DNA of 64,000 bases from Thioalkalivibrio sp. AKL19 (GTDB taxonomy: Bacteria; Pseudomonadota; Gammaproteobacteria; Ectothiorhodospirales; Ectothiorhodospiraceae). Position numbers and translations under genes: made by a program. The stretch is from positions 1-64,000 of the forward strand of contig NZ_ATUK01000010.1 of the NCBI RefSeq assembly GCF_000420165.1. Direction: 5' to 3'. This document shows positions 1-64,000 of the stretch, piece by piece. The notes beneath the pieces are model-generated. The model saw only the letters and a program-made list of their open reading frames with translations, searched no databases and had not been told where the DNA came from. How positions within the stretch are numbered: the stretch's first letter is position 1; every line of letters starts with the position of its first letter.

Positions 1-351
1 CACCTGGACGAGCTGCTGCAGGCCAACCAAGCGTTACTGACGGTCTACCTCTTACGCGACGAACTCAAGAGACTGTGGTTCCAGCGCAGCCCCGAGCGGA
101 CGCACCAGGCGTGGCGGCAATGGGTGCAGCAAGCGCACGAGAGCGGAATCCAGGCCCTGCAGCGCTTCGCACGCCTGCTGGAGCCCTACCTGCCCGGCAT
201 CGTCTCGCGCTGCCGCCACCGGCTGAACACCAGCGTCGTCGAGGGCATTAACAACACGATCAAGGTCATCAAGCGTCGGGCCTATGGCTATCGCGACCAG
301 GAATACTTCTTCCTCAAAATCCGCGCAGCCTTCCCCGGTAATGCTCGATGA
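1..351 (+). pseudogene. ISL3-family transposase, C-terminal part (cut by window edge)
   Basis: The frame is open from the first base and ends at TGA 349-351, giving the last 116 residues of a DDE transposase. The tail holds the ISL3 block around VVEGINNTIKVIKRRAYGYR followed by a YFFLKIRAAF-like end, which is the usual C-terminus of this family. The start lies outside the window, so whether the gene is intact cannot be judged. No terminal inverted repeat could be identified with confidence between the stop codon and the tRNA gene downstream. Confidence 0.8.
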
Positions 352-354
352 ACC

Positions 355-390
355 AAAAAAAAGCCCCGCCAGTAATTTACCGGCGGGGCC
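355..390 (-). terminator. Rho-independent terminator
   Basis: Arms GCCCCGCC (363-370) and GGCGGGGC (382-389) form a strong hairpin. On the minus strand it is followed by eight T, so it can end the tRNA-Ala transcript coming from the right. It lies 4 bp after the transposase stop. Confidence 0.75.
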
Positions 391-467
391 TACCGTTCCT
401 AAGAATGGCACACAGGATGGTATATATGGCGTTTTTTCCCTATAACTTCCTGATTTTCTGGGGTGTT

Positions 468-543
<76 letters not shown>

Positions 544-793
544 AAACAGGACGCGCATTCTAGCAACTCCGCAGGGCGGCGGGAAGCCCTGTCCGCACGA
601 CGATCGGCGCCAGCGCTTCGCCCGCGGAATTGTCTTTTTCGAGCGACACGTCACGGACGCCGGAGTTGGACCCGGTCTAGCATTGGGGCATGTCCGCCAC
701 CTACCTCAAGCACCGCGGGGCGACCGGCCCCGTCCCCCGGTCCGCCCGGCACGCGACGGGACGACCCGCCGCGGGGTCGATATACTCCCCGGC

Positions 794-1579
794 ATGAGCT
801 TGTCCGTTCGCATCCTGGGCGCCAGTGGCGGCATCGGCCCGGGCCGGCGCACCACGTCCATCCTCATCGACGACGACATCCTGATCGATGCCGGCAGTGG
901 CGTGGGCGACCTGAGCCTGGATGAACTACGCCGCATCCGGCACGTGTTCCTCACCCATTCCCATCTGGACCATATCGCCTTCCTGCCCATGCTGGCGGAC
1001 ATGGTCTACAGCCCGAATGCCCCGCCCATCCAGGTGCATGGTCTGCCGGCCACACTCAAGGCGCTTTGCGACCACGTGTTCAACTGGGTGATCTGGCCGG
1101 ACTTCACGCGGCTGCCCCGTCCTGACCAGCCCCTGATCCGGCTGGAATCGCTCCAGCCCGGTCAGACCATCGCCGCCAACCATCGCGAGATCCACGTGCT
1201 GCCGGCCCGGCATACCGTGCCGGCGGTCGGCTACAGCGTGACCAACCACGACGGCGCGGCCTTCGCCTTCAGCGGCGATACCACCTCATCGCATCAACTC
1301 TGGCCAGCCCTCAACGCCCTGCCCCATCTCGACCTGCTGATGATCGAGACCGGCCTCCCGGACGAGATGGAGGGCATGGCCGACCTGGCCAAGCACTACA
1401 CGCCGCAGCATCTGGGCGAGGACCTTGCCCTGCTGGAACACCGCCCGCGCATCGCCATCACCCACCTCAAGCCCGGCCATGAGCAGGCCATCCGCCAGCA
1501 ACTGGCTCGCTCGCCCCACCATGACGGCATGATCTTCCTGCACGGGGACGAGCGCTTCGAACTCGGCGCGCATTCATAA
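794..1579 (+). CDS. Metallo-beta-lactamase-fold 3',5'-cyclic-nucleotide phosphodiesterase-like protein
   Basis: The 261-residue protein has the metal-binding motif HSHLDH at residues 55-60, further likely ligands at H140, D162 (in SGDT) and H224, and no signal peptide. The motif order and the N-terminal GASGG loop resemble class II cyclic nucleotide phosphodiesterases, so cyclic-nucleotide hydrolysis in the cytoplasm is a reasonable prediction, although other MBL hydrolases (for example RNase Z-like) share the fold. The ATG at 794 is chosen because the family begins right before the first beta strand; the longer open frame upstream has no homology-like content. It stands alone ahead of the phosphate regulon. 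Confidence 0.7.
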   Translation: MSLSVRILGASGGIGPGRRTTSILIDDDILIDAGSGVGDLSLDELRRIRHVFLTHSHLDHIAFLPMLADMVYSPNAPPIQVHGLPATLKALCDHVFNWVIWPDFTRLPRPDQPLIRLESLQPGQTIAANHREIHVLPARHTVPAVGYSVTNHDGAAFAFSGDTTSSHQLWPALNALPHLDLLMIETGLPDEMEGMADLAKHYTPQHLGEDLALLEHRPRIAITHLKPGHEQAIRQQLARSPHHDGMIFLHGDERFELGAHS

Positions 1580-1624
1580 CCAGGCCGGGGCCCCTGGCTG
1601 TTCCGCGCGTGCGGCCGTTACCCG

Positions 1625-1653
1625 CGTTCACACGGCTGTAACATGGCTGTTAT
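1625..1653 (+). promoter_or_regulatory. Pho box upstream of phoB
   Basis: Two good half-sites, CTGTAAC at 1636 and CTGTTAT at 1647, plus a weaker CGTTCAC at 1625, repeat with an 11-bp period. This matches the PhoB recognition pattern and implies that phoBR is autoregulated. Confidence 0.75.
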
Positions 1654-1686
1654 CTAATGCCGACCAGGCAATCACGAGACAGCGCC

Positions 1687-2376
1687 ATGGCCACTCGAAT
1701 TCTGCTGGTGGAGGATGACGCGGCAATCCGCGAGATGCTGCAGCTGCCATTCCAGAAGGCGGGCTACGAGGTCCGCGAGGCCGGCGACGTGCGCAGCGCG
1801 AAATCCCTGCTGCTGGAAGACCCGCCGGACCTGATCCTGCTCGACTGGATGCTGCCCGACATCAGTGGCATCGACTGGGCGCGCACCCTCAAGGCCAGCC
1901 CCGTCACCAAGGACATCCCGCTGATCATGCTGACCGCGCGGGGCGAGGAAGAAGACCGGGTGCGCGGCCTGGACGTAGGCGCCGACGACTACGTGACCAA
2001 GCCGTTCTCGCCTCGCGAGCTGGTCGCGCGCATGAAGGCCGTGCTGCGCCGTACCTCCCCGACCACCAGCGAGGAACCCATCGAGATCGAGGGGCTGCGC
2101 CTGGACCCGGTCTCACATCGCATTACCGGTAACGGCGAGGCCATCAGCATGGGCCCGACCGAGTACAACCTGCTGCACTTCTTCATGACCCATCAGGACC
2201 GCGTATTCAGCCGCGAACAGCTGCTGGACAAGGTCTGGGGCACCAACGTGTACGTGGAAGAACGCACGGTGGACGTGCACATCCGCCGCCTGCGCAAGGC
2301 GCTGGCCGACTCCGGCCATGACCATCTGGTGCAAACCGTGCGCGGTTCGGGGTACCGTTTCTCGCCAACTCCCTGA
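1687..2376 (+). CDS. phoB: Phosphate regulon response regulator PhoB
   Basis: The 229-residue protein is an OmpR-class regulator: receiver domain (residues 4-118) with acidic pocket D10/D11, phospho-acceptor D53, T83 and K105, followed by a winged-helix DNA-binding domain (about 130-227) with the conserved [12 protein letters not shown] recognition helix. The start at 1687 matches the usual PhoB N-terminus; an in-frame ATG at 1657 lies next to the Pho box and would add ten residues. phoR follows after 15 bp, and Pho boxes occur upstream of phoB itself, pstS and pstC, so the regulator and its targets lie together. Confidence 0.95.
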
Positions 2377-2391
2377 CGCTCGGCGGTCCCC

Positions 2392-3714
2392 GTGCAGCCC
2401 CGCAAGACCTGGCCCGACATCCTCATCACCAGCCTGCTGATCGCGCTACCCATCCTGGCGCTGGGCTGGGCCACCGGCCAGTTCTGGCCCACGGTGGCCT
2501 TTCTGCTGGGCGCGGCGCTGGCGTGGAACATTGCCAACCTGCTGTGGCTGGAGACCTGGCTGCGCCGCGGCGGGCGTGCCGAACCGCCCGACGTGCGCGG
2601 CCTGTGGGGGGTAATCTTCGACCACCTCTACCGCCGCCGCAAACGCCACGAGAACCGTGTGCACCGCCTGCGCCAGCTGCTCGAGCGCTACCGCGACTCC
2701 GCCAAGGCCATGCCGGATGCCGTGGTCGTGCTGAACGACGACCTGCGCATCGAGTGGCTCAACGACATGGCCTGCCAGCTCCTGGGTCTCCACTGGCCGC
2801 GCGACGAGGGCCAGCGCATCACCCACCTGCTGCGCCACCCGGAATTCCTGACCTTCATGGAGCGCGCTCGCGAATCCCTGGCCCGCGTCACAGTCCCCTC
2901 GCCACTGGATGACGAACGCCAGCTGGAGATGCGCATGCTGCCCTACGGCGATGCGCAGTACCTCCTGCTGGCGCGCGACACCACCCACCTGCATCGCCTG
3001 GAAGTCATGCGTCGCGACTTCATCGCCAACGTCTCGCACGAGCTGCGCACACCCCTCACCGTGCTCTATGGGGTTACCGAGACGCTCGAGGATGAACTCG
3101 AGAACCAGCCCGAACTGGCGCGCTCGGTGCAGATGCTGCGCGAACAGTCCGAACGCATGAAACTGCTGGTGGACGATCTGCTGCTGCTCTCGCGCCTGGA
3201 GACCGGCGAAACCACCGGCCCGCAGGACTGGTTCAACCCGTTTCCGCTGCTCCGGAAGCTGGCGGACGAGGCGCGGGTCCTGTCCGGGTCGGAGGGGCAC
3301 GAGATCGTGCTCGAGGCCGACCCCGACCTGGAGTTCCAGGGCAACCCGGACGAGCTGCGCTCGGCCTGCGCCAACCTGCTGTTCAATGCCGTGAAATACA
3401 CCCCCGGCGGGACCACCATCACCCTGCGCTGGCGCGCGGACGACGACGGCGCACGCCTGATCGTCGAGGACACCGGGCCGGGCATCGCCAGCCATCACCT
3501 GGGGCGCCTGACCGAACGTTTCTATCGCGTGGATGCCGGACGCACCCAGTCACGCGGCGGGACAGGCCTGGGGCTGGCCATCGTCAAACATGTCCTCGCC
3601 CGCCACGAAGGCCACCTCGCCATCGAGAGCCAGGTTGGCCAGGGCAGCCGCTTCACCTGCCTGTTCCCGTTGTCCCGCATCCGTAAGCAGGAAGCCACCG
3701 CCCTGCCCAGCTAG
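2392..3714 (+). CDS. phoR: Phosphate regulon sensor histidine kinase PhoR
   Basis: This 440-residue membrane kinase starts at GTG 2392. Two hydrophobic segments near residues 10-50 form the short membrane hairpin typical of PhoR, which has almost no periplasmic domain. A charged linker, a PAS domain (about 95-200), the HisKA domain with SHELRTPL (phospho-accepting H216) and the ATPase domain with N, G1 (EDTGPGI) and G2 (GGTGLGLAI) boxes follow. It would phosphorylate PhoB when Pst/PhoU signals phosphate shortage. It is co-transcribed with phoB. Confidence 0.95.
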   Translation: MQPRKTWPDILITSLLIALPILALGWATGQFWPTVAFLLGAALAWNIANLLWLETWLRRGGRAEPPDVRGLWGVIFDHLYRRRKRHENRVHRLRQLLERYRDSAKAMPDAVVVLNDDLRIEWLNDMACQLLGLHWPRDEGQRITHLLRHPEFLTFMERARESLARVTVPSPLDDERQLEMRMLPYGDAQYLLLARDTTHLHRLEVMRRDFIANVSHELRTPLTVLYGVTETLEDELENQPELARSVQMLREQSERMKLLVDDLLLLSRLETGETTGPQDWFNPFPLLRKLADEARVLSGSEGHEIVLEADPDLEFQGNPDELRSACANLLFNAVKYTPGGTTITLRWRADDDGARLIVEDTGPGIASHHLGRLTERFYRVDAGRTQSRGGTGLGLAIVKHVLARHEGHLAIESQVGQGSRFTCLFPLSRIRKQEATALPS

Positions 3715-3837
3715 TGTCATCGCACGGGCCCGGCGCACCAAACCGCGACACGAGTAGAACGGCCCAATGGGCGGCTTGAAGGGCCGGCACCGCAAACCAT
3801 CGTTCGCCAGATCCCCGAACGCCCGGGCAAATCCAGC

Positions 3838-3912
3838 CGATTGCCGCGTCGCTTCGCTCCTCGCAATGACCTGTCTGGACCCGCGTCATTGCGAGCGCAG
3901 GGAAGCAATCTC
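3838..3912. repeat. Paired inverted CGTCATTGCGAG repeat, copy 1
   Basis: Two inverted units, GATTGCCGCG...CGCAATGAC (3838-3870) and GTCATTGCGAG...GCAATCTC (3885-3912), face each other. Related pairs occur at 9334-9480 and 44017-44099. Confidence 0.7.
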
Positions 3913-3992
3913 CCGGGCGAGCAAGGCGCCAGAGCCTCCGGTCCGGCCGAATCTCCACCCACCGTTACAGCACGATGGGCGTGGCCCGCCAG

Positions 3993-4048
3993 ATGTCACA
4001 CCGCTGTCATGTGGCCGTCACGCAACTGCAAGCACGGCTCCGGATAAT
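3993..4048 (+). promoter_or_regulatory. pstS promoter with four-unit Pho box
   Basis: Half-sites ATGTCAC (3993), CTGTCAT (4004), CCGTCAC (4015) and CTGCAAG (4026) repeat exactly every 11 bp. A GATAAT -10 element at 4043-4048 begins 11 bp after the last half-site, the spacing expected when PhoB replaces the -35 contact. Confidence 0.85.
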
Positions 4049-4113
4049 CCCGCATCAAGGACCGACCGATCGGCTACGAACAAACCTCAAAGCAAGCACC
4101 AGGGAGTACACCC

Positions 4114-5079
4114 ATGCTGTTCAAGCGCACAATTCTTGCCGCAGCCGCGGCCGCCGCCCTCGCCATCACCCCGGCGATGGCCGACGTGGACCCCAACCTG
4201 CCGGCCTACCAGACCGTCAGCGGGATCTCCGGCAACCTGTCCAGCGAAGGCTCGGACACCCTGAACAACCTGATGGCGCTGTGGGCCGAGGAGTTCCAGG
4301 ACTTCTACCCGAACGTGAACATCCAGATCCAGGGCGCCGGCACGTCCACCGCCCCGCCCGCCCTGACCGAGGGCACCGCCGATTTCGGCCCGATGTCCCG
4401 CATGCCCCGCGACAGCGAGCAGGCGTCCTTCGAGGAACGCCACGGCTACGAGATGACCCTGGTCCCCGTGGCGATCGACTCCATCGCGGTCTACGTCAAC
4501 CGGGACAACCCGGTCGAGGGGATGACCATCCAGGACGTGGATGCCGTGTTCTCCTCCACCCGGCGCTGCGGTGGTGCCGACGACATTACCCGCTGGGGCC
4601 AGCTCGGCCTGGAAGGCTCCTGGGTCAACCGCGACATCACCATCTACGGGCGTAACGCGGTCTCCGGAACCTACGGCTACTTCCGCCAGCACGCCCTGTG
4701 CGACGGCGACTTCAAGAACGCCGTGAACGAACAGCCCGGGTCCGCCTCGGTGGTCCAGGGTGTCGCCGAGTCCCTCAACGGCATCGGCTACTCCGGCATC
4801 GGCTACCTGACTTCCGGCGTGCGCACTGTTCCCCTGGGCGAAAACGAAGGCGAATACTTCGAACCGACCGGGGAGAACGCCGCCTCGGGTGACTACCCGC
4901 TGTCCCGCTTCCTTTACGTTGCGGTCAACAAGCACCCGGAAGACGGACTCGCCCCGCGTCAGGCCGAGTTCCTGAAGATGGTGCTGTCGAAGGAAGGCCA
5001 GGAGGTGGTCGTGCGTGACGGGTTCGTCCCGCTGCCCGAGACCGTCGCCCAGCGCCAGCGCGAGGCCCTCGGCCTGTAG
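4114..5079 (+). CDS. pstS: Phosphate ABC transporter substrate-binding protein PstS
   Basis: The 321-residue periplasmic protein begins with a signal peptide (about residues 1-23, cleavage after AMA). The phosphate-binding loops are visible: SSEGSDTL near 45-52, [22 protein letters not shown] near 69-90 and SGTYGYFR further on. It delivers phosphate to the PstCAB channel encoded downstream. It has its own four-unit Pho promoter and its own terminator at 5180-5208, so it can be expressed far above the permease genes. Confidence 0.93.
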
Positions 5080-5179
5080 ACCCTGCCTGCAGGCGAACGC
5101 CCCTGCCCGCATCGAGCTCTGGCAGGGCTTCGCCCCCAAGGCAGTCCTCGCGAGGATTATCGGCCTCGGCCAGGACCAG

Positions 5180-5208
5180 AAGGCCCGGACTCTGTCCGGG
5201 CCTTTTTT
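5180..5208 (+). terminator. Rho-independent terminator after pstS
   Basis: A hairpin with arms AGGCCCGGAC (5181-5190) and GTCCGGGCCT (5194-5203) is followed by a T run. It separates pstS from the pstCAB-phoU transcript. Confidence 0.85.
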
Positions 5209-5242
5209 GTGCAGCCATCCCAACAGGGGGGCGTTCAAACAG

Positions 5243-5287
5243 CCGTCACACGGCTGTAACGGTTCTGTCACGAAGCGCCCGTAGCAT
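5243..5287 (+). promoter_or_regulatory. pstC promoter with three-unit Pho box
   Basis: Half-sites CCGTCAC (5243), CTGTAAC (5254) and CTGTCAC (5265) repeat every 11 bp. A TAGCAT -10 candidate sits at 5282-5287, 11 bp past the last half-site, giving pstCAB-phoU its own PhoB-dependent start. Confidence 0.85.
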
Positions 5288-5335
5288 GCGGGCCATCTCA
5301 AGCCTTCCGCCTGTCGACCCCCCGGGGGACCCCGA

Positions 5336-7606
5336 ATGTCCGGACTCCACGCGATCTCCACCCTTGGCCGCTTCCAGCGCTGGCGCCGGGCCAAGGACAC
5401 CTCGGCGCGCTACCTGATCGGCTTTTTTGGCGTGGCGGTCGTCGGCGCGCTGACCCTGATGTTCGTCTACCTCCTGAGCGAGACGCTGCCCATGTTCCTG
5501 GGTGCGGAGATCGAGGAACGCACGCAGTACAACGCGCCCGGCGGCGCCGACACCGGGACCATCCACCTGGCCGTGAACCGGCACCGGGAGCTGGCCGTGC
5601 GCCTGACCGAAGACCGTCGGGCGATCTTCTTCCGCCCGGACAGCGGCGACATCGTGGAGGAGCAGACCCTGCCGATCCCCGAGGACGCCCGGGTCACCAG
5701 CTTCACCGCCGCCGAACCGCGCACCCGACTGGTCGCGATCGGACTGAACAACGGTCAGGTCCTCGCCATCGAGTACGAATACAACGAACGCTTCACCCCC
5801 GAAGGCCGCGCCTACGATCCCGGCCTGGTCTACCCACTGGGGGACGAGAGCTCGTCCCTGCTGGATGTGGATGGCGACGGCCAGCCCATCGAGGTCGTCG
5901 GCATCCAGCGCGGCTCCAGCGGCGTCCGCGTCGCAGCGGCCACGGCCGACGGCCGGTTGCGCCTGGTGAACTTCGAGGAACGGACCTCGATGATGACCGG
6001 CGAGGTCGAAGTGCGCCGCTCGGCGCATGACCTCCCGTCCCTGCCGGATGGGGCGACGGCATCGCGCATCCTGCTGGACATCACCGGCCGCAACATGCTG
6101 GTGGGCGACAACCAGGGGCGGCTGCATTTCTACGACATCTCCAACCCGCGAAACGCCCAGCGAGTCGACACCCAGCGCGTGATCCACGGCGAGGATGCCG
6201 AGGTCACCTCGCTGGAGTATCTGCTCGGAACCGTATCGGTGATCGTCGGCGGCTCGGACGGCTCCGTCGCGCAATACATGCTGGTGCGCGACGACGACAA
6301 CGTGAACCGCATCACCCGCGTGCGCGAGTTCCCCCGCCACGCCGCCGCGGTGACCAACATCCAGCCGGAGTACATCCGCAAGGGCTTCGCCACCGCCGAC
6401 GCCAGCGGCGCCCTGGCCGTGCACTACCCCACTTCTCAGCGCACACTGGTCCAGCACCAGGTCGGCGATACGCCCCTGCACCGGGTCTACATGGACCCGC
6501 GCAACCGCCTGCTGGTCGCGATCGACACCGACGAGACCTGGACCCTGCACCGGCTCTCGAATCCCCACCCGGAGGTCTCCCTCCACGTCCTGTGGCAGAA
6601 GGTCTGGTACGAGGGCCGATCCGAGGGTGATTACGTCTGGCAGTCGTCCTCCGCCACCGACGAATTCGAGCCCAAGTTCTCCCTGGTGCCGCTGACCCTC
6701 GGCACGGTGAAGGCCGCGTTCTACGCCATGCTGTTCGCCACCCCGCTGGCGATCATGGGGGCGATCTACAGCGCCTACTTCATGTCCAGCCGCATGCGCA
6801 GCCTGACCAAGCCCAGCATCGAGCTGATGGAGGCCCTGCCGACCGTCATCCTGGGCTTCCTAGCCGGGCTCTGGCTGGCCCCCTACATCGAGTCCAACCT
6901 GCCCGCAGTCGCCAGCATCCTGGTCCTGATGCCGGTAATGATGCTGGTCGTCGCCTTCGTCTGGACCCGCCTGCTGCCGGACGGCGTGCGCCGCGTGATC
7001 CCCGCCGGCTGGGAGGCCGCGGTGCTGATCCCGGTGGTGATCCTGGTGGGCTGGTTCTCCGCGTCGATGAGCCCGTTGATCGAGGTCTGGCTGTTCAACG
7101 GCGACGCCCGCCAGTGGCTGACCGACGCCGGCTACACCTACGACCAGCGCAACGCCCTGGTAATCGGCATCGCGATGGGCTTCGCGGTGATCCCGACCAT
7201 CTACTCGATCTCCGAGGACGCCGTATTCAACGTGCCCAAGCACCTGACCCAGGGCTCGCTGGCGCTGGGGGCCACCCCGTGGCAGACGGTGGTACGGGTG
7301 GTCCTGCTGACTGCCAGCCCCGGCATCTTCTCGGCCGTCATGATCGGCTTCGGGCGCGCCGTCGGCGAGACCATGATCGTGCTGATGGCGACCGGGAACT
7401 CGCCGGTGGTCAATTTCAACATCTTCGAGGGCATGCGCACGCTCTCCGCCAACATCGCGGTGGAAATGCCCGAAACCGCGGTAGGCGGCACGCACTACCG
7501 CATTCTGTTCCTCGCCGCCCTGGTGCTGTTCGCGCTGACGTTCCTGGTGAACACGGTCGCCGAGATCGTGCGCCAGCGCCTGCGCAACAAGTACAGCTCC
7601 CTCTAA
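5336..7606 (+). CDS. pstC: Phosphate ABC transporter permease PstC, long form
   Basis: This 756-residue inner-membrane permease has one membrane helix near residues 26-48, then a soluble stretch (about 60-440) rich in short beta-like repeats that resembles a WD40-type propeller, then the usual permease core (about 455-750) with the coupling segment LALGATPWQTVVRVVLLTA and FGRAVGETM. The classical PstC is about 320 residues, so the extra periplasmic domain more than doubles it; long PstC forms of this kind occur in other gammaproteobacteria. It pairs with PstA, encoded 27 bp downstream. Confidence 0.9.
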   Translation: MSGLHAISTLGRFQRWRRAKDTSARYLIGFFGVAVVGALTLMFVYLLSETLPMFLGAEIEERTQYNAPGGADTGTIHLAVNRHRELAVRLTEDRRAIFFRPDSGDIVEEQTLPIPEDARVTSFTAAEPRTRLVAIGLNNGQVLAIEYEYNERFTPEGRAYDPGLVYPLGDESSSLLDVDGDGQPIEVVGIQRGSSGVRVAAATADGRLRLVNFEERTSMMTGEVEVRRSAHDLPSLPDGATASRILLDITGRNMLVGDNQGRLHFYDISNPRNAQRVDTQRVIHGEDAEVTSLEYLLGTVSVIVGGSDGSVAQYMLVRDDDNVNRITRVREFPRHAAAVTNIQPEYIRKGFATADASGALAVHYPTSQRTLVQHQVGDTPLHRVYMDPRNRLLVAIDTDETWTLHRLSNPHPEVSLHVLWQKVWYEGRSEGDYVWQSSSATDEFEPKFSLVPLTLGTVKAAFYAMLFATPLAIMGAIYSAYFMSSRMRSLTKPSIELMEALPTVILGFLAGLWLAPYIESNLPAVASILVLMPVMMLVVAFVWTRLLPDGVRRVIPAGWEAAVLIPVVILVGWFSASMSPLIEVWLFNGDARQWLTDAGYTYDQRNALVIGIAMGFAVIPTIYSISEDAVFNVPKHLTQGSLALGATPWQTVVRVVLLTASPGIFSAVMIGFGRAVGETMIVLMATGNSPVVNFNIFEGMRTLSANIAVEMPETAVGGTHYRILFLAALVLFALTFLVNTVAEIVRQRLRNKYSSL

Positions 7607-7633
7607 ACCGCATCGACGACAGGCTCCGATCCG

Positions 7634-9301
<1,668 letters not shown>

Positions 9302-9333
9302 GACACGACATGCAGAACGTTTCTCACACGCAA

Positions 9334-9480
9334 CGTCATTGCGATGCCCCGCAGGAGTCGCGGCAACCTCGCGACGCAACCCCGGACGTCCGTCGGGCCC
9401 GGCGCCCGGGCCACCCACGGAGATCGCCACGGCGCTGCGCGCCTCGCGATGACGTTGCTTTTCCGTACCCTCGCAATGAC
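9334..9480. repeat. Paired inverted CGTCATTGCGAG repeat, copy 2
   Basis: CGTCATTGCGA with its inner palindrome (9334-9370), a second related arm (9420-9454) and a final CTCGCAATGAC (9470-9480) fill most of the 217-bp pstA-pstB gap. The family matches 3838-3912. Confidence 0.65.
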
Positions 9481-9518
9481 GGGATGCGCCGAACCCCATT
9501 CCCCATGGAGTACCCGAA

Positions 9519-10349
9519 ATGAGTGACACCCAGACCCACGCCGTCAACGTGGCCCAGAACAATCAGGCACCGCGCGGCCTGAGCCTCGACCGCGAGGACA
9601 TCTGCCTCACCGCGGAGGACCTCAAGCTCTTTTACGGCGAGGACCAGGCGCTCAAGGGGATCGACATCCGCATCCCGAAGAACCGCATCACCGCGTTCAT
9701 CGGACCGTCCGGGTGCGGCAAGTCCACGTTCCTGCGCTGCTTCAACCGCATGAACGATCTGATCGACGCCGCCCGCATCGAGGGCACCATCCGTCTGGAC
9801 GGCGAGGACATCTACGACAAGAACGTGGATATCCCCGAGCTGCGCCGCCGTGTGGGTATGGTCTTCCAGAAGCCGAACCCGTTCCCCAAGTCGATCTACG
9901 AGAACGTGGCCTACGGCCTGCGTCTGCAGGGCGTGAAGAACCGCCGCAAGCTGGACGAGGTGGTGGAAAAGTCGCTCAAACGCGCCGCGCTGTGGGACGA
10001 GGTCAAGGACCGCCTGCACGAGAACGCCTTCGGCCTGTCCGGCGGCCAGCAGCAGCGCCTGGTGATTGCCCGCGCCATCGCGATCGACCCCGAGGTCCTG
10101 CTGCTGGACGAGCCCTGCTCGGCGCTGGACCCGCTGGCGACACTGAAGATCGAGGAGTTGATGATCGAGCTGAAGAAGGACTACACGCTGGTCATCGTCA
10201 CCCACAACATGCAGCAGGCCGCGCGTGTCTCCGACTACACCGCCTTCATGTACATGGGCGAGCTGATCGAATACGCCGACACCGACACCCTGTTCACCTC
10301 GCCCGCGAAAAAGCAGACCGAGGACTACATCACCGGCCGCTTCGGCTGA
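9519..10349 (+). CDS. pstB: Phosphate ABC transporter ATP-binding protein PstB
   Basis: The 276-residue ATPase has Walker [10 protein letters not shown] (62-70), the Q-loop, signature LSGGQQQR, Walker B LLLDEP and the switch histidine in VTHNM, all intact. It drives phosphate import through PstCA. A GGAG ribosome site lies 12 bp before the ATG. It follows pstA after a repeat-filled gap and is 12 bp ahead of phoU. Confidence 0.96.
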
Positions 10350-10361
10350 GGGAGACATTGA

Positions 10362-11087
10362 ATGATGGACAAGAGCTTCTTCAAGCAGCACATCTCGCAG
10401 CAGTTCAACGCCGAACTGGAAGACATCATCAAGCAAGTGATGGCCATGGGCGGCCTGGTCGAGCAGCAACTCGCCGATGCCATCCACGCGATGGTCGAAG
10501 GGGACGTCGAACTCGCCGAGAAGGTGATGACCTCGGATTACCAGGTCAACGCCAAGGAGGTCGAGATCGACGAGGAATGCACCCACATCCTCGCGCGGCG
10601 CCAGCCCACCGCCTCCGACCTGCGCCTGGTGATCGCCGTGATCAAGACCATCACCGACCTCGAACGCATGGGTGACGAGGCCGAACGGGTCGGCCGCATG
10701 GGCCTGCACCTGCTGGACGCGGACCGCAACAGCGCCCCGATGGCGGACATCGCGAGCATGGGCGAACACGCCCGCGAGATGACCCGAGGTGCGCTGGACG
10801 CCTTTGCCCGCATGGATGTCGATCAGGCCGTGCGCGTGGCCCAGCTGGATATCCAGATCGACAGCCTGTACGAGACCATCACCCAGAAGCTGATGAAGCA
10901 GATGACCGCCTCGCCGGACTCCGTACCGCGCCTGATGGACATCATCTGGGCCACCCGCTCCCTGGAGCGTATCGGCGATCGCGCGCGCAACATCTGCGAA
11001 TACGTCGTCTACTTCGTCAAGGGCAAGGACGTGCGCCACACCAGCTACGAACAGATGGCCGAGGAGGCCACCGGCGACCGTCACTGA
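10362..11087 (+). CDS. phoU: Phosphate signalling protein PhoU
   Basis: The 241-residue all-helical protein has two PhoU repeats, each carrying an acidic metal-binding motif of the ExxxD type (for example MGDEAERVGR in the first and IGDRARNICEYV in the second). PhoU links Pst transport activity to PhoR and keeps the regulon off when phosphate is plentiful. It closes the pst operon. A second ATG one codon later is equally possible. Confidence 0.95.
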   Translation: MMDKSFFKQHISQQFNAELEDIIKQVMAMGGLVEQQLADAIHAMVEGDVELAEKVMTSDYQVNAKEVEIDEECTHILARRQPTASDLRLVIAVIKTITDLERMGDEAERVGRMGLHLLDADRNSAPMADIASMGEHAREMTRGALDAFARMDVDQAVRVAQLDIQIDSLYETITQKLMKQMTASPDSVPRLMDIIWATRSLERIGDRARNICEYVVYFVKGKDVRHTSYEQMAEEATGDRH

Positions 11088-11183
11088 ACCCGGTCGGAGC
11101 CACCGCGCGCATCGCCAGACGGGGATCCACCGCCACCTGCGCGGCCGTTTGCCATGTCCGCCAATCCCCGCTTGAATGGGGCT

Positions 11184-11789
11184 ATGCGGAAAGGCGGCCC
11201 TTCCAGTGTGTCACGCCCCCTCCTCGCCTGGCTGGCCGGAGGGCTTTTCATTCCGTTCGTCACGGCCACCCTGGCGCATGCAGCCCCCTCAGGCGCCCCG
11301 CAGTCGGCACCAGCCGGTGAACCCTCGCCGGCCGTTGTCGAGCTCCTGCAGCGGGACCAACCGCCGGAAGGCGTGGTCTTCGAGATCATCGAAAACGACC
11401 GGGCGGCTTTATCCGCCCTCCTTCCGGAGATTCGCGCCAACATCGCCCACTTGCGCGAACACGACCCGTATTTCCCGGTGGCCATCGTCGCCCACGGGGC
11501 GGAACAGTTCACCCTGACGCGCGGCGAGGCCGGGCAGCATCCCGGCCTGCACGCCGAGGTCGAGTCGCTGGTGCGCGACGAAGGGGTCGATGTGTCCGTC
11601 TGCGGCACCTTTGCGGACTGGCGTAGCATCGAGGCCGACGCCTTTGCCGAATTCGTCGACGTCGCCGACCTCGCCCCGGACCGCCTCGACGACTACCGCG
11701 AACTCGGCTTCGAGATCATCCGCCTGCGCCCCTCCCTGCTCGACGCGCCGGAGGAAGACCCGTGGGAGTTCGACTTCGGCACCCCCTGA
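11184..11789 (+). CDS. Exported DsrE-superfamily protein
   Basis: The protein of about 201 residues begins with a signal peptide (hydrophobic LLAWLAGGLFIPFVTATLA, cleavage near AHA). The mature part reads as a DsrE/YchN-like fold: VFEIIENDRAALSALLPEI, a central PVAIVAHGAEQF strand-turn, and VSVCGTFADW with a single cysteine in the position where DsrE-type proteins carry a reactive one. DsrE relatives handle protein-bound sulfur, but a sulfur role here is an inference; the exported members are poorly characterised. The start at 11184 gives a normal signal peptide; an ATG at 11154 would add ten residues. An inverted-repeat element begins 20 bp after the stop. Confidence 0.6.
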   Translation: MRKGGPSSVSRPLLAWLAGGLFIPFVTATLAHAAPSGAPQSAPAGEPSPAVVELLQRDQPPEGVVFEIIENDRAALSALLPEIRANIAHLREHDPYFPVAIVAHGAEQFTLTRGEAGQHPGLHAEVESLVRDEGVDVSVCGTFADWRSIEADAFAEFVDVADLAPDRLDDYRELGFEIIRLRPSLLDAPEEDPWEFDFGTP

Positions 11790-11808
11790 CCAATCAGCCG
11801 AGAGGCCA

Positions 11809-12150
11809 TTTTCACCACGAAGCACACGCAGGCACGAAGAAAGGCCAGGTCAAGGGCGGTTAACAGGAAGACTGAAAGACACGATGGATTGATCGCCCGG
11901 GACCCGGCCGAAGCCGCCATCCGTCCAACGCGCGGGCAAAGCCACCCTGTGGGAGCGGGCTTGCCCGCGAAGCCCCTGCCCGCGTTGGCTCGAGCACTCA
12001 CCTTCACGCCAGCCACCCCGGCTGGTGCCCGGTATTTCGAGTCCGAATCCATGCCCCTCTCGCTCTTCCCATCTTCCCTTCTTCCTGTAGCGGGCTTTTT
12101 CGCCTTTGACCTGGCCTTTCGTCGTGCCTTCGTGCGCTTCGTGGTGAAAA
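11809..12150. repeat. Long inverted-repeat element (CACCACGAAG family), copy A
   Basis: The left arm begins TTTTCACCACGAAG and the right arm ends CTTCGTGGTGAAAA; the arms remain similar for about 65 bp. The 342-bp unit has a middle segment shared with copy B (13532-13858), including a REP-like GGGAGCGGGCTTGCCCGCGA at about 11950. No protein-coding frame is convincing. It starts 20 bp after the DsrE-like gene and fills the 440-bp gap up to the next gene. Confidence 0.75.
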
Positions 12151-12232
12151 ACGCCCTTGACCCCGGCATGACTAACGCCGCGGGTTACCAGGATGCTGTA
12201 ACGGCGTCGGCCTCCTGTGGCATCCTTTCGGC

Positions 12233-12667
12233 ATGCGATTCCTGATCCGAACCTTCTTCCGCGGCGTGCGCCTGATCCTCACCCCGTTCATGCTGATCGG
12301 GGAACGCGTCTCGCGCCCGCGCGGCATCGAGCGCGACCCGGCCGAACAGGCCCGGGTCGACGAACAAACCCGCGCGCTGGCGCTTTACCACTTCCCCGCC
12401 TGCCCGTTCTGCATCAAGGCCCGGCGCGCGATGCAGCGCCTGTCGCTGGACATCGAACTGCGCAATGCCCAAGCCGCCGGGCCCTGGCGCGAGGAGCTGC
12501 AGAACGATGGCGGGCGCCTGCAGGTGCCCTGCCTGCGCATCGAGGAAGACGACGGATCGGTGCGCTGGCTGTACGAATCCGACGCGATCATCCGCTACCT
12601 GCGCGACCGCTTCGACCCGGAACAGGCCGGGCAGACACCAGCGACCGACGCCCCGCCGCGCTCCTGA
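12233..12667 (+). CDS. Glutaredoxin / glutathione S-transferase N-domain protein
   Basis: The 144-residue protein has an N-terminal hydrophobic/basic segment (about 1-30) and then a thioredoxin-fold domain with the dithiol motif CPFC near residues 58-61 (YHFPACPFCIKARRAM), the cis-proline loop LQVPCL and the ESDAIIRYL helix typical of GST N-terminal domains. There is no C-terminal GST domain. It probably acts as a glutathione-dependent thiol reductase, possibly held at the membrane by its first segment. It is followed by an exported amidohydrolase. Confidence 0.75.
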   Translation: MRFLIRTFFRGVRLILTPFMLIGERVSRPRGIERDPAEQARVDEQTRALALYHFPACPFCIKARRAMQRLSLDIELRNAQAAGPWREELQNDGGRLQVPCLRIEEDDGSVRWLYESDAIIRYLRDRFDPEQAGQTPATDAPPRS

Positions 12668-12695
12668 CGCGGACCGGCTCGTGGAGGGCCCGACC

Positions 12696-13523
12696 ATGCA
12701 GCATCCCGTCCGTCGTTCCCTGCTTGCACTGGTGCTGGCCCTGCCTTTCGCGGCCGCCAGCGCCGAGCCGCGGATCTTCGATGCCCACCTGCACTACCGC
12801 CCGGCCGTTGCCGAGCACTTCGGCATCAGCGACGTGGCCCGCACCCTGGCCTCCAACGAGGTCCGCGGCGCCATCGTCATGTCCCCCGAGGACAATCTCA
12901 TCCGCCGCCTGAAGGCCGGTACCGACACCCGTATCGTCCCGTTCCTGGAGGTCTCGCAGCGTCTGGGCAAGAAGATGGACTGGATGCACGTCGAGGACCT
13001 CGGCGAACGCATCGCCCGCATGCTCGATGACTCCGAAGTGAAATGGCACGGGCTGGGCGAGTTCCACATCCTCGCGGACGACCGCTTCGGGCCCGGCCTT
13101 GAACAGTTGCTGGATCTGGCCGTCGCCCGCGATTTGACCATCATGATCCACGGCGACCCTGCCGTGATCGATCATGCCTACGCCACTCACCCCGAGGTGC
13201 GCATCCTCTGGGCCCACGCCGGCAGCTATGCCTACCCGCCCCTGGTGCAGGATTACCTCGAGCGCCACCCCCGGATGAACATGGACCTGTCCATGCGCAA
13301 CCCGCGCATCAACCCCGAGGGGCAGATCGACGACGACTGGTTCGAGCTGTTCCTGACCCACCCCGACCGCTTCATGATCGGCGTGGACACCTTCACTGCC
13401 ACGCGCTGGGCCCAGTACACCCGCCTGAAGGACGAGACCCGCGCGTGGCTGGCCCAGCTTCCCGAGGACGTCGCGCGCGCCATCGCCTTCGAAAACGGCG
13501 AACGGCTCTTTCCCGCTCAGTAA
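12696..13523 (+). CDS. Exported amidohydrolase-family protein
   Basis: The 275-residue protein has a signal peptide (cleavage near ASAEP) and a TIM-barrel amidohydrolase layout: FDAHLHY right after the first strand (metal-binding HxH), HGD in the middle, WAHAGSY and a final GVDTF with the conserved aspartate. It resembles the amidohydrolase_2 family; substrate unknown. A periplasmic location is unusual for the family but is clear from the signal sequence. The start at 12696 is preferred over the much longer upstream frame because that frame runs back into the glutaredoxin gene. A CACCACGAAG element begins 9 bp after the stop. Confidence 0.7.
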   Translation: MQHPVRRSLLALVLALPFAAASAEPRIFDAHLHYRPAVAEHFGISDVARTLASNEVRGAIVMSPEDNLIRRLKAGTDTRIVPFLEVSQRLGKKMDWMHVEDLGERIARMLDDSEVKWHGLGEFHILADDRFGPGLEQLLDLAVARDLTIMIHGDPAVIDHAYATHPEVRILWAHAGSYAYPPLVQDYLERHPRMNMDLSMRNPRINPEGQIDDDWFELFLTHPDRFMIGVDTFTATRWAQYTRLKDETRAWLAQLPEDVARAIAFENGERLFPAQ

Positions 13524-13531
13524 GGGCCTTA

Positions 13532-13858
13532 TTCACCACGAAGCCCACGAAAGCACACAGAAGGGCCAGGTCAAGGGCGATTCACAGGAAGGCCAGAAGG
13601 TTTGAAGGATGAATCGGCTAAAACCGCCCGGGGCCTGGCCGACGCCGTGATCCGTCCAGCCCGCCGGCCGAGCCCCCTGTGGGAGCGGGCTCGCCCGGGA
13701 AGCCCCCGCCCGCGTCCGCTCGAGCACCAGCACTCCCCGTCAGACCGTGCCCGATCCACTACCCGACCAAGATCCCTCCCAATCTCCCCCTCTTCCTGTA
13801 GACCGGTTTTCGCCCTTGACCCATCCCTTCTTTGTGCTTTCGTGCACTTCGTGGTGAA
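13532..13858. repeat. Long inverted-repeat element (CACCACGAAG family), copy B
   Basis: TTCACCACGAAG (13532-13543) and CTTCGTGGTGAA (13847-13858) bound a 327-bp unit. The middle segment (about 13630-13735) follows copy A closely: CGGGGCCTGGCCGA, ATCCGTCCAGC, a GGGAGCGGGCTCGCCCGGGA REP-like palindrome and CGAGCACCAG. Confidence 0.75.
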
Positions 13859-13883
13859 CCAAGCCTTTCAACCCCACACGCAT

Positions 13884-13922
13884 GAAAAAGCCCGCCACCC
13901 CAAAGAGGGATGGCGGGCTCGG
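13884..13922 (-). terminator. Rho-independent terminator of the chemoreceptor gene
   Basis: AGCCCGCCA and TGGCGGGCT pair around a short loop (about 13889-13920). Read on the minus strand the hairpin is followed by TTTTT. It lies 21 bp after the chemoreceptor stop codon. Confidence 0.8.
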
Positions 13923-13942
13923 CTCCGGGCATCTGATGGTGA

Positions 13943-15853
13943 TCAGACCTTGAACTGACCCACGCGCTGCTGCTGTTCGGAGGCGAGCTTGGACAGCTCC
14001 TCGGACGCGTTGCGGATCTGCTCGGAACCGGACGCGGTCTGGTCCAGCACCTCGGTGATATTGGCCACGTTGCGGTTGATCTCCTCGGCCACGGTGGACT
14101 GCTCTTCCGCGGCGCTGGCGATCTGCGTGTTCATGTCGCTGATGCGGGTCACCGACTGGGTGATCGCGTTCAGCGACTCTCCGGCCAGATTCACCTGCTC
14201 GACACTCTCGTGCGCCTTGGTGCGCCCGTCCTCCATGGCCTGCACCGCCTCGCGCGTGCCGCTTTGAACCCGCTCGATCATCTGCTGGATCTCGTGGGTG
14301 GAGTCCTGGGTACGGCTGGCCAGCGTCCGCACCTCGTCCGCCACGACGGCGAAGCCACGGCCCTGCTCGCCGGCACGGGCGGCCTCGATGGCCGCGTTCA
14401 GCGCCAGCAGGTTGGTCTGATCGGCGATGTCGCCAATCACCTCGAGGACCTTGTTGATCTCCTCGGCATCCTGCGACAGGCGGCTGACCACTTCCGCGGC
14501 GCCGTCGACCTGCGAGGAGAGCCCATTGATCGCGGTGACGGTCTTCTGCACCACCTGCTGGCCGGCATTCGCGTCCTGATCCGTGGTCTGGGCGGCCGCC
14601 GCCGCATCCGCCGCGTTGCGCGCGACTTCCTGGACCGTGGCCGTCATCTCGTTCATCGCGGTGGCCACCTGGTCGGTCTCGGCCTTCTGGCGGCGCACCT
14701 GCTCGTTGGTTTCCTCGCTGGTCGCGGACAACTCGTTGGCCGCCGCCGCCACCTGGTCGGAACCGGCCGCCACCTGCTGGATCAGGACACGGATCTTCTC
14801 GACAAAGCGGTTGAAGGCCAGCGACAGGTCGCCCAGCTCATTCCGGCCGGAAACCTCCAGCTGGCGCGTCAGGTCACCCTCGCCGCTGGCAATGTCATCC
14901 AGGCGGGCCACGGTCTGACGCAGCGGACGCACGATGCTGCGCGTCAGGAACCAGGCCAGCAGTGCGCCCAGGACCACGGCGATCACGCCCACCATCACGA
15001 CCGTACCCGTGGCATTGCGGGTCATGCCGACATAGGCGCTGCGATCGACCATCAGTTCCAGCACGCCCACGGCATCACCGGAGAAATCCCGGACCGGCCG
15101 GGCGATCACCGCCACCGGCGTGCCCTGGTAGGTCACATTGCGAACCAGGTGTTCGCCATCGAGCACCTGGCGCATCTCGGCAGCGCTGAAGGTCGCTTCA
15201 CCCTCGATCGTCCCGCCGAAACGGCTGAACCGACCGTCATCGCGCAGGTACAGCGCGACCGGTGCGCCCAGTTCCTCGGTGAACTGCTCGAAGAAGGGGT
15301 CGCCAAACGACAGGCCGAACTCGACCGAGCCGACATGCTCGCCCTCAAAGGCAATCGGGACCACCCCGCGGATACCGAGCCCCGCCACGCCCTCTTCCAG
15401 GCCCGAGATCGGTGCCTGGTTACTGTTGGTGTCGACGACCGTCTGGCGAAAACCGGACAGGTCGTCATCGAAACGGTCCGGGCGATGTACCCGCAGGAAG
15501 GAGGTCGCCGGCGGCGTATGGAACTGGTACTGGCGCACGCCGTAATCGGTGCTCAGTGACTCGAAACTGGGCACGGTCAGCGCGGAGAGGCGTTCGCGAT
15601 CGCCCGTGGCCAGCGCCTCCTGGACATCGGGAATACGGGCGACGGTCTCGGCCATCGCCGTGGCCCGCGCCGCTTCCTGGTCCAGCCGGTCCAGCAACTG
15701 CCCGGCCAGATCGTTCAGTTCGCGCGCCTCCGCCCGATCCGCCATCGTGCCCAGGGCATTCATCACCACGACCAGGGTCAGCACCACGGCGAGGACCACC
15801 ACGCCGATGATGCCCACCATAAGCCGTACGCCAATCCGGATATTGTCAAACAT
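13943..15853 (-). CDS. Methyl-accepting chemotaxis protein
   Basis: This 636-residue receptor has a membrane helix at about 11-33, a periplasmic sensor of about 240 residues, a second helix near 275-298, a HAMP domain and a cytoplasmic coiled-coil signalling domain with the conserved hairpin tip [20 protein letters not shown]. The sensor segment [20 protein letters not shown] and [13 protein letters not shown] resembles the double-Cache dCache_3 type. The ligand is unknown. There is no C-terminal NWETF-type CheR/CheB docking peptide. It is a single-gene transcript with its own terminator; no other che genes are in the window. Confidence 0.92.
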
Positions 15854-16028
15854 GTCTGCGTGTCCTTCCCTGCGCCGGTCAGTGCCGGCATCACAATCGA
15901 AAATCAGGCCGTTCGCCTCTCCTAGCGGCGGCGAATCCTAAAACTTGAGCCCCCAGGGATTGCCTTCCCCACAAGATCGCAGGGGACAACACGGCGACGG
16001 GCCATTGGCATCGCGCGCCCGGGTATCC

Positions 16029-17537
16029 CTACAGCAACAAGGCCTCGGCGAAGACGTACACCACGAGGCTGACCAGGACGAGCGCCACCACCGAGAGCAA
16101 CGCCCCGCCCCGCACCATGTCCAGTACCCGGAGGCGGTTGCTCGCGAACACGATCGCATTGGGCGGCGTGGCCACCGGCAGCATGAAGGCCACCGAGGCC
16201 GCGAAGGCCACCGGCAGCGCCAGCATCAGGACCGGTACATCCATGCGCATGGCAAACGCGGTGACCAGCGGCAACAGCGTCGCGGCCGTGGCCGTGTTGC
16301 TGGTCACGTGGCTCAGCGTCATGGTCAATAGCGCCACTCCGGCCATGACCAGGATCAACGGCCAGGCCTGCGCGACCACCAGGGCATCCGCCGCCAGTTC
16401 CGCCAGCCCACTGGATTCGATGGCCGCGCCCAGGCTGAGCCCCCCCCCGACCAGCAGCAACACGCCCCAGGGCAGCTCGCGGGTATTGTCCCAGGCCAGC
16501 AGTCGCCCCTGTTCGGCCGAACCCGACGGGATCAGGAACAAGAGCCCCGCCCCCAGTATCGCGATGCCGGCATCGGTGAGCGTCACCGGCAACCAGTCCT
16601 CCAGCAGCGGCCGGGTCAGCCAGGCCAGCGCCACCAGCAGGAATACCGCGGCCACCCGCTTCTCCGCCCGCGACCAGCGCCCCACGGTCGCGCGCTGCTC
16701 GTCCAGCAGCGCGCGCAGGCCACTCAGTTCCACCCGGTGCACCGGAAATACCCAGCGGGTCAGCAACCACCAGGCGAGGACCAGCAACGTCGCCGCGAGT
16801 GGCAGCCCGAGGGTCATCCACTCCAGAAAGCCGATCTCCATGCCGTGACGATCCCCCAGATAGGCCGCGGTCAGGGCGTTCGGCGGGGACCCGATGATGG
16901 TGGCCATGCCGCCGATGTTCGCCGCAAAGGCAATGCCCAGCAGCAGGGCCAGCGCGGGCCGGCGCGCCTCCGCCGTCATCCCCGGGCCCTGCCCGAACGC
17001 GCCGCGTTCGATCAGGCCCAGCACGGACAGCGCAATGGGCAGCATCAGCGCCGCGGTCGCGGTATTGCTGACCCACATGGACAGTCCGGCCGTGGCCAGC
17101 ATGAAGGCCCCCACCAGGATGTGCAGGCGATTCCCGGCGCGCGCCACGATCGCCAGTGCCATGCGCCGATGCAGGTCCCAGCGCTGCACGGCCAGGGCGA
17201 TGGCAAAGCCGCCCATGAACAGGAAAATGATCGGGTTCGCGTACGGAGCGGTCGCCTCGTCCATCGAGACGATGCCGAGCAGCGGCAGGATGGCAATCGG
17301 CAGCAGCGCCGTCACCGGCAACGGCAAGGCCTCGCTGATCCACCAGGTGGCCATGAACAACGTCAGGCCCAACACGTGCCACGCCGCCGGATCAAACCCG
17401 GCCGGCACCGGAAACAGCAGGAAGAACACAAAGATCGCCGGACCCAGCAACAGACCGATGCGCCCGCGCCAGTTGACCGGACCCGCCTTTGCCGCATCCG
17501 CCTCGCGTTGCCTTTCCGTGTCGTCGGTATCCGCCAT
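16029..17537 (-). CDS. SLC13/DASS-family sodium:anion symporter
   Basis: The 502-residue membrane protein has about twelve hydrophobic segments and two SNT motifs, WVSNTATAALMLPIA near residue 155 and HVTSNTATAATLLPL near 415, the paired helix-breaking signatures of divalent-anion:Na+ symporters. IGSPPNALTAAYL and ATPPNAIVFASN are the matching re-entrant loops. Substrates in the family are dicarboxylates or sulfate; the sequence alone does not choose. It stands alone between a chemoreceptor and sodB, which is divergent. Confidence 0.88.
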   Translation of the reverse strand: MADTDDTERQREADAAKAGPVNWRGRIGLLLGPAIFVFFLLFPVPAGFDPAAWHVLGLTLFMATWWISEALPLPVTALLPIAILPLLGIVSMDEATAPYANPIIFLFMGGFAIALAVQRWDLHRRMALAIVARAGNRLHILVGAFMLATAGLSMWVSNTATAALMLPIALSVLGLIERGAFGQGPGMTAEARRPALALLLGIAFAANIGGMATIIGSPPNALTAAYLGDRHGMEIGFLEWMTLGLPLAATLLVLAWWLLTRWVFPVHRVELSGLRALLDEQRATVGRWSRAEKRVAAVFLLVALAWLTRPLLEDWLPVTLTDAGIAILGAGLLFLIPSGSAEQGRLLAWDNTRELPWGVLLLVGGGLSLGAAIESSGLAELAADALVVAQAWPLILVMAGVALLTMTLSHVTSNTATAATLLPLVTAFAMRMDVPVLMLALPVAFAASVAFMLPVATPPNAIVFASNRLRVLDMVRGGALLSVVALVLVSLVVYVFAEALLL

Positions 17538-17699
17538 GGGCCTCTTTACTCAGCTCGACACAGCCCGGTCAAGACCAACCCGCATCATCGGGAATTGCAT
17601 CACCCGGGCAACGTGACTATCGTTGACGCGTTATGCGGCGAACCCGCCCCGGGCGCGCCGCCGCTGCAGTTTCTCACGACACTGTCCAAGGAGTCTTTC

Positions 17700-18281
17700 A
17701 TGGCCTACGAACTGCCCGATCTGCCCTATGCCAAGAACGCACTGGAGCCGCACATCTCCGCCGAGACGCTGGAATACCATCACGACAAGCACCACGCGAC
17801 CTACGTGACCAAGCTGAACGGCCTGCTGCCGGGTTCCGAGTTCGAAAACGCCTCGCTGGAAGACATCATCCGGAAGGCCCCGGCCGGCGGCATCTTCAAC
17901 AACGGCGCCCAGGTCTGGAACCACACCTTCTACTTCAACTGCATGGCCCCGAACGCCGGCGGCGAGCCCTCCGGCAAGCTGGCCGATGCCATCAACAGCG
18001 CCTTCGGTTCGTTCGACGCCTTCAAGGAGAAGTTCAACGAATCCGCGGTCGGCAACTTCGGCTCCGGGTGGACCTGGCTGGTGCAGAACGATGACGGCTC
18101 GGTGGAGATCGTGAACACCTCCAACGCCGCCAATCCGCTGCGCGACGGCAAGACCCCGCTGCTGACCTGCGATGTCTGGGAACACGCCTACTACATCGAC
18201 TACCGCAACGCGCGGCCGAAGTACCTCGAGAACTTCTGGGCCGTGGTCAACTGGGACTTTGTGGCCCAGCAGATGAAGTAA
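17700..18281 (+). CDS. sodB: Superoxide dismutase [Fe]
   Basis: The 193-residue enzyme converts superoxide to hydrogen peroxide and oxygen. Metal ligands are visible at H27 (YHHDKHH), H75 (WNHTFY), and the aspartate and histidine of DVWEH. The glutamine in GAQVWNH is the active-site glutamine of iron enzymes. There is no signal peptide, so it acts in the cytoplasm. The ATG at 17700 has an AGGAG site and matches the family N-terminus (MAYELPDLPYA); the long frame upstream is antisense to the symporter gene and not coding. Confidence 0.96.
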   Translation: MAYELPDLPYAKNALEPHISAETLEYHHDKHHATYVTKLNGLLPGSEFENASLEDIIRKAPAGGIFNNGAQVWNHTFYFNCMAPNAGGEPSGKLADAINSAFGSFDAFKEKFNESAVGNFGSGWTWLVQNDDGSVEIVNTSNAANPLRDGKTPLLTCDVWEHAYYIDYRNARPKYLENFWAVVNWDFVAQQMK

Positions 18282-18340
18282 AGTCCCAGGCGGACTAGAC
18301 TAGGCGCCTTTGGCCGCATGACGCGGCCGCGCCTTTCATC

Positions 18341-18370
18341 GAGCCGGCGGTCCTCCGCCGGCTCTTTGGT
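18341..18370 (+). terminator. Terminator after sodB
   Basis: GAGCCGGCGG and CCGCCGGCTC form a perfect ten-pair hairpin with a TCCT loop (18341-18364), followed by TTTGGTTT. It sits directly ahead of the argD ribosome site. Confidence 0.75.
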
Positions 18371-18383
18371 TTCGGAGAACCCC

Positions 18384-19576
<1,193 letters not shown>

Positions 19577-19580
<4 letters not shown>

Positions 19581-20506
19581 CTCCACGCCACTACCTCTCG
19601 TTCCTGGATCTCTCCGGCGACGAAACCCGGGCCCTGCTGCAGCGCGCCATCGAGCTCAAGCAGCAGCTGAAGGCGGGCGAGCACCACGACGACCTGCTGC
19701 GCGGCAAGACGCTGGGCATGATCTTCGAGAAGTCCTCCACCCGCACCCGCGTGTCGTTCGAGGTGGGCATGCAGCAGTTGGGCGGCAACGCACTGTTCCT
19801 GTCCCCGCGCGACACCCAGCTCGGTCGGGGCGAGCCGATCGAGGATACCGCCCGCGTGCTCTCGCGCATGGTCGACTGCGTGATGATCCGCACCTACGAG
19901 CACGAGAAGATCGAGCTGTTCGCCAAGCACGCCTCGGTTCCGGTGATCAACGGCCTGACGGATCTGGAACACCCGGCCCAGCTGCTCGCCGACCTGCAGA
20001 CCTACTTCGAACACCGCGGTGACATCCGCGGCAAGCGCGTAGCCTGGATCGGCGACGGCAACAACATGTGCCACAGCTACATGTACGCCGCCCGCCTGCT
20101 GGACTTCCAGCTGGTCGCCGCCTGCCCCGAAGGCTACGACCCGGAACCCAGCGTGGTCGAGACCACGCGCGAGCACTTCGAGCTGACCCGCGATGCCCGT
20201 GCCGCCGCCGAAGGCGCGGATCTGGTCGTCACCGACGTCTGGGCCAGCATGGGCCAGGAACAGGAAAAGAGCGCCCGGCGCCAGGCCTTCTCCGGCTTTT
20301 TCGTCGATGCCGGCCTGATGCGGCTTGCCAACGACGACGCCCTGTTCATGCACTGCCTGCCGGCGCACCGCGAGGAAGAGGTCTCCACCGACGTCCTGGA
20401 AGGCCCGCAAAGCGTCGTCTGGGACGAGGCCGAGAACCGCCTGCACGCCCAGAAGGCCCTGCTGGAATTCCTCATCACGCTCAACGCCGGCCAGCGCACG
20501 TCGTAA
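19577..20506 (+). CDS. argF: Ornithine carbamoyltransferase ArgF
   Basis: The 309-residue enzyme joins ornithine and carbamoyl phosphate to give citrulline. The carbamoyl-phosphate loop SSTRTR lies at residues 53-58, HPAQLLAD and the ornithine motif MHCLPAHRE (from residue 258) are intact. It overlaps argD by 4 bp. A CACCACGAAG element starts 10 bp after the stop and may act as a transcript end. Confidence 0.95.
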
Positions 20507-20515
20507 GGGCGGTTA

Positions 20516-20726
20516 TTCACCACGAAGACACGAAGAAGGACCAGATCAATAGCGGTTAACAGGAAGCCGCGAAGTCAGGAAGATTTATTGATTGGAGTCG
20601 GGAAATACTCCAGGACATCGGGGCGGCCGCCATCGTCCACCCTATGCCCGGCGCCCCACTGCAAAAGCCTTCGCGTCTTCCAACCTTCCTGTTACTGCTT
20701 TTCGCCCTTGAATCGCTTCGTGGTTG
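20516..20726. repeat. Long inverted-repeat element (CACCACGAAG family), copy C
   Basis: TTCACCACGAAG (20516-20527) and an imperfect CTTCGTGGTTGG (from 20716) bound a shorter unit of about 211 bp. The inner GCCGCCATCGTCCA piece matches copies A and B in the same orientation, though the REP-like part is missing. Confidence 0.65.
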
Positions 20727-20744
20727 GCTTTACAGCGTTCGGAC

Positions 20745-21389
20745 TCAGGCAGTGGCGCGGCGGGCGTGGAAGCGGCGGCGGGTTCGCCAGCGGTAGACGA
20801 TGCGCCAGCCGAGCAGGAAGGCGAGGATGGCCGCGTACAGGGCGACCTCGGCGTAGTCGGCCCGGGCCAGCCACAGGAAGTGCAGTACTGCCAGCATGCC
20901 GGCCAGATACACGCCGCGGTGCAGCCAGACCCACTTCTTCCTCAGCCAGCGCTGGGCGCCGTCGGTGGAGGTGACCGCCAGCGCCAGCAGGATCAGCCAG
21001 GCGGCAAAGCCCACCATCACGAACGGGCGTTCGGTCAGGTCGTAGAGGACCAGCTCCCAGTCGAAGAACAGGTCCACCCCCAGCCAGATCAGGGCGTGTG
21101 CGGTGACGTAGCCAAACGCGACCAGCCCCAGCATCCGGCGCAGCCGCACGATCCACGCAAGCCCCTTCATCTGCCGCAACGGCGTCACCGAAAGTGCCAC
21201 CAGTAACGCGATCATCGCGTGCGTGCCGGAGAGCTCCAGCAGCTTCTCGATCGGATTCACGCCCAGCCCGCCGAATCCGCCCAGCGTGCGCAGGCCGATC
21301 CAGAGGGCCGGGAGCAACGAAACCAGCAGCACCGCCCACCAGATACCGCGCGGCGGCCGGGCCCGTGCCCGACGGGTTGAGGCGGTCAT
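20745..21389 (-). CDS. msrQ: Heme-binding membrane subunit MsrQ of the MsrPQ methionine sulfoxide reductase
   Basis: The 214-residue protein has about six membrane helices of the ferric-reductase-like domain, with heme-ligand histidines in SGTHAMIAL, TAHALIWLG and WLHRGVYLAG. MsrQ passes electrons from the quinone pool or flavin to MsrP, which repairs oxidised methionines in periplasmic proteins. It lies 12 bp after msrP in the same operon. Confidence 0.92.
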   Translation of the reverse strand: MTASTRRARARPPRGIWWAVLLVSLLPALWIGLRTLGGFGGLGVNPIEKLLELSGTHAMIALLVALSVTPLRQMKGLAWIVRLRRMLGLVAFGYVTAHALIWLGVDLFFDWELVLYDLTERPFVMVGFAAWLILLALAVTSTDGAQRWLRKKWVWLHRGVYLAGMLAVLHFLWLARADYAEVALYAAILAFLLGWRIVYRWRTRRRFHARRATA

Positions 21390-21401
21390 GCCATCACCCC
21401 G

Positions 21402-22370
21402 TCAGAAGTGCTCGCGCAGGTCCATGCCCTCGTACAGCGACGCCACCTCGTCGCCATAGCCGTTGAACATCTCCGTGCGCCGGCGGCGGAATTCCCCGAT
21501 CCGGCGCTCGGTGCGCTGCGACCAGCGCGGGTGGTCCACGTCCGGGTTCACATTGCTGTAGAACCCGTACTCGTCGGGCTGCGCCTGGTTCCACAGCGTC
21601 GGCGGCTGCTCCTCGACGAACCGGATGTGCTGGATCGACTTGATGCTCTTGAAGCCGTACTTCCACGGCACCACCAGCCGAATCGGCGCGCCGTTCTGGT
21701 TCGGCAGCACCTCGTCGTACAGCCCCACGGCCAGGATCGTCAGCGGATGCATCGCCTCATCCAGGCGCAGGCCTTCGGTATAGGGCCACTCCAGCCCGCC
21801 GCTGCCCCGCCGGCGTTGTCCGCGCAGGTTGTCGGGATCGTAGATACTTTCGAAGGCGACATAGCGGGCACCCCCGCGCGGCTCGGCCTTGTCGAGGATG
21901 CGATTCAGCTCGAAGCCGATCCACGGGATCACCATGGACCAACCCTCGACACAGCGCATGCGGTAGATCCGTTCCTCCAGCGACCACGGGCGGATGAAGT
22001 CCTCCACCGCGTACTCACCCGGGTTGTCGCACAGCCCGTCCACCGTGATCGTCCACGGATCGGTCTTGAGCTGATCGGCGTAGGTCTTGGGGTCGCCCTT
22101 GCCCGGGCCCATCTCGAAGAAGTTGTTATAGCTGGTGATCTCGTCATACGAGGTCTTCGACTCGTCGGTCGAAAAATCGCTGGACTCGAACTCCAGGGGG
22201 TATCCACGCAGCGCGGCGGATGCCGGCAGCGCCGCGCCCAGCCCTCCGAGCGCCAGGCCGGCGCCCAGCCCGACCCCAGCCCGCAGGAATTCGCGCCGTC
22301 GCGCATAGATCTCCGGCGGGGTGATCTCGCCGCGGGAACAATCGAAACGACGTCGGGTGCGGATCAGCAT
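21402..22370 (-). CDS. msrP: Periplasmic molybdopterin-dependent methionine sulfoxide reductase MsrP
   Basis: The 322-residue protein carries a Tat-type signal ([22 protein letters not shown]). The molybdenum-ligating cysteine is C140 in [13 protein letters not shown], and the oxidoreductase_molyb domain continues to the C-terminus ([12 protein letters not shown]). It reduces methionine sulfoxide in envelope proteins with electrons from MsrQ. The ATG at 22370 matches the family N-terminus MLIRTRRR; the frame upstream extends about 33 codons without homology-like content. Confidence 0.93.
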
Positions 22371-22586
22371 GGCCTGCCCTCGCAACTGATTTCGGCGGCA
22401 GCGGGAAACGCTGCCACTCGTGCACCATGGACCAGCAACGATCGCCCGAGTTCGCCCCGCGATGTCCATAAGGCGAACCGGCGAACGATAAGAATTTTCT
22501 GCTTGCGGGCCGGCCGGAACGATATATAAGGCTTTTCTGATACCGCAGTCCGGGGTGGCCCGGCCGGCTTGTCAGGAGACCCGACA

Positions 22587-22787
22587 ATGGACCCGACGAT
22601 CGACGACGTGGCCGATGGCGCCGACGAGATTGCCAGCCTGTTCGACAACCAGTTCGTCAACGACCGCGGCCCGGCGCGTCATGCCGCCCGCCGCACCCTG
22701 GAACGCCTGATGGAAGAGCGCGCCCTGCGCGCCCACCTCCAGGACGACTTCGACCTCGACCCCAGCCACGATGCCCTCGAGTGGTAG
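22587..22787 (+). CDS. Small PA3496-like protein
   Basis: The 66-residue protein is mostly charged helix, with ARRTLERLMEERALRAHLQDDFDLD at its core. This RRxLExxxEExxL(R)xxL pattern resembles the small PA3496 family of gammaproteobacteria; function is unclear. A good AGGAG site at 22573-22577 sets the ATG at 22587. It is divergent from msrP and stands alone. Confidence 0.6.
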   Translation: MDPTIDDVADGADEIASLFDNQFVNDRGPARHAARRTLERLMEERALRAHLQDDFDLDPSHDALEW

Positions 22788-22838
22788 TTCCCCGGGGTGG
22801 CCCCGCGGCCAACCCGCTTTCCCACATCCCGGGCATCT

Positions 22839-22917
22839 GATGCGATTCGCTACGCTCATCACATCCTACGGTGAACACCCCGCCTCGTAGGATGCGATGA
22901 GCCCCGAGAATCGCATC
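22839..22917. repeat. REP pair (GTAGGATGCGATGAG family), left flank of RAYT
   Basis: Two units in opposite orientation, GATGCGATTCGC...CATCCTACG (22839-22870) and CGTAGGATGCGATGAG...CGCATC (22886-22917), form a REPIN-like pair immediately downstream of the RAYT pseudogene. Confidence 0.8.
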
Positions 22918-22928
22918 ACTCGGATACA

Positions 22929-23491
22929 TCAATCACCCCCGGCCCCCCCCATAACCAAGCCGTCCAATTCCGGCACACCACCCCAATCGACCGGATACTC
23001 ACCCGAGCGCACAAACCGGTGAAAACTGGAATACGGCCACTCGGCCACACATTCAACCCAGCCATGCTTAACCGGGTTGTAATGGACGTAATCCACGTGG
23101 CGGACCCAATCGTCCTCGTCGCGGATGCAATGCTCCCAAAATCGGCGTTGCCAGAGCCCCCGTTCACCGCGCCTTGCCCGGCTACGCGTGCGCGCTTCGC
23201 CAACGCACACCAAGCGCGAGAACCGCGCCTTGATCAACCGCCATCGGCGGCTGAAGTCGGCATCGCCGTCCGGCAAGCGCCAAATGCAATGGAGATGCTC
23301 CGGCAACACCACCATCGCGTCGATCACGAACGGAGGCGATGCCGCACCTCGCGAAACGCGTCTCTCAACGCCTCGATATGATCGACAAACAGCGTGTTGC
23401 CGTCACGCACGGCCGCATTCACGGTAAAGAAATACGTGCCCCCCGGCACATACAAACGGCGATAATCCGTCACCTGAAACCTCCCTTCCAT
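22929..23491 (-). pseudogene. REP-associated tyrosine transposase (RAYT), frameshifted
   Basis: The N-terminal part (MEGRFQVTDYRRLYVPGGTY, from ATG 23491) and the C-terminal part (VIDAMVVLPEHLHCIWRLP to the stop at 22929) together make a complete RAYT of the IS200/Y1 HUH class. The HxH motif HLH and the end VHYNPVKHG are intact. A one-base shift near 23327-23337 divides them: the first frame ends at TGA 23324-23326, while the family sequence resumes as PPFVIDAM in the other frame. It is flanked on both sides by REP pairs. A sequencing error or programmed shift cannot be excluded. Confidence 0.82.
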
Positions 23492-23527
23492 GGGATTTTC
23501 CCGAAGCCTGTTGGCGTACCCACCAAC

Positions 23528-23608
23528 GATGCGATTCGCTCCGCTCATCACATCCTACAAGCGCGGGTAGAACTCTCGTAGGATGCGATGAGCGGAGCGA
23601 ATCGCATC
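23528..23608. repeat. REP pair (GTAGGATGCGATGAG family), right flank of RAYT
   Basis: GATGCGATTCGCTCCGCTCA...TCCTAC (23528-23558) and CGTAGGATGCGATGAGCGGA...CGCATC (23577-23608) form the second inverted pair, just upstream of the RAYT start. Confidence 0.82.
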
Positions 23609-23641
23609 AACCCCGCAGGCAGAGGCCCCCACCCAACGCCT

Positions 23642-24889
23642 TCACCCGTCCTCATACCCCGTCAGCTCCACGAAGCCCCGGCCGACCGGCTCGCCATCCG
23701 CGTCGAGGATATCCACGGCCCCTTCCCAATAGCGGACCACCGTATCCATCTCCTGCTCCTCGCGCACCGCGACCACGGTCCACTCGCGCACAGGCCCGCC
23801 ACCCGGAGGCTCGATGCGCAGGGACCATTCCACCGGATAGCGGTTGCCGGATGGCTGGGTGGCGTAACGGGTCGGTTCGAGCTGCACCTGCTCCGGCTCC
23901 AGCAGGGCATCCCCGGCATCCGCCGGCATCCAGCGACCTTTCGATAACGCGTGCGCCTCGCCATCGAGCCGGCGCAGCTGGTAATACATCACGTCCAGCC
24001 CGTCATCGAGCTGCAGCGCGAACCAGTCCCAGCCCGCCTGATCCTCGGCCAGCGCACTAGTGCTCCATTCGCGGTCCATCCACGCCTGCCCGGTCACGTC
24101 CAGCGCTACCCCCGAGGCACGGCGCACCTCGCCCGCCACCGCGATACGCGGCATCGAGTAGTAATACGAGGCATCGCCCGGCTCCGGCCCCTTCTGGCTC
24201 AGACCGGCCTCGCCCTGCAGAACCGGCTCGCGCGCCGGCTCCAGTTCCAGGGACAACACGTAGTCCTCGACCGTGAAGCGCAGCGTCCAGCGCTCCCCCT
24301 CCAGCCCGGCCAGTTCCCAGTCTTCGGCCCAGACGCGCCCCACCGGCTCGGTCGCCCCAGCCAGCCCGCCACCATCGCGCACGAACCGCTCCGCGGATGC
24401 GTGAAACCCCGCGTCACGGTCCAGCACCGCCGTATGCACCATCCACAGATCGGGGCTGGCCCAGGCGGACGCGTGCCAGGCCGTATCGCCCGCCAGCGCC
24501 GGCGCGAGCCCCACGCGGAAGAACGTCACGTGAAACGCGAAACGCTCACCCTCGGGCCCGTCCAGATTCCCCGTCAGGTACCACCACTCGTTGCGAAACC
24601 CCGGATGCGGCCCATGATCGCGCGGAAACTCGAACGCCCGCGGCGCATCGGCGCGGCGAAAGCCCGTGGTGTCCTCGCCCCCCAGGGCCTCGCTCACCCG
24701 CAGGCCGGTGACCTCCGCATCGGCCCGTTCCGGCGGCTCCGCACCTCCGCATGCGGCCAGTAACCCCACCAACAACATGACCAGAAGCCCCTGTAGGAGC
24801 GGGCTTGCCCGCGAAGCCCCCGCCCGCGCTGGATTCTGCCGCGAGCCATTCGCGGGCAAGCCCGCTCCTGCAAAATCAAGCCACCGCAT
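23642..24889 (-). CDS. AttH-like lipocalin-domain lipoprotein of an ABC export system
   Basis: The 415-residue protein matches the AttH/CrtC-like family: HGPHPGFRNEWWYLTGNL, FHVTFFR, WMDREWSTS and WDWFALQLDDGLDVMYYQLR are its hallmark blocks. A hydrophobic segment LLVMLLVGLLAAC ends in a lipobox (LAAC), so the protein should be a lipoprotein. If translation starts at ATG 24889, which overlaps the permease stop as TGATG, the first 35 or so residues are encoded by a REP pair (24791-24872). A downstream start just before MLLVGLLAAC would avoid it but would give a very short signal. AttH relatives bind or present a hydrophobic ligand; the substrate is unknown. Confidence 0.8.
   Translation of the reverse strand: MRWLDFAGAGLPANGSRQNPARAGASRASPLLQGLLVMLLVGLLAACGGAEPPERADAEVTGLRVSEALGGEDTTGFRRADAPRAFEFPRDHGPHPGFRNEWWYLTGNLDGPEGERFAFHVTFFRVGLAPALAGDTAWHASAWASPDLWMVHTAVLDRDAGFHASAERFVRDGGGLAGATEPVGRVWAEDWELAGLEGERWTLRFTVEDYVLSLELEPAREPVLQGEAGLSQKGPEPGDASYYYSMPRIAVAGEVRRASGVALDVTGQAWMDREWSTSALAEDQAGWDWFALQLDDGLDVMYYQLRRLDGEAHALSKGRWMPADAGDALLEPEQVQLEPTRYATQPSGNRYPVEWSLRIEPPGGGPVREWTVVAVREEQEMDTVVRYWEGAVDILDADGEPVGRGFVELTGYEDG
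24791..24872. repeat. REP pair (GTAGGAGCGGGCTTGCCCGC family) inside a coding start
   Basis: Two inverted units, CTGTAGGAGCGGGCTTGCCC (24791-) and GCGGGCAAGCCCGCTCCTGC (to 24872), lie within the 5' part of the AttH-like gene and keep its frame open. Confidence 0.8.
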
Positions 24890-27432
24890 CACGGCACTTC
24901 CCTTAACGCCGGCACCAGCCGCATGCGCGCCATCCGCCACGCCGGGATGACCGAGGCCAGCAAGGCCGCTCCGATCCCCAGCAGCACGGTCTCCCCGACC
25001 TCGATCCAGGGCAGACGCAGATCCATCCCCCAGCCAAAGGCCTCGCGGTTGATCACCTCGATCAGCAACCAGCCCATCCCCAGCCCCAGCGGGATCGCCG
25101 CCAGGGCGGCGAATACCCCGAGCACCCCGCCCTGCAGCACCACCAGCCCGCGCACGCCGCCGGGTAGAAGCCCAAGGCTGCGCAATGTGGCGAACTCGCG
25201 CGCCCGTTCCATCTGCAATGCGATCAATGCCCCCAGGATCGCGATGAACGCCACCACCAACGTGATCACCCGCAGCAGATGCGTGATCGCAAAGGTCCGG
25301 TCGAAGATCGCCATGGACTCCTGCTCGATATCCCCCGGCCGGGTCACCAGCGCCGCATGGTCCTGATCCGCCAACCACGCCTCCAGTTGTTCCACCGCCT
25401 GCTCGGCGTCGGCCCCGTCCGGCAGGCGCAGCCCGAACGAGCCCACCCCGTCCGGGGGAACGCCCCCGCGCGCGAAGGCCGCCTGCGTCATCAACACCGT
25501 CCCGCTGGGATTGCCATAGTCGCGGTAGATCCCGAGAACCTCGAACGCGCGTTGCCCACCGGGCACCACCAGCGACAACCGATCCCCCGGCGCCACGTCG
25601 TGATGCGCAGCAAACGGTTCGGTCACCAGCACCGCATCCTCCGCCGCCAGCCGGTCCCCCAGCGTCCCGCGTGCAGCCACCGCCTCCAGAAGCGGCAGAT
25701 AGTCCAGCCAGTCGGCATGCGGCCGGACCACGTAGAGGTCCACCAGCCCGTGATCGCTGACGACCTCCTGGCTGGACCCGGTACTCACCGACACCGCCCC
25801 GGAGCGGGCCACCAGGTCGGCGGTCCAGTCCTCCGGCAGGCGCGCGCCGGCGCGTGCCGATGCCGGCGCGGCGGGCACCACGTACAGATCCGACGTCAGC
25901 GCCTGCCCCAGCCACTGCTCCACGCTCCCGCGAAAACTGCCGACCATCACCGCCACGCCAATCGCCGCCGCCAGCGCCAGCGTCAGCGCCGAGGTGGCGG
26001 GCGCACTGCGCGACAGGCTGCGCTCCAGGCTACGCACTGCAATGCGTGGCATGGTCACCCCCCGGACCCCGGCGGCCAGACCGCGCAGGGTCCACGCCAG
26101 CACCCAGGGCAGGAGCAGCACGAAGCCGGCGATCAGCAGGAACAGTGCGACAAACCCGCCCACCAGCGCCCCGGCACCGGTCACGATCAACCCGACGCCC
26201 GCCAGCAACAGAACGATAGACGCCAGCGCCAGCCACGCGGCCCAGCCACGGGCACGCCGTTCCAGCCCGCCGCGCCCGGTGCCGGCCGGGCTCGCCACCC
26301 GCGCCGCCTCCCAGGCCGGGGCCAGTGCGGCCGCCAGCGACAGGCCCACGCCCAGCAGGAACACCGCGGCCAGCGCCAGCGGCCGTGGCATCACCCCGGT
26401 CACCGCCACCGCGAAGAAATGGTCCGTGACCGTCTGCGCGACCTGCGCGACCAGCACCTGCGCCAGGGCCACCCCCAGCAGCGCCCCCAGCAGCGTGCCA
26501 ATCACGCCGACCAGCAGGGCCTCCAGCAGCACCACACCGAAGATCGCCCGGCGCCCGACACCGACCAGGCGCAGATTGGCAATCACCTCGCGCCGGCGCA
26601 GCACCGCAAATGTCTGGGTGTTGTAGATCAGGAACGCGGCGATCAGCAGCGCCAGCAGGCTCATCGCCGTCAGGTTGATCCGAAACGCCTGCGCCAGCTC
26701 GCGTGCCGCCTGCCCCCGGCTCTCCACCGGCACCAGCTCGAGTTCCGCGGGCAGGGCCTCGGCCAGCACCCCCACCTCGGCATCGGCCAGCCGGACATCG
26801 ATCCGGTCCAGTCGCCCCAGCCGGTCCAGCAGCACCTGCGCCGTGGCGATATCCGTCACCCAGAGCGAGCCGCCAGCGCCGTCATCGGTCTCGGCGTCTG
26901 TCTCGTCCCGTTCGGCGGCGCGATCGATCAAGGTCACCTCGCGCTCGCCCCCGGCCGCGTCCAGCTCCAGGCGAGCCTCATGCGCCTTGCCGCTGTCCCG
27001 CAACCAGCCCGCGGGCGGCAGGATCGTCCCCGGCTCGGTCACCAGGCGCTGCACCGGGGCATCGCCGATATCCGAGGCCGCCCCGCGAAACGGCCCCTCG
27101 GCCAGCGGATCCACGCCCAGCACATAGATCGTGCTGCCGTCCGGCAACCGCGCCGGGCCCTCCACGATCGGGGCCGTATCCCGCCACCCGGCCATGCGCA
27201 GGTCGCGGTAGAAGCCCTCGTCAAAGCCGCTCGCCGGCCCCAGCACCTGGTGGGTGGCCGCCCCGGCCACCTCGTCCATCGAGCGGTCGAACGCGTGCTG
27301 GGCCGACTGGTTCGCCAGATCCACCGCGAGCACGACCGCCACGCCGATGATCACCCCCACCAGCGTCAGCAGCCGCTGCAGCGGCCGCCGGCGCCAGTCG
27401 CGCAACCAGGCCCGCAGGACCAGACCGCTCAT
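24889..27432 (-). CDS. FtsX-like ABC transporter permease (AttF/AttG-like)
   Basis: This 847-residue protein has an N-terminal membrane helix, a periplasmic region, and two clusters of membrane helices of the FtsX/MacB_PCD type (about 265-430 with the tail of the first half, and about 725-840 at the C-terminus), eight to ten helices in all. Large two-module permeases of this type belong to lipoprotein- or lipid-linked extraction systems such as LolCE and AttFG; here both halves are in one chain. It overlaps the ATPase gene by 4 bp (ATGA) and the lipoprotein gene by 1 bp. Confidence 0.87.
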   Translation of the reverse strand: MSGLVLRAWLRDWRRRPLQRLLTLVGVIIGVAVVLAVDLANQSAQHAFDRSMDEVAGAATHQVLGPASGFDEGFYRDLRMAGWRDTAPIVEGPARLPDGSTIYVLGVDPLAEGPFRGAASDIGDAPVQRLVTEPGTILPPAGWLRDSGKAHEARLELDAAGGEREVTLIDRAAERDETDAETDDGAGGSLWVTDIATAQVLLDRLGRLDRIDVRLADAEVGVLAEALPAELELVPVESRGQAARELAQAFRINLTAMSLLALLIAAFLIYNTQTFAVLRRREVIANLRLVGVGRRAIFGVVLLEALLVGVIGTLLGALLGVALAQVLVAQVAQTVTDHFFAVAVTGVMPRPLALAAVFLLGVGLSLAAALAPAWEAARVASPAGTGRGGLERRARGWAAWLALASIVLLLAGVGLIVTGAGALVGGFVALFLLIAGFVLLLPWVLAWTLRGLAAGVRGVTMPRIAVRSLERSLSRSAPATSALTLALAAAIGVAVMVGSFRGSVEQWLGQALTSDLYVVPAAPASARAGARLPEDWTADLVARSGAVSVSTGSSQEVVSDHGLVDLYVVRPHADWLDYLPLLEAVAARGTLGDRLAAEDAVLVTEPFAAHHDVAPGDRLSLVVPGGQRAFEVLGIYRDYGNPSGTVLMTQAAFARGGVPPDGVGSFGLRLPDGADAEQAVEQLEAWLADQDHAALVTRPGDIEQESMAIFDRTFAITHLLRVITLVVAFIAILGALIALQMERAREFATLRSLGLLPGGVRGLVVLQGGVLGVFAALAAIPLGLGMGWLLIEVINREAFGWGMDLRLPWIEVGETVLLGIGAALLASVIPAWRMARMRLVPALREVP

Positions 27433-28145
27433 CCGGATGCCGCTTCCGCGGGATCGGCGGGCTGCAGGAGCCCGTCACGCATCGTCAGGGCCCGGTCCAG
27501 CCGGCCGGCCAACTCGTGACTGTGGGTGACCAGCAACAACGAGCAGCCGGTCGCCCGCACCTGCTCCAGTAGCAGGCCGAAGACCGTCTCGCCGGTACGC
27601 GAGTCGAGATTGCCGGTGGGTTCGTCGGCCAGGATCAGCGTCGGCTCGTGCACCAGCGCCCGGGCGATCGCCACGCGCTGCTGCTCGCCCCCGGACAGGG
27701 CCTCCGGATACCGCGCCGCCTTGTCTGCAAGCCCCATCGCCGCCAGCTGTCGGGCGGCGCGCTCACGGCGCTCGGCCGCGCCGGCCTTCGTCGCCAGCTC
27801 CAGCGGCAACATCACGTTCTCCAGCACCGTAAGCGTCGGGATCAGGTGGAACGACTGGAACACGATCCCCACGCGGACCCTCCGCAGCCGCGTACGCGCC
27901 GCCTCGTCCAAGCCCGCGAGCGCCTCGCCCGCCAGGTGCACCTCGCCACGATCCGCCGCCTCCAGGCCGGCCGCCAGATGCAGCAGGGTGGACTTGCCGC
28001 TCCCGCTCTCCCCGACGATCGCCACGCGCTCGCCGGCGCCCAGATCAAAGTCCACGCCGTGCAGCACCTCGCCCTCGCCCGGGTACGCAAACGCCACATC
28101 GGTCAGAGACAGCACCACGCCTTCTGCCGTGCCTTGTTGCTCCAT
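27429..28145 (-). CDS. ABC transporter ATP-binding protein (LolD/AttE-like)
   Basis: The 238-residue ATPase has Walker A GESGSGKST, signature LSGGEQQR, Walker B LILADEP and switch histidine VTHSHE. It belongs to the LolD/MacB type that powers FtsX-like permeases by mechanotransmission. The ATG at 28145 is preferred because AAGGTGGG lies just upstream; an ATG at 28166 is also in frame. It leads a three-gene operon with the permease and the AttH-like lipoprotein. Confidence 0.9.
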   Translation of the reverse strand: MEQQGTAEGVVLSLTDVAFAYPGEGEVLHGVDFDLGAGERVAIVGESGSGKSTLLHLAAGLEAADRGEVHLAGEALAGLDEAARTRLRRVRVGIVFQSFHLIPTLTVLENVMLPLELATKAGAAERRERAARQLAAMGLADKAARYPEALSGGEQQRVAIARALVHEPTLILADEPTGNLDSRTGETVFGLLLEQVRATGCSLLLVTHSHELAGRLDRALTMRDGLLQPADPAEAASG

Positions 28146-28172
28146 CGCACCCACCTTCTCAATCACATGAAT

Positions 28173-28242
28173 CTTCGCCTGCGAGCAGGCTTCTACAGGG
28201 GGCTCCCCCGGCGTTGCAGGAGCCTGCTTGCAGGCGAACAGC
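28173..28242. repeat. REP pair (CCTGCTTGCAGGCGAA variant)
   Basis: TTCGCCTGCGAGCAGGCT (28173-) and GGAGCCTGCTTGCAGGCGAA (to 28239) are inverted. They lie just upstream of the ABC ATPase gene. Confidence 0.65.
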
Positions 28243-28322
28243 GCTCACCGAACGCCCCAAACCCTCCGGCCCACTGCAGACCATGAAGAGTAGATGAATG
28301 TTTCAAAACCCTGCACAAGCGG

Positions 28323-28350
28323 TTGATTGAGGCCTGACATCCGTTAGAAT
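28323..28350 (+). promoter_or_regulatory. Candidate sigma70 promoter of the mgtE pair
   Basis: TTGATT (28323-28328), a 16-bp spacer and TAGAAT (28345-28350) predict a transcript start near 28357, leaving a leader of about 240 nt before the first mgtE start codon. Confidence 0.55.
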
Positions 28351-28356
28351 AAGTCC

Positions 28357-28599
28357 CGTCTCCACACACGGGAACACGCCTTGAAACGTCGATCACGCAG
28401 TCGATCTATCCGCGCCTAGCGGCAAGCGCCCGTTCCCCGACCGGTCGCTTCCGTCAGGCCTCTTTGATCAAAGAGCCGGGAGCGGCCGGGCCCCAGCCCG
28501 ACCCGACCCTGGACCATTCACCGCATCCGTGCGGCGCTGCGCGGGCCTGTGCGCAACCACAGGCCACCCGCGGCGCCCCGATGCCGCCGGGAGAAGGGC
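28357..28599 (+). promoter_or_regulatory. Long structured leader ahead of mgtE
   Basis: The leader holds a CCCGT...ACGGG stem at its 5' end, a perfect 16-bp palindrome CTCTTTGATCAAAGAG (28460-28475), and a large hairpin (28533-28577: GGCGC, GGGCCTGTG / CACAGGCC, GGCGCC) that ends 14 bp before the GAGAAGG ribosome site. I do not recognise the M-box pattern in it. Control of MgtE synthesis by magnesium or another signal is an inference. Confidence 0.4.
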
Positions 28600-29958
28600 A
28601 TGGAGCTTCACCTCGAACAGTCCATCATCGAGCTGAAGGAGCTGTTGCGTCTGGACGACCGCGACGGCCTCCACGAGCTGCTCGACTACATGCGCGTGCA
28701 GGATATCGCCCACGCGCTGATGGAGCTGGGCGACGAGGACCTGTGCGCCGTCTTCAACCTGCTGCCGCCCGGACGCAAGGCGGATGTCTTCGCCTACCTG
28801 GATACCGGGCACCAGGTCCGCCTGCTGGAGGCCTCGCCGCGCGAGGACGCCCGCTTCATCCTCTCCGAGATGGAGGCGGACGACCTCACCGCCCTGCTCC
28901 AGACCCTGGACCCGGACACCCTGCGCGGCTACCTGCGCCTGCTGCCGTTCCGGGCCATCCGCCGCGCGCTGAAGCAGCTCAACTACCCGGAAGACTCGGT
29001 TGGCCGCGTGATGTCGCCGGACGTGGTCGCGGTCGACCCGGACTGGACCCTCAAGCGGGCGCTGGCCTTCATCCGCCGCAACGCCGACGAGCACTCCAAC
29101 AACGTGATCTTCGTGGTCGACCCGGACCGTGTCCTGCTGGCCGCCGTACCCATCCGCCACTTCCTGCGCGCCAGCGCCGACAGCCCGGTGCGCGAGCTGC
29201 TGGGCGAGGCCGAGCCGATCACCATCGCCGTCTCCGAGGACGCGGTCGAGGCCGCGCGCCGTATCCAGCACTACGACCTCGAGACCCTGCCGGTGGTCGG
29301 CGAAACCGGCGAGCTGCTGGGCGTGGTCACGGTCGACGACGTGATGGACCTGATCGAGGCCGAGTCCACCGAGGACTTCCACAAGATGGGTTCCGTGGGC
29401 ACCCTGCCCCTGTCCCCGCAGGAGGCCAGCCCATTCCTGCTCTATCGCAAGCGGGTCGGCTGGCTGCTGGGCCTGGTCGCCTTCAACACCATCGGCGCCC
29501 TGATGATCTCGCAGTACGAGGACATCATCGAGGCCGTGGTGGTGCTGGTGTTCTTCCTGCCGCTGCTGATCGCCTCCGGCGGTAACGCCGGCGCGCAGAG
29601 CTCCACGCTCATGGTGCGCGCCATGGCGACCGGCGAGGTCACCGCGCGCGACTGGCTCAAGCTGTGGGCGAAGGAAATGGGCGTGTCCCTGACCCTCGGG
29701 CTCAGCATGGGCGTTGCCGTGTCGCTGGTCGGCCTGTGGCGCGGCGGCCCGGAGATCGCGCTGCTGGTGGCCCTGGCGATGACCATCATCGTCACCGTGG
29801 CCAGCATCCTCGGCATGCTGCTGCCGGTGGTCCTGAACAAGCTGCGCCTCGATCCGGCGACGGCCAGCGTGCCCCTGGTCACCTCGCTCGCCGACATCGG
29901 CGGTATCCTGATCTATTTCTCGCTGGCCGTGGCGATTCTTGGCCTGGCGACTCCTTAA
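28600..29958 (+). CDS. mgtE: Magnesium transporter MgtE (first of two)
   Basis: The 452-residue protein has the MgtE N domain (about 1-130, helical superhelix), two CBS domains (about 135-255) with the conserved LPVVGETGELLGVVTVDDV segment, a plug helix and five C-terminal membrane helices (about 285-450) with IASGGNAGAQSSTLMVR. MgtE is a Mg2+-gated channel in which the cytosolic domains close the pore when magnesium is high. ATG 28600 follows GAGAAGG. A second full-length mgtE starts 12 bp after the stop. Confidence 0.93.
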   Translation: MELHLEQSIIELKELLRLDDRDGLHELLDYMRVQDIAHALMELGDEDLCAVFNLLPPGRKADVFAYLDTGHQVRLLEASPREDARFILSEMEADDLTALLQTLDPDTLRGYLRLLPFRAIRRALKQLNYPEDSVGRVMSPDVVAVDPDWTLKRALAFIRRNADEHSNNVIFVVDPDRVLLAAVPIRHFLRASADSPVRELLGEAEPITIAVSEDAVEAARRIQHYDLETLPVVGETGELLGVVTVDDVMDLIEAESTEDFHKMGSVGTLPLSPQEASPFLLYRKRVGWLLGLVAFNTIGALMISQYEDIIEAVVVLVFFLPLLIASGGNAGAQSSTLMVRAMATGEVTARDWLKLWAKEMGVSLTLGLSMGVAVSLVGLWRGGPEIALLVALAMTIIVTVASILGMLLPVVLNKLRLDPATASVPLVTSLADIGGILIYFSLAVAILGLATP

Positions 29959-29970
29959 AGGTTCCCGCGG

Positions 29971-31329
29971 ATGAGCGCCACCGACCCCGATCTCGACACG
30001 CTGCGGCAGGTCATCGCCAACGCGCTGGACGAACCGGAAGCGGACGTCCTGCAGGCGATTTGTGCCAGCCACGCCGCGCCGGATCTCTCCGACGCGCTGG
30101 AGGCGCTGCCGGCCGAGCAGATGGAGGCGTTCTTCCAGCGCCTCGATGTCGAGTGCACGGCGGATATCTACGCCCACCTGGAACCGGACCACCAGTCGCG
30201 GGTCTTCCAGGCGCTGGACGACGATAACGCCAGCCGCCTGGTGGCGGCGCTGTCCTACGACGACGCGGTCTCGGTGATCGACGGGCTGGAGGACGAACAG
30301 GCCGAGTCCCTGCTGGAGACCCTCCCGGACGACGACCAGGAGGCCCTGGAGACCCTGCTCGGCTACCCGGAGGAGAGTGCCGGGCGCCTGATGACGCCCG
30401 AGTTCGCGACGGTCCAGCCGGACTGGTCGGTGGCCGAGGCCATGGACCACCTGCGCGAACACAGCGACCTGGCCGAGACCATCAACACCATCTTCGTCAT
30501 CACCCCCAATGGCGAGCTGCTCGGCTGGGTGCGCCTGAAGGAGCTGCTGCTGTCGCGGCCCTCCACCAGCGTGCGCGAACGCATGCACACGGATGTCGTC
30601 AGCATCACGGCGGAGGAAGACCGCGAAGAGGCCGCCCACCGCATCAGCCACTACGACCTGGACGTGCTCCCGGTGGTGGACGACAACGGGCACCTGCTCG
30701 GCATCATCACCGTCGACGACGTGATGGACGTACTGCGCGCCGAGACCACCGAGGACTTCCACCGCATGGCCGCGGTGGGCGATGTCGTGCTCTCGCTGCG
30801 CGACGCCAGCATGCAGCTGCTCTACCGCAAGCGCATCGGCTGGCTGGTCATCCTGGTCGCCGTGAACATCCTCTCCGGCATGGCCATCGCCCATTTCGAG
30901 GCCGCCATCGAGACCGTGGTCGCCCTGATCTTCTTCCTGCCCATGGTCATCGCCTCCGGCGGCAACGCCGGCGCCCAGGCCTCCACCCTGGTCGTGCGTT
31001 CGCTCGCCACCAACGACGTCAAGCTCCAGGACTGGTGGCGCCTGGGCGGCAAGGAGATCCTCGTCGCCTCCGCGCTGGGCGCCACCCTCGCCGGCGCCAT
31101 CTGGCTCTCCGGCAACTGGCTGGGCAGCCTCGAGGTCGCCAACGCCATCGCCCTGGGCATGTTCCTGGTCGTCCTGTTCGGCTCCCTGTTCGGCCTGCTG
31201 CTGCCGTTCACCCTCACCCGTTTGGGCGTCGATCCCGCCGTCGCCAGCGCCCCGCTCATCACCTCCGTGGTCGACGTCGTCGGCATCACCATCTACTTCG
31301 CCACCGCCGTCGCCATCCTCGGCCTCTAG
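29971..31329 (+). CDS. mgtE: Magnesium transporter MgtE (second of two)
   Basis: This second copy is also 452 residues and has the same order: N domain, CBS pair (LPVVDDNGHLLGIITVDDV), plug helix, five membrane helices with IASGGNAGAQASTLVVR. It differs from the first copy through most of the N domain but the membrane part is close. MgtE works as a dimer, so a heterodimer of the two products is possible; separate homodimers with different set points are an alternative. It shares the leader and promoter of the first gene. Confidence 0.93.
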   Translation: MSATDPDLDTLRQVIANALDEPEADVLQAICASHAAPDLSDALEALPAEQMEAFFQRLDVECTADIYAHLEPDHQSRVFQALDDDNASRLVAALSYDDAVSVIDGLEDEQAESLLETLPDDDQEALETLLGYPEESAGRLMTPEFATVQPDWSVAEAMDHLREHSDLAETINTIFVITPNGELLGWVRLKELLLSRPSTSVRERMHTDVVSITAEEDREEAAHRISHYDLDVLPVVDDNGHLLGIITVDDVMDVLRAETTEDFHRMAAVGDVVLSLRDASMQLLYRKRIGWLVILVAVNILSGMAIAHFEAAIETVVALIFFLPMVIASGGNAGAQASTLVVRSLATNDVKLQDWWRLGGKEILVASALGATLAGAIWLSGNWLGSLEVANAIALGMFLVVLFGSLFGLLLPFTLTRLGVDPAVASAPLITSVVDVVGITIYFATAVAILGL

Positions 31330-31355
31330 CTCCCCCAACCCCCATACCCCACCCC

Positions 31356-31443
31356 CGTAGGATGCGATGAGCAAAGCGAATCGCATCAACCTCGCCCCAC
31401 CCCCAACGCCCGGTGCGTTTCGCCAAGCTCAACGCACCCTACG
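31356..31443. repeat. REP units of two related types, inverted
   Basis: CGTAGGATGCGATGAG...CGCATC (31356-31387) matches the RAYT-flanking family. It is followed by GGTGCGTTTCGCC...GCACCCTACG (31412-31443), a related unit in opposite orientation. Confidence 0.75.
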
Positions 31444-31641
31444 AACTGCCCCGAACGCCAGGAGTCGAGCTCGAGGCGATCACGACCTCACCAACACCCC
31501 TCCGCGTCATCCCGGACACCGCACCACCCCCCCGTCATCCCGGCCGTAGCGCAGCGAAGAGCCGGGATCTCCACCGCTCGAACGCCCCCCCAAGATCAAG
31601 ACCCCCGGCTATGACAACCAGAGGCACCCCAGCCCCCAAGG

Positions 31642-31686
31642 TGACAACGTGCGTCACTTAACATGACCATTTTTGTCACGTGACAC
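31642..31686. promoter_or_regulatory. Palindromic GTGAC/TGTCAC cluster upstream of pilA
   Basis: GTGAC-N7-GTCAC (31642-31658) and the perfect palindrome TGTCACGTGACA (31675-31686) lie 80-125 bp ahead of the sigma54 promoter. GTGTC-type elements at this distance are where PilR-like enhancer proteins bind in other species; that role is inferred. Confidence 0.45.
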
Positions 31687-31765
31687 ACCCGGGAAGCGTG
31701 TGGGCGTGACCCATGCCACAGACCGCACCGCGGCCGAGCGCCGTTTTCACGCATCTCCGCACTCT

Positions 31766-31781
31766 TGGCACGCCCGATGCA
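31766..31781 (+). promoter_or_regulatory. Sigma54 promoter of pilA
   Basis: TGGCAC-N5-ATGCA matches the -24/-12 consensus (TGGCAC-N5-TTGCA) at all but one base, with the invariant GG and GC at correct spacing. RpoN plus PilR control of major pilin genes is well known in Pseudomonas. Confidence 0.8.
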
Positions 31782-31853
31782 TCTACTGAGACAGCTACCC
31801 ACGGGGTGGCCGGGCCGAAGGCCCAGCTTTCATCACATCAAGGGAGTACGACC

Positions 31854-32291
31854 ATGCAGAAGAAATCCGTCCAACAGGGCTTTACGCTTATCGAACTGAT
31901 GATCGTGGTGGCGATTATCGGGATTTTGGCGGCGATTGCTTTGCCGGCTTATAATACCTATACGGTTCGTGCAGCCGCATCGGAAATCGTCACGGCGGCA
32001 GGCGCTGCTCGCACTTGTGTGCAGGAAATTAACCAAGGCGCACGGGATCCGGCCACGGCGAACTACGCCAGCTGTGGCAATGTAGATGAAGACTACGATG
32101 CTGATGCAGATGCGGGTATTAGTGTTTCGGATACCGGAGTCATCACTGCCACCGGCGACGCACGCGGCGAATTCATTACCGTTACACTCACACCTGCCCC
32201 GCTGGCCAATGCTGGGAACATTACCAGTTGGACTTGCACGGGTACTCCGGAAGAGTTCATGCCTGGCTCGTGCCGCGCCAACGCAGATTAG
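31854..32291 (+). CDS. pilA: Type IV major pilin, PilA-like
   Basis: The 145-residue prepilin has a short leader MQKKSVQQG and the cleavage/methylation site [21 protein letters not shown], with the fifth-position glutamate intact. The C-terminal pair of cysteines (in SWTCTG and GSC) can close the D-loop found in major pilins. Codon use is less GC-rich than in neighbouring genes, as is common in exposed pilins. No other pil genes are nearby. The start is set by an AGGGAG site and by the leader length. Confidence 0.92.
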
Positions 32292-32335
32292 TAAGATAAA
32301 CTAGCAAAAAGGGGACAGATTTTTTCCCCTTCCCG

Positions 32336-32364
32336 AACCCCGGCCTCGTGCCGGGGTTTTTTGT
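32336..32364 (+). terminator. Rho-independent terminator after pilA
   Basis: ACCCCGGC and GCCGGGGT pair around CTCGT and are followed by a T6 run. Confidence 0.85.
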
Positions 32365-32382
32365 TGTCATCCTCAGAATCCT

Positions 32383-32440
32383 CTGGGACACCCACTTTGT
32401 TTATCCTCTCGGACACCCACTTTGTTCACATAAGCCGGAT
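32383..32440. repeat. GGACACCCACTTTG repeat units (left cluster)
   Basis: Two direct copies, CTGGGACACCCACTTTGTT (32383-) and CGGACACCCACTTTGTT followed by CACATAAGCCGGAT (to 32440). The same unit recurs on both sides of the Y1 transposase gene. Confidence 0.75.
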
Positions 32441-32635
32441 TCGCCGAAGCCGCCTGGCTCAGACTCCGCTTCTACATGCCGCGCTCCCCCCACTCCCCAA
32501 ATCGACCAGGATCCACCAGGGTCGCCGCCGTGGCGTGTCCAGGACTGACCGCCAGGTGACACGAATTCCGTTCCCTTCCGAGTGGATCCGGCTCTCCCGA
32601 TTGCGCGCAGCCATTTGTGTGCATACAATAAGTCA

Positions 32636-32914
32636 ATGGAGATCGAGTTTGACGCAGACAAGGACGCTGCCAACCTCGCGAAACACGGGGTCTCACTTGG
32701 CGAGGCCCTGAGCCTCGAATGGGATACGCTCCTGGCCATGGAAGACCGTCGGAAGAGCTACGCCGAGTGCCGAATGCTCGGATATGCATTGATGGGCAAC
32801 CGCTTGTATTGCGTCGTGTTCACCGATCGGGCATCCGTGCGCCGGATCATCAGCCTTCGCAAGGCCAATAACCGGGAAATTGTGCGCTATGTCGAAATCA
32901 CTAACGCTACGTAG
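32636..32914 (+). CDS. brnT: BrnT-family ribonuclease toxin
   Basis: The 92-residue protein matches BrnT (DUF497): start MEIEFDADKDAANLAKHGVS, central LAMEDRRKSYAECRMLG and RLYCVVFTDR, and the end RIISLRKANNREIVRY. BrnT toxins have a RelE-like fold and cut RNA. The gene overlaps brnA by about 26-35 bp, the usual toxin-first order of this system, and lies in an accessory stretch beside transposase repeats. Confidence 0.88.
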   Translation: MEIEFDADKDAANLAKHGVSLGEALSLEWDTLLAMEDRRKSYAECRMLGYALMGNRLYCVVFTDRASVRRIISLRKANNREIVRYVEITNAT

Positions 32915-33194
32915 CGGTCGGCGCGTCGTCTTGAACGACGCCGACGAAGAATCAGCGATTCAGGCCGGGATCGATGCGGACCCCGACGCGCCGGAACCTT
33001 CCGATGCCGAGACCAAAGACCTGCGGCGCCTGGGCCGCCCACCGCTGGCGGTGACCAAGGAGCGCATCACGATTCGGCTGTCCCCAGAGGTCGTGGAGGC
33101 ATTTCGGGAAACTGGAAAGGGCTGGCAAACGCGCATGGATGCGGCTTTGAAAGACTGGCTGAAGGACCACACCCCGAGCTCCAATAGTCGATAA
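32889..33194 (+). CDS. brnA: BrnA-family antitoxin
   Basis: The 101-residue protein matches BrnA (DUF4415): SGRRVVLNDADEESAIQAGI, a GRPPL turn, then a ribbon-helix-helix segment ITIRLSPEVVEAFRETGKGW followed by QTRMDAALKDWL. BrnA binds BrnT and represses the operon. ATG 32889 is chosen; a GTG at 32880 is also in frame. The frame overlaps the end of brnT, so the two are probably coupled. Confidence 0.88.
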   Translation: MSKSLTLRSGRRVVLNDADEESAIQAGIDADPDAPEPSDAETKDLRRLGRPPLAVTKERITIRLSPEVVEAFRETGKGWQTRMDAALKDWLKDHTPSSNSR

Positions 33195-33221
33195 GCAGCG
33201 CTTACGGACCATCCTCAGTAT

Positions 33222-33330
33222 GTTCTCTGGGACACCCACCTTATTGACATAAGCCGGATTGGAACTGTTCTCTGGGACACCCACCTTGTTGACATAAGCC
33301 GGATTGGAGCCTTCCGGGACACCCACTTTC
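33222..33330. repeat. GGGACACCCACYTT repeat units (upstream of Y1 transposase)
   Basis: Three direct copies begin near 33222, 33268 and 33313. The first two share CTCTGGGACACCCACCTT and TTGACATAAGCCGGATTGGA almost exactly, with a period of 45 bp. Confidence 0.8.
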
Positions 33331-33476
33331 CTCGCGCTACAGGGCGCTGTTGTATACGTAACCCGGAACGCCGTGCCACGAAGACCTGGAAAACTTCAAC
33401 ACAATCACTATGCTATCTACAGGAGCGTAATGGACCTTACGCTGCTGCAAGACCTACTCCACGGAAGGAGCCGATC

Positions 33477-34628
33477 ATGACCCAGCCCCGCTCGACCCTC
33501 GTCTCTCTCGATGACACGCCCTGGTATCACGTCGTTTCCCGCTGCGTCCGCCGCGCGTTTCTGTGCGGACACGATGCCCACTCCGGGCGATCCTTTGAGC
33601 ATCGCCGCGGCTGGATCGCCGACCGCCTAAAACAGCTAGCGTCCGTGTTCGCCGTCGATATCGCGGCCTATGCGGTCATGAGCAACCACTTCCACATGGT
33701 CGTGCGGGTGGACGAGGCGCGCCTCGAGCGCCTGGAACGCGACGAGGTCCTGCGTCGCTGGACGCAACTCTTCTCGGGCCCGGTGATGGTGCAGCGTTAT
33801 TTGGCGGATCCGCAGAGACTCGGCGCGGCCGAGATGAAGATCGTGGATGCCTGGGTGGAGACGTACCGGTCCCGACTCGCGGACCTGTCGTGGTTCATGC
33901 GTGTGCTGAACGAGTCGATCGCGCGGCAGGCGAACGCCGAGGACGGCGTGACGGGACGCTTCTGGGAGGGTCGCTTCAAGAGCCAGGCGCTACTCGACGA
34001 CCAGGCCGTGCTGACGGCGATGGCGTACGTTGACTTGAATCCGATCCGCGCCGGGATCGCGAAGACACCCGAGCGCTCGGATTACACATCGATTGCCGAA
34101 AGGACCGCCCTCTTTCGGGCGCCGCACGTGAACGAGGAGCCGACGCCATCCAGGTCCTCGAGAACCAAGGTGAGAGAATCCACGAGACGGGCAAAGACGA
34201 CGGCTTCCGAAGCGTCCAGCTTGCCCGTGGCTCCTCGGCGCACCGCTCCACAGGCTGCGGAATCCCTGAACCCCGAGTGGGCCCTGGAAGGGCTCACAAG
34301 CGCTCCATTGCTACCGTTCGATGCTACCGGCCGGAGCGAACCAGCGATCCCCTTCGGCTTCGAGGACTATCTGGAGCTTGTGGATGCAACCGGCCGCGTG
34401 GTTCGGGAGGACAAGCGTGGCTTTATCGACGGGGAGACCCCTCCGTTGCTGGAGCGCCTGGGCATCGACCCCGACCAGTTCATCCGCACGTCCAGCCACA
34501 TGCTGCGACAGTTTGGCAGCGTGATCGGAACACCCGCTCGCATCACCGCCCGACGCGACGCGCGCCAGACCCGCTACTTGCGGGGGATCGCCGCGGCCCG
34601 AAAGCTCTTCCCTCATCGCGCGGCCTGA
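33477..34628 (+). CDS. Y1 (HUH) transposase-like protein of the RAYT-related group
   Basis: The 383-residue protein begins TPWYHVVSRCVRRAFLCG and carries the HUH motif in AVMSNHFHMVVRVD, followed by SWFMRVLNESIARQANAED, GRFWEGRFKSQALL and AYVDLNPIRAGIA, the standard order of the large Y1_Tnp proteins. The C-terminal third (about 215-383) is family-specific and of unknown role. A GGAAGGAG site precedes ATG 33477. Clusters of the GGACACCCAC repeat lie on both sides, as expected for a single-strand transposase that acts on short palindrome-adjacent repeats. Confidence 0.82.
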   Translation: MTQPRSTLVSLDDTPWYHVVSRCVRRAFLCGHDAHSGRSFEHRRGWIADRLKQLASVFAVDIAAYAVMSNHFHMVVRVDEARLERLERDEVLRRWTQLFSGPVMVQRYLADPQRLGAAEMKIVDAWVETYRSRLADLSWFMRVLNESIARQANAEDGVTGRFWEGRFKSQALLDDQAVLTAMAYVDLNPIRAGIAKTPERSDYTSIAERTALFRAPHVNEEPTPSRSSRTKVRESTRRAKTTASEASSLPVAPRRTAPQAAESLNPEWALEGLTSAPLLPFDATGRSEPAIPFGFEDYLELVDATGRVVREDKRGFIDGETPPLLERLGIDPDQFIRTSSHMLRQFGSVIGTPARITARRDARQTRYLRGIAAARKLFPHRAA

Positions 34629-35276
34629 CGCCGCCGGAAACGGTACACCTGTCAGCGCAAGAAGGTGCCAGCGACCCACGGATACCATTCCGGCGAAGAC
34701 CTGCGGCGAGCGCAGGCCAGAACCGGCTCTCGAAGGCGCCGCCGCGTATGGCCGTGCCGTGACGCCCCGGGCGAGTACGTTCGCAGTGGACGAGCCAAGT
34801 GCGGACGGGGCAGTCCGAAACAAGAAAGGGCCGCCCCGGATTCCCTTCCTGGACGACCCTTTTGGGGCTTCCCTGCCCCGACGCACAAGCTAACAGAACC
34901 CGCCTGAATTTCCAGTCACACGGCCACACAATTCATGAACGGTCGTTTTCGCACTATGAACGGTCGTCTTGGATGGAATATTTTCTGACCCAGCAGGAAG
35001 AAGAGCCGCGCCGTTTTGGGTGCGCGCCTGATCATCGAGAAACCTCGAACTCCGGGACACCCACTTTCCGCACTCCCCCGCTCTCTCAGGGACACCCACT
35101 TTGAATGCCGCCCACTTTGAACGCCATTCTCGACCATAGGCGGCAGTACTGCCCAAGGCCTCGAATAGCCACCGACTCTGGCAAGGGCTTCGCGGCCGAT
35201 CCCACATGGGCGGCGGGTCGTTGCGGAGGCCGGGCGCAAGGGCTCGGCTCCCTGACCGCGGCGAGCCCTCCGCTTG
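34629..35276. other. Gene-free stretch after the Y1 transposase
   Basis: No frame over these 648 bp looks like a known protein and the longer frames are antisense shadows. A direct repeat ATGAACGGTCGT occurs at 34935 and 34956, and the GGACACCCACTTT cluster lies near the right end. Confidence 0.5.
35051..35103. repeat. GGGACACCCACTTT repeat units (right cluster)
   Basis: Two copies (CCGGGACACCCACTTTC at 35052 and CAGGGACACCCACTTTG at 35087), with a partial third CCGCCCACTTTGAA just after. Confidence 0.7.
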
Positions 35277-37886
35277 TCAGCCCCGGAACAGCTGATCGGC
35301 GGGGGCCGGGCGGCCCAGCAGGAAACCCTGGCCGATGGCACAGCCTTCGCGCAGCAGGAAGGCGCGCTGCGGTTCTTCCTCGACACCCTCGGCGATCAGG
35401 TCCAGTTCCAGGGCCTCGGCCAGCGCGATGATGGCGCGGATGATGGATTCGTTGTGGCGGGAGCGCCCGATATCGCGCACCAGGGACTGGTCGACCTTGA
35501 CCCGGTGCAGCGGCAGGCGGCGCAGGTGCGCCAGGTTGGAGTAGCCAGAGCCGAAGTCATCCATGGCCAGACGCACCCCCAGGCCGTCCAGGCGGCGCAG
35601 GATGGCCAGCGCCCGCTCCGGGTCCTCCATGATCATGGTCTCGGTCAGTTCGACCTCCAGGCGCCCGGGCGCGATGCCGTGGCGTTCCAGGCTCTCGCGC
35701 ACCGTCACCACCAGCTGCTCGTCGTGCAGCTCGCGGGCCGAGAGATTCACGGCGATCATCGGAACGATCTGGCCCGCCGCATCCCAGGCTGCGAGTTGAC
35801 GACAAGCGGCCTCGAGCACCCAGCGGTCGATCGACACGATCAGCCCGGTCTCCTCCGCCAGGGGGATGAACTCCGCCGGGGACACCATCCCCCGGCGCGA
35901 GTGATTCCAGCGCACCAGGCTTTCGACCCCCACGCACGCGCCACTGGCCAGGTCGAACTGCGGCTGGAAGTGGAGGACGAACTCATTGTTGGCGATGGCC
36001 TGGCGCAGGTCGTTCTCGAGGAACAGCCGATGTTCGGTAAGCGTGCCCATCTCCGGCGCGTAGGCACACCAGTTGTCGCCACCCTGCTTGCGGGCCTCCT
36101 GCATGGCCAGTTCGGCCGCGGTCAGCAGCTCGTCACGGGTCTGGCCATCCCCCGGGAAACGCGCCAAACCGGCGCTTACCGTAAGCACCAGTGTCCGCCC
36201 CGCCGTATGGAAAGGCGCGCGCAGGCTGTCCAGAAGCCGCTGCATGAAGGTATCGGCACCCTGGTCGCCCGGATCCTCGATGATCAGACAAAACTCGTCG
36301 GCGCCGATCCGGGCGATAGTGTCCTGCGGCGAGAGGGTCTGGCCCAGCCGTTGCGCGATGCCCTGCAGCACGGCATCCCCGGCGGCCGTGCCCAGGGTTT
36401 CGTTCACGTTGCGGAAGCGATCGAGATCCATCAGCACGACCCAGCGTGCCTCGCCATCCGCCATCGCACGTTCCACTGCATGCCCCAGGCGATCCTGCAG
36501 CAGGGCTCGGTTGGGCAGCCCTGTCCGGGCATCGAAGTGGGAGATCCTGCGCAGTTTCTCTTTCTGCTCGACGCTGTCCGTCAGATCCGTCCAGCTACCG
36601 ACGATCTCCTGCTCGCCCCCCCGGCCGCTGCGGCCCGGGACCAGCCGCATCTCGTCGCGCACGTGGCGCAGCTTGCCCCAGCCGTCGAACAGGCGGAACT
36701 CGCGCACGATCTCGCCGTCTTTCAGCAGGCGCTGATTCTCGTGCAGCGCACCGGCCCGATCCTCGGGATGCAGTTGCTGCTCCCACCAGCCGGGGCGCAT
36801 GGCGGCGACGGGATCGATCCCGAACAGACGCTCGAGGTTGGGGCTCACCCACTGGGGACGGAAATCCGCGGCGGAGAGCTGATAAATGACCGTGGGCCCG
36901 CTGTCGAGCACGTGTTCCAGCCGCTGGTTGGCTGCCCCCAACTCCCGCGTACGGAGGTGCACCTGCCAGCGCAACGCCAGGCCCGTCACCGCCAGCAGCA
37001 GGACCAGCGCCAGTGCGGCGAGCAGCGTCCAGAGCGCCCACCCGGGCAACCCGGGCGCGTCCTCCGCGAGCAGGGTGGCCGCAAGGGCCTCCTGGTAGGG
37101 TGAGTCCGCCAGTGGCTTCCATTGTTCGAGATAGGCGTCGATGACCGCCAGACGCTCCCCATGCGCCCCCGGCGTTGCCGCGTAGTGCAGCCCCACCAGG
37201 CCAAGGGTGATCGGGGTCTCGACCAGCCCGTAGGCCCGCGCATGCTGACGCCCGTAGAAATTGTTGCTGACGGCCGCCGACGCCTCGCCTTCCCGTACCG
37301 CCCCGAGTACCGCGGGCATACTGCTGTAGGTCCGTATTTCGTATTCCAGCCCGGGGTTGCCGATCTGTTGCTGACGCAGATGGCTTTCCTGCACGGAGCC
37401 CTCCAGCACCGCGATCCGCCGCGCGCCGAGCGCCTCCAGGCTGCTGAAGCCGGACTGCGGGGACGCATACACCTGGCTCCAGCCCTGCACCACCGGGACC
37501 TGATGAAAATCGAGGAATTCCTCGCGCACCTCGGTCAGGGCCACGTCGGGCATCAGATCCAGCCGGCCCTCGCGCAGATCCAACAGGCACTGGGCCCATT
37601 CGCACGGGACGTACTCGATCTCCCAGTGCTCGCGCCGCGCGATGGAATTCAGCAGGCGCACGAACAGACCACCGGCCTCCCCCTGTTCGTCCACGCTGAC
37701 CTTCGGCGCGTTGTCGTACACGCCTACGCGCAGCTCCGTCTCGGCGGCCGCGGCGGGCGTGGTCCAGGCCAGCAGCAACCCGAAGAGGAGCACGAGAGCC
37801 GAGGCCGGGCCCGCACACAGGCTCCGTGCAGGGCTCGACCGGGAGTTCCTTTCTCTGGGCGACTGGGGTCCTTCCGCTGGGCGCAC
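35277..37886 (-). CDS. Membrane cyclic-di-GMP phosphodiesterase with solute-binding sensor (SBP-PAS-GGDEF-EAL)
   Basis: This protein of about 869 residues has a signal/anchor (FGLLLAWTTPAAAA), a periplasmic family 3 solute-binding domain (about 50-290), a membrane helix (near 305-327), PAS, a GGDEF domain and a C-terminal EAL domain. The GGDEF motif is changed to GADEF, so cyclase activity is doubtful. The EAL side keeps ESLVRW, NLSARE, MDDFGSGYSNL, KVDQSL and AEGVE, so c-di-GMP hydrolysis is likely, controlled by a small periplasmic ligand. The start is uncertain: GTG 37886 has a weak GAGAG site; the frame is open to 38177 and ATG 37940 is another choice. Confidence 0.82.
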   Translation of the reverse strand: MRPAEGPQSPRERNSRSSPARSLCAGPASALVLLFGLLLAWTTPAAAAETELRVGVYDNAPKVSVDEQGEAGGLFVRLLNSIARREHWEIEYVPCEWAQCLLDLREGRLDLMPDVALTEVREEFLDFHQVPVVQGWSQVYASPQSGFSSLEALGARRIAVLEGSVQESHLRQQQIGNPGLEYEIRTYSSMPAVLGAVREGEASAAVSNNFYGRQHARAYGLVETPITLGLVGLHYAATPGAHGERLAVIDAYLEQWKPLADSPYQEALAATLLAEDAPGLPGWALWTLLAALALVLLLAVTGLALRWQVHLRTRELGAANQRLEHVLDSGPTVIYQLSAADFRPQWVSPNLERLFGIDPVAAMRPGWWEQQLHPEDRAGALHENQRLLKDGEIVREFRLFDGWGKLRHVRDEMRLVPGRSGRGGEQEIVGSWTDLTDSVEQKEKLRRISHFDARTGLPNRALLQDRLGHAVERAMADGEARWVVLMDLDRFRNVNETLGTAAGDAVLQGIAQRLGQTLSPQDTIARIGADEFCLIIEDPGDQGADTFMQRLLDSLRAPFHTAGRTLVLTVSAGLARFPGDGQTRDELLTAAELAMQEARKQGGDNWCAYAPEMGTLTEHRLFLENDLRQAIANNEFVLHFQPQFDLASGACVGVESLVRWNHSRRGMVSPAEFIPLAEETGLIVSIDRWVLEAACRQLAAWDAAGQIVPMIAVNLSARELHDEQLVVTVRESLERHGIAPGRLEVELTETMIMEDPERALAILRRLDGLGVRLAMDDFGSGYSNLAHLRRLPLHRVKVDQSLVRDIGRSRHNESIIRAIIALAEALELDLIAEGVEEEPQRAFLLREGCAIGQGFLLGRPAPADQLFRG

Positions 37887-38136
37887 CGTGCTCTCTCGAA
37901 TCGACCGACCTCCGCATAGTGCCACGCCCGGCCCGACCATGCGGGGCGAACAACCCATCCAGCGCCGGGCGGGCCCGCACAGGAACGGGACCCGGGTCAC
38001 GGCCGCCACCACCATTGCCCGGCATTCCGCCGTCACATCCCCTCCACCGGCACGCGGAACACAGACAGGCGGCGGAAAGCCACCACCTGCCCGGTGCCGG
38101 GCGAGCCACCACGACCGGTCCTGCAAGACGAGCCCG

Positions 38137-39249
38137 TCATGCGCAAGCGAGGCCGTCGTCGGACAGGACGCGGTCACGCCCCGCCTCCTTGGCGCGGTAC
38201 ATCATGCCGTCCGCACGCACCAGGACATCGTCCAGGGTGTCCTGCGGTTCGAAGGTGGTGACCCCAAAAGACGCCGTAACCGGAACCTCGGCGATGGGCG
38301 CCCGGGCGATCGCCTGCCGGCAGCGCTCCGCCAGCTCCAGCCCCCCTTCGCGTCCGACCTGCGGCGCCACGATCAGGAATTCCTCGCCACCCCATCGAGC
38401 GACCAGATCCGGCTTGCGGACCGACGCCCGGAGGATCGCCGCGACCCCCGCGATCACCGCATCCCCGGTCGCATGACCATGGGTATCGTTCACCGACTTG
38501 AAATGGTCGATGTCCAGGCTGATCACGGAAACCGGAACCCCGTCGTGCCGAACCGAAGCGGCATGCTGCTCGAGCACCGCCTCCGCCGCTCGCCGATTGG
38601 CCAGTCCGGTCAGGGGGTCGGTCCGCGCGGCCTGTTCCAGCGCCTCGCTACGCACCAGCGCGTCCTTAACGGTGTCGCGCATGGAGGTCGCGACACTGGC
38701 CAGCCCCAGCAAGACCGCCAGAAACAGATGGATCCGCAGCAGATAGACGGCCGCCTCGCGCGAGAACTCGCCTTGCTGCAACTCGCCCGCAATACCGGAA
38801 ACCGCGATCAGGGTGGCAACCACGAGGATGGCGAGCCCGGCCCGAAGCCCCCGGCGATGCTCGAGCATCACGAAGGCGGCCAGGATGACAATCCCCACCG
38901 CCCAGTAGTGTCCACCCGCCAGGACCAGCAGGTGCGCGTCCAGCGGGCCACCGGCATGAAAATGCCAGGCCAGACGGCTCAGGATCATGGCCGCCACCAG
39001 ACCCAGCATCCAGGGTTCGAGACGCGACAAGGCCCCGGGAGCGCGCCACACGGCCACGAACAGCGCGGCCAGCACCAGCGCGAACAGGGGATACAGGTAG
39101 GCCAGGAAGGCATCCCCCGGGGTGCGGATCATCCAGCTGAGCAGGAAGATCACGACCCCGGCCGCCAACGCGACGAGATAGACAAACCGCTTGCGCGCCT
39201 GTAGCCGTTGCGCATCCACCTGTGCGCGCCCGGTCATCTCTTCCTGCAT
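38137..39249 (-). CDS. Membrane diguanylate cyclase (GGDEF)
   Basis: The 370-residue protein has about six membrane helices (residues 20-190) and a C-terminal GGDEF domain with the active form GGEEF (RWGGEEFLIV), substrate residues in DIDHFKSVNDTHGH, and an RKPD product-inhibition (I) site just ahead. It should make c-di-GMP at the membrane. GAAGGTG before ATG 39249 supports that start. It lies upstream of the EAL protein on the same strand, so a cyclase and a phosphodiesterase are neighbours. Confidence 0.88.
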   Translation of the reverse strand: MQEEMTGRAQVDAQRLQARKRFVYLVALAAGVVIFLLSWMIRTPGDAFLAYLYPLFALVLAALFVAVWRAPGALSRLEPWMLGLVAAMILSRLAWHFHAGGPLDAHLLVLAGGHYWAVGIVILAAFVMLEHRRGLRAGLAILVVATLIAVSGIAGELQQGEFSREAAVYLLRIHLFLAVLLGLASVATSMRDTVKDALVRSEALEQAARTDPLTGLANRRAAEAVLEQHAASVRHDGVPVSVISLDIDHFKSVNDTHGHATGDAVIAGVAAILRASVRKPDLVARWGGEEFLIVAPQVGREGGLELAERCRQAIARAPIAEVPVTASFGVTTFEPQDTLDDVLVRADGMMYRAKEAGRDRVLSDDGLACA

Positions 39250-39366
39250 GCCACCTTCCCGATTCTGCCACTGCACAAGGGCCCGTCATCGACGCCTGGA
39301 GCAGGTCCTTGAGCAACCCTGCCCGAGCATGCCGAGTTGCCGGCCCGGGAGCAATGGGCGCCAACG

Positions 39367-39394
39367 CAAAAGGCCGCCCAGGGGCGGCCTTTTA
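39367..39394 (-). terminator. Terminator after tRNA-Cys
   Basis: AAAAGGCCGCC and GGCGGCCTTTT form a hairpin that works in both directions; on the minus strand it lies 15 bp after tRNA-Cys. Confidence 0.75.
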
Positions 39395-39408
39395 CAGGTA
39401 CTGCATGA

Positions 39409-39482
39409 TGGAGGCTGGGGTCGGAATCGAACCGGCGTACACGGATTTGCAGTCCGCTGCATAACCACTCTGCCACCCAGCC
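39409..39482 (-). tRNA. tRNA-Cys (anticodon GCA)
   Basis: A 74-nt gene with acceptor stem GGCTGGG/CCCAGCC, anticodon loop CTGCAAA (GCA), T-loop GTTCGATTC and encoded TCCA end. It follows tRNA-Gly on the same strand, the order seen next to pgsA in many gammaproteobacteria. Confidence 0.95.
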
Positions 39483-39538
39483 TGTATCGGGTGAGTTCCG
39501 GCCCGGCAGGACGCCTTGCATCGCCGTGGGCCGAAACA

Positions 39539-39565
39539 GAAAACCCCGGCGGAACCGGGGTTTCA
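39539..39565 (-). terminator. Hairpin between tRNA-Gly and tRNA-Cys
   Basis: AAACCCCGG and CCGGGGTTT pair around CGGAA (39541-39563); on the minus strand TTTTCTGTTT follows. It may be a terminator or a processing signal between the two tRNAs. Confidence 0.55.
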
Positions 39566-39574
39566 GGAATCTGT

Positions 39575-39650
39575 TGGAGCGGGAAACGAGATTCGAACTC
39601 GCGACCCCAACCTTGGCAAGGTTGTGCTCTACCAGCTGAGCTATTCCCGC
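39575..39650 (-). tRNA. tRNA-Gly (anticodon GCC)
   Basis: A 76-nt gene with acceptor stem GCGGGAA/TTCCCGC, anticodon loop TTGCCAA (GCC), T-loop GTTCGAATC and encoded CCA. Confidence 0.95.
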
Positions 39651-39692
39651 TCTTCGTTAACGGCGCGTATTCTACCGCAGATTCGGGTCAGG

Positions 39693-41063
39693 TCAATACC
39701 CACGGTAGCCAATCGCTTCCGCGCCGTGCACTGCCCGGTCGAACACCACCACCTGGTTGCGCCCGGCGTTCTTGGCCACGTACATCGCCGCATCGGCCGC
39801 CCGCGACAGCGCCGGGCCATCCGCCGCATCCAGCGGGAACAGAGCAATCCCGATACTGCAGGAGATATGCACCTCGATCCCGTCGCAGTCGAACGGGGCG
39901 GCCAGCTCGGCGCGGATCTTCTCCCCGATCACGGCGGCATGCGCCCGGCTCTCCTCCAGCGAGTGGAAACGCGGCAACATCACCACGAACTCGTCGCCCG
40001 CGATCCGTCCCGCGACGTCGCTATCGCGAATGGCGCCCGACAGACGCTGGGCGACCTGACGCAGCAGCAGGTCGCCCACCGCGTGCCCATGGCGGTCGTT
40101 GACCGGCTTGAACTCGTCCAGGTCCACGAACATCAGTGCCACCTGTTGTCCCTCGCGCCGGGCGCCCGTCAGCTCGTGGTCGAGGATCTGGTAGAACAGG
40201 GTGCGATTGGGCAGATCGGTGAGCGGGTCGTAATGGGCCAGGCGCTGCATCTGCACTTCGGTCGCCTTGCGCTCGGTGATATCCCGGGCGATACCGAGGA
40301 ACTCCGTGACCCGCCCGTCTTCATCCAGCACGGGGGAGACATTGCTGGTGTGCCAGCGGTAGTGGCCGTCCTGGTGGCGAATGCGGTATTCGATACCACC
40401 CGCCTTCTGGCCCGTGCGCGCGATCCGGTCGAGAAAGGCGTAGCAGTCCGGCAGATCCTCCGGGGCTACGTACTCGTCGATCGCATGATCGATCGCGGCG
40501 CTGATCGGGTAGCCAAGGTTCTCGGTCCAGTTGGGCGAGACGTAGGTCAGCACGCCGTCCGGGCGCAGGGAGTAGATCACGTCGCTGGCCGTCTCGACGA
40601 AGGCGCGGAACTTGGCCTCGCTCTGGCGCAGCGAGGCCTCCAGATCCTTGCGGCCGGTCACGTCGGTGGCAAAGCCGGTCCAGACGACAGTCCCGTCCTC
40701 GAAGCGGCGCACGGTATCGTACGCCGAGAGCCACATCACCTGGCCCCCGGGGCACTGCATGCGGAACTCCATGCTCCACGGCTCGGACTGCTCCACCGAC
40801 TCCATGGTGGAGCGCATGACCCAGTCGCGATCGTCGGGGTGGATGCAGTCCAGAAGCGCCGCCCCGTCGGTCTTCAGTGCCTCGCGGTCCACGCCGAACC
40901 AGCGCTCCACCACGTCGCCCACGTAGGGATAGTCGAATTGCCCGTCGGGACGCATGCGCAGCTGGTACACGAACCCGGGCAGCAGATCCTGGAGCGCCTC
41001 CAGGGTCTGCATGTTGTCGAGGTCAAGCTGGGGGCCGAGCATGGGCGATCCCGCTGGCGACAC
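39693..41063 (-). CDS. PAS-PAS-GGDEF diguanylate cyclase-like protein
   Basis: This cytoplasmic protein of about 456 residues has two PAS domains (about 20-140 and 150-270, the second ending DITERKATE) and a GGDEF domain. The signature is AGDEF (RIAGDEFVVM), a variant that can still be active because the second glycine, D and E remain. No membrane helix is present. GTG 41063 has AGGA at good spacing; ATG 41042 would remove seven residues. It sits between pgsA and the tRNA-Gly/tRNA-Cys pair, which are usually adjacent, so it looks like an insertion in that neighbourhood. Confidence 0.83.
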   Translation of the reverse strand: MSPAGSPMLGPQLDLDNMQTLEALQDLLPGFVYQLRMRPDGQFDYPYVGDVVERWFGVDREALKTDGAALLDCIHPDDRDWVMRSTMESVEQSEPWSMEFRMQCPGGQVMWLSAYDTVRRFEDGTVVWTGFATDVTGRKDLEASLRQSEAKFRAFVETASDVIYSLRPDGVLTYVSPNWTENLGYPISAAIDHAIDEYVAPEDLPDCYAFLDRIARTGQKAGGIEYRIRHQDGHYRWHTSNVSPVLDEDGRVTEFLGIARDITERKATEVQMQRLAHYDPLTDLPNRTLFYQILDHELTGARREGQQVALMFVDLDEFKPVNDRHGHAVGDLLLRQVAQRLSGAIRDSDVAGRIAGDEFVVMLPRFHSLEESRAHAAVIGEKIRAELAAPFDCDGIEVHISCSIGIALFPLDAADGPALSRAADAAMYVAKNAGRNQVVVFDRAVHGAEAIGYRGY

Positions 41064-41170
41064 GTAGTCAATCCTCGCAGTGTATCGCAACCCCGTCACG
41101 GCGGAACGCACAATGCCCCGCCCGGAGCGCCTCGCGCCGGCACGCTCCGGCGTTGAGAACCGGATTCGCG

Positions 41171-41722
41171 TCAGCGATTGCGCGCGGCGGCGAGCATGTA
41201 CTGGATCATCGAGACCAGCGTGAGCGCCGCGGCGAGATAGAGCAGCCACTCGCCGATCACAAAGGTGGGGAGCCCCACGATCGGCTCGGCCCAAAGCAGC
41301 AGGAAGATCGCCACCATCTGCGCGGTGGTCTTCACCTTGCCCACCCAGGACACCGCGACCTTCGCGCTGCCGCCGATCTCGGCCATCCATTCGCGCAGCG
41401 CGGAGATCGCGATTTCACGTCCGATGATCACGATCGCCGCCAGCGCCAGGCCCAGTCCCGGGTTGTGGTCCACCACCAGCACCAGGGCCGCGGCCACGAT
41501 CAGCTTGTCCGCCACCGGGTCGAGGAAGGCCCCGAACCGGCTGGTCACCTCCCAGCGCCGCGCGAGGTAGCCATCCAGCCAGTCGGTGAGCCCGGCCAGC
41601 GCGAAGATCACGGCGGCCACGATGCCAGCCAGCGGCATCGCCAGGCCGTAGAACGCGGCCACCAGCAACGGGATCATCACGATCCGCGACCAGGTCAGCC
41701 AGGTGGGCAGTTTGGGCAGCAT
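41171..41722 (-). CDS. pgsA: CDP-diacylglycerol-glycerol-3-phosphate 3-phosphatidyltransferase PgsA
   Basis: The 183-residue membrane enzyme makes phosphatidylglycerol phosphate. The CDP-alcohol transferase motif is complete: D47, D50-G51, A54-R55, G64, D68 and D72 in the spacing DxxDGxxARx8GxxxDxxxD. Four to five membrane helices surround it. It is normally co-transcribed with uvrC; here a 316-bp TIR element lies between them, ending 4 bp before this ATG, so no ribosome site of its own is visible. Confidence 0.94.
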   Translation of the reverse strand: MLPKLPTWLTWSRIVMIPLLVAAFYGLAMPLAGIVAAVIFALAGLTDWLDGYLARRWEVTSRFGAFLDPVADKLIVAAALVLVVDHNPGLGLALAAIVIIGREIAISALREWMAEIGGSAKVAVSWVGKVKTTAQMVAIFLLLWAEPIVGLPTFVIGEWLLYLAAALTLVSMIQYMLAAARNR

Positions 41723-41726
41723 GTTC

Positions 41727-42042
41727 TAGGGAAACACTGATTAATGTACGCGCTCGCGCTCGAGTCGCTTTTGCGTGCGAACAAGGCGCGATGAGTGAAG
41801 TGTAGCCGAGCTACATAAGCGAGCCACAACGCCGGGCGCACGCCCGTTTTCGACAACAACTGGCGGCCGAGCCCTTGCTTTCAAGGGTTTGTGGGGTTGG
41901 CACCCCGGGTTCCCCGATCCTGCGTTGCGCCCCGAAGTCATCAAAAACGGGCGGGTAGAACCACTACCCGCTTCGCGACGCGCCTTGTCTCGGAAAACCT
42001 GGGGTACCAACGCGAGTGTGTACATGGATCAGTGTTTCCCTA
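41727..42042. mobile_element. MITE-like TIR element, copy 1 (between uvrC and pgsA)
   Basis: The 316-bp unit runs from TAGGGAAACACTGATTAATG to ATCAGTGTTTCCCTA. The end inverted repeats cover at least 25 bp (GGGAAACACTGAT, ATGTAC, CTCGCG). It is about 80% identical to copy 2 (58175-58493) over its length. TA (or CTAG) is repeated at both edges, consistent with a target duplication. The uvrC stop codon TAG is formed at one edge. A 94-codon frame inside is shared with copy 2 but differs mainly at amino-acid-changing positions. Confidence 0.8.
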
Positions 42043-43866
42043 GCTCTCGTGAAACTGGTCGTAGATCGACTGCGCGAGCCGGCGGTGGATCCCCGGTACC
42101 TTGGTCAGCTCCTCGACCCCGGCCCGGCTGACCCCGCGCAGGCCACCGAAGTGCTTCAACAGCGCGCTGCGCCGCTTCGGCCCCAGCCCCGGAATTGCCT
42201 CCAGGGTCGATTCCTTGCGCGCCTTCGCGCGGCGGGCGCGGTGCCCGGTGATCGCGAACCGATGCGCCTCGTCCCGGATTTGCTGGATCAGATGCAGCGC
42301 ACCGGAATGCGCGGGGAGTATAGAGGGCGCCTCTACCCCGCTCAATATCAGGGTTTCCATGCCCGGCTTGCGCTCCTCGCCCTTGGCCACGCCCACCACC
42401 TTGATATGGTCCAGCCCGAGATCGGCCAGCACGTTCAGCGCCTGGGTCACCTGCCCCTTGCCACCGTCAATGAACAGGATATCCGGTTCCTGGCCCTCGC
42501 CCTTCTTGAGCCGCGCGAAACGCCGGCCGAGCGCCTGGTGCATGGCCGCGTAGTCATCGCCCGGTTCGATGCCCTCGATGTTGAAGCGGCGGTAATCCGA
42601 CTTGATCGGCCCCTCCGGCCCGAACACGACGCAGGAGGCCACCGTACCCTCGCCGCCGGTGTGCGAGATATCGAAGCACTCCATGCGCTTGGGCGGCTCC
42701 TCCAGCCCCAGCTCCGCGGTCAGCGCGTCCAGACGCGCCGTCTGACCCGCCTGGCTGGCGATCCGGGTCTTCAGGGCCAGCTCGGCGTTGCGGCGTGCCA
42801 TGTCCAGCCAGCGCGCGCGATCGCCGCGCAGCGACCAGGCCAGGGCCACCTTCCCGCCCCGCCGCTCGGCCAGGAACGCCTCCAAGGCCTCGGCCCCCTG
42901 CGGCTCGTGCGACAGCAGGATGCGCGCCGGCGGTTCGCGTTCCGCGTAGTACTGCGCCAGGACCGCGGCCATGATCTCGTCGGTCTCGGTTGCCTCCGGC
43001 ACGTTCGGGAACAGCTCGCTGTTGCCCAGGTTCTGCCCGTTGCGCACAAAGAAGATCTCCACCGCGCAGGTCCCCGCCTCCTGCGCCAGGGCAAACACGT
43101 CGGCATCCCCCTCGCCCCCGGAGACGAACTGCTGTTCGGAGATCTGGCGCAGGCGCGCGATCTGGTCGCGCAGGCGCGCGGCATGTTCGAAGTCCAGGCG
43201 CGTCGAGGCCGCTTCCATGCGCTCCATCAGCTCCTCGATCACCGCTTCGCTCTTGCCTTCCAGGAACTTGACCGAAGCCTCGACGTCGCGGGCGTAATCC
43301 TCCGGCGAGATGTAGCCGACACAGGGCGCGGTGCAACGCCCGATCTGGTACTGCAGGCAGGGGCGCGAGCGGTGCGCGAACACGCTGTCCTCGCACTGGC
43401 GCACCTGGAAGAGCTTCTGCAACAGGGCCAGGCTTTCGCGCACCGCGCCGGCCGAGGGGTACGGACCGAAGTAGCGCATGCCCTTCTTGCGCGCGCCGCG
43501 ATGAAACCCGAGGCGCGGGTATTCCTGGTTCGAGACGTAGATGTAGGGGTAGCTCTTGTCGTCGCGCAGCAGCACGTTGTAGCGCGGCCGGTGACGCTTG
43601 ATCAGGTTGGCCTCCAGCAACAGCGCCTCGGCCTCGGTGTGCGTCACCGCGACACGGATATCCGCGATCTGGCGCACCATCGAACGGATACGCGGGCCGC
43701 GGTCGTCGCTGCCGCGGAAGTAGCTGGCCACCCGGCTCTTCAGGTTGCGCGCCTTGCCCACGTACAACACGGCCCCGGACGCATCCAGCATCTGATACAC
43801 GCCGGGCGACTGCGTCAGGGTCTGCAGAAAGGCCTTGTGATCGAATCCGGTCTCGGGGGTACTCAT
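42040..43866 (-). CDS. uvrC: UvrABC excinuclease subunit C
   Basis: The 608-residue nuclease has the GIY-YIG domain at the N-terminus (SPGVYQMLDASGAVLYVGKA), the UVR domain that contacts UvrB (ALRDQ-like stretch FEHAARLRDQIARLR near 205-240), the RNase H-like incision domain (ECFDISHTGGEGTVASCVVF, LFIDGGKGQV) and two helix-hairpin-helix motifs at the end (IPGLGPKRRSALLKHFGG). It makes both cuts in nucleotide excision repair. Its TAG stop is shared with the edge of the TIR element. Confidence 0.96.
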   Translation of the reverse strand: MSTPETGFDHKAFLQTLTQSPGVYQMLDASGAVLYVGKARNLKSRVASYFRGSDDRGPRIRSMVRQIADIRVAVTHTEAEALLLEANLIKRHRPRYNVLLRDDKSYPYIYVSNQEYPRLGFHRGARKKGMRYFGPYPSAGAVRESLALLQKLFQVRQCEDSVFAHRSRPCLQYQIGRCTAPCVGYISPEDYARDVEASVKFLEGKSEAVIEELMERMEAASTRLDFEHAARLRDQIARLRQISEQQFVSGGEGDADVFALAQEAGTCAVEIFFVRNGQNLGNSELFPNVPEATETDEIMAAVLAQYYAEREPPARILLSHEPQGAEALEAFLAERRGGKVALAWSLRGDRARWLDMARRNAELALKTRIASQAGQTARLDALTAELGLEEPPKRMECFDISHTGGEGTVASCVVFGPEGPIKSDYRRFNIEGIEPGDDYAAMHQALGRRFARLKKGEGQEPDILFIDGGKGQVTQALNVLADLGLDHIKVVGVAKGEERKPGMETLILSGVEAPSILPAHSGALHLIQQIRDEAHRFAITGHRARRAKARKESTLEAIPGLGPKRRSALLKHFGGLRGVSRAGVEELTKVPGIHRRLAQSIYDQFHES

Positions 43867-44016
43867 GATCGCGTCAGGATACCGGAACTGCCCGGCCAGC
43901 CGGCATAGCCCCCGCCTGCGCTATGCCCTCGAACAAGCGGAAAACCATCCCTCTCGGGTCGAGCAGGGTCTGCGCACGCCTGACGTTCCAAGCCTCGGGG
44001 CGAGCCATGGTCCCCC

Positions 44017-44099
44017 GATTGCCACGGCCCCTTCGGGGCCTCGCAATGATGAGGAAAGAAGTTCGTCATCGCGAGTGCCGCAGGCGCGTGGCGATCTGC
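44017..44099. repeat. Paired inverted CGTCATTGCGAG repeat, copy 3
   Basis: GATTGCCACGGCCCC...CTCGCAATGATGA (44017-44052) and GTTCGTCATCGCGAG...GGCGATCTGC (44061-44099) form the pair. It fills much of the 293-bp gap between uvrC and the glycosylase gene. Confidence 0.65.
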
Positions 44100-44159
44100 T
44101 CGGACGCCCCGGACGCAGGCCCTGGAGGCACCAGGATCCAGGCCTTCCGGGCCAGGGCG

Positions 44160-44801
44160 CTAACCGAGGTGGGTGCGGATCCGGGCGAAGAGCTCGTTGA
44201 ACATGGTGGGGGTCAGGCGGCGGGTCTGCGTGTTGTAGCGCGAGCAGTGGTAGGAATCGATCAGGCGGGTTTGCGCATCCAGCTCGTGCTCGGCGCCGTG
44301 GGCGAAGCGCAGGCTGGACAGCGGCAGGCCCTTTGCGCGCAGGATGGCGTCATGCGCGATCTTGCCCAGCGCCAGGATCACCCGCGGCTGCATCGCCGTC
44401 ATCTCGGCCGCGAGGAAGCCGTTGCAGGTGCGGATCTCCTCGGTGATCGGCTTGTTCTGCGGCGGCAGGCATTTCACCGCATTGGTGATGCGGCAGTCGA
44501 CCAGTTCCAGTCCGTCATCCGCCCTCGTGCTCTCCGGTGCGCTGGCGAAGCCGTGTTCGTGCAGGGTCTGGTACAGCAGCACGCCGGCATAGTCACCCGT
44601 GAACGGGCGCCCGGTGGCGTTGGCCCCGTGCATGCCGGGTGCCAGGCCGACGATCAGCAGCCGCGCATCCAGCGGGCCGAAGGACGGCACCGGCGCGGCA
44701 TGGTATTCCGGGTGCTTCGTGCGGACGTCTTCCAAAAACGCCGCCAGGCGCGGGCAGGCGCGGCAGTCGGCCGCGAAGATCTCGTGTGGCTCAGGAGGCA
44801 T
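44160..44801 (-). CDS. Uracil-DNA glycosylase, family 5-like (iron-sulfur)
   Basis: The 213-residue protein has GLAPGMHGANATGRPFTGD in motif 1, the typical family 5 form without the catalytic Asp/Asn of other families, and NAVKCLPPQNKP, ILALGKIAH and the DSYHCSRYNT end. Cysteines C13, C16, C111 and C126 are placed to bind a 4Fe-4S cluster. It should remove uracil (and possibly other damaged bases) from DNA. Its start overlaps the end of the CYTH gene by 11 bp. Confidence 0.85.
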   Translation of the reverse strand: MPPEPHEIFAADCRACPRLAAFLEDVRTKHPEYHAAPVPSFGPLDARLLIVGLAPGMHGANATGRPFTGDYAGVLLYQTLHEHGFASAPESTRADDGLELVDCRITNAVKCLPPQNKPITEEIRTCNGFLAAEMTAMQPRVILALGKIAHDAILRAKGLPLSSLRFAHGAEHELDAQTRLIDSYHCSRYNTQTRRLTPTMFNELFARIRTHLG

Positions 44802-45267
44802 CCGGCCACTCGCGGTAGGGATTCCGGGCGAGTTCGGTGTTGTAGTAGCGCGGATCGTGCGAGACCTCCTCGCCCAGCCAGTCGGGGCGCGGGAATTCAG
44901 CGTCGCTGCTCGGCAGTTCCAGTTCGGCGACGATCAGGCCGGCGTTGGCGCCCTCGAACACGTCGATCTCGTACTCCCAGCCGTCCACGTCCACCCAGTG
45001 GCGGGTCTTTTCCACCTGGGGCCCCGCCAGGGTGTCCAGCAGGCGGTGGGCCTCGTCCAGCGGGATGTCGTACTGGTACTCGTCGCGTTCCACGCCAAGG
45101 GTCGCGCTCTTGATGTTGAGGTTGGCCCCCTCCTCGTCCACCCGTACCCGGATGGAGGCGCGGTCGTTGCCGCACAGGTAGCCCTGGCGCATGTACTGCG
45201 AGCGCACCACTTGCGCACGCCAGGCGTCGCTGGCCAGCAGGAACTTGCGTTCGATTTCGCGCCCCAT
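44791..45267 (-). CDS. CYTH-domain protein (triphosphate tunnel enzyme)
   Basis: The 158-residue protein opens with the CYTH signature EIERKFLL and continues with basic and acidic strand residues (IRVRVD, NLNIKSA, YEIDVFEG, AELELP) that line the triphosphate tunnel. Bacterial single-domain CYTH proteins are mostly inorganic triphosphatases; adenylate cyclase activity (CyaB-like) is another possibility. It is translationally linked to the uracil-DNA glycosylase gene. Confidence 0.85.
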   Translation of the reverse strand: MGREIERKFLLASDAWRAQVVRSQYMRQGYLCGNDRASIRVRVDEEGANLNIKSATLGVERDEYQYDIPLDEAHRLLDTLAGPQVEKTRHWVDVDGWEYEIDVFEGANAGLIVAELELPSSDAEFPRPDWLGEEVSHDPRYYNTELARNPYREWPDAS

Positions 45268-45310
45268 GTCGTCGAGTACTCCACTTTTTGACGAATCGCC
45301 TGGTGAACAC

Positions 45311-45339
45311 CTGTGGGAGCCTGCTTGCAGCCGAAGCCC
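45311..45339. repeat. REP-like unit (GGGAGCCTGCTTGCAG)
   Basis: CTGTGGGAGCCTGCTTGCAG followed by CCGAAGCCC, a single unit between fabH and the CYTH gene. Confidence 0.55.
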
Positions 45340-45361
45340 CCGCCAAAGCCTGAGGCGCGAA

Positions 45362-46324
45362 CTACATCCGGATCAGTGCGGAACCCCAGGTGAAGCCGCC
45401 ACCGAAGGCCTCGGTCAGGATCAAGTCACCCTTCTTGATGCGACCATCGCGCACGGCGGTATCCAGAGCCAGCGGGATGGAGGCAGCCGAGGTGTTGCCG
45501 TGGCGATCCACGGTGACCACCACGTTGTCCATGGACATGTTCAGCTTCTTCGCGGTCGCCTGGATGATCCGGATGTTCGCCTGGTGCGGCACCAGCCAGT
45601 CCAGTTCCGACTTGTCGATCCCGTTGTATTCCAGGGTCTCGTCGACGATCTGGTCCAGCGTGTTCACCGCCACGCGGAAGACCGCGCGGCCCTCCATGCG
45701 GATGAACTCCAGGTCCGGGTTATCGTTCGGCTGGGAGACGCCGCCCGGCACCTCCAGCAGGCCCTTGTGGTGGCCGTCCGCGTGCAGGTGGGTGGAGATA
45801 ATGCCGGGATCCGGCGAACGCGACAGGACCACGGCCCCCGCGCCATCGCCCCAGAGGATGCAGTTGCCGCGATCGGTGTAGTCAGTGATACGCGAGAGCG
45901 TCTCCGCCCCCACCACCAGAACGTGGCGAATCTCGTCGCTCTGCATGAAGCGATCGGCGGTCGCCAGGGCGTACACGAAACCGCTGCAGACAGCCTGGAT
46001 GTCGAACGCCGGACAGCCACCCACGCCCAGCTTGGCCTGCAGGATGCAGGCGGTGCTGGGGAAGATCTGGTCCGGCGTGGTGGTCGCGACCAGGATCATG
46101 TCCAGATCGGCGGCACGGATACCCGCGGCATCCAGGGCACGTTCCGCCGCCTTCAGGGCAAGGTCCGAGGTGACCTCGTTCTCGGCGACGATATGGCGCT
46201 CGCGGATGCCGGTGCGTTCGCGGATCCAGGCGTCCGTGGTATCCACCATCGCCTCGAGTTCGGCGTTGGTCAGGATGCGTTCGGGCAGATAGCTGCCGGT
46301 CCCACTGATGCGTGCATGCTTCAC
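45362..46324 (-). CDS. fabH: 3-oxoacyl-[ACP] synthase III FabH
   Basis: The 320-residue enzyme starts fatty acid chains by joining acetyl-CoA and malonyl-ACP. The catalytic triad is complete: C113 in AVCSGF, H247 in VPHQANIRI and N277 in HGNTSAAS. It overlaps plsX by 4 bp. The usual next genes fabD, fabG and acpP are not downstream; a CYTH gene follows instead. Confidence 0.96.
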
Positions 46325-47349
46325 TCGCTTGTCTCCTGCCCCAGGAGCTGGCCCAGCTGCTTGTCGATACGCCGCGAGATGTTCGCCTCGGCCTCGATGC
46401 GCGCGATGCGGATCGCGTGCTCGAAGGCCAGTTCGTCGGCGCTGCCGTGGCTCTTGATGACCACGCCCTGCAGGCCCAGAAGCGAGGCGCCGTTGTAGCG
46501 GCGGTGGTCGAACCGATGGCGGATGCGGCGCAGCACCGGCAGCGCGAACAGGCCGGCCAGGCGCGAATAGAGCGAGGCGCGGAACTCGCCCTTCATCTTC
46601 GAGGAAATCATCTTGGCCACGCCTTCGCTGACCTTCAGCGCCACGTTGCCGACGAAGCCATCGCAGACCACCACGTCCACGTCGCCGCAGTAGACGTCAT
46701 CGCCCTCGACAAAGCCGATGTAGTTCAGGCTGGACTCTTCCAGCATGCGTCCGGCCTCGCGCACCCGGTCGTTGCCCTTGATCGCCTCGGAGCCGATGTT
46801 GAGCAGCCCGACCCGGGGTGCTTCGAGACCGTCCACGGCATTCGCCAGGACCGAGCCCATCACCGCGAACTGGTACAGATGCGCGGCCTCGACATCGACG
46901 TTGGCGCCCAGGTCCAGCATGTGGGTATGCCCGTTCATGGACGGCAGGGCTGTCGCGATCGCCGGACGGTCGATGCCGGGCAGGGTCTTCAGGACGTAGC
47001 GGGCCGTGGCCATCAGGCCACCCGTGTTGCCGGCCGAAACGCAGGCCTGCGCGGCCCCGTTCTTCACCTGGTCGATGGCCACGCGCATCGAGGAATCGCG
47101 CTTGGTGCGCAGGGCCACGGCCGGCAGCTCGTCCATGCCCACCACCTGGCTGGCATGAACGATGTCGATCCGCCCGCGCTCGGCGGCCGTCCAGCCGGAC
47201 AGGCCGGCCTCGATGGTGTCCTGGTCGCCAACCAGCAGCAGACGAAAGTCATCCGCCACCCCAAGGGCACGGCGTGCCGCAGGCAGGATGACGGGCGTTC
47301 CGTGATCGCCGCCCATCACGTCCAGTGCGATGGTAAAACTGGCAGTCAT
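46321..47349 (-). CDS. plsX: Phosphate acyltransferase PlsX
   Basis: The 342-residue enzyme makes acyl phosphate from acyl-ACP for phospholipid synthesis. The start [36 protein letters not shown] and [12 protein letters not shown] are standard family blocks. It lies in the common order yceD-rpmF-plsX-fabH. Confidence 0.96.
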
Positions 47350-47448
47350 GTTCGGGTCCGACGGACGGCCTCGGTGTGGCCGTATTCAAACGCGGAAAGG
47401 CCACGGTGCGAGCGCAGCCGTGGCCCCGGGACGGTCACGTCCTGGACC

Positions 47449-47646
47449 TTAATCTTCGTCTTCGTCGACTTCGACGTCCTGCTGGATCACCTGACGACCG
47501 CGGTAGAACCCGTCCGGGGTCACGTGGTGACGACGATGGATCTCGCCGGTCGTCGGATCCGTGGACAGGGTGGCGCCCGTCAGACCGTCATGGGAACGGC
47601 GCATATCGCGCTTGGAACGGGTCTTGCGGCGTTGCTGAACAGCCAT
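47449..47646 (-). CDS. rpmF: Large ribosomal subunit protein bL32
   Basis: The 65-residue protein has the conserved start [19 protein letters not shown] and THE-like segment [18 protein letters not shown]. The zinc-ligand cysteines found in some L32 proteins are absent, so it is the C-minus form. It precedes plsX and follows yceD. Confidence 0.95.
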
Positions 47647-47756
47647 GATGCATCTCCAGATTGATCAATATCCCGTGGCGACGGGAGTGAGCCCGGTATC
47701 AAAACGGGCGCAAGTATAACGGTTCGGCCCGGACAATGCGCCGGTCAGCGCTCACG

Positions 47757-48278
47757 TCATGAGCTGCCCCGGTCCGGGCCGCCCTTCTTGAGTTGTTCGA
47801 GCACCGCGAACGGATTTTCGGCGCCCTCGCCTTCCTCGAATTCGGCCCCGGCGGCGGGTTCGCAGTCCGCATGGCGCGGCACCAGTGGCCACGCCAGCAG
47901 GACCTCTTCCTCGACCCATGCCGCGGGGCGCAACAGGCCATCCGCCTCGAGAGCGACAAAGTCATCGCCCTCGCTCATGCCAGCCGGCGTGCCTTCCGGT
48001 GGCAGCAGCACGGCATCCGGTTCGAGGCGGAATTCCCATGCCATCGGCTGCAGGCAGCGCTGGCAGGTCTGCCACAACTCGCCGGTAATCGTCCCGCTCA
48101 GCCGTATCTCGTCCAGCGCCCCGCGTTCCAGCTGGAATCGCGCGTGCACCCGCAACGGGTGTCCCGACAGGGCATCGGCACGTAACCGCGGCAGCTCTTC
48201 CGCACGCAGGTCACCCTCGAATTCCAAGTGCCGCGCACGCGGTTGCCACGGGTCAAGAGAAACGGGGATGCGACTCAT
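47757..48278 (-). CDS. yceD: YceD/DUF177 protein
   Basis: The 173-residue protein carries the DUF177 hallmark WQTCQRCLQPM in the middle and an acidic C-terminal half ending NPFAVLEQLK. Family members lie next to rpmF and have been linked to 23S rRNA accumulation and ribosome assembly. ATG 48278 is chosen over the longer frame, which would run into the pycA promoter region. Confidence 0.88.
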   Translation of the reverse strand: MSRIPVSLDPWQPRARHLEFEGDLRAEELPRLRADALSGHPLRVHARFQLERGALDEIRLSGTITGELWQTCQRCLQPMAWEFRLEPDAVLLPPEGTPAGMSEGDDFVALEADGLLRPAAWVEEEVLLAWPLVPRHADCEPAAGAEFEEGEGAENPFAVLEQLKKGGPDRGSS

Positions 48279-48408
48279 AAACGGCTCGGTTGCAAGGGCG
48301 CGGAATATACGCGCGCGCGGGCGATCTGTCAAAGCGAAACAGAAACTTGCAGCGCCCGCAAACGACGTCGATACTCGGGTTGTCATCGACCTGCCCGGGG
48401 CCCTCCGT

Positions 48409-49827
48409 TTGATCCGCAAGCTGCTCATTGCCAACCGGGGCGAGATCGCCGTGCGCCTGATCCGGGCGTGCAGCGAAATGGGGATTATCTCGGTCGCCGT
48501 GTATACGGACGCCGACCGCCACGCCCTGCACGTGAAGAAGGCGGACGAGGCCTATGCCATCGGCCCGGATTCCATGGGTGGCTACCTCAGCATCCACCGC
48601 CTGATCAGCGTTGCGCGCGCCGCCAGCTGTGACGCGATCCACCCGGGCTACGGCTTCCTCTCGGAGAACCCCGATTTCGCTGCCGCCTGCGCCGCGCGCG
48701 ACCTCACCTGGGTGGGTCCGGATGCCGCGGTGATTCGCCGCATGGGCGACAAGGTCGCGGCGCGCCGGGCGATGATCGAGGCCGGCGTCCCGGTCACGCC
48801 CGGCTCCGAGGGCAACCTGGAGGATGCCGGGGCCGCACTGGAGGTGGCCGAACGCATCGGCTACCCGGTGATGCTCAAGGCCACCACCGGCGGTGGCGGC
48901 CGCGGCATCCGCCTGTGCGAGGATGCCAGCACCCTGGAATACAACTTCGAGCGCGTGCGCTCCGAGGCGACCCGCGCCTTCGGCAGCACCGAGATCTTCC
49001 TGGAGAAGGCCGTGGTCAACCCGCGGCACATCGAGGTGCAGATTCTCGGCGATGCCCACGGTCACGCGATCCACCTCTTCGAGCGCGACTGCTCCGTGCA
49101 GCGGCGGCACCAGAAGCTGGTGGAGATCGCACCCTCGCCACAGCTGACCGAAGCTCAGCGGCAGCATCTGGGCGAGCTGGCCGTGCGCGCGGCCAGGGCG
49201 GTCGGCTACCAGAACGCGGGCACCGTCGAGTTCCTGATGGACTCGGACGATTCTTTTTATTTCATGGAGATGAATACGCGTCTTCAGGTAGAGCATCCGG
49301 TCACCGAGATGATCACCGGGATCGATATCGTGCAGGAACAGTTGCGCATCGCGGCCGGCGAGCCGCTGCGCTACACCCAGTCCGACATCACCCGCCGCGG
49401 CTACGCCATCGAATTCCGCATCAACGCGGAGGACCCGAAGAACGACTTCCTGCCGAGCTTCGGCCGCATCACCCGCTATTTCGCCCCGGGCGGCCCCGGG
49501 GTGCGCACCGACGGCGCCATCTACACCGGCTACACCATCCCGCCGCATTACGACTCGATGTGCGCCAAGCTGATCTGCTGGGCGCTGGAATGGGACGACC
49601 TCCTGGCCCGCGCCAACCGGGCGCTGCGGGATATCGGCGTGTTCGGCGTCAAGACGACCATCCCGTTCCACCTGGCGATCGTCGACCATCCAGTGTTCCG
49701 CAGCGGGCACTTCGACACCGGATTCGTGGCGGCCCACCCGGAACTGACGCAGTTCCCCGGCAAGCGCTCGGATCGCCAGCTCGCGGTGGCCGTCGCCGCC
49801 GCCCTCGCCGCTCACCACGGGCTTTAG
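48409..49827 (+). CDS. pycA: Pyruvate carboxylase subunit A (biotin carboxylase)
   Basis: The 472-residue ATP-grasp enzyme carboxylates biotin on its partner. KLLIANRGEIAVRLIRAC at the N-terminus, the glycine loop KATTGGGGRGIR, and the catalytic block MEMNTRLQVEHPVTE are intact. The only start near the family N-terminus is TTG 48409 (IRKLLIAN), with no strong ribosome site. It is divergent from yceD and 19 bp ahead of pycB; the pair matches the two-subunit pyruvate carboxylase of pseudomonads rather than acetyl-CoA carboxylase. Confidence 0.88.
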   Translation: MIRKLLIANRGEIAVRLIRACSEMGIISVAVYTDADRHALHVKKADEAYAIGPDSMGGYLSIHRLISVARAASCDAIHPGYGFLSENPDFAAACAARDLTWVGPDAAVIRRMGDKVAARRAMIEAGVPVTPGSEGNLEDAGAALEVAERIGYPVMLKATTGGGGRGIRLCEDASTLEYNFERVRSEATRAFGSTEIFLEKAVVNPRHIEVQILGDAHGHAIHLFERDCSVQRRHQKLVEIAPSPQLTEAQRQHLGELAVRAARAVGYQNAGTVEFLMDSDDSFYFMEMNTRLQVEHPVTEMITGIDIVQEQLRIAAGEPLRYTQSDITRRGYAIEFRINAEDPKNDFLPSFGRITRYFAPGGPGVRTDGAIYTGYTIPPHYDSMCAKLICWALEWDDLLARANRALRDIGVFGVKTTIPFHLAIVDHPVFRSGHFDTGFVAAHPELTQFPGKRSDRQLAVAVAAALAAHHGL

Positions 49828-49846
49828 CCCCGCCCCGGACACCGGA

Positions 49847-51688
49847 ATGACCATGGATCGAGTTCACATCACCGATGTCACCCTGCGCGACGGCCACCAG
49901 AGCCTGATCGCCACGCGCATGCGCACCGAGGACATGCTGCCGATCTGCGAGCAGATGGACGCCATCGGATTCCACTCGCTGGAGGTCTGGGGCGGCGCCA
50001 CCTTCGATGCCTGCGTGCGGTTCCTCAAGGAGGACCCCTGGGAGCGGCTGCACCAGCTGAAGGCCGCGCTGCCGAACACCCCGCTGCAGATGCTGCTGCG
50101 CGGGCAGAACCTGCTGGGCTATCGTCACTACGCCGACGACGTGGTGCGCGCCTTTGTCGAGCGCTCGGTCGCGGGTGGCATCGACATCATCCGCATCTTC
50201 GACGCGATGAACGACGCGCGAAACCTGCGCACCGCGATCGAGGCCACCCGCAAGGCCGGTGGCCACGCGCAGGGCACGCTCTGCTACACCACCGGCCCGG
50301 TGCACTCGGCCGCCGAATTCGTTGCCCTGGGCCGCGAGCTGGTCGCGATGGGCGCGCAGAGCATCGCGATCAAGGATATGGCCGGACTGCTGACCCCGTC
50401 CGCCACCCGCGAACTGGTCACCGAGCTAGTGGATGCCCTGGACGTGCCGATACACCTGCATGCCCACGCCACATCGGGGCTGTCCGAGCTGTGCCACTGG
50501 CAGGCCATCGAGGTCGGCTGCCGGCATGTCGAGACCGCGATCTCCGCCTTTGCCGGCGGTACCAGCCACCCGCCGACGGAGAGCCTGGTTGCCGCCCTGG
50601 CCGGCACCGAGCATGACACCGGGCTGGACCTGGTCGCGCTGCAGAAAATCGGGCTGTATTTCCACGAGGTGCGCAAGAAGTACCGGCGCTTCGAGAGCGA
50701 ATACACCGGCGTCGACACCCGCGTGCAGATCAACCAGGTGCCCGGCGGGATGATCTCCAACCTGGCCAACCAGCTGCGTGACCAGAACGCGCTGGATCGC
50801 TTCGATACCGTGCTGGAGGAGATCCCCCGGGTACGCGAGGACCTGGGCTACCCGCCGCTGGTGACCCCGACCTCGCAGATTGTCGGCACCCAGGCGGTGA
50901 TGAACGTGCTGGCCGGCGAGCGCTACAAGACCATCACCAACGAGGTGAAGCAATACCTGACCGGGCACTACGGCCGGGCGCCCGGCCCGATCAACAGCGT
51001 CGTGCGGCAACAGGCTATCGGCAATGCCGATGTCATCGATTGCCGCCCGGCTGACCTGCTCCAGCCCGAGATGGACAGCCTGACGCGCGAGATCGGCGAT
51101 CTCGCCCGGGGTCCGGAGGACGTGCTGACCTTCGCCCTGTTCCCCGAGGTGGGACGCCAGTTCCTGGAGCAGCGCCGCGACGGCACTCTCGACCCGGAAC
51201 CGCTCAACCTGCCGGAAAACACCCAGGCCGGCTGCCCCGCGCCGGTGGAGTTCAACGTCACCTTCCACGGCGAGACCTACCATATCCAGGTCAACGGCTC
51301 CGGCCATCACCGGGAGGACACCCGCCCAATGTACGTGACGGTCGACGGGATGCCGGAAGAGGTCCAGATCGAGACCCTGGACAGCATCGAGACCGCCGGC
51401 AACGGCGGCGCCGAACGCAGCCGCGGGGCCAGCGGAGGCAAGAAGTCGCGCCGCGCGACCCGGCCGGGCGATGTCACTACCTCCATGCCCGGCACCATCA
51501 TCGACGTGCTGGTGGCCGAAGGCGACCGGGTCGAGGCGGGCCAGCCGGTGCTGGTGCTGGAGGCGATGAAGATGGAATCCGAGATCGCCGCGCCCGTGTC
51601 CGGAACAGTCACCGCGGTGAACGTGGCCAAGGGAGCCGCCGCCAACCCGGACGACGCCCTGATCGAGATCGACAGCGACGATGGCTGA
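49847..51688 (+). CDS. pycB: Pyruvate carboxylase subunit B (OadA-like, carboxyltransferase-biotin carrier)
   Basis: The 613-residue protein has a TIM-barrel carboxyltransferase domain (VHITDVTLRDGHQSLIATRM, EVWGGATFD, IKDMAGLL, HAHATSG), a conserved middle domain, and a biotin-carrier domain with VLEAMKMES (biotinylated K575). With PycA it makes oxaloacetate from pyruvate. No membrane OadB/OadG partner is present, so a sodium-pumping decarboxylase is less likely. ATG 49853 is an alternative start. It overlaps the next gene by 8 bp. Confidence 0.88.
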   Translation: MTMDRVHITDVTLRDGHQSLIATRMRTEDMLPICEQMDAIGFHSLEVWGGATFDACVRFLKEDPWERLHQLKAALPNTPLQMLLRGQNLLGYRHYADDVVRAFVERSVAGGIDIIRIFDAMNDARNLRTAIEATRKAGGHAQGTLCYTTGPVHSAAEFVALGRELVAMGAQSIAIKDMAGLLTPSATRELVTELVDALDVPIHLHAHATSGLSELCHWQAIEVGCRHVETAISAFAGGTSHPPTESLVAALAGTEHDTGLDLVALQKIGLYFHEVRKKYRRFESEYTGVDTRVQINQVPGGMISNLANQLRDQNALDRFDTVLEEIPRVREDLGYPPLVTPTSQIVGTQAVMNVLAGERYKTITNEVKQYLTGHYGRAPGPINSVVRQQAIGNADVIDCRPADLLQPEMDSLTREIGDLARGPEDVLTFALFPEVGRQFLEQRRDGTLDPEPLNLPENTQAGCPAPVEFNVTFHGETYHIQVNGSGHHREDTRPMYVTVDGMPEEVQIETLDSIETAGNGGAERSRGASGGKKSRRATRPGDVTTSMPGTIIDVLVAEGDRVEAGQPVLVLEAMKMESEIAAPVSGTVTAVNVAKGAAANPDDALIEIDSDDG

Positions 51689-52283
51689 GCCCCCGCGAAG
51701 ACTGGTCCTGGCCTCGACCTCGCCCTATCGCGCCGAACTGCTGGGGCGCCTGCATCTGCCGTTCGAGACCGCACGGCCCGAGGTCGACGAGACCCCGCGG
51801 GCCCACGAGCGGCCCGAGGCCATGGTCGAGCGCCTCGCCGAGGCCAAGGCCCGCGCCGTCGCCGATGCCTATCCCGACCACCTGGTGATCGGCTCCGACC
51901 AGAACGCCAGCCACGCCGGGCACATCCTCGGCAAGCCCGGCAGCGCCGAACGCGCGGAGGCGCAGCTCGCCGTGCTTTCCGGCGGGACCGTCACCTTCCA
52001 CACCGGCCTGTGCCTGCTGGACACCGCCACCGGCCAGGCGCGCACCGGGCAGGTGCCGTTCACCGTGACCTTTCGCGAACTGACCCCGGAGGAGATCCGG
52101 CGTTACGTCGTCCTGGATCAGCCGCTGGACTGCGCCGGGAGCTTCAAGTCGGAGGGACTGGGCATCAGCCTGTTCGCGCGCATGAGCGGCGACGATCCGA
52201 CCGCGCTGGTCGGCCTGCCACTGATTACCCTGGGCCACTGGCTTCGCGAGACGGGTATCGCCGTCCCGCCCGCAGCGAACTGA
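51681..52283 (+). CDS. yceF: Maf-family nucleotide pyrophosphatase, YceF type
   Basis: The 200-residue protein hydrolyses non-canonical nucleotides; the YceF branch prefers m7GTP. LVLASTSPYRAELLGRLHL with the substrate-binding SxSPxR pattern, PEVDET, and VIGSDQ with the catalytic aspartate are present. In related genomes yceF sits next to yceD-rpmF; here pycA-pycB lie between them and yceF rides at the end of the pyc operon. Confidence 0.92.
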   Translation: MAEPPRRLVLASTSPYRAELLGRLHLPFETARPEVDETPRAHERPEAMVERLAEAKARAVADAYPDHLVIGSDQNASHAGHILGKPGSAERAEAQLAVLSGGTVTFHTGLCLLDTATGQARTGQVPFTVTFRELTPEEIRRYVVLDQPLDCAGSFKSEGLGISLFARMSGDDPTALVGLPLITLGHWLRETGIAVPPAAN

Positions 52284-52322
52284 ACCGGCCGCGAACCCCG
52301 GCCATCGTCCGGGTGGACCGCG

Positions 52323-52925
52323 TCAGGCCCAGTCCTGCCGCGGCTTGTGGGCCAGGATCTGTACGACGGCGCCGCGACCGGTGTGAAACTGCCCCTCGAT
52401 CACGTCGCGCTCGCGCTCCACGGCCTCCTCGAATTCCAGCCCCTCCAGCTCTTCGACCAGCGCATCCCGCGTCATCATCAATTCGGCCGTGGGCGGCCCC
52501 CCCGTACCCCAGTCCAGCTGCGCCGGGGTATAGGCCTCGAGCATGAACACCCCACCGGGGTGCAAGCCCGTCACGACCTCGGCATGCAGGCGACGCCGGA
52601 TCGCCGGGGGTACATGGCAGAAGATCGACACGATCAGGTCCCAGGCATCGGGTTCGATCGTGTAATCCGCGAGATCCGCCACCAGGGTGTCGATGTGGAC
52701 GCCCCGGTCCGCGGCCAGGCGCTCGGCCTTTTGCAGGCCGACGGCGGAACTGTCCACCGCCAGCACCTCGAACCCCTGCTGCGCGAGAAACACGGCATTG
52801 CGCCCCTCGCCTTCGCCGAGGCACAGGGCCTGGCCGCGCGGGACGTTGGCCACTGCAGCGCGCAGGAAATCGTTCGGTTCGGTGCCATAGACGTATTCGT
52901 CCGCGGCGTAGCGTTCATCCCACAT
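52323..52925 (-). CDS. Class I SAM-dependent methyltransferase (TehB-like)
   Basis: The 200-residue protein has the start MWDERYAADEYVYGTEPNDF and SAM-binding glycine motif CLGEGEGRNAVFLA, then VDSSAVGLQKAE and the post-motif DLIVSIFCHVP. It resembles TehB/thiopurine-type small-molecule methyltransferases; the acceptor is unknown. GGAG lies before ATG 52925. Confidence 0.82.
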   Translation of the reverse strand: MWDERYAADEYVYGTEPNDFLRAAVANVPRGQALCLGEGEGRNAVFLAQQGFEVLAVDSSAVGLQKAERLAADRGVHIDTLVADLADYTIEPDAWDLIVSIFCHVPPAIRRRLHAEVVTGLHPGGVFMLEAYTPAQLDWGTGGPPTAELMMTRDALVEELEGLEFEEAVERERDVIEGQFHTGRGAVVQILAHKPRQDWA

Positions 52926-53074
52926 CCATCGTCTCCTTCATTCACCCGTCTGCGTGCGGGGGCCGGCCTCCCGCCCTGCACCGGGCGTGGCATGCCGCCG
53001 CCGGCACGATTGCCGGAATCCCGGGTTTACCCTACTCTTGCGCGTCCCCGAGCACTGCGACGACCCCCGACACC

Positions 53075-53917
53075 ATGAGCGAGACTCCCACGTTGCGCAC
53101 GCGCCTGGAAGGCTTCATCGAGGCCCGCCTGACCCAGCGCTTCATCATCGGCCTGATCCTGCTCAATGCCCTGACGCTGGGGCTCGAGACCTCCGACACC
53201 GTGATGGGCTGGATGGGTCCGGTCATCCTGACCGCCGATGCCCTGATCCTCTCGCTCTTCACCGCCGAGGTGCTGGCCAAGCTGTTCGTCTACCGGCTGA
53301 GCTTCTGGCGTAATCCGTGGAACGTGTTCGACTTCTTCGTGGTGGGGATCGCGCTGATCCCGGCGTCCGGTCCGTTCTCGGTACTGCGCGTACTACGTTT
53401 GCTGCGCCTGGTTTCCATGGTGCCCAAGCTGCGCTTTATCGTGGAGGCGCTGCTGCGGGCGATCCCCGGGATCATCTCGATCATCGGACTGCTGCTGCTG
53501 ATCTTCTACGTGTTCGCGATCATCGCGACCGGACTGTTCAGCGAATCGTTCCCGCAGAAATTCGGCACCCTCGGCGCCACCATGTACAGCCTGTTCCAGG
53601 TGATGACCCTGGAGGGCTGGTCCGAGGACATCGCCCGCCCGGTGATGGACGTCTACCCCTGGGCCTGGGCGTTCTTCGTGCCGTTCATCCTGATCGCCAC
53701 GTTTACCGTGCTGAACCTGTTCATCGCGATCATCGTGGACGCCATGCAGCGCATGCACGACCGCGCGATGGAGATCGAGCAGCAGATGATCCACGACAGC
53801 GTGCACGAGGAGAACCAGGCCCTGCACGCCGAGATCCACGAAATCCAGCAGGAAACCGTCAAGCTGCAGGAACGCCTCACCCGCATGCAGAACATGCTGG
53901 AGAAACGCGTACGGTAG
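53075..53917 (+). CDS. Bacterial voltage-gated cation channel (NaChBac-like)
   Basis: The 280-residue protein has six membrane segments. S4 carries regularly spaced arginines (LRVLRLLRLV) and the pore loop has the filter TLEGWS at residues 178-183 followed by acidic ED. A C-terminal amphipathic coiled coil (about 225-278) would hold the tetramer. Bacterial channels with TLESWS are sodium-selective; the glycine and the extra acidic pair are variations that could alter selectivity. Sodium entry for motility or pH control in an alkaliphile is a plausible role. Confidence 0.87.
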   Translation: MSETPTLRTRLEGFIEARLTQRFIIGLILLNALTLGLETSDTVMGWMGPVILTADALILSLFTAEVLAKLFVYRLSFWRNPWNVFDFFVVGIALIPASGPFSVLRVLRLLRLVSMVPKLRFIVEALLRAIPGIISIIGLLLLIFYVFAIIATGLFSESFPQKFGTLGATMYSLFQVMTLEGWSEDIARPVMDVYPWAWAFFVPFILIATFTVLNLFIAIIVDAMQRMHDRAMEIEQQMIHDSVHEENQALHAEIHEIQQETVKLQERLTRMQNMLEKRVR

Positions 53918-54008
53918 ACGTTTTTTGTGCCGCGCTGGGCTTTTTCATTGCCGAACACTCGGTGGTGTACTTCAATTTCCATATATGCAGCACATGTGGG
54001 ATCACACC

Positions 54009-54236
54009 ATGAAAGAGCTGAACGTCCGCGAAATGCGGGCCTCCATTCGGCATTTGGACGAAATCGTCCAGGCGTCCGGGGAAATCACCATCACCCGTCG
54101 AGGAAAGGCCATTGCACGGGTCCTGCCCGTTCATCGTGGGCGCCAGCGGCCCGACCACTGCGAGCTTCGCCGGCGAACCGGGCCACTGGTTCCCTCGGAA
54201 ACCCTCCTGAGGGAAGAGCGTGACGATCGCGGATGA
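54009..54236 (+). CDS. Phd/VapB-like antitoxin
   Basis: The 75-residue protein starts MKELNVREMRASIRHLDEIV and has TITRRGKAIARVLPV, the usual Phd/YefM-like N-terminal dimer and DNA-binding block, followed by a variable tail that should wrap the toxin. It overlaps the PIN-domain gene by 17 bp. The pair is probably autoregulated. Confidence 0.8.
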   Translation: MKELNVREMRASIRHLDEIVQASGEITITRRGKAIARVLPVHRGRQRPDHCELRRRTGPLVPSETLLREERDDRG

Positions 54237-54663
54237 ACGGAGCTACCTCGACACCAGCGCCCTGGCCAAGTGGTACCTGAACGAACCGGGATCCGAGGCC
54301 TTTGTCGACTATCTCCAGAGAATCGACGTCGCGATCATCAGCCGCCTGGTGACGACCGAGCTACGGTCCCTACTCGCGCGGCGTCGATGCATGGGGGAGC
54401 TGTCGCCGGAGCTGGAAGCAATCATCTTCGCCACCTTCCAGGACGATATCTCCAGCGCCTCGTTACAACACTATCCCTTCGACGACGCACTGTTCGACGA
54501 AGCGGCCAACCTGATCACCCGCTATCCCGAACACCCTCTGCGGACGCTGGACGCGCTGCACATCGCAACCGCGCGTCATCACGAGATTCCAGTCATCGCC
54601 ACCGCAGACAACGTCCTGGCGGACGCGGCTTCATCAATGAGCCTGACCGTTCGTCGATTCTGA
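54220..54663 (+). CDS. VapC-like PIN-domain ribonuclease toxin
   Basis: The 147-residue protein has the PIN acidic residues D11 (YLDTSALAKWY), a glutamate in VTTELRS, and aspartates in TLDALHIATA and ATADNVL. It should cut RNA when freed from its antitoxin. Translation probably starts at GTG 54220 inside the antitoxin gene, which couples the two. Confidence 0.85.
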   Translation: MTIADERSYLDTSALAKWYLNEPGSEAFVDYLQRIDVAIISRLVTTELRSLLARRRCMGELSPELEAIIFATFQDDISSASLQHYPFDDALFDEAANLITRYPEHPLRTLDALHIATARHHEIPVIATADNVLADAASSMSLTVRRF

Positions 54664-54746
54664 AGTCTCCGGCACCCGACGCGCTGGAGAAGCGGGTGAA
54701 GCAAAGAGCCCGGGACGGAACCCGGCTGCGGCGCTCCGGCGCGGGC

Positions 54747-54824
54747 AGGGGCTTCGCTGCCAAGGCGGCTCCTACAAGACCGCATCCCACTCCCTGTGGG
54801 AGCCTGCCTGCAGGCGAAGCCCCG
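54747..54824. repeat. REP pair (GGGAGCCTGCCTGCAGGCGAAG family)
   Basis: GGGGCTTCGCTGCCAAGGC...CTCCTACA and CTGTGGGAGCCTGCCTGCAG are inverted. They occupy the 249-bp gap between the VapC-like gene and leuA. Confidence 0.65.
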
Positions 54825-54912
54825 CCAAAGCCCGCCTCACCCCAACAACCGTGCTTGCGCTGCGCGCAACGCCCCCCCCCCGCGCGCCCCCGGACACGCA
54901 GGGGCCGCTGGA

Positions 54913-56601
54913 TCAGGCGTTGACCGCGGCCGGTTCGTCGGCGGCGCGTTCGCCCAGGCGGCGGCCGGTGGCATTCAGCACGGCCTGCAGGGTGGCGGCG
55001 GTGGTGTCCTCGCCCAGGGCGACACCCACGGAGCGTTCACCATCCACCTGCACATCCACCGCGGCCATCGCGCGCGCCTCGGTGCCGGACTCCATCGCGT
55101 GCTCGTCGAAATGGGTCACCGTCACCTGCACGCCACGCTCGGCCTGCATGGCGGCGGTCAGCGCCTCGACCGCGCCGTGGCCCTCACCCCGCAGGCGCGA
55201 CTCGCGCCCCGGCGGGCCCATGGTCGCGTCCAGCCGCACCACCGGACCTTCCTTCTCGATCTCGTAGCGCACCAGGTCCCAGCCGGCAACCGGGGTCAGG
55301 TAGTGCTGCTCGAACAGCTCGTGGATGCGCCTGGAGGAGACCTCGATCTGCGAGGTCTCGGCGTCCTTCTGCACGATGCGGGCGAACTCGATTGCCAGCC
55401 AGCGCGGCACCTCGATGCCGTAGTCGCGCTCCAGCACATGCGCCACGCCGCCCTTGCCGGACTGGCTGTTGATGCGCACGACCTCCTCGTAGCGCCGGCC
55501 CAGGTCACCCGGGTCGATCGGCAGGTAGGGCACGTTCCAGTGGCCGCCCTTCTCCTTGTATTGCGCCAGCCCCTTGCGGATCGCATCCTGGTGGCTGCCG
55601 GAGAAGGCGGTGTACACCAGCTCGCCCGCCCACGGGTGGCGCGGGTTGATGGGCATGTCGGTGCACTCCTTGTACACGTCCATCAGCCGCTCCATGTCGG
55701 ACAGGTCGATGGTCGGGTCGATGCCCTGCGAGTACAGGTTCATGCCGACGGTGACCAGGTCCATGTTGCCGGTGCGCTCGCCATTGCCGAACAGCGTGCC
55801 CTCCAGGCGGTCGGCCCCGGCCAGCAGGCCCAGCTCGGCCGCGGCCACGCCGGTGCCCCGGTCGTTGTGCGTATGCAGCGACACGCAGAAATGCTCGCGG
55901 TACTGCACGTGGTCGCAGAACCACTCGACCTGGTCGGCAAACACGTTGGGCGTGGCGGACTCGACCGTAGCCGGCAGGTTGATCACCACCTTCTGGCCCT
56001 GATCCGGGCGCCAGATCGCGTTTACCGCATCGACCACCTCGACCGCGAAGTCCAGCTCGGTGGTGGAGAAGCTCTCCGGCGAGTACTGGAAGATCCAGTC
56101 GGTCTGGGGGTACTTCGCCGCGTAATCCCGCACCCAGCGGGCCCCGTTCTCGGCAATGCCGCGCACGCCGTCGCGACCCATGCGGAATACCTGCTCGCGC
56201 TGCGCCGGGTTGGTGGAGTTGTACACGTGCACCACCGCGCGCGGGGCGCCCTCCAGCGCCGCGAAGGTCTTGGCGATCAGGTCCTCGCGCGCCTGGGTCA
56301 GCACCTGGATGTACACGCCCTCGGGGATGCGGTCTTCCTCGATCAGGCGGCGGGTAAAGTCGTAGTCGATCTGCGAGGCGGACGGGAAGCCGATCTCGAT
56401 CTCGGTCAGGCCGATGCCCGCCAGCACCTCGAAGAAGCGCATCTTCTGCTCCACGCTCATCGGGTGCACCAGCGCCTGGTTGCCGTCGCGCAGATCCACC
56501 GCGCAAAAACGCGGGGCAACCGTCGTGCGCTGGGCCGGCCAGCGGCGATCGGACTTGTCGATCGGCGGGAACGGGGCGTACTTGGTGTGATCGAAGGCCA
56601 T
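54913..56601 (-). CDS. leuA: 2-isopropylmalate synthase LeuA, type 2
   Basis: The 562-residue enzyme commits 2-ketoisovalerate to leucine synthesis. The HMGL-like barrel begins RFCAVDLRDGNQALVHPM; SLHTHNDRGTG with the metal-binding HxH and GNGERTGNMD follow. The C-terminal LeuA dimer domain (about 430-550) should carry leucine feedback control. Length and opening sequence match the type 2 group. A divergent Lrp-family regulator starts 181 bp upstream. Confidence 0.94.
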   Translation of the reverse strand: MAFDHTKYAPFPPIDKSDRRWPAQRTTVAPRFCAVDLRDGNQALVHPMSVEQKMRFFEVLAGIGLTEIEIGFPSASQIDYDFTRRLIEEDRIPEGVYIQVLTQAREDLIAKTFAALEGAPRAVVHVYNSTNPAQREQVFRMGRDGVRGIAENGARWVRDYAAKYPQTDWIFQYSPESFSTTELDFAVEVVDAVNAIWRPDQGQKVVINLPATVESATPNVFADQVEWFCDHVQYREHFCVSLHTHNDRGTGVAAAELGLLAGADRLEGTLFGNGERTGNMDLVTVGMNLYSQGIDPTIDLSDMERLMDVYKECTDMPINPRHPWAGELVYTAFSGSHQDAIRKGLAQYKEKGGHWNVPYLPIDPGDLGRRYEEVVRINSQSGKGGVAHVLERDYGIEVPRWLAIEFARIVQKDAETSQIEVSSRRIHELFEQHYLTPVAGWDLVRYEIEKEGPVVRLDATMGPPGRESRLRGEGHGAVEALTAAMQAERGVQVTVTHFDEHAMESGTEARAMAAVDVQVDGERSVGVALGEDTTAATLQAVLNATGRRLGERAADEPAAVNA

Positions 56602-56744
56602 CGTGTTCGTCTCCTGTAAGGGGCGCGGCCTCGCCGTGGGGTCGGACGCCGCGCTCCGGATTTCTATCTGTGCATCATCCTAACGCATTTATCCGGGCAT
56701 AACCTTGCGTTTTTCCCTATCGAGGCCTTAATTGGGATCTATCG

Positions 56745-56771
56745 TTGCGCATTCAAGGGAAATATGCGCAA
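56745..56771. promoter_or_regulatory. Candidate operator between leuA and the Lrp-family gene
   Basis: A perfect inverted repeat TTGCGCAT-N11-ATGCGCAA lies 11 bp before the regulator start in the divergent spacer. It is a plausible binding site for that regulator. Confidence 0.55.
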
Positions 56772-56782
56772 TAATCCACCCC

Positions 56783-57274
56783 ATGAAACCACAACCGCAC
56801 TCGCTTGACCGCTATGACCGCCGCATCCTCGAGATCCTGCAGGAGGATGCGAGCCTGTCCAACCAGGCCCTGGCGGACCGCGTGGGGCTCAGCCCCTCGC
56901 CCTGCCTGCGCCGGGTACGCGCGCTGGAGCAGGCCGGCATCCTGCTGCGCCGCGTGGCGCTGCTGGACCGACGCAGCCTGGGCCTGGAGCTGACTGCCCT
57001 GATCCACATCGGCATGGACCGCCACACCCCGGAGCGCTTCGCGCATTTCGAGGAGACCGTGGCCGGCTACCCCGAGGTCCAGCACTGCTACCTGATCACC
57101 GGCCAGTCCGCCGACTACATGCTGCAGGTGGTGGTCCCCGACATGGACGCCTACCAGGACTTCCTGCTGCGCCGCATCACCCGCCTGGAGGGCGTGGACA
57201 GCGTGCACTCCAGCTTCGTGCTGCGCCGCGTCGTCGACCGCACCGCCCTGCCACTGGACTACACCCCCACCTGA
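56783..57274 (+). CDS. Lrp/AsnC-family transcriptional regulator
   Basis: The 163-residue protein has an N-terminal winged helix (DRYDRRILEILQEDASLSNQ, SPSPCLRRVRALEQAGI) and a C-terminal RAM domain (about 75-155, GYPEVQHCYLITGQSADYML) that binds amino acids and drives assembly. The divergent position suggests that it controls leuA and itself, probably in response to leucine or another branched-chain amino acid. Confidence 0.88.
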   Translation: MKPQPHSLDRYDRRILEILQEDASLSNQALADRVGLSPSPCLRRVRALEQAGILLRRVALLDRRSLGLELTALIHIGMDRHTPERFAHFEETVAGYPEVQHCYLITGQSADYMLQVVVPDMDAYQDFLLRRITRLEGVDSVHSSFVLRRVVDRTALPLDYTPT

Positions 57275-57297
57275 AGCGCCTGAAAACCCGGCGCGGA

Positions 57298-57510
57298 TTC
57301 ACCACCAAGCCCACGAAGGCACCAGAAAGACCCAGATCCAGATCAAAAACGGTCTACAGGAAGAAAAGAAGGCTGGAAGACGGATTATCGTAATCCTGGG
57401 CATTTTCGGGTACGAAGGTCAGAGGCAAATGTGAGTACCTGTCCGATATCGTCTTTCCCCTGAGACCCTTCCGATCTTCCAGCCTTCCTGTAAATCGCCC
57501 TTGCTCTCCG
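57298..57510. repeat. Long inverted-repeat element (CACCACGAAG family), degenerate copy D
   Basis: The left arm TTCACCACCAAGCCCACGAA starts 24 bp after the Lrp-family stop codon. The right arm keeps CTTCCAGCCTTCCTGTAAAT and CGCCCTTG but lacks the final CTTCGTGGTGAA. It abuts the lexA promoter. Confidence 0.55.
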
Positions 57511-57526
57511 GCGAGCCACCCTTGTA

Positions 57527-57542
57527 CTGTATATATAGACAG
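57527..57542 (+). promoter_or_regulatory. LexA (SOS) box
   Basis: CTGTATATATAGACAG is a perfect CTGT-N8-ACAG box, 18 bp before the lexA start codon. It predicts autoregulation of lexA and SOS induction of the genes behind it. Confidence 0.92.
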
Positions 57543-57559
57543 TTACCGGAGGGCGCCTT

Positions 57560-58177
57560 GTGTCGCTTACTGAACGCCAGCAGGCCATCCTCGACTACAT
57601 CGCCGAGACCGTCGCCACCCAGGGCACGGCGCCGACCCGCAGCGAGATCGCCCGGGCCTTCGGCTTCCGCTCGCCCTACGCGGCCGAGTGCCACCTGAAG
57701 GCCCTGGAGAAGAAGGGCGCGATCGAGCTGCTGGGCGGCACCTCCCGCGGCATCCGCCTGCCCGGTGCCGCCCGTGGCGCACCGGCCGAACTCCCTCTGG
57801 TCGGGCGCGTCGCCGCCGGCTCGCCGATCCTCGCCACCGAGCATATCGAGCGCCACTACCGGGTCGACGACGCCCTGTTCCGCGGCCGCCCGGACTATCT
57901 CCTGCGCGTACACGGCGAGAGCATGCGCGACGCCGGCATCCTCGACGGCGACCTGCTGGCCGTGCGCCAGACGCCGGAGGCCCGCCCCGGCCAGATCGTG
58001 GTCGCCCGCATCGAGGACGAGGTCACCGTCAAGCGCTTCGCACAGGACGGCCCGAAGGTTCGCCTGCTCCCGGAGAACCCCGACTTCCGCCCCATCGAGA
58101 TCGACCTCGAGCGCCAGGACCTGGCCATCGAGGGCATCGGCGTGGGCGTGCTGCGCGATCTCGAACCCCAGACCTAG
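57560..58177 (+). CDS. lexA: SOS repressor LexA
   Basis: The 205-residue repressor has an N-terminal winged helix ([24 protein letters not shown]) and a C-terminal S24 self-cleaving domain with cleavage site A86-G87, nucleophile S121 (GESMRDAG) and K158 (VTVKRF). Start is GTG 57560. Its stop TAG is created at the edge of the second TIR element. The link to imuA-imuB is the same as in the lexA2 mutagenesis cassette of pseudomonads. Confidence 0.93.
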
Positions 58178-58493
58178 GGAAACACTGACTCATGTACACA
58201 CTCGCGTTGGCACCCCAGTTTTTCCGAGACCAGGCGCGTCGTGCAGCGGGTAGTGGTTCTACCCGCCCGTTTTTGATGGATTCGGGGCGCAACGCAGGAT
58301 CGGGAAACCTGGGGCACCAACCCCACAAGCGATTGAACGACGGGGCTCGGCCGCCCATTGTTGACGAAAACGGGCGCGCGCACGGCGTTGCGGCTCCCTT
58401 GTGCAGAATGACTGCACGGCGGCGGTCACCGCGCCTTGTTCGCACGCAAAAGCGACTCGAGCGCGAGCGTGTACATGAATCAGTGTTTCCCTA
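58175..58493. mobile_element. MITE-like TIR element, copy 2 (between lexA and imuA)
   Basis: The 319-bp unit runs from TAGGGAAACACTGACTCATG to AATCAGTGTTTCCCTA. It lies in the same orientation relative to gene direction as copy 1. Its first three bases are the lexA stop codon and its last base is 4 bp before the imuA ATG. Edges are CTAG and CTAA, so a TA duplication fits both copies. Confidence 0.8.
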
Positions 58494-58497
58494 AGCC

Positions 58498-59130
58498 ATG
58501 GGCGCGCTGGATACCCTGCTCGACCACCCGGCGCTCTGGCGCGGCCGCAGTGCCATCCCGGCCCCAAATGCCCCGGTCTGGCCCAGCGGCCATGCGGAAC
58601 TGGACCGGGCCCTGGGCGGCGGCTGGCCGCGCGGCCAGCTGATCGAACTGCTGGGGGCCCCGTTCGGCTGCGGCGAGACCCGGCTGCTGGTCCCCATGCT
58701 GGCCGCCTGCGGCCGTGACGGCTACTGGATCGCGGTGATCGCGCCCCCGGCCACGCCCTGGCTGCCGGGCTGGCAGACGCTCGGCATCCCGCCGGAACGG
58801 GTGCTACTGATCCGCACCGAGCACGACCGCGACACCCTGTGGGCCGGGGAGCAATGCCTGCGCGACCCGGCCTTTGGCGTGCTGCTCGCCTGGCTGCGCC
58901 GCCCCGTGGAGACGGCCCTGCTGCGCCGGCTGCGCCTGGCCGCGAGCGAAAGCCGGGCCTGCGCCATCCTGTACCGGCCACCGGACGCCGCAACACAGCC
59001 CTCGCCGGCCCACCAGCGACTGCGTTGGCAGTCCGCGGCTTCCGGACTGGAACTGCACTGCCTGAAGGGGGCCGGCCACTGGGCCCGCTCCGGCCACCCC
59101 CTGCGGGTTCCCGAACCGCCGGAGGCCTGA
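58498..59130 (+). CDS. imuA: ImuA, SOS mutagenesis accessory protein
   Basis: The 210-residue RecA-like protein has GHAELDRALGGGWPRGQLIE and a P-loop-like GAPFGCGETRLL, the usual ImuA N-terminus, but the Walker A is altered (GxxxxGET instead of GKT), as in the family. ImuA works with ImuB and DnaE2 in translesion synthesis. It ends 1 bp before the imuB start. No clear ribosome site is seen because the TIR element ends right at the gene. Confidence 0.85.
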   Translation: MGALDTLLDHPALWRGRSAIPAPNAPVWPSGHAELDRALGGGWPRGQLIELLGAPFGCGETRLLVPMLAACGRDGYWIAVIAPPATPWLPGWQTLGIPPERVLLIRTEHDRDTLWAGEQCLRDPAFGVLLAWLRRPVETALLRRLRLAASESRACAILYRPPDAATQPSPAHQRLRWQSAASGLELHCLKGAGHWARSGHPLRVPEPPEA

Positions 59131-59131
59131 G

Positions 59132-60733
59132 GTGGGGCAGCCCGCCCGTCCCTCGCATGCGGCCACGCCCCCGGAGCCGGCGCGACAGCAACTGAGTTTG
59201 CTCCCGGCCGCCGCCACACCCGCGCCTGTATCGGCACCACAGCCACCGGAGACGCGCCTCGCCAGCTCCGGCGCCACCCGGGCGCGGCAGGAACACTGGA
59301 TGGCGATCGACCTGCCGCATCTCGCGCTGGACACCCTGGCCCGGGCGGAGCCGGACCGGGAGCGATTGCAACGCCCCCTGCTGGTGGTGGCATCCGGCGC
59401 CAGCCCCCGGGTGCATGCCGCCAACCGCGCGGCACGCCGCGCGGGCGCACGGCCCGGCATGGCGCTGGGGGATGCCCTGGCAGTGCTGGACACCCCGGAA
59501 CTGGTCGAGCACGACCCCGACGCCCTGCGGGCCCAGCTGGAGATGCTGGCCAGCGTACTGCTGCGGTTCTCCGACCACGTGCATCCGGAACCGGAGGCAC
59601 AGCGCATCCTGGTGGAGGTCGGACGCAGCCGCCGCCTGTTCGGCGGCCTGGAGGCGTTGCGCGCACAGGTACGGGACACCCTGACTGAACTGGGCTTCCA
59701 TCCCCGTATTGGCCTGGCCAGCAGCCCCGCCGCCGCGCGCCTGCTGGCCCGCCTGCGCAACCCCGCGATCGCGGAAGACCCCGAGGCTCTGCGCCTCATC
59801 CTGTCCCCGGTTCCGCTGGAAGCCCTGCCGCTGGCCGCCGCGACCCGCGAGGGCCTGCGCGCCGTGGGCCTGCGCCAGCTGGGCGATCTGCTGCGCCTGT
59901 CACGCCCCGAACTGGCCCGGCGCCACGGACCGGAGTTGCTGGATCTGCTGGACCGCCTGCTGGCCCGGCGCGCGGAGACCCTGCCCCGCTTTGCGCCACC
60001 CCCGGTGCTGGATCTGTCCCTGCGCCTGGAGCACGAGATCCACGCCACGGCGACCCTGGCCTTCCCGCTCAAGCGGCTGCTGCGCCAGGCCGAGGCGCAG
60101 TTGCGCGGCATGAACCGCAGCCTGCAGGGGATGACGCTGGAGCTGGCCCACCGCGAGACGCGCACCCGGCTGACGCTGGAACGCGGGCAGCCGGGCATTC
60201 GCGCCGACGAGTGGCTGCCCCTGTGGCAGACCCGGCTGGATCGCGAGACCCTGCCGGAGGCCGTGATCGGCCTGCGCCTGCGGGCACCCCGCTTGCTGGA
60301 CCCACCGGCCCGGGGCGACAGTCTGCTCGCCGCAGACCCAGCAAGAAGACCACCAGCCGATCAGCTACCCGCCGTGCTGGCTCGCCTGCGCGCCCGGCTG
60401 GGCGAGCAGGCCGTCGCCCGTCTGATCAACCGCCGCACACCGAGACCGGAGGATGCCCAGAGGCCGCGACACGATCTCGCCACCACTCCGGCCCCCACCG
60501 CTCCAACCCCGGGCCAACAGGCCTGCGGAACGGCCCTCTGGCTACAGGGCCCCGAGCCCGCCGCGCCCCCCGACCAGCCCCAATGGCTGGGACGACTGGA
60601 AGACGGCTGGTGGGACCATGGGCAGGATGCGCGCCGCGACTACGCCTGCGCCCGCGACCGCCAGGGCCGCCGGCTCTGGCTGTACCGCTGCCTGCGCAGC
60701 GGCCAGTGGTATCGTCAGGGTTACTGGGGCTGA
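59132..60733 (+). CDS. imuB: ImuB, inactive Y-family polymerase-like protein
   Basis: The 533-residue protein has the Y-polymerase fold (WMAIDLPHLALDTLA near 56-70, ANRAARRAGARPGMALGDA, GRSRRLFGG, GLASSPAAARLLAR) but lacks the catalytic acids, as ImuB proteins do. The C-terminal segment WYRQGYWG region is the ImuB tail that contacts partners. An N-terminal extension of about 55 residues holds RQQLSLLP (18-25), which looks like a beta-clamp binding motif. GTG 59132 is taken as start. No dnaE2 follows in this window. Confidence 0.84.
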   Translation: MGQPARPSHAATPPEPARQQLSLLPAAATPAPVSAPQPPETRLASSGATRARQEHWMAIDLPHLALDTLARAEPDRERLQRPLLVVASGASPRVHAANRAARRAGARPGMALGDALAVLDTPELVEHDPDALRAQLEMLASVLLRFSDHVHPEPEAQRILVEVGRSRRLFGGLEALRAQVRDTLTELGFHPRIGLASSPAAARLLARLRNPAIAEDPEALRLILSPVPLEALPLAAATREGLRAVGLRQLGDLLRLSRPELARRHGPELLDLLDRLLARRAETLPRFAPPPVLDLSLRLEHEIHATATLAFPLKRLLRQAEAQLRGMNRSLQGMTLELAHRETRTRLTLERGQPGIRADEWLPLWQTRLDRETLPEAVIGLRLRAPRLLDPPARGDSLLAADPARRPPADQLPAVLARLRARLGEQAVARLINRRTPRPEDAQRPRHDLATTPAPTAPTPGQQACGTALWLQGPEPAAPPDQPQWLGRLEDGWWDHGQDARRDYACARDRQGRRLWLYRCLRSGQWYRQGYWG

Positions 60734-60747
60734 GGGGGGACGCCGCG

Positions 60748-61164
60748 TCAGCGGTGGTATTCGCCCGCGCGCTCCGGCTGGTACTCGACCTCTTCGATGC
60801 GCACGTGCATCTGCCCCCCGCCCGGGCGCGGCCACTCGATCTCGTCGCCCTCGGACAGGCCCAGCAGGGCACTGCCCACCGGCGCCAGGATCGACAGCGT
60901 GCCACCGCTCTCGTCTACATCGCGCGGGTACACCAGTGTCATCGAGAACTCGTCGCCGGACTCGATCACCCGGAAGCGGACCTTCGAGTTCATCGTCACC
61001 ACCGAACCCGGTACATCATGCGAATCCACGACATCCGCGCGATCCAGTTCGGACTCGAGATCGGCCTTGCCGGGAAAGCTGTCATCCGGCAGCGATTCCA
61101 GCAGCTTGTCCAGGCGCTCCATGTCCGTGGCGGAGACAATGATCTTCGGCTTGTTCACGTTCAC
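60748..61164 (-). CDS. rnk: Nucleoside diphosphate kinase regulator Rnk
   Basis: The 138-residue protein has a short N-terminal helical hairpin and a C-terminal GreA/GreB-like FKBP domain (VTMNSKVRFRVIES, SILAPVGSALLGLSEGDEIEWP). The long coiled coil of Gre factors is missing, which separates Rnk from GreA/B. It is thought to bind RNA polymerase. It is convergent with imuB. Confidence 0.9.
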   Translation of the reverse strand: MNVNKPKIIVSATDMERLDKLLESLPDDSFPGKADLESELDRADVVDSHDVPGSVVTMNSKVRFRVIESGDEFSMTLVYPRDVDESGGTLSILAPVGSALLGLSEGDEIEWPRPGGGQMHVRIEEVEYQPERAGEYHR

Positions 61165-61329
61165 ACTCCAAATGCAGGACGCGCCTCCGGGGAGGCGCGC
61201 CAGGCAAGAATCTTCAAGGATTTTCCGGAAACCGGGAAACGAGGTTCGAGATTAGCCAAGTCTCGACGAAAAAGCGATCCAGCCGTTCACCACAACCTGT
61301 GCCCGGCCGGGTTCGCCTCGCCACGGGGA

Positions 61330-61677
61330 TCACCGCGATCCGGCGTCCCGCCATGCCGCGTAGCCCCCGCGCAGGACATACGCCTCGATCCCCATCGCCC
61401 GCAGGTTGTCGGCCACCAGCTGCGAACGCCCACGCCCCCCGCAGAACACCACGACCGGCTGGCCGGGACCACTCATGCTGGACTCGATGGTCGCCTCGAG
61501 CTTGGGCCGGGGGATATTGATCGCGCCCTCGATGGTCCCTGCGGCGGCCTCCTCCGGCTGGCGCACGTCCACCAGCAGGAACGGCTTCCCGGCCTCGCGC
61601 CAGCGCGCCACCTCAGCCGGGTCCAGATGCGGCAGGCTCTGCTCCAGATCGCTAATACGCTTCTCGAAAAGACTCAC
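61330..61677 (-). CDS. Rhodanese-like sulfurtransferase
   Basis: The 115-residue single rhodanese domain has the entry strand FLLVDVRQPEEAAAGTIEGA, catalytic C79 in the loop CGGRGRS and the closing LRGGYAAW. A six-residue active loop of this size is typical of sulfur rather than phosphate transfer. It is the last gene of a run of four same-strand genes under the FNR-type site, so sulfur transfer to or from the thioredoxin and lipoyl proteins upstream is an inference. Confidence 0.88.
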   Translation of the reverse strand: MSLFEKRISDLEQSLPHLDPAEVARWREAGKPFLLVDVRQPEEAAAGTIEGAINIPRPKLEATIESSMSGPGQPVVVFCGGRGRSQLVADNLRAMGIEAYVLRGGYAAWRDAGSR

Positions 61678-61723
61678 GGACGGACTCCGTATGGTGGGTG
61701 CGCCCCCATTCTATCGCGCAGGA

Positions 61724-62392
61724 TCAGAGGGAGGGGCGCACCAGCAGGGGAAACACCCGCAGGGTGAACAGCGCGAGTCCGACCAGGGCCGCTGCCGCAC
61801 CGATTGCGGTCAGCATGGCCGCCCCCATCATCCAGCCAAGTCCCATGCCCACAACCGCCAGATGCACCAGGACCTGCGGCGCCCAGGCCCACAGCCAGCC
61901 ACCCGCGATCGGGTGGCCGGTAAAGCGCGGCAGCATATGCTCGCCAAGCCCCATGATCAGTAGCAGGAGGAACCCGAGCGTAAAGCCGTGCAGCGCGGCC
62001 GGGCGCGCCGCGCCCTCGAGGAAGAACCCGCCCAGTGGCAGTGCCGCCCCCGCGATCAGCAACCAGGCCATCGCCCCCAACACCGAGGCACGGCTGGAGC
62101 CCGACAGGCCCAGACCGACATGACGCACTGCCTTCTGAGTGCGTTCCGGGGCCTCCTCCACCAGCTCGGTCGCGGCCGTGCGATCCAGCAGCCCGATGTG
62201 CTTGAGCTCGCCATCGACCACCACGGCCGGGATCGAGCGGATGCGCAGCCGGGTCGCCAGCTCGCGCCCTTCGGGCTGGCCCATGTCGACCACCGCGAAG
62301 TCGATCTGTTTGTGTTCCGCAACCTCGCGCCAGATGCGCTCGGCATCGTGGCAGGAGGCACACCATTCGGATACCAGCAGCTCTACCTTCAT
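61724..62392 (-). CDS. Thioredoxin-fold domain fused to a CcoN-like membrane domain
   Basis: The 222-residue protein has a thioredoxin domain (about 1-80) with the dithiol motif in EWCASCHD (C11, C14, H15) and cis-proline SIPAVV, followed by four membrane helices (about 105-215). The membrane part carries LHGFTLGFLLLLIMGLGEHM and LPRFTGH, matching the small membrane protein at 62867-63268 (GxGxHxLPRFxG). The histidines are placed to bind heme or metal. I do not recognise this fusion as a named family. Confidence 0.75.
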   Translation of the reverse strand: MKVELLVSEWCASCHDAERIWREVAEHKQIDFAVVDMGQPEGRELATRLRIRSIPAVVVDGELKHIGLLDRTAATELVEEAPERTQKAVRHVGLGLSGSSRASVLGAMAWLLIAGAALPLGGFFLEGAARPAALHGFTLGFLLLLIMGLGEHMLPRFTGHPIAGGWLWAWAPQVLVHLAVVGMGLGWMMGAAMLTAIGAAAALVGLALFTLRVFPLLVRPSL

Positions 62393-62411
62393 AAATCGGT
62401 CTCCCCTGGCC

Positions 62412-62864
62412 TCAGTCCGCGCAACGCATGCAGTGGATGTCGTAGCGATCGATCCATTGCTTGAGCCCCGTGATCGCCTCGGATCCGGTATGCAGCCGTT
62501 CCAGGGCTTTTTCCGGGTCGTCGGGGCGCATCACGACCACCCAGGCATCCGTGTAGGGCGCCACGTTGACCAGCCCCGGATCCGCCTCCACGGCCGGATT
62601 GATACGTTCGATCGTGCCATCGAACGGGGTCGGGATACCGCCGGCCCACTTGCCGGACTCCAGCCGCGCGACCGGCTTGCCCGCGGCGCGGTGCGAACCC
62701 GGCTTGCGAAACCGGAAGTACTGCACCCGCCCCGCCATGGTCTGGGCGGGATCGGTAATCCCGAGGGTGAAGGTCCCGTCGTCCTCCGGGCGCACCCAGA
62801 CATAATCCAGGTCGTAGAACAGGTCGTCGGGCAGCTCGCAGCCGTTGTATTCCTCGCGTGCCAT
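62412..62864 (-). CDS. GcvH-like lipoyl-carrier protein (LbpA-like)
   Basis: The 150-residue protein has the H-protein layout: LDYVWVRPEDDG, ITDPAQ, VQYFRF and ARLESGKWAGG with lipoyl lysine K72, then PFDGTIERIN and YTDAWVVVM. The ESGKW form, instead of ESVKA of true GcvH, resembles the LbpA lipoate-binding proteins of the sHdr sulfur oxidation pathway. No gcvT, gcvP or sHdr genes are nearby. A CMRC pair sits at the extreme C-terminus. It starts 2 bp after the upstream gene and 19 bp before the thioredoxin fusion. Confidence 0.82.
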   Translation of the reverse strand: MAREEYNGCELPDDLFYDLDYVWVRPEDDGTFTLGITDPAQTMAGRVQYFRFRKPGSHRAAGKPVARLESGKWAGGIPTPFDGTIERINPAVEADPGLVNVAPYTDAWVVVMRPDDPEKALERLHTGSEAITGLKQWIDRYDIHCMRCAD

Positions 62865-62866
62865 GG

Positions 62867-63268
62867 TTACGCCCCCTTCGGACCATAGTGGCGCACGGTC
62901 AGCGCAATATTCAGCGCAAACAGGATCATCGCACCCCAGGCCATCGCACCGCCGATCGCGACCGTCATGTTGTGGAACAGCAGCCAGCCGGCGACCATCA
63001 CCCACAGCCCGACATTCGCCAGCAAGAACTGCACGTGCCCCAGGCGTTCGGAAAACAACGACCGCCCGGAAAAACGCGGCAGCACATGCAGACCCACGCC
63101 GTAGATCATCATGGTCACGAAACCCAGCAGCATCAGGTGTCCATGGATGCGCGGCACGTTGCCGGGGATCAGTCCGGGCTGCGCCAGCCACAGGATGCCG
63201 AGGAACCCGCCCAGCAAGGCATAGATCAGGGCCGCGAGAATGAACATCCGGTTACGAGGGTGCATCAA
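62867..63268 (-). CDS. Small CcoN-like membrane protein
   Basis: The 133-residue protein has four membrane helices and looks like a fragment-sized relative of the heme-copper oxidase subunit I (CcoN/NorB type): RIHGHLMLLGFVTMMIYGVG followed by LHVLPRFSG. There is no room for the full heme-copper core. A heme-binding or quinone-linked electron role is an inference. GGAG lies 10 bp before ATG 63268. It is the first gene of the operon and lies 53 bp from the FNR-type box. Confidence 0.75.
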   Translation of the reverse strand: MMHPRNRMFILAALIYALLGGFLGILWLAQPGLIPGNVPRIHGHLMLLGFVTMMIYGVGLHVLPRFSGRSLFSERLGHVQFLLANVGLWVMVAGWLLFHNMTVAIGGAMAWGAMILFALNIALTVRHYGPKGA

Positions 63269-63320
63269 AGGCTCCAGGGCAGGTTTCGCACAGCATACTT
63301 TAAGCTATATTCAATTTACA

Positions 63321-63334
63321 TTGATCGAGATCAA
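63321..63334. promoter_or_regulatory. FNR/Dnr-type operator
   Basis: TTGATCGAGATCAA is a perfect TTGAT-N4-ATCAA site between two divergent genes. On the minus strand TATGCT near 63292-63297 would be the -10 element with the box near -41.5. FNR (oxygen) or Dnr (nitric oxide) proteins recognise this sequence. Confidence 0.82.
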
Positions 63335-63365
63335 GACGGGGCGCGAGCGCTTCCGCGACAGTCGT

Positions 63366-63947
63366 ATGTCTCCCGAGCACCATGCGAAGGTCCGATACCC
63401 GATGCACGAGCAACTCTACGAAAGCGTTCCCGGATTCCAGCAGCCCATCGAGTTGCTGCGGGCCTGTCACCGCCGGATCCTCAACTCCCTGGATATCCTC
63501 GAGCGTCTGCCTGCGCATCTCGCCGAAAAGGGTGCCGACGAGGAGGCGCGCACCGCGGCGCAACGGGTACTGAACTACTTCCACGAGGCGGCCCCCAACC
63601 ACCACGCCGACGAAGACGAGGACCTGTTCCCCGTGCTGCGCCAGCACTGCGGTCACCCCGAGAGTCACCCGCAGCTGTGCGAGTGGCTGGACCGCCTGAC
63701 CGCCGAGCACGACGAGATCGAGACCGGCTGGGACCGGCTGGAACCGGCCCTGGAACGCATTGCCCACGGCAAGGTTACGGACCTGACCGGGGCAGAGGCC
63801 TGGATCCGCCAGTACCGCATCCATCTCGATCTCGAAGAGCGCGCCGTCCTGCCGTTCGCCGAGTACCTGCTGGGTCCGGATGAACGCCGCACCATCGGGG
63901 CCTCCATGGCCGCGCGACGCGGTATCGGGAATCCCGGGCATGGCTGA
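63366..63947 (+). CDS. Hemerythrin HHE-domain protein
   Basis: The protein of up to 193 residues is an all-helical hemerythrin-like domain with ligand candidates in RACHRRIL, NHHADEDEDLFP, AEHDEIE and IHLDLEERAVLPF. Such proteins bind a di-iron centre and respond to oxygen or nitric oxide, or help repair iron-sulfur clusters. ATG 63366 is used; ATG 63402 (MHEQLYESVPGF) fits the family start and the FNR-box distance slightly better. It overlaps the next gene by 8 bp. Confidence 0.85.
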   Translation: MSPEHHAKVRYPMHEQLYESVPGFQQPIELLRACHRRILNSLDILERLPAHLAEKGADEEARTAAQRVLNYFHEAAPNHHADEDEDLFPVLRQHCGHPESHPQLCEWLDRLTAEHDEIETGWDRLEPALERIAHGKVTDLTGAEAWIRQYRIHLDLEERAVLPFAEYLLGPDERRTIGASMAARRGIGNPGHG

Positions 63948-64000
63948 CTTTGTGCTCGACCTGCGCGGGCTCGCCGAGCATGCGCATACCCGCGCCTACT
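63940..64000 (+). CDS. Start of an unidentified gene (cut by window edge)
   Basis: An ATG at 63940 overlaps the end of the hemerythrin gene and opens a frame (MADFVLDLRGLAEHAHTRAY) running out of the window. The overlap suggests coupled translation in the same operon. Twenty residues are too few to identify it. Confidence 0.45.
   Translation, partial: MADFVLDLRGLAEHAHTRAY

Follow-up and report, generated by a model that had tools for sequence, protein, structure and literature searches.

ImuB is the clamp-docking hub for DnaE2 in mycobacteria, where its contact with the beta clamp is essential and is made through an internal motif, 352-QLPLWG-357, immediately followed by a RecA-NT motif to which ImuA' binds (PMC10421592, PMC11791113). 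Access of the mutasome to the primer end is known only through this internal motif, as described for mycobacteria (PMC10421592). The proteobacterial ImuB1 of the ImuA-ImuB-DnaE2 mutasome has been described in a lexA-imuA-imuB context, with a Y-family core, an internal clamp site, an ImuB-C end and a separate, SOS-controlled dnaE2 (PMC6511836, PMC12926913), and imuA-imuB cassettes split from dnaE2 have been reported (PMC3919608), including in mycobacteria (PMC6511836). The clamp-binding consensus is QL(S/D)LF, and its LF part alone is able to bind the clamp, according to a review that also describes two informative arrangements in Escherichia coli: Hda, a DnaA homologue, bears its clamp motif on a disordered tail at the N-terminus, ahead of its folded domain, and Pol III alpha has two candidate contacts per polypeptide, one internal and one C-terminal, on a clamp with two clefts (PMC11139829). 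In the open-access literature we found no description of a clamp motif at the N-terminus of ImuB, and no open-access paper on an N-terminal extension of ImuB or on ImuB in Thioalkalivibrio; none of the six mentions of the clamp in PMC12926913 reports such a motif.

The window, a stretch of 64,000 nucleotides from Thioalkalivibrio sp. AKL19, contains a lexA-imuA-imuB cassette whose ImuB shares with ImuB1 the gene context, the Y-family core, an end that is ImuB-C-like by position, the position of the internal clamp site and a separate, putatively SOS-controlled dnaE2, but adds a tail of 55 residues, predicted to be disordered, that bears a clamp-type motif, and its internal site ends in Leu-Leu and lacks the Gln. 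The sole motif described for mycobacterial ImuB in the cited reports is internal and is a full Q motif, whereas here the Q motif is N-terminal. The layout of the tail is that of Hda, which is an unrelated protein and has the hexapeptide QLxLxL instead of QLxLLP, and the presence of two candidate contacts in one polypeptide recalls Pol III alpha, although in ImuB they are N-terminal and internal. The features discussed below are as follows, the last two in coordinates of L003 and the others in those of the window.

57527-57542, forward strand: LexA-type box CTGTATATATAGACAG, by pattern match, 17 nt ahead of lexA and upstream of lexA-imuA-imuB
57560-58177, forward strand: lexA (TIGR00498, 231 bits, cut-off 111; PF00717, PF01726)
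58498-59130, forward strand: imuA (NF033429, 187.7 bits, cut-off 150)
59132-60733, forward strand: imuB, 533 aa, GTG start, from PF00817, its place directly 3' of imuA, orthologues in the genus and a DinB-like AlphaFold2 model
59132-59296, forward strand: N-terminal extension of ImuB, residues 1-55, Pro/Ala-rich and predicted to be disordered, from pLDDT and composition
59189-59206, forward strand: clamp-type motif QLSLLP, residues 20-25, from conservation across the genus loci and match to the clamp consensus
60314-60328, forward strand: internal site GDSLL (residues 395-399), which aligns with the clamp motif of the family; residues 395-400 have pLDDT < 50
60356-60430, forward strand: helix and strand, residues 409-433, at the expected place of a RecA-NT-like motif, from AlphaFold2 secondary structure and the position just after the internal site
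60533-60730, forward strand: mostly-beta C-terminal region, residues 468-533, ImuB-C by position, from the AlphaFold2 model
60748-61164, reverse strand: rnk, convergent, at the end of the cassette (PF14760 and PF01272; NF004396 above cut-off)
L003:5296-8454 (contig 1), reverse strand: dnaE2, 1052 aa (NF004225, error-prone DNA polymerase, 1428 bits, cut-off 939)
L003:8458-8473: LexA-type box CTGT-N8-ACAG directly upstream of dnaE2, by pattern match

LexA-type boxes matched twice in the window against 0.44 expected from shuffles, and with the box at 57527 lexA-imuA-imuB is putatively under the control of LexA. The IMS domain of ImuB was detected by profile search (PF00817, 44.4 bits against a cut-off of 23.2), and the AlphaFold2 model, made with a 40-sequence alignment, has a well-folded core (mean pLDDT 81.8, pTM 0.67 for the protein) that matches Y-family polymerases, the top match being DinB (4r8u; E 6.5e-18, TM-score by target 0.59). 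The segment EVGRSRRLF presumably occupies the place of a SIDE-type motif. In the model, a helix (residues 409-423) and a strand (430-433), RecA-NT-like by position alone, follow the internal site, which is where this motif has been described (PMC11791113), and the beta-rich C-terminal region (468-532 in the model) would correspond to the described ImuB-C (PMC6511836, PMC12926913). ImuB is present in 29 of 30 genomes of the genus (none was found in G033, which is 80% complete), and among its close relatives 25 of 36 loci, with identities of up to 91%, belong to Thioalkalivibrio.

The next gene 3' of imuB is rnk, and so the cassette stops there without dnaE2, as the original prediction had noted. 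That prediction had left dnaE2 as either missing or elsewhere in the genome; the second half of this statement was borne out, and absence is rejected by the dnaE2 ORF on a separate contig behind its own LexA-type box. The genome encodes two DnaE-type polymerases, a 1200-residue frame (DnaE1) and the 1052-residue DnaE2. Of the 30 genus genomes, 29 contain a close dnaE2 match, in some cases a partial one, and in the five where dnaE2 and imuB share a contig (G013, G014, G016, G017 and G025) the two genes lie at least 198 kb apart. The DnaE2 of this genome has PLPLF, resembling the xLPLF given as typical of gammaproteobacteria (PMC3919608). DnaE1 (L004, G000:C13) reads SLGVVDLFGD where the E. coli protein reads IGQADMFGV, so that its clamp motif seemingly lacks the Gln; the clamp motif is mostly kept in DnaE1 proteins (PMC3919608).

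The extension of ImuB looks to be translated. Its GTG start lies 1 nt past the imuA stop codon and is preceded by GGAGG, and in 12 further loci (L006-L017) an imuB ATG lies 1-2 nt past the imuA stop. Across L005-L017 the length of the extension varies between 46 and 56 residues with the frame intact throughout, and the residue that follows it in the window is the conserved W56. No orthologue starting near residue 55 was seen among the 29 genus loci, the exception being L032, whose extension is reduced to 20 residues. Residues 1-50 have pLDDT < 50 in the AlphaFold2 model.

Within this tail, the original prediction had pointed to RQQLSLLP near residue 20 as clamp-like, and it is indeed present at residues 18-25: QLSLL agrees with QLSLF at four of five positions, Leu replacing Phe, and is thus a relaxed match to the consensus QL(S/D)LF (PMC11139829). 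Q[LFPA][SATG]L[LI] is kept in 26 of the 29 genus ImuB loci in a tail that is otherwise mostly variable, although it is not uniformly free, since columns 39, 40, 43 and 49 are fairly conserved too. By column, Q is found in 26/29 loci, L in 22/29, L again at the fourth position in 28/29, L or I at the fifth in 28/29 and P in 26/29, giving entropies over the six columns of 0.64, 1.20, 2.23, 0.22, 1.05 and 0.57 bits, against 2.26-2.67 bits in the six columns before the motif and 2.16-2.43 bits in the three after it. The variable third position coincides with the variable S/D position of the clamp consensus. Phe never occurs at the fifth position, which is taken by Leu or Ile, and the second is Pro or Ala in five loci. 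Codons within the motif vary synonymously; the Gln, for example, is encoded by CAA in 10 loci and by CAG in 16. When the 28 genus loci to which an extension could be assigned are scanned with the broader pattern Q..[LIM]([LFIMW]|.[LFIMW]), 25 match against 1.13 expected from shuffles, but these loci are related and the 25 matches do not amount to 25 independent cases. L026, which has no start assigned by our rule, was excluded from this count, and its open frame shows QLALLP. Natural variants of the tail exist: L018 (NLQLLP) and L019 (ALQLLP) have lost the Gln, and the short extension of L032 carries no motif.

Hda of the same genome (TIGR03420, 237.7 bits, cut-off 194.8) begins MSAGQGREAAPQRQLPLDLRLRD from a start Met that we chose, and this tail contains RQLPLDL. 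Given that the E. coli Hda motif sits in the disordered N-terminus (PMC11139829), an N-terminal QLxL tail would already dock on the clamp in this organism.

In two overlapping sets of genomes from the class, 93 of 281 and 121 of 369 contained an ImuB-like match. Our survey covered 151 loci, with the genus and a few close relatives included, of which 148 were kept (L141, L142 and L150 were dropped for coverage or score) and grouped into 92 clusters at 55% identity; L107-L131 repeat genomes already included and were left out. Many of these ImuBs start right at the core (MLW...), and others have an extension; where imuA was not detected, the start was taken as the first ATG within 90 residues, which is a guess, so that a few extensions, for example that of L164, are possibly wrong. 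Outside the genus the broader pattern, which was chosen after viewing the sequences, occurs in 12 of 45 extended loci (2.82 expected; 0/5000 shuffles as high) and in 9 of 33 extended cluster representatives (2.22 expected; 0/5000 shuffles as high), and with imuA-defined starts alone it occurs in 7 of 27 representatives (1.92 expected; 6/5000 shuffles). When the anchor was varied over 20 residues, Q was the most enriched (9 versus 2.21, 0/2000) and T mildly so (7 versus 2.83, 34/2000). The hexapeptide form was enriched (6 versus 0.92, 0/2000), the strict Q..L[FL] more weakly (3 versus 0.82, 86/2000), the reversed pattern not at all (1 versus 2.24), and in the C-terminal linker used as a control the pattern was found in 0 of 87 (0.97 expected). 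The forms that the N-terminal pattern takes in unrelated lineages include QQSLF, QVSLPL, QQVLPF and QASLL. In the order of G236, ImuB matches occur in 4 of 11 genomes, the fourth being weak and dropped, and the three full proteins, 44-58% identical to the first, carry QQSLF, QQALF and QVSLPL. The near-matches QHTLPGL (L034/L067), QHSLPGL (L036), QLQLDGVF (L083) and RLTLLP (L106) were not counted. On the best tree the N-terminal motif (18 of 107 rows) changes 11 times, at least 4 of them on well-supported branches, a number of origins that is loose because it comes from a single quick tree in which 36 of 104 forks are open. Viral contigs gave three pattern matches and no relative, and the five plasmid records, the best of which covered 52% of the query, were unused in the analysis. 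Overall, a clamp-type motif at the N-terminus of ImuB, conserved across the genus and recurrent in other lineages, is supported by these comparisons.

In two further genera of this family the N-terminal sequence in place of QLSLLP is QH[TS]LPGL (L034, L036, L067) or QL[AV]LPGI (L035, L037), possibly variants of the same docking element. The related ImuBs L093 and L165 start MTLPLFPEL, with LPLF and no Gln at the very start of the protein.

It had further been proposed that the internal motif is degraded and that the clamp contact has moved to the N-terminus. ARGDSLLAADP is present in ImuB as claimed and GDSLL, at residues 395-399, has no Gln; however, Gln at the first position is rare in any case (absent in 79 of 89 representatives and present in 10), L398 is invariant in the genus (29/29) and residue 399 is Leu in 16 loci and Phe in 13, the three positions before L398 being variable. 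The genus is split here, and an intact internal motif is seen on alignment only in part: the other half has xxGLF, xxELF or xxDLF in all 13 of its loci, whereas the window's half has Leu-Leu in 16 of 16; in the wider set the site mostly reads xx[DS]L[FL]. A true relocation, in which the N-terminal motif replaced an internal one that is now a dead remnant, would fit the xxxLL of the window's half, the lack of an internal Gln in all 11 representatives with the N-terminal motif and the scarcity among them of Asp or Glu at the third position (4/11 versus 31/48 extension-less ImuBs), but this last difference is a trend (Fisher p = 0.10), and several observations speak against relocation. The other half of the genus keeps LF in 13/13 loci and yet has the N-terminal motif in 12/13; internal LF is equally frequent in carriers (7/11) and extension-less ImuBs (28/48; p = 1.0); Leu-Leu and other non-LF ends are found in extension-less ImuBs too; and L398 is invariant. 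(The carrier comparison left out L038, L039 and L135-L140, and six representatives without an assigned start were set aside.) Relocation as a correlation between the N-terminal motif and internal loss thus gave no significant link, for [DE]LF either (p = 0.17), and a tree-based pair test had four supported pairs only and no power. The proposed move is accordingly unsupported, and we regard relocation as unlikely. The contact has probably been added, and an added N-terminal contact alongside an internal one that is weakened yet constrained is a fair reading of the sequences. Because LF alone can bind the clamp (PMC11139829), a weak internal contact is plausible, and we lean towards the internal site still contributing to clamp binding.

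The remaining explanations bear on the tail itself. The QLxLLP segment might resemble a clamp motif and yet bind another partner, such as ImuA, DnaE2, RecA or a protease adaptor; the Pro that follows the motif in 26/29 loci lies outside the clamp consensus and the fifth position is Leu or Ile, as this would allow, but its positions are fixed and variable in the same order as those of QL(S/D)LF, comparable motifs recur in unrelated lineages and Hda of the same genome shows the same layout, so that we consider such a partner improbable. That the tail has no function, its biased composition matching by chance or through shared ancestry, draws on the fact that related sequences share residues by descent and on the lack of the pattern in 24 of the 33 extended representatives elsewhere; it is made very improbable by codons that drift synonymously while the residues stay and the neighbouring columns vary, and by the shuffle and anchor controls. 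A start-codon artefact, with the true ImuB beginning near residue 57, where the window has an ATG and 18/29 loci have Met, can be given almost no weight, as Leu or Ile stands in this column in 11/29 loci, the upstream start just after imuA is conserved in L006-L017 and preceded in the window by GGAGG, and the frame survives the length changes of the extension. We consider it very likely that the N-terminal motif of ImuB binds the beta clamp.

On the reading of an added contact, SOS induction would act through the LexA boxes ahead of lexA-imuA-imuB and of the separate dnaE2. Residues 1-55 of ImuB would form a flexible tether that places QLSLLP some 30 residues ahead of the folded core and docks in the clamp's hydrophobic peptide cleft, the Gln and the Leu at position 2 occupying subsite II and the Leu at position 4 and the Leu or Ile at position 5 occupying subsite I. 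The internal L[LF], beside the ImuA-binding region, would remain a weaker contact, either at the second cleft that a dimeric clamp offers or in alternation with the tail, and with the tail motif ImuB would be able to stay on the clamp whatever happens around the internal site. We think this mechanism as a whole somewhat more probable than otherwise. More speculatively, gammaproteobacterial ImuBs might repeatedly gain an N-terminal Q-type clamp tether besides the internal site, and could engage the two clefts of a single clamp, or keep hold of it with ImuA occupying the internal region, thus excluding the replicase or keeping DnaE2 tethered. A second, mobile contact, if true, predicts which residues of ImuB matter, whether one or two clamp clefts are taken per ImuB and competition with the replicase, and surveys of clamp motifs limited to the region behind the little finger can misscore such ImuBs as weak binders.

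The cassette also carries an element of about 320 bp with inverted ends of about 31 bp between lexA and imuA (window 58176-58497). A second copy lies at 41727-42041 on the reverse strand, and the genome holds 40 or more strong matches (40 of 90 candidates scored). The element occupies the same lexA-imuA site in L107 and L108, and in L109-L111 the spacing there is just 7-19 nt. Its features suggest a non-autonomous (MITE-like) element within an SOS operon.

Follow-up and report, generated by a model that had tools for sequence, protein, structure and literature searches.

The window, by which we mean the whole 64-kb stretch of DNA analyzed here, contains four open reading frames that follow one another on the minus strand with intergenic gaps of 2, 19, and 46 bp. 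The first encodes a small membrane protein with four transmembrane (4-TM) helices, called MEM here (62867-63265, 133 aa; ATG start, with a TTG at 63268). It is followed by a lipoyl-domain protein (62412-62864, 150 aa), a thioredoxin fused to a membrane domain (61724-62392, 222 aa), and a rhodanese (61330-61677, 115 aa; Pfam Rhodanese 64.7 bits). On the plus strand, and divergent from these genes, lie a hemerythrin-like gene whose start codon is uncertain (63366-63947; Hemerythrin 62.4 bits) and the beginning of a DUF2249-hemerythrin gene (63940-64000), which runs past the window end and is the same as L043:5941-6660 (DUF2249 35 bits, Hemerythrin 53 bits in Pfam). The divergent promoter region holds an FNR/DNR-type box, TTGAT-CGAG-ATCAA (TTGATCGAGATCAA, 63321-63334), and a putative -10 hexamer on the minus strand, TATGCT (63292-63297), lies about 30 nt from the box center, which would place the box at about -41.5. 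These coordinates and gaps confirm the initial annotation with respect to the four same-strand genes, the perfect TTGAT-N4-ATCAA site that precedes them, and the hemerythrin gene that diverges from them.

In regard to conservation, the unit consists of three genes, to which the rhodanese is a lineage-specific addition. Wherever the loci examined carry a full-length fusion, the MEM, lipoyl, and fusion genes stand side by side in this order, and this synteny extends to many loci outside the AL-type Thioalkalivibrio, to several other gammaproteobacterial families, and to a Burkholderiales bin (L076). The window itself is from an AL-type Thioalkalivibrio close to strain ALE14, and T. versutus AL 2 and T. 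thiocyanoxidans ARh2 have the module too. The rhodanese stands behind the core in nine of ten AL-type Thioalkalivibrio loci, the tenth being at a contig end, and is absent from the other three-gene loci. Thus, the expectation of the initial annotation that all four families would co-occur elsewhere holds for the three-gene core across families and fails for the rhodanese, which keeps to one Thioalkalivibrio lineage. Because it is missing in the other three-gene loci, the rhodanese is ruled out as a step that the module needs, and the claim that it is the first member of a sulfur relay is not supported. A chain in which the rhodanese loads sulfane sulfur on the lipoyl protein, the thioredoxin exchanges it, and electrons pass into the membrane is accordingly unlikely, although in its favor stand the gene behind the module in AL-type Thioalkalivibrio, a 48% identical rhodanese about 4 kb from the lipoyl protein gene in genome G217, and the capacity of dihydrolipoate to take sulfane sulfur from rhodanese, as cited in PMC6067878.

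The three-gene module is real and conserved. The notion that it is a chance neighborhood of unrelated genes has nothing but small gene size in its favor and can be dismissed with near certainty, being refuted by the synteny, the fusion, and the box, all conserved across families. The module also appears to be undescribed: the open PubMed Central article texts searched contained no description of the three-gene unit, in keeping with the earlier statement that no system of this composition was known, and a paper on the arsenite transcriptome of Thioalkalivibrio does not mention the module genes. Two partial loci were seen as well. In G044, an apparent deletion relic joins the start of MEM to the end of the lipoyl gene beside a hemerythrin gene (L049:4821-5088), and in G192 a MEM gene occurs without the lipoyl protein, in a region that also holds a hemerythrin-like gene and a gene cluster for cytochrome d1 (L127:3539-14000).

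The FNR/DNR-type box is the sole match in the window at one mismatch or fewer, for a chance mean of 0.49. Among 37 promoters, namely those of the three-gene unit or of a separate thioredoxin gene, 27 have the box at this threshold (14 perfect, 13 with one mismatch), and the box mostly precedes the first codon by 57-96 nt. The distance between the box center and TATGCT in the window corresponds to class II FNR geometry for a predicted transcription start, distant genomes have -10-like hexamers at a similar offset (TATTCT in L069 and L074, TATCAT in L114), and class II spacing is found in several promoters. No recognizable box was found at core loci L070 and L075, nor at the T. halophilus locus (L073), whose neighbors are an Rrf2 gene and the flavohemoglobin gene hmp. 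The window genome encodes an FNR-like protein (L179) with the N-terminal cysteine motif ACQHCTLRQLC and a later cysteine. In relatives, many loci have a Crp/Fnr protein beside the unit, mostly without the N-terminal cysteine cluster, like regulators of the DNR/NnrR type. The FNR-type control put forward in the initial annotation is therefore well founded as a prediction, given that the box recurs in different families, that several promoters show class II spacing, and that the genome encodes an FNR-like protein with the cluster cysteines. Since an FNR-type site fits an oxygen signal and a nitric oxide (NO) signal alike, it cannot separate the two; the module is probably induced at low O2 or by NO.

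The lipoyl protein matches GCV_H with 104 bits (cut-off 22), yet it misses the NCBIfam equivalog cut-off for the glycine cleavage H protein, GcvH (TIGR00527, 79.7 of 115.85 bits), and a GcvH gene is present separately elsewhere in the window genome. LbpA proteins are marked by a lipoyl lysine and one conserved cysteine near each end, the latter absent in GcvH (Cao et al. 2018, PMC6067878). In 20 sequences related to the window protein, K72 (in ESGKWAG) is invariant and aligned with the lipoyl lysine of GcvH, which makes it the predicted lipoylation site, and C9, close to the N-terminus, and C145, close to the C-terminus, are likewise invariant. A further cysteine, C148, is present in all 20 and completes a C145-x-x-C148 motif (C-x-R-C); it is missing from LbpA1 and LbpA2 of the window genome. 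In a maximum-likelihood (ML) tree, GcvH, LbpA2, LbpA1, and the protein of the module form separate groups, with GcvH split off at 100/100, the new clade supported at 94/94, and its union with LbpA1 at 97/92, an exact sister relation that is less sure because of long branches. We gave this third LbpA-like clade the working name LbpA3. The gene sits on contig C10, away from the hdr cluster with lbpA1 and lbpA2 on contig C12 of the same genome, and for this reason we name the protein as a third LbpA-like clade and not as an hdr-cluster LbpA. The initial annotation had already proposed an LbpA-like protein with K72 in the lipoyl position, as the GCV_H match, alignments, and ML tree grouping now bear out.

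Compared with known lipoyl proteins, LbpA3 thus shares its Pfam family with GcvH but falls in a separate clade below the GcvH cut-off. Its likeness to LbpA1 and LbpA2 of the sulfur-oxidizing Hdr-like (sHdr) pathway (PMC6067878; Tanabe et al. 2023, PMC10332631) is closer: all have a GcvH-like single lipoyl domain, a lipoyl lysine in an ESGKW context, and the two conserved cysteines absent from GcvH, and they occur in the same genomes, together with an sHdr-type ligase. Unlike LbpA1 and LbpA2, however, LbpA3 has a C-terminal CxxC, is encoded away from hdr, and comes with its own FNR-type promoter and its own membrane thioredoxin as neighbor.

MEM is modeled with four helices over its 133 residues. 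Pfam COX1 reaches 23.8 of 34.8 bits on it, below the curated cut-off, but an hmmsearch of the PDB with a profile of MEM relatives retrieves CcoN of solved cbb3 oxidases with E down to 9e-11. The match covers the last four CcoN helices, IX-XII, and places H42-x-H44 on the H-V-H of CcoN, the HxH motif of helix X. In CcoN, this motif holds heme ligands. H42-x-H44 and H61 are invariant in the MEM alignment, and MEM is probably a heme-b protein. Despite this homology to subunit I of cbb3-type oxidases, MEM has 4 TM helices in place of 12 and no counterpart of the CuB region, and in the module the 4-TM unit occurs as two paralogs, one of them fused to thioredoxin.

This fusion protein matches Thioredoxin_3 with 38.8 bits (cut-off 25) and carries the motif W10-C11-A-S-C14, the WCxxC cysteines being invariant. 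Its model shows a thioredoxin fold in front of four helices, with a fold match to thioredoxins. The 4-TM domain is paralogous to MEM (hhalign E = 4e-19), and H135 and H152, both invariant, occupy the positions of H44 and H61 in MEM. Both membrane assignments of the initial annotation, a CcoN-like small protein and a thioredoxin joined to a related membrane domain, are upheld by these profile and fold matches. Kinship with CcoN is based on the sequence profile because VIA-align matches to CcoN chains (Z about 7, 20-22% identity) lie within the range that helical bundles reach by chance, and were discarded as evidence. Foldseek with the 4-TM model of MEM gave no significant match. Kinship of the 4-TM domains with NnrS was considered and rejected, as Pfam NnrS scored 14.7 and 10.8 bits against a cut-off of 28 and a comparison with a single NnrS by hhalign gave no significant match. 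Gemmatimonadetes also encode CcoN-like 4-TM proteins that stand alone and share about 34-47% identity with MEM (L078, L079, L080, and L081). The stretches seen around them contain neither lipoyl nor thioredoxin genes, and in two of the loci a second CcoN-like 4-TM gene lies beside a CopD-like gene.

The thioredoxin accompanies LbpA3 in all 18 LbpA3 genomes of the class sample, fused or separate. In G307, G401, G196, and G252 it is encoded on its own (about 80-106 aa) close to the lipoyl gene, and a hemerythrin gene often separates or flanks the two. The arrangement recurs in G725, which does not belong to the class, with a perfect box lying between the divergent genes. The first four genomes as well as G072 and G217 have LbpA3 and thioredoxin, but the stretches examined show no CcoN-like 4-TM gene, and a membrane route is thus not universal. 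Weak thioredoxin-only loci (L128-L134) contained no module when examined. The idea that the small thioredoxins are selenoproteins was dropped, the in-frame stops being terminal stops in the two examined.

Our results link this module to sHdr sulfur oxidation. LbpA3 is found in 18 of 369 genomes of the class at 253-285 bits, with LbpA1 and LbpA2 scoring at most 156 bits, and sHdrB1 is found in 22 of the 369. Seventeen of the 18 LbpA3 genomes carry sHdrB1 (Fisher p = 5.5e-24, with genomes treated as unrelated and kinship uncorrected). The 18th, G380, is 75% complete and has an sHdr-type lipoate ligase at 65% identity; such a ligase is present in every LbpA3 genome tested. On another contig, the window genome carries a complete sHdr operon (tusA, C1, B1, A, hyp, C2, B2, lbpA1, dsrE, lbpA2, lipS1, sLpl(AB), lipT, and lipS2), with the gene order of PMC6382920; the lip genes are named by order and homology, and the 468-aa gene is taken as sHdrB1 by operon order. 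Several sHdr genomes do without LbpA3 (G006, G007, G192, G212, G340, and some Thioalkalivibrio such as G013, G022, and G026), which makes LbpA3 accessory.

Furthermore, additional sHdrB1 copies lie outside the main sHdr operon (L124:1275-2633, L119:3564-4931, L169:7174-8343, and L171:6910-8301), 78-86% identical to sHdrB1 of the window genome and with its cysteines preserved. Two of them, in G217 and G072, stand behind Rrf2-type regulator genes, retain all shared cysteines, and have globin, hemerythrin, DUF2249, and thioredoxin genes as companions; in G072 another copy directly follows LbpA3. The tie to sHdr, the recognition of a third LbpA clade that ends in a CxxC tail, and the Rrf2-linked extra sHdrB1 all go beyond the initial annotation. 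In Hyphomicrobium denitrificans, sHdr regulators strongly affect nitrate respiration (PMC12423496), an effect that fits a coupling of sulfur oxidation with nitrate metabolism.

The surroundings of the module point to O2 and NO. A hemerythrin gene adjoins the core divergently in most Thioalkalivibrio loci, and in different genomes Pfam confirmed Crp, Rrf2, flavohemoglobin, truncated globin, single-domain globin, SirB, NnrS, HemN, NarG, and cytochrome d1 in the vicinity of the unit or of parts of it, with hemerythrins, DUF2249, and nar and nir genes also among the neighbors. In G217, narG and a response regulator lie a few genes from LbpA3, and at L123 a lipoate-ligase gene is two genes away. 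The O2/NO theme of the initial annotation, which had cited the divergent hemerythrin gene in its support, is reinforced by these neighbors and by the DNR-like or Rrf2 regulators among them. The module resembles members of DNR, NsrR, and FNR regulons (hmp, dnrN, nnrS, and others; PMC1274295) in its type of box and in its flavohemoglobin, hemerythrin-like, and NnrS neighbors, but the main text of that work mentions neither a lipoyl protein nor a thioredoxin. Such surroundings, together with the known part of lipoylated proteins in antioxidant defense, as mentioned in PMC10332631, could suggest a general chain for detoxifying peroxide or NO that draws its reducing power from a dihydrolipoyl protein and has no link to sulfur oxidation. 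This is improbable, as LbpA3 is confined almost wholly to sHdr genomes and falls on the LbpA side of the tree. As a separate observation, the module or a lone thioredoxin lies amid molybdenum-cofactor-like genes (moaB, moaC, and moeA, assigned by eye) next to a Crp/Fnr gene at L118, L120, L069, L071, L072, and L074, and the window genome has a moaB-like gene a few kb from the module (L043:9879-10448).

We lean, without great assurance, toward an accessory module of sHdr-LbpA sulfur oxidation that is induced at low O2 or by NO and has its own membrane thiol partner. Gene order, families, the regulatory site and its spacing, sHdr co-occurrence, and conserved residues come from computation; lipoylation, the pairing of thioredoxin with LbpA3, heme binding, the direction of electron flow, and expression are inferences. 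FNR would switch the module on, a task that in relatives may fall to a DNR-like Crp/Fnr protein or an NsrR-type repressor. LbpA3 would then serve as a third lipoyl carrier of the sHdr pathway, with a lipoyl K72 and extra thiols at C9 and C145-x-x-C148. The membrane-tethered thioredoxin would be its redox partner, with dithiol-disulfide exchange at the lipoyl arm or at the CxxC tail, and electrons could pass from it to the pair of 4-TM domains derived from CcoN, in which heme b is probably held. The result would be a route from cytoplasmic dithiols to the membrane when the normal route is O2-limited or damaged by NO. A more specific version, which we hold only tentatively, makes the module a new kind of entry point to respiration, a dihydrolipoyl:quinone-type oxidoreductase induced at low O2 in sulfur oxidizers, with electrons going from the lipoyl carrier via the membrane thioredoxin to paired split CcoN-derived heme-b domains; H44 and H61 of MEM and H135 and H152 of the fusion would then lie near opposite membrane faces.

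Alternatively, and as the main rival, the module may function in repair and protection. NO and its products would alter LbpA proteins at the lipoyl arm and at their thiols, the WCxxC thioredoxin would remove the adducts, LbpA3 and extra sHdrB1 would replace damaged parts, and hemerythrins and globins would handle NO. Adducts derived from NO (reactive nitrogen species, RNS) are known to inactivate lipoic arms in other enzymes (PMC9974485), and this possibility also draws on the NO-defense neighbors, the Rrf2-linked sHdrB1 copies, and a thioredoxin that is the invariant partner of LbpA3 even where 4-TM proteins were not seen. It leaves unexplained the two CcoN-derived membrane domains with conserved histidines and the fusion of one to thioredoxin, and we regard it as possible but doubtful. 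Repair and electron transfer are not mutually exclusive.

Whether as electron route or as repair, the module bears on where sHdr electrons go and why there are several LbpA proteins, and on how a pathway rich in Fe-S and lipoyl thiols withstands low O2 and NO. It supplies named candidates for a third carrier, for its thiol partner, and for an acceptor in the membrane, together with a promoter and with extra sHdrB1 copies by NO-type regulators. In many sulfur-oxidizing bacteria, it ties sulfur oxidation to nitrogen-oxide metabolism at the level of genes, and it may sustain sulfur oxidation when oxygen is scarce or NO is present.

Elsewhere in the window, at 58166-58502 and 41727-42042, we noted two copies of a short MITE-like element of about 320-340 bp with terminal inverted repeats of 25-41 nt (TAGGGAAACACTGATTCATGTACAC). 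One copy lies directly downstream of a lexA-like gene, and the end motif of the element is found in related Thioalkalivibrio loci as well.
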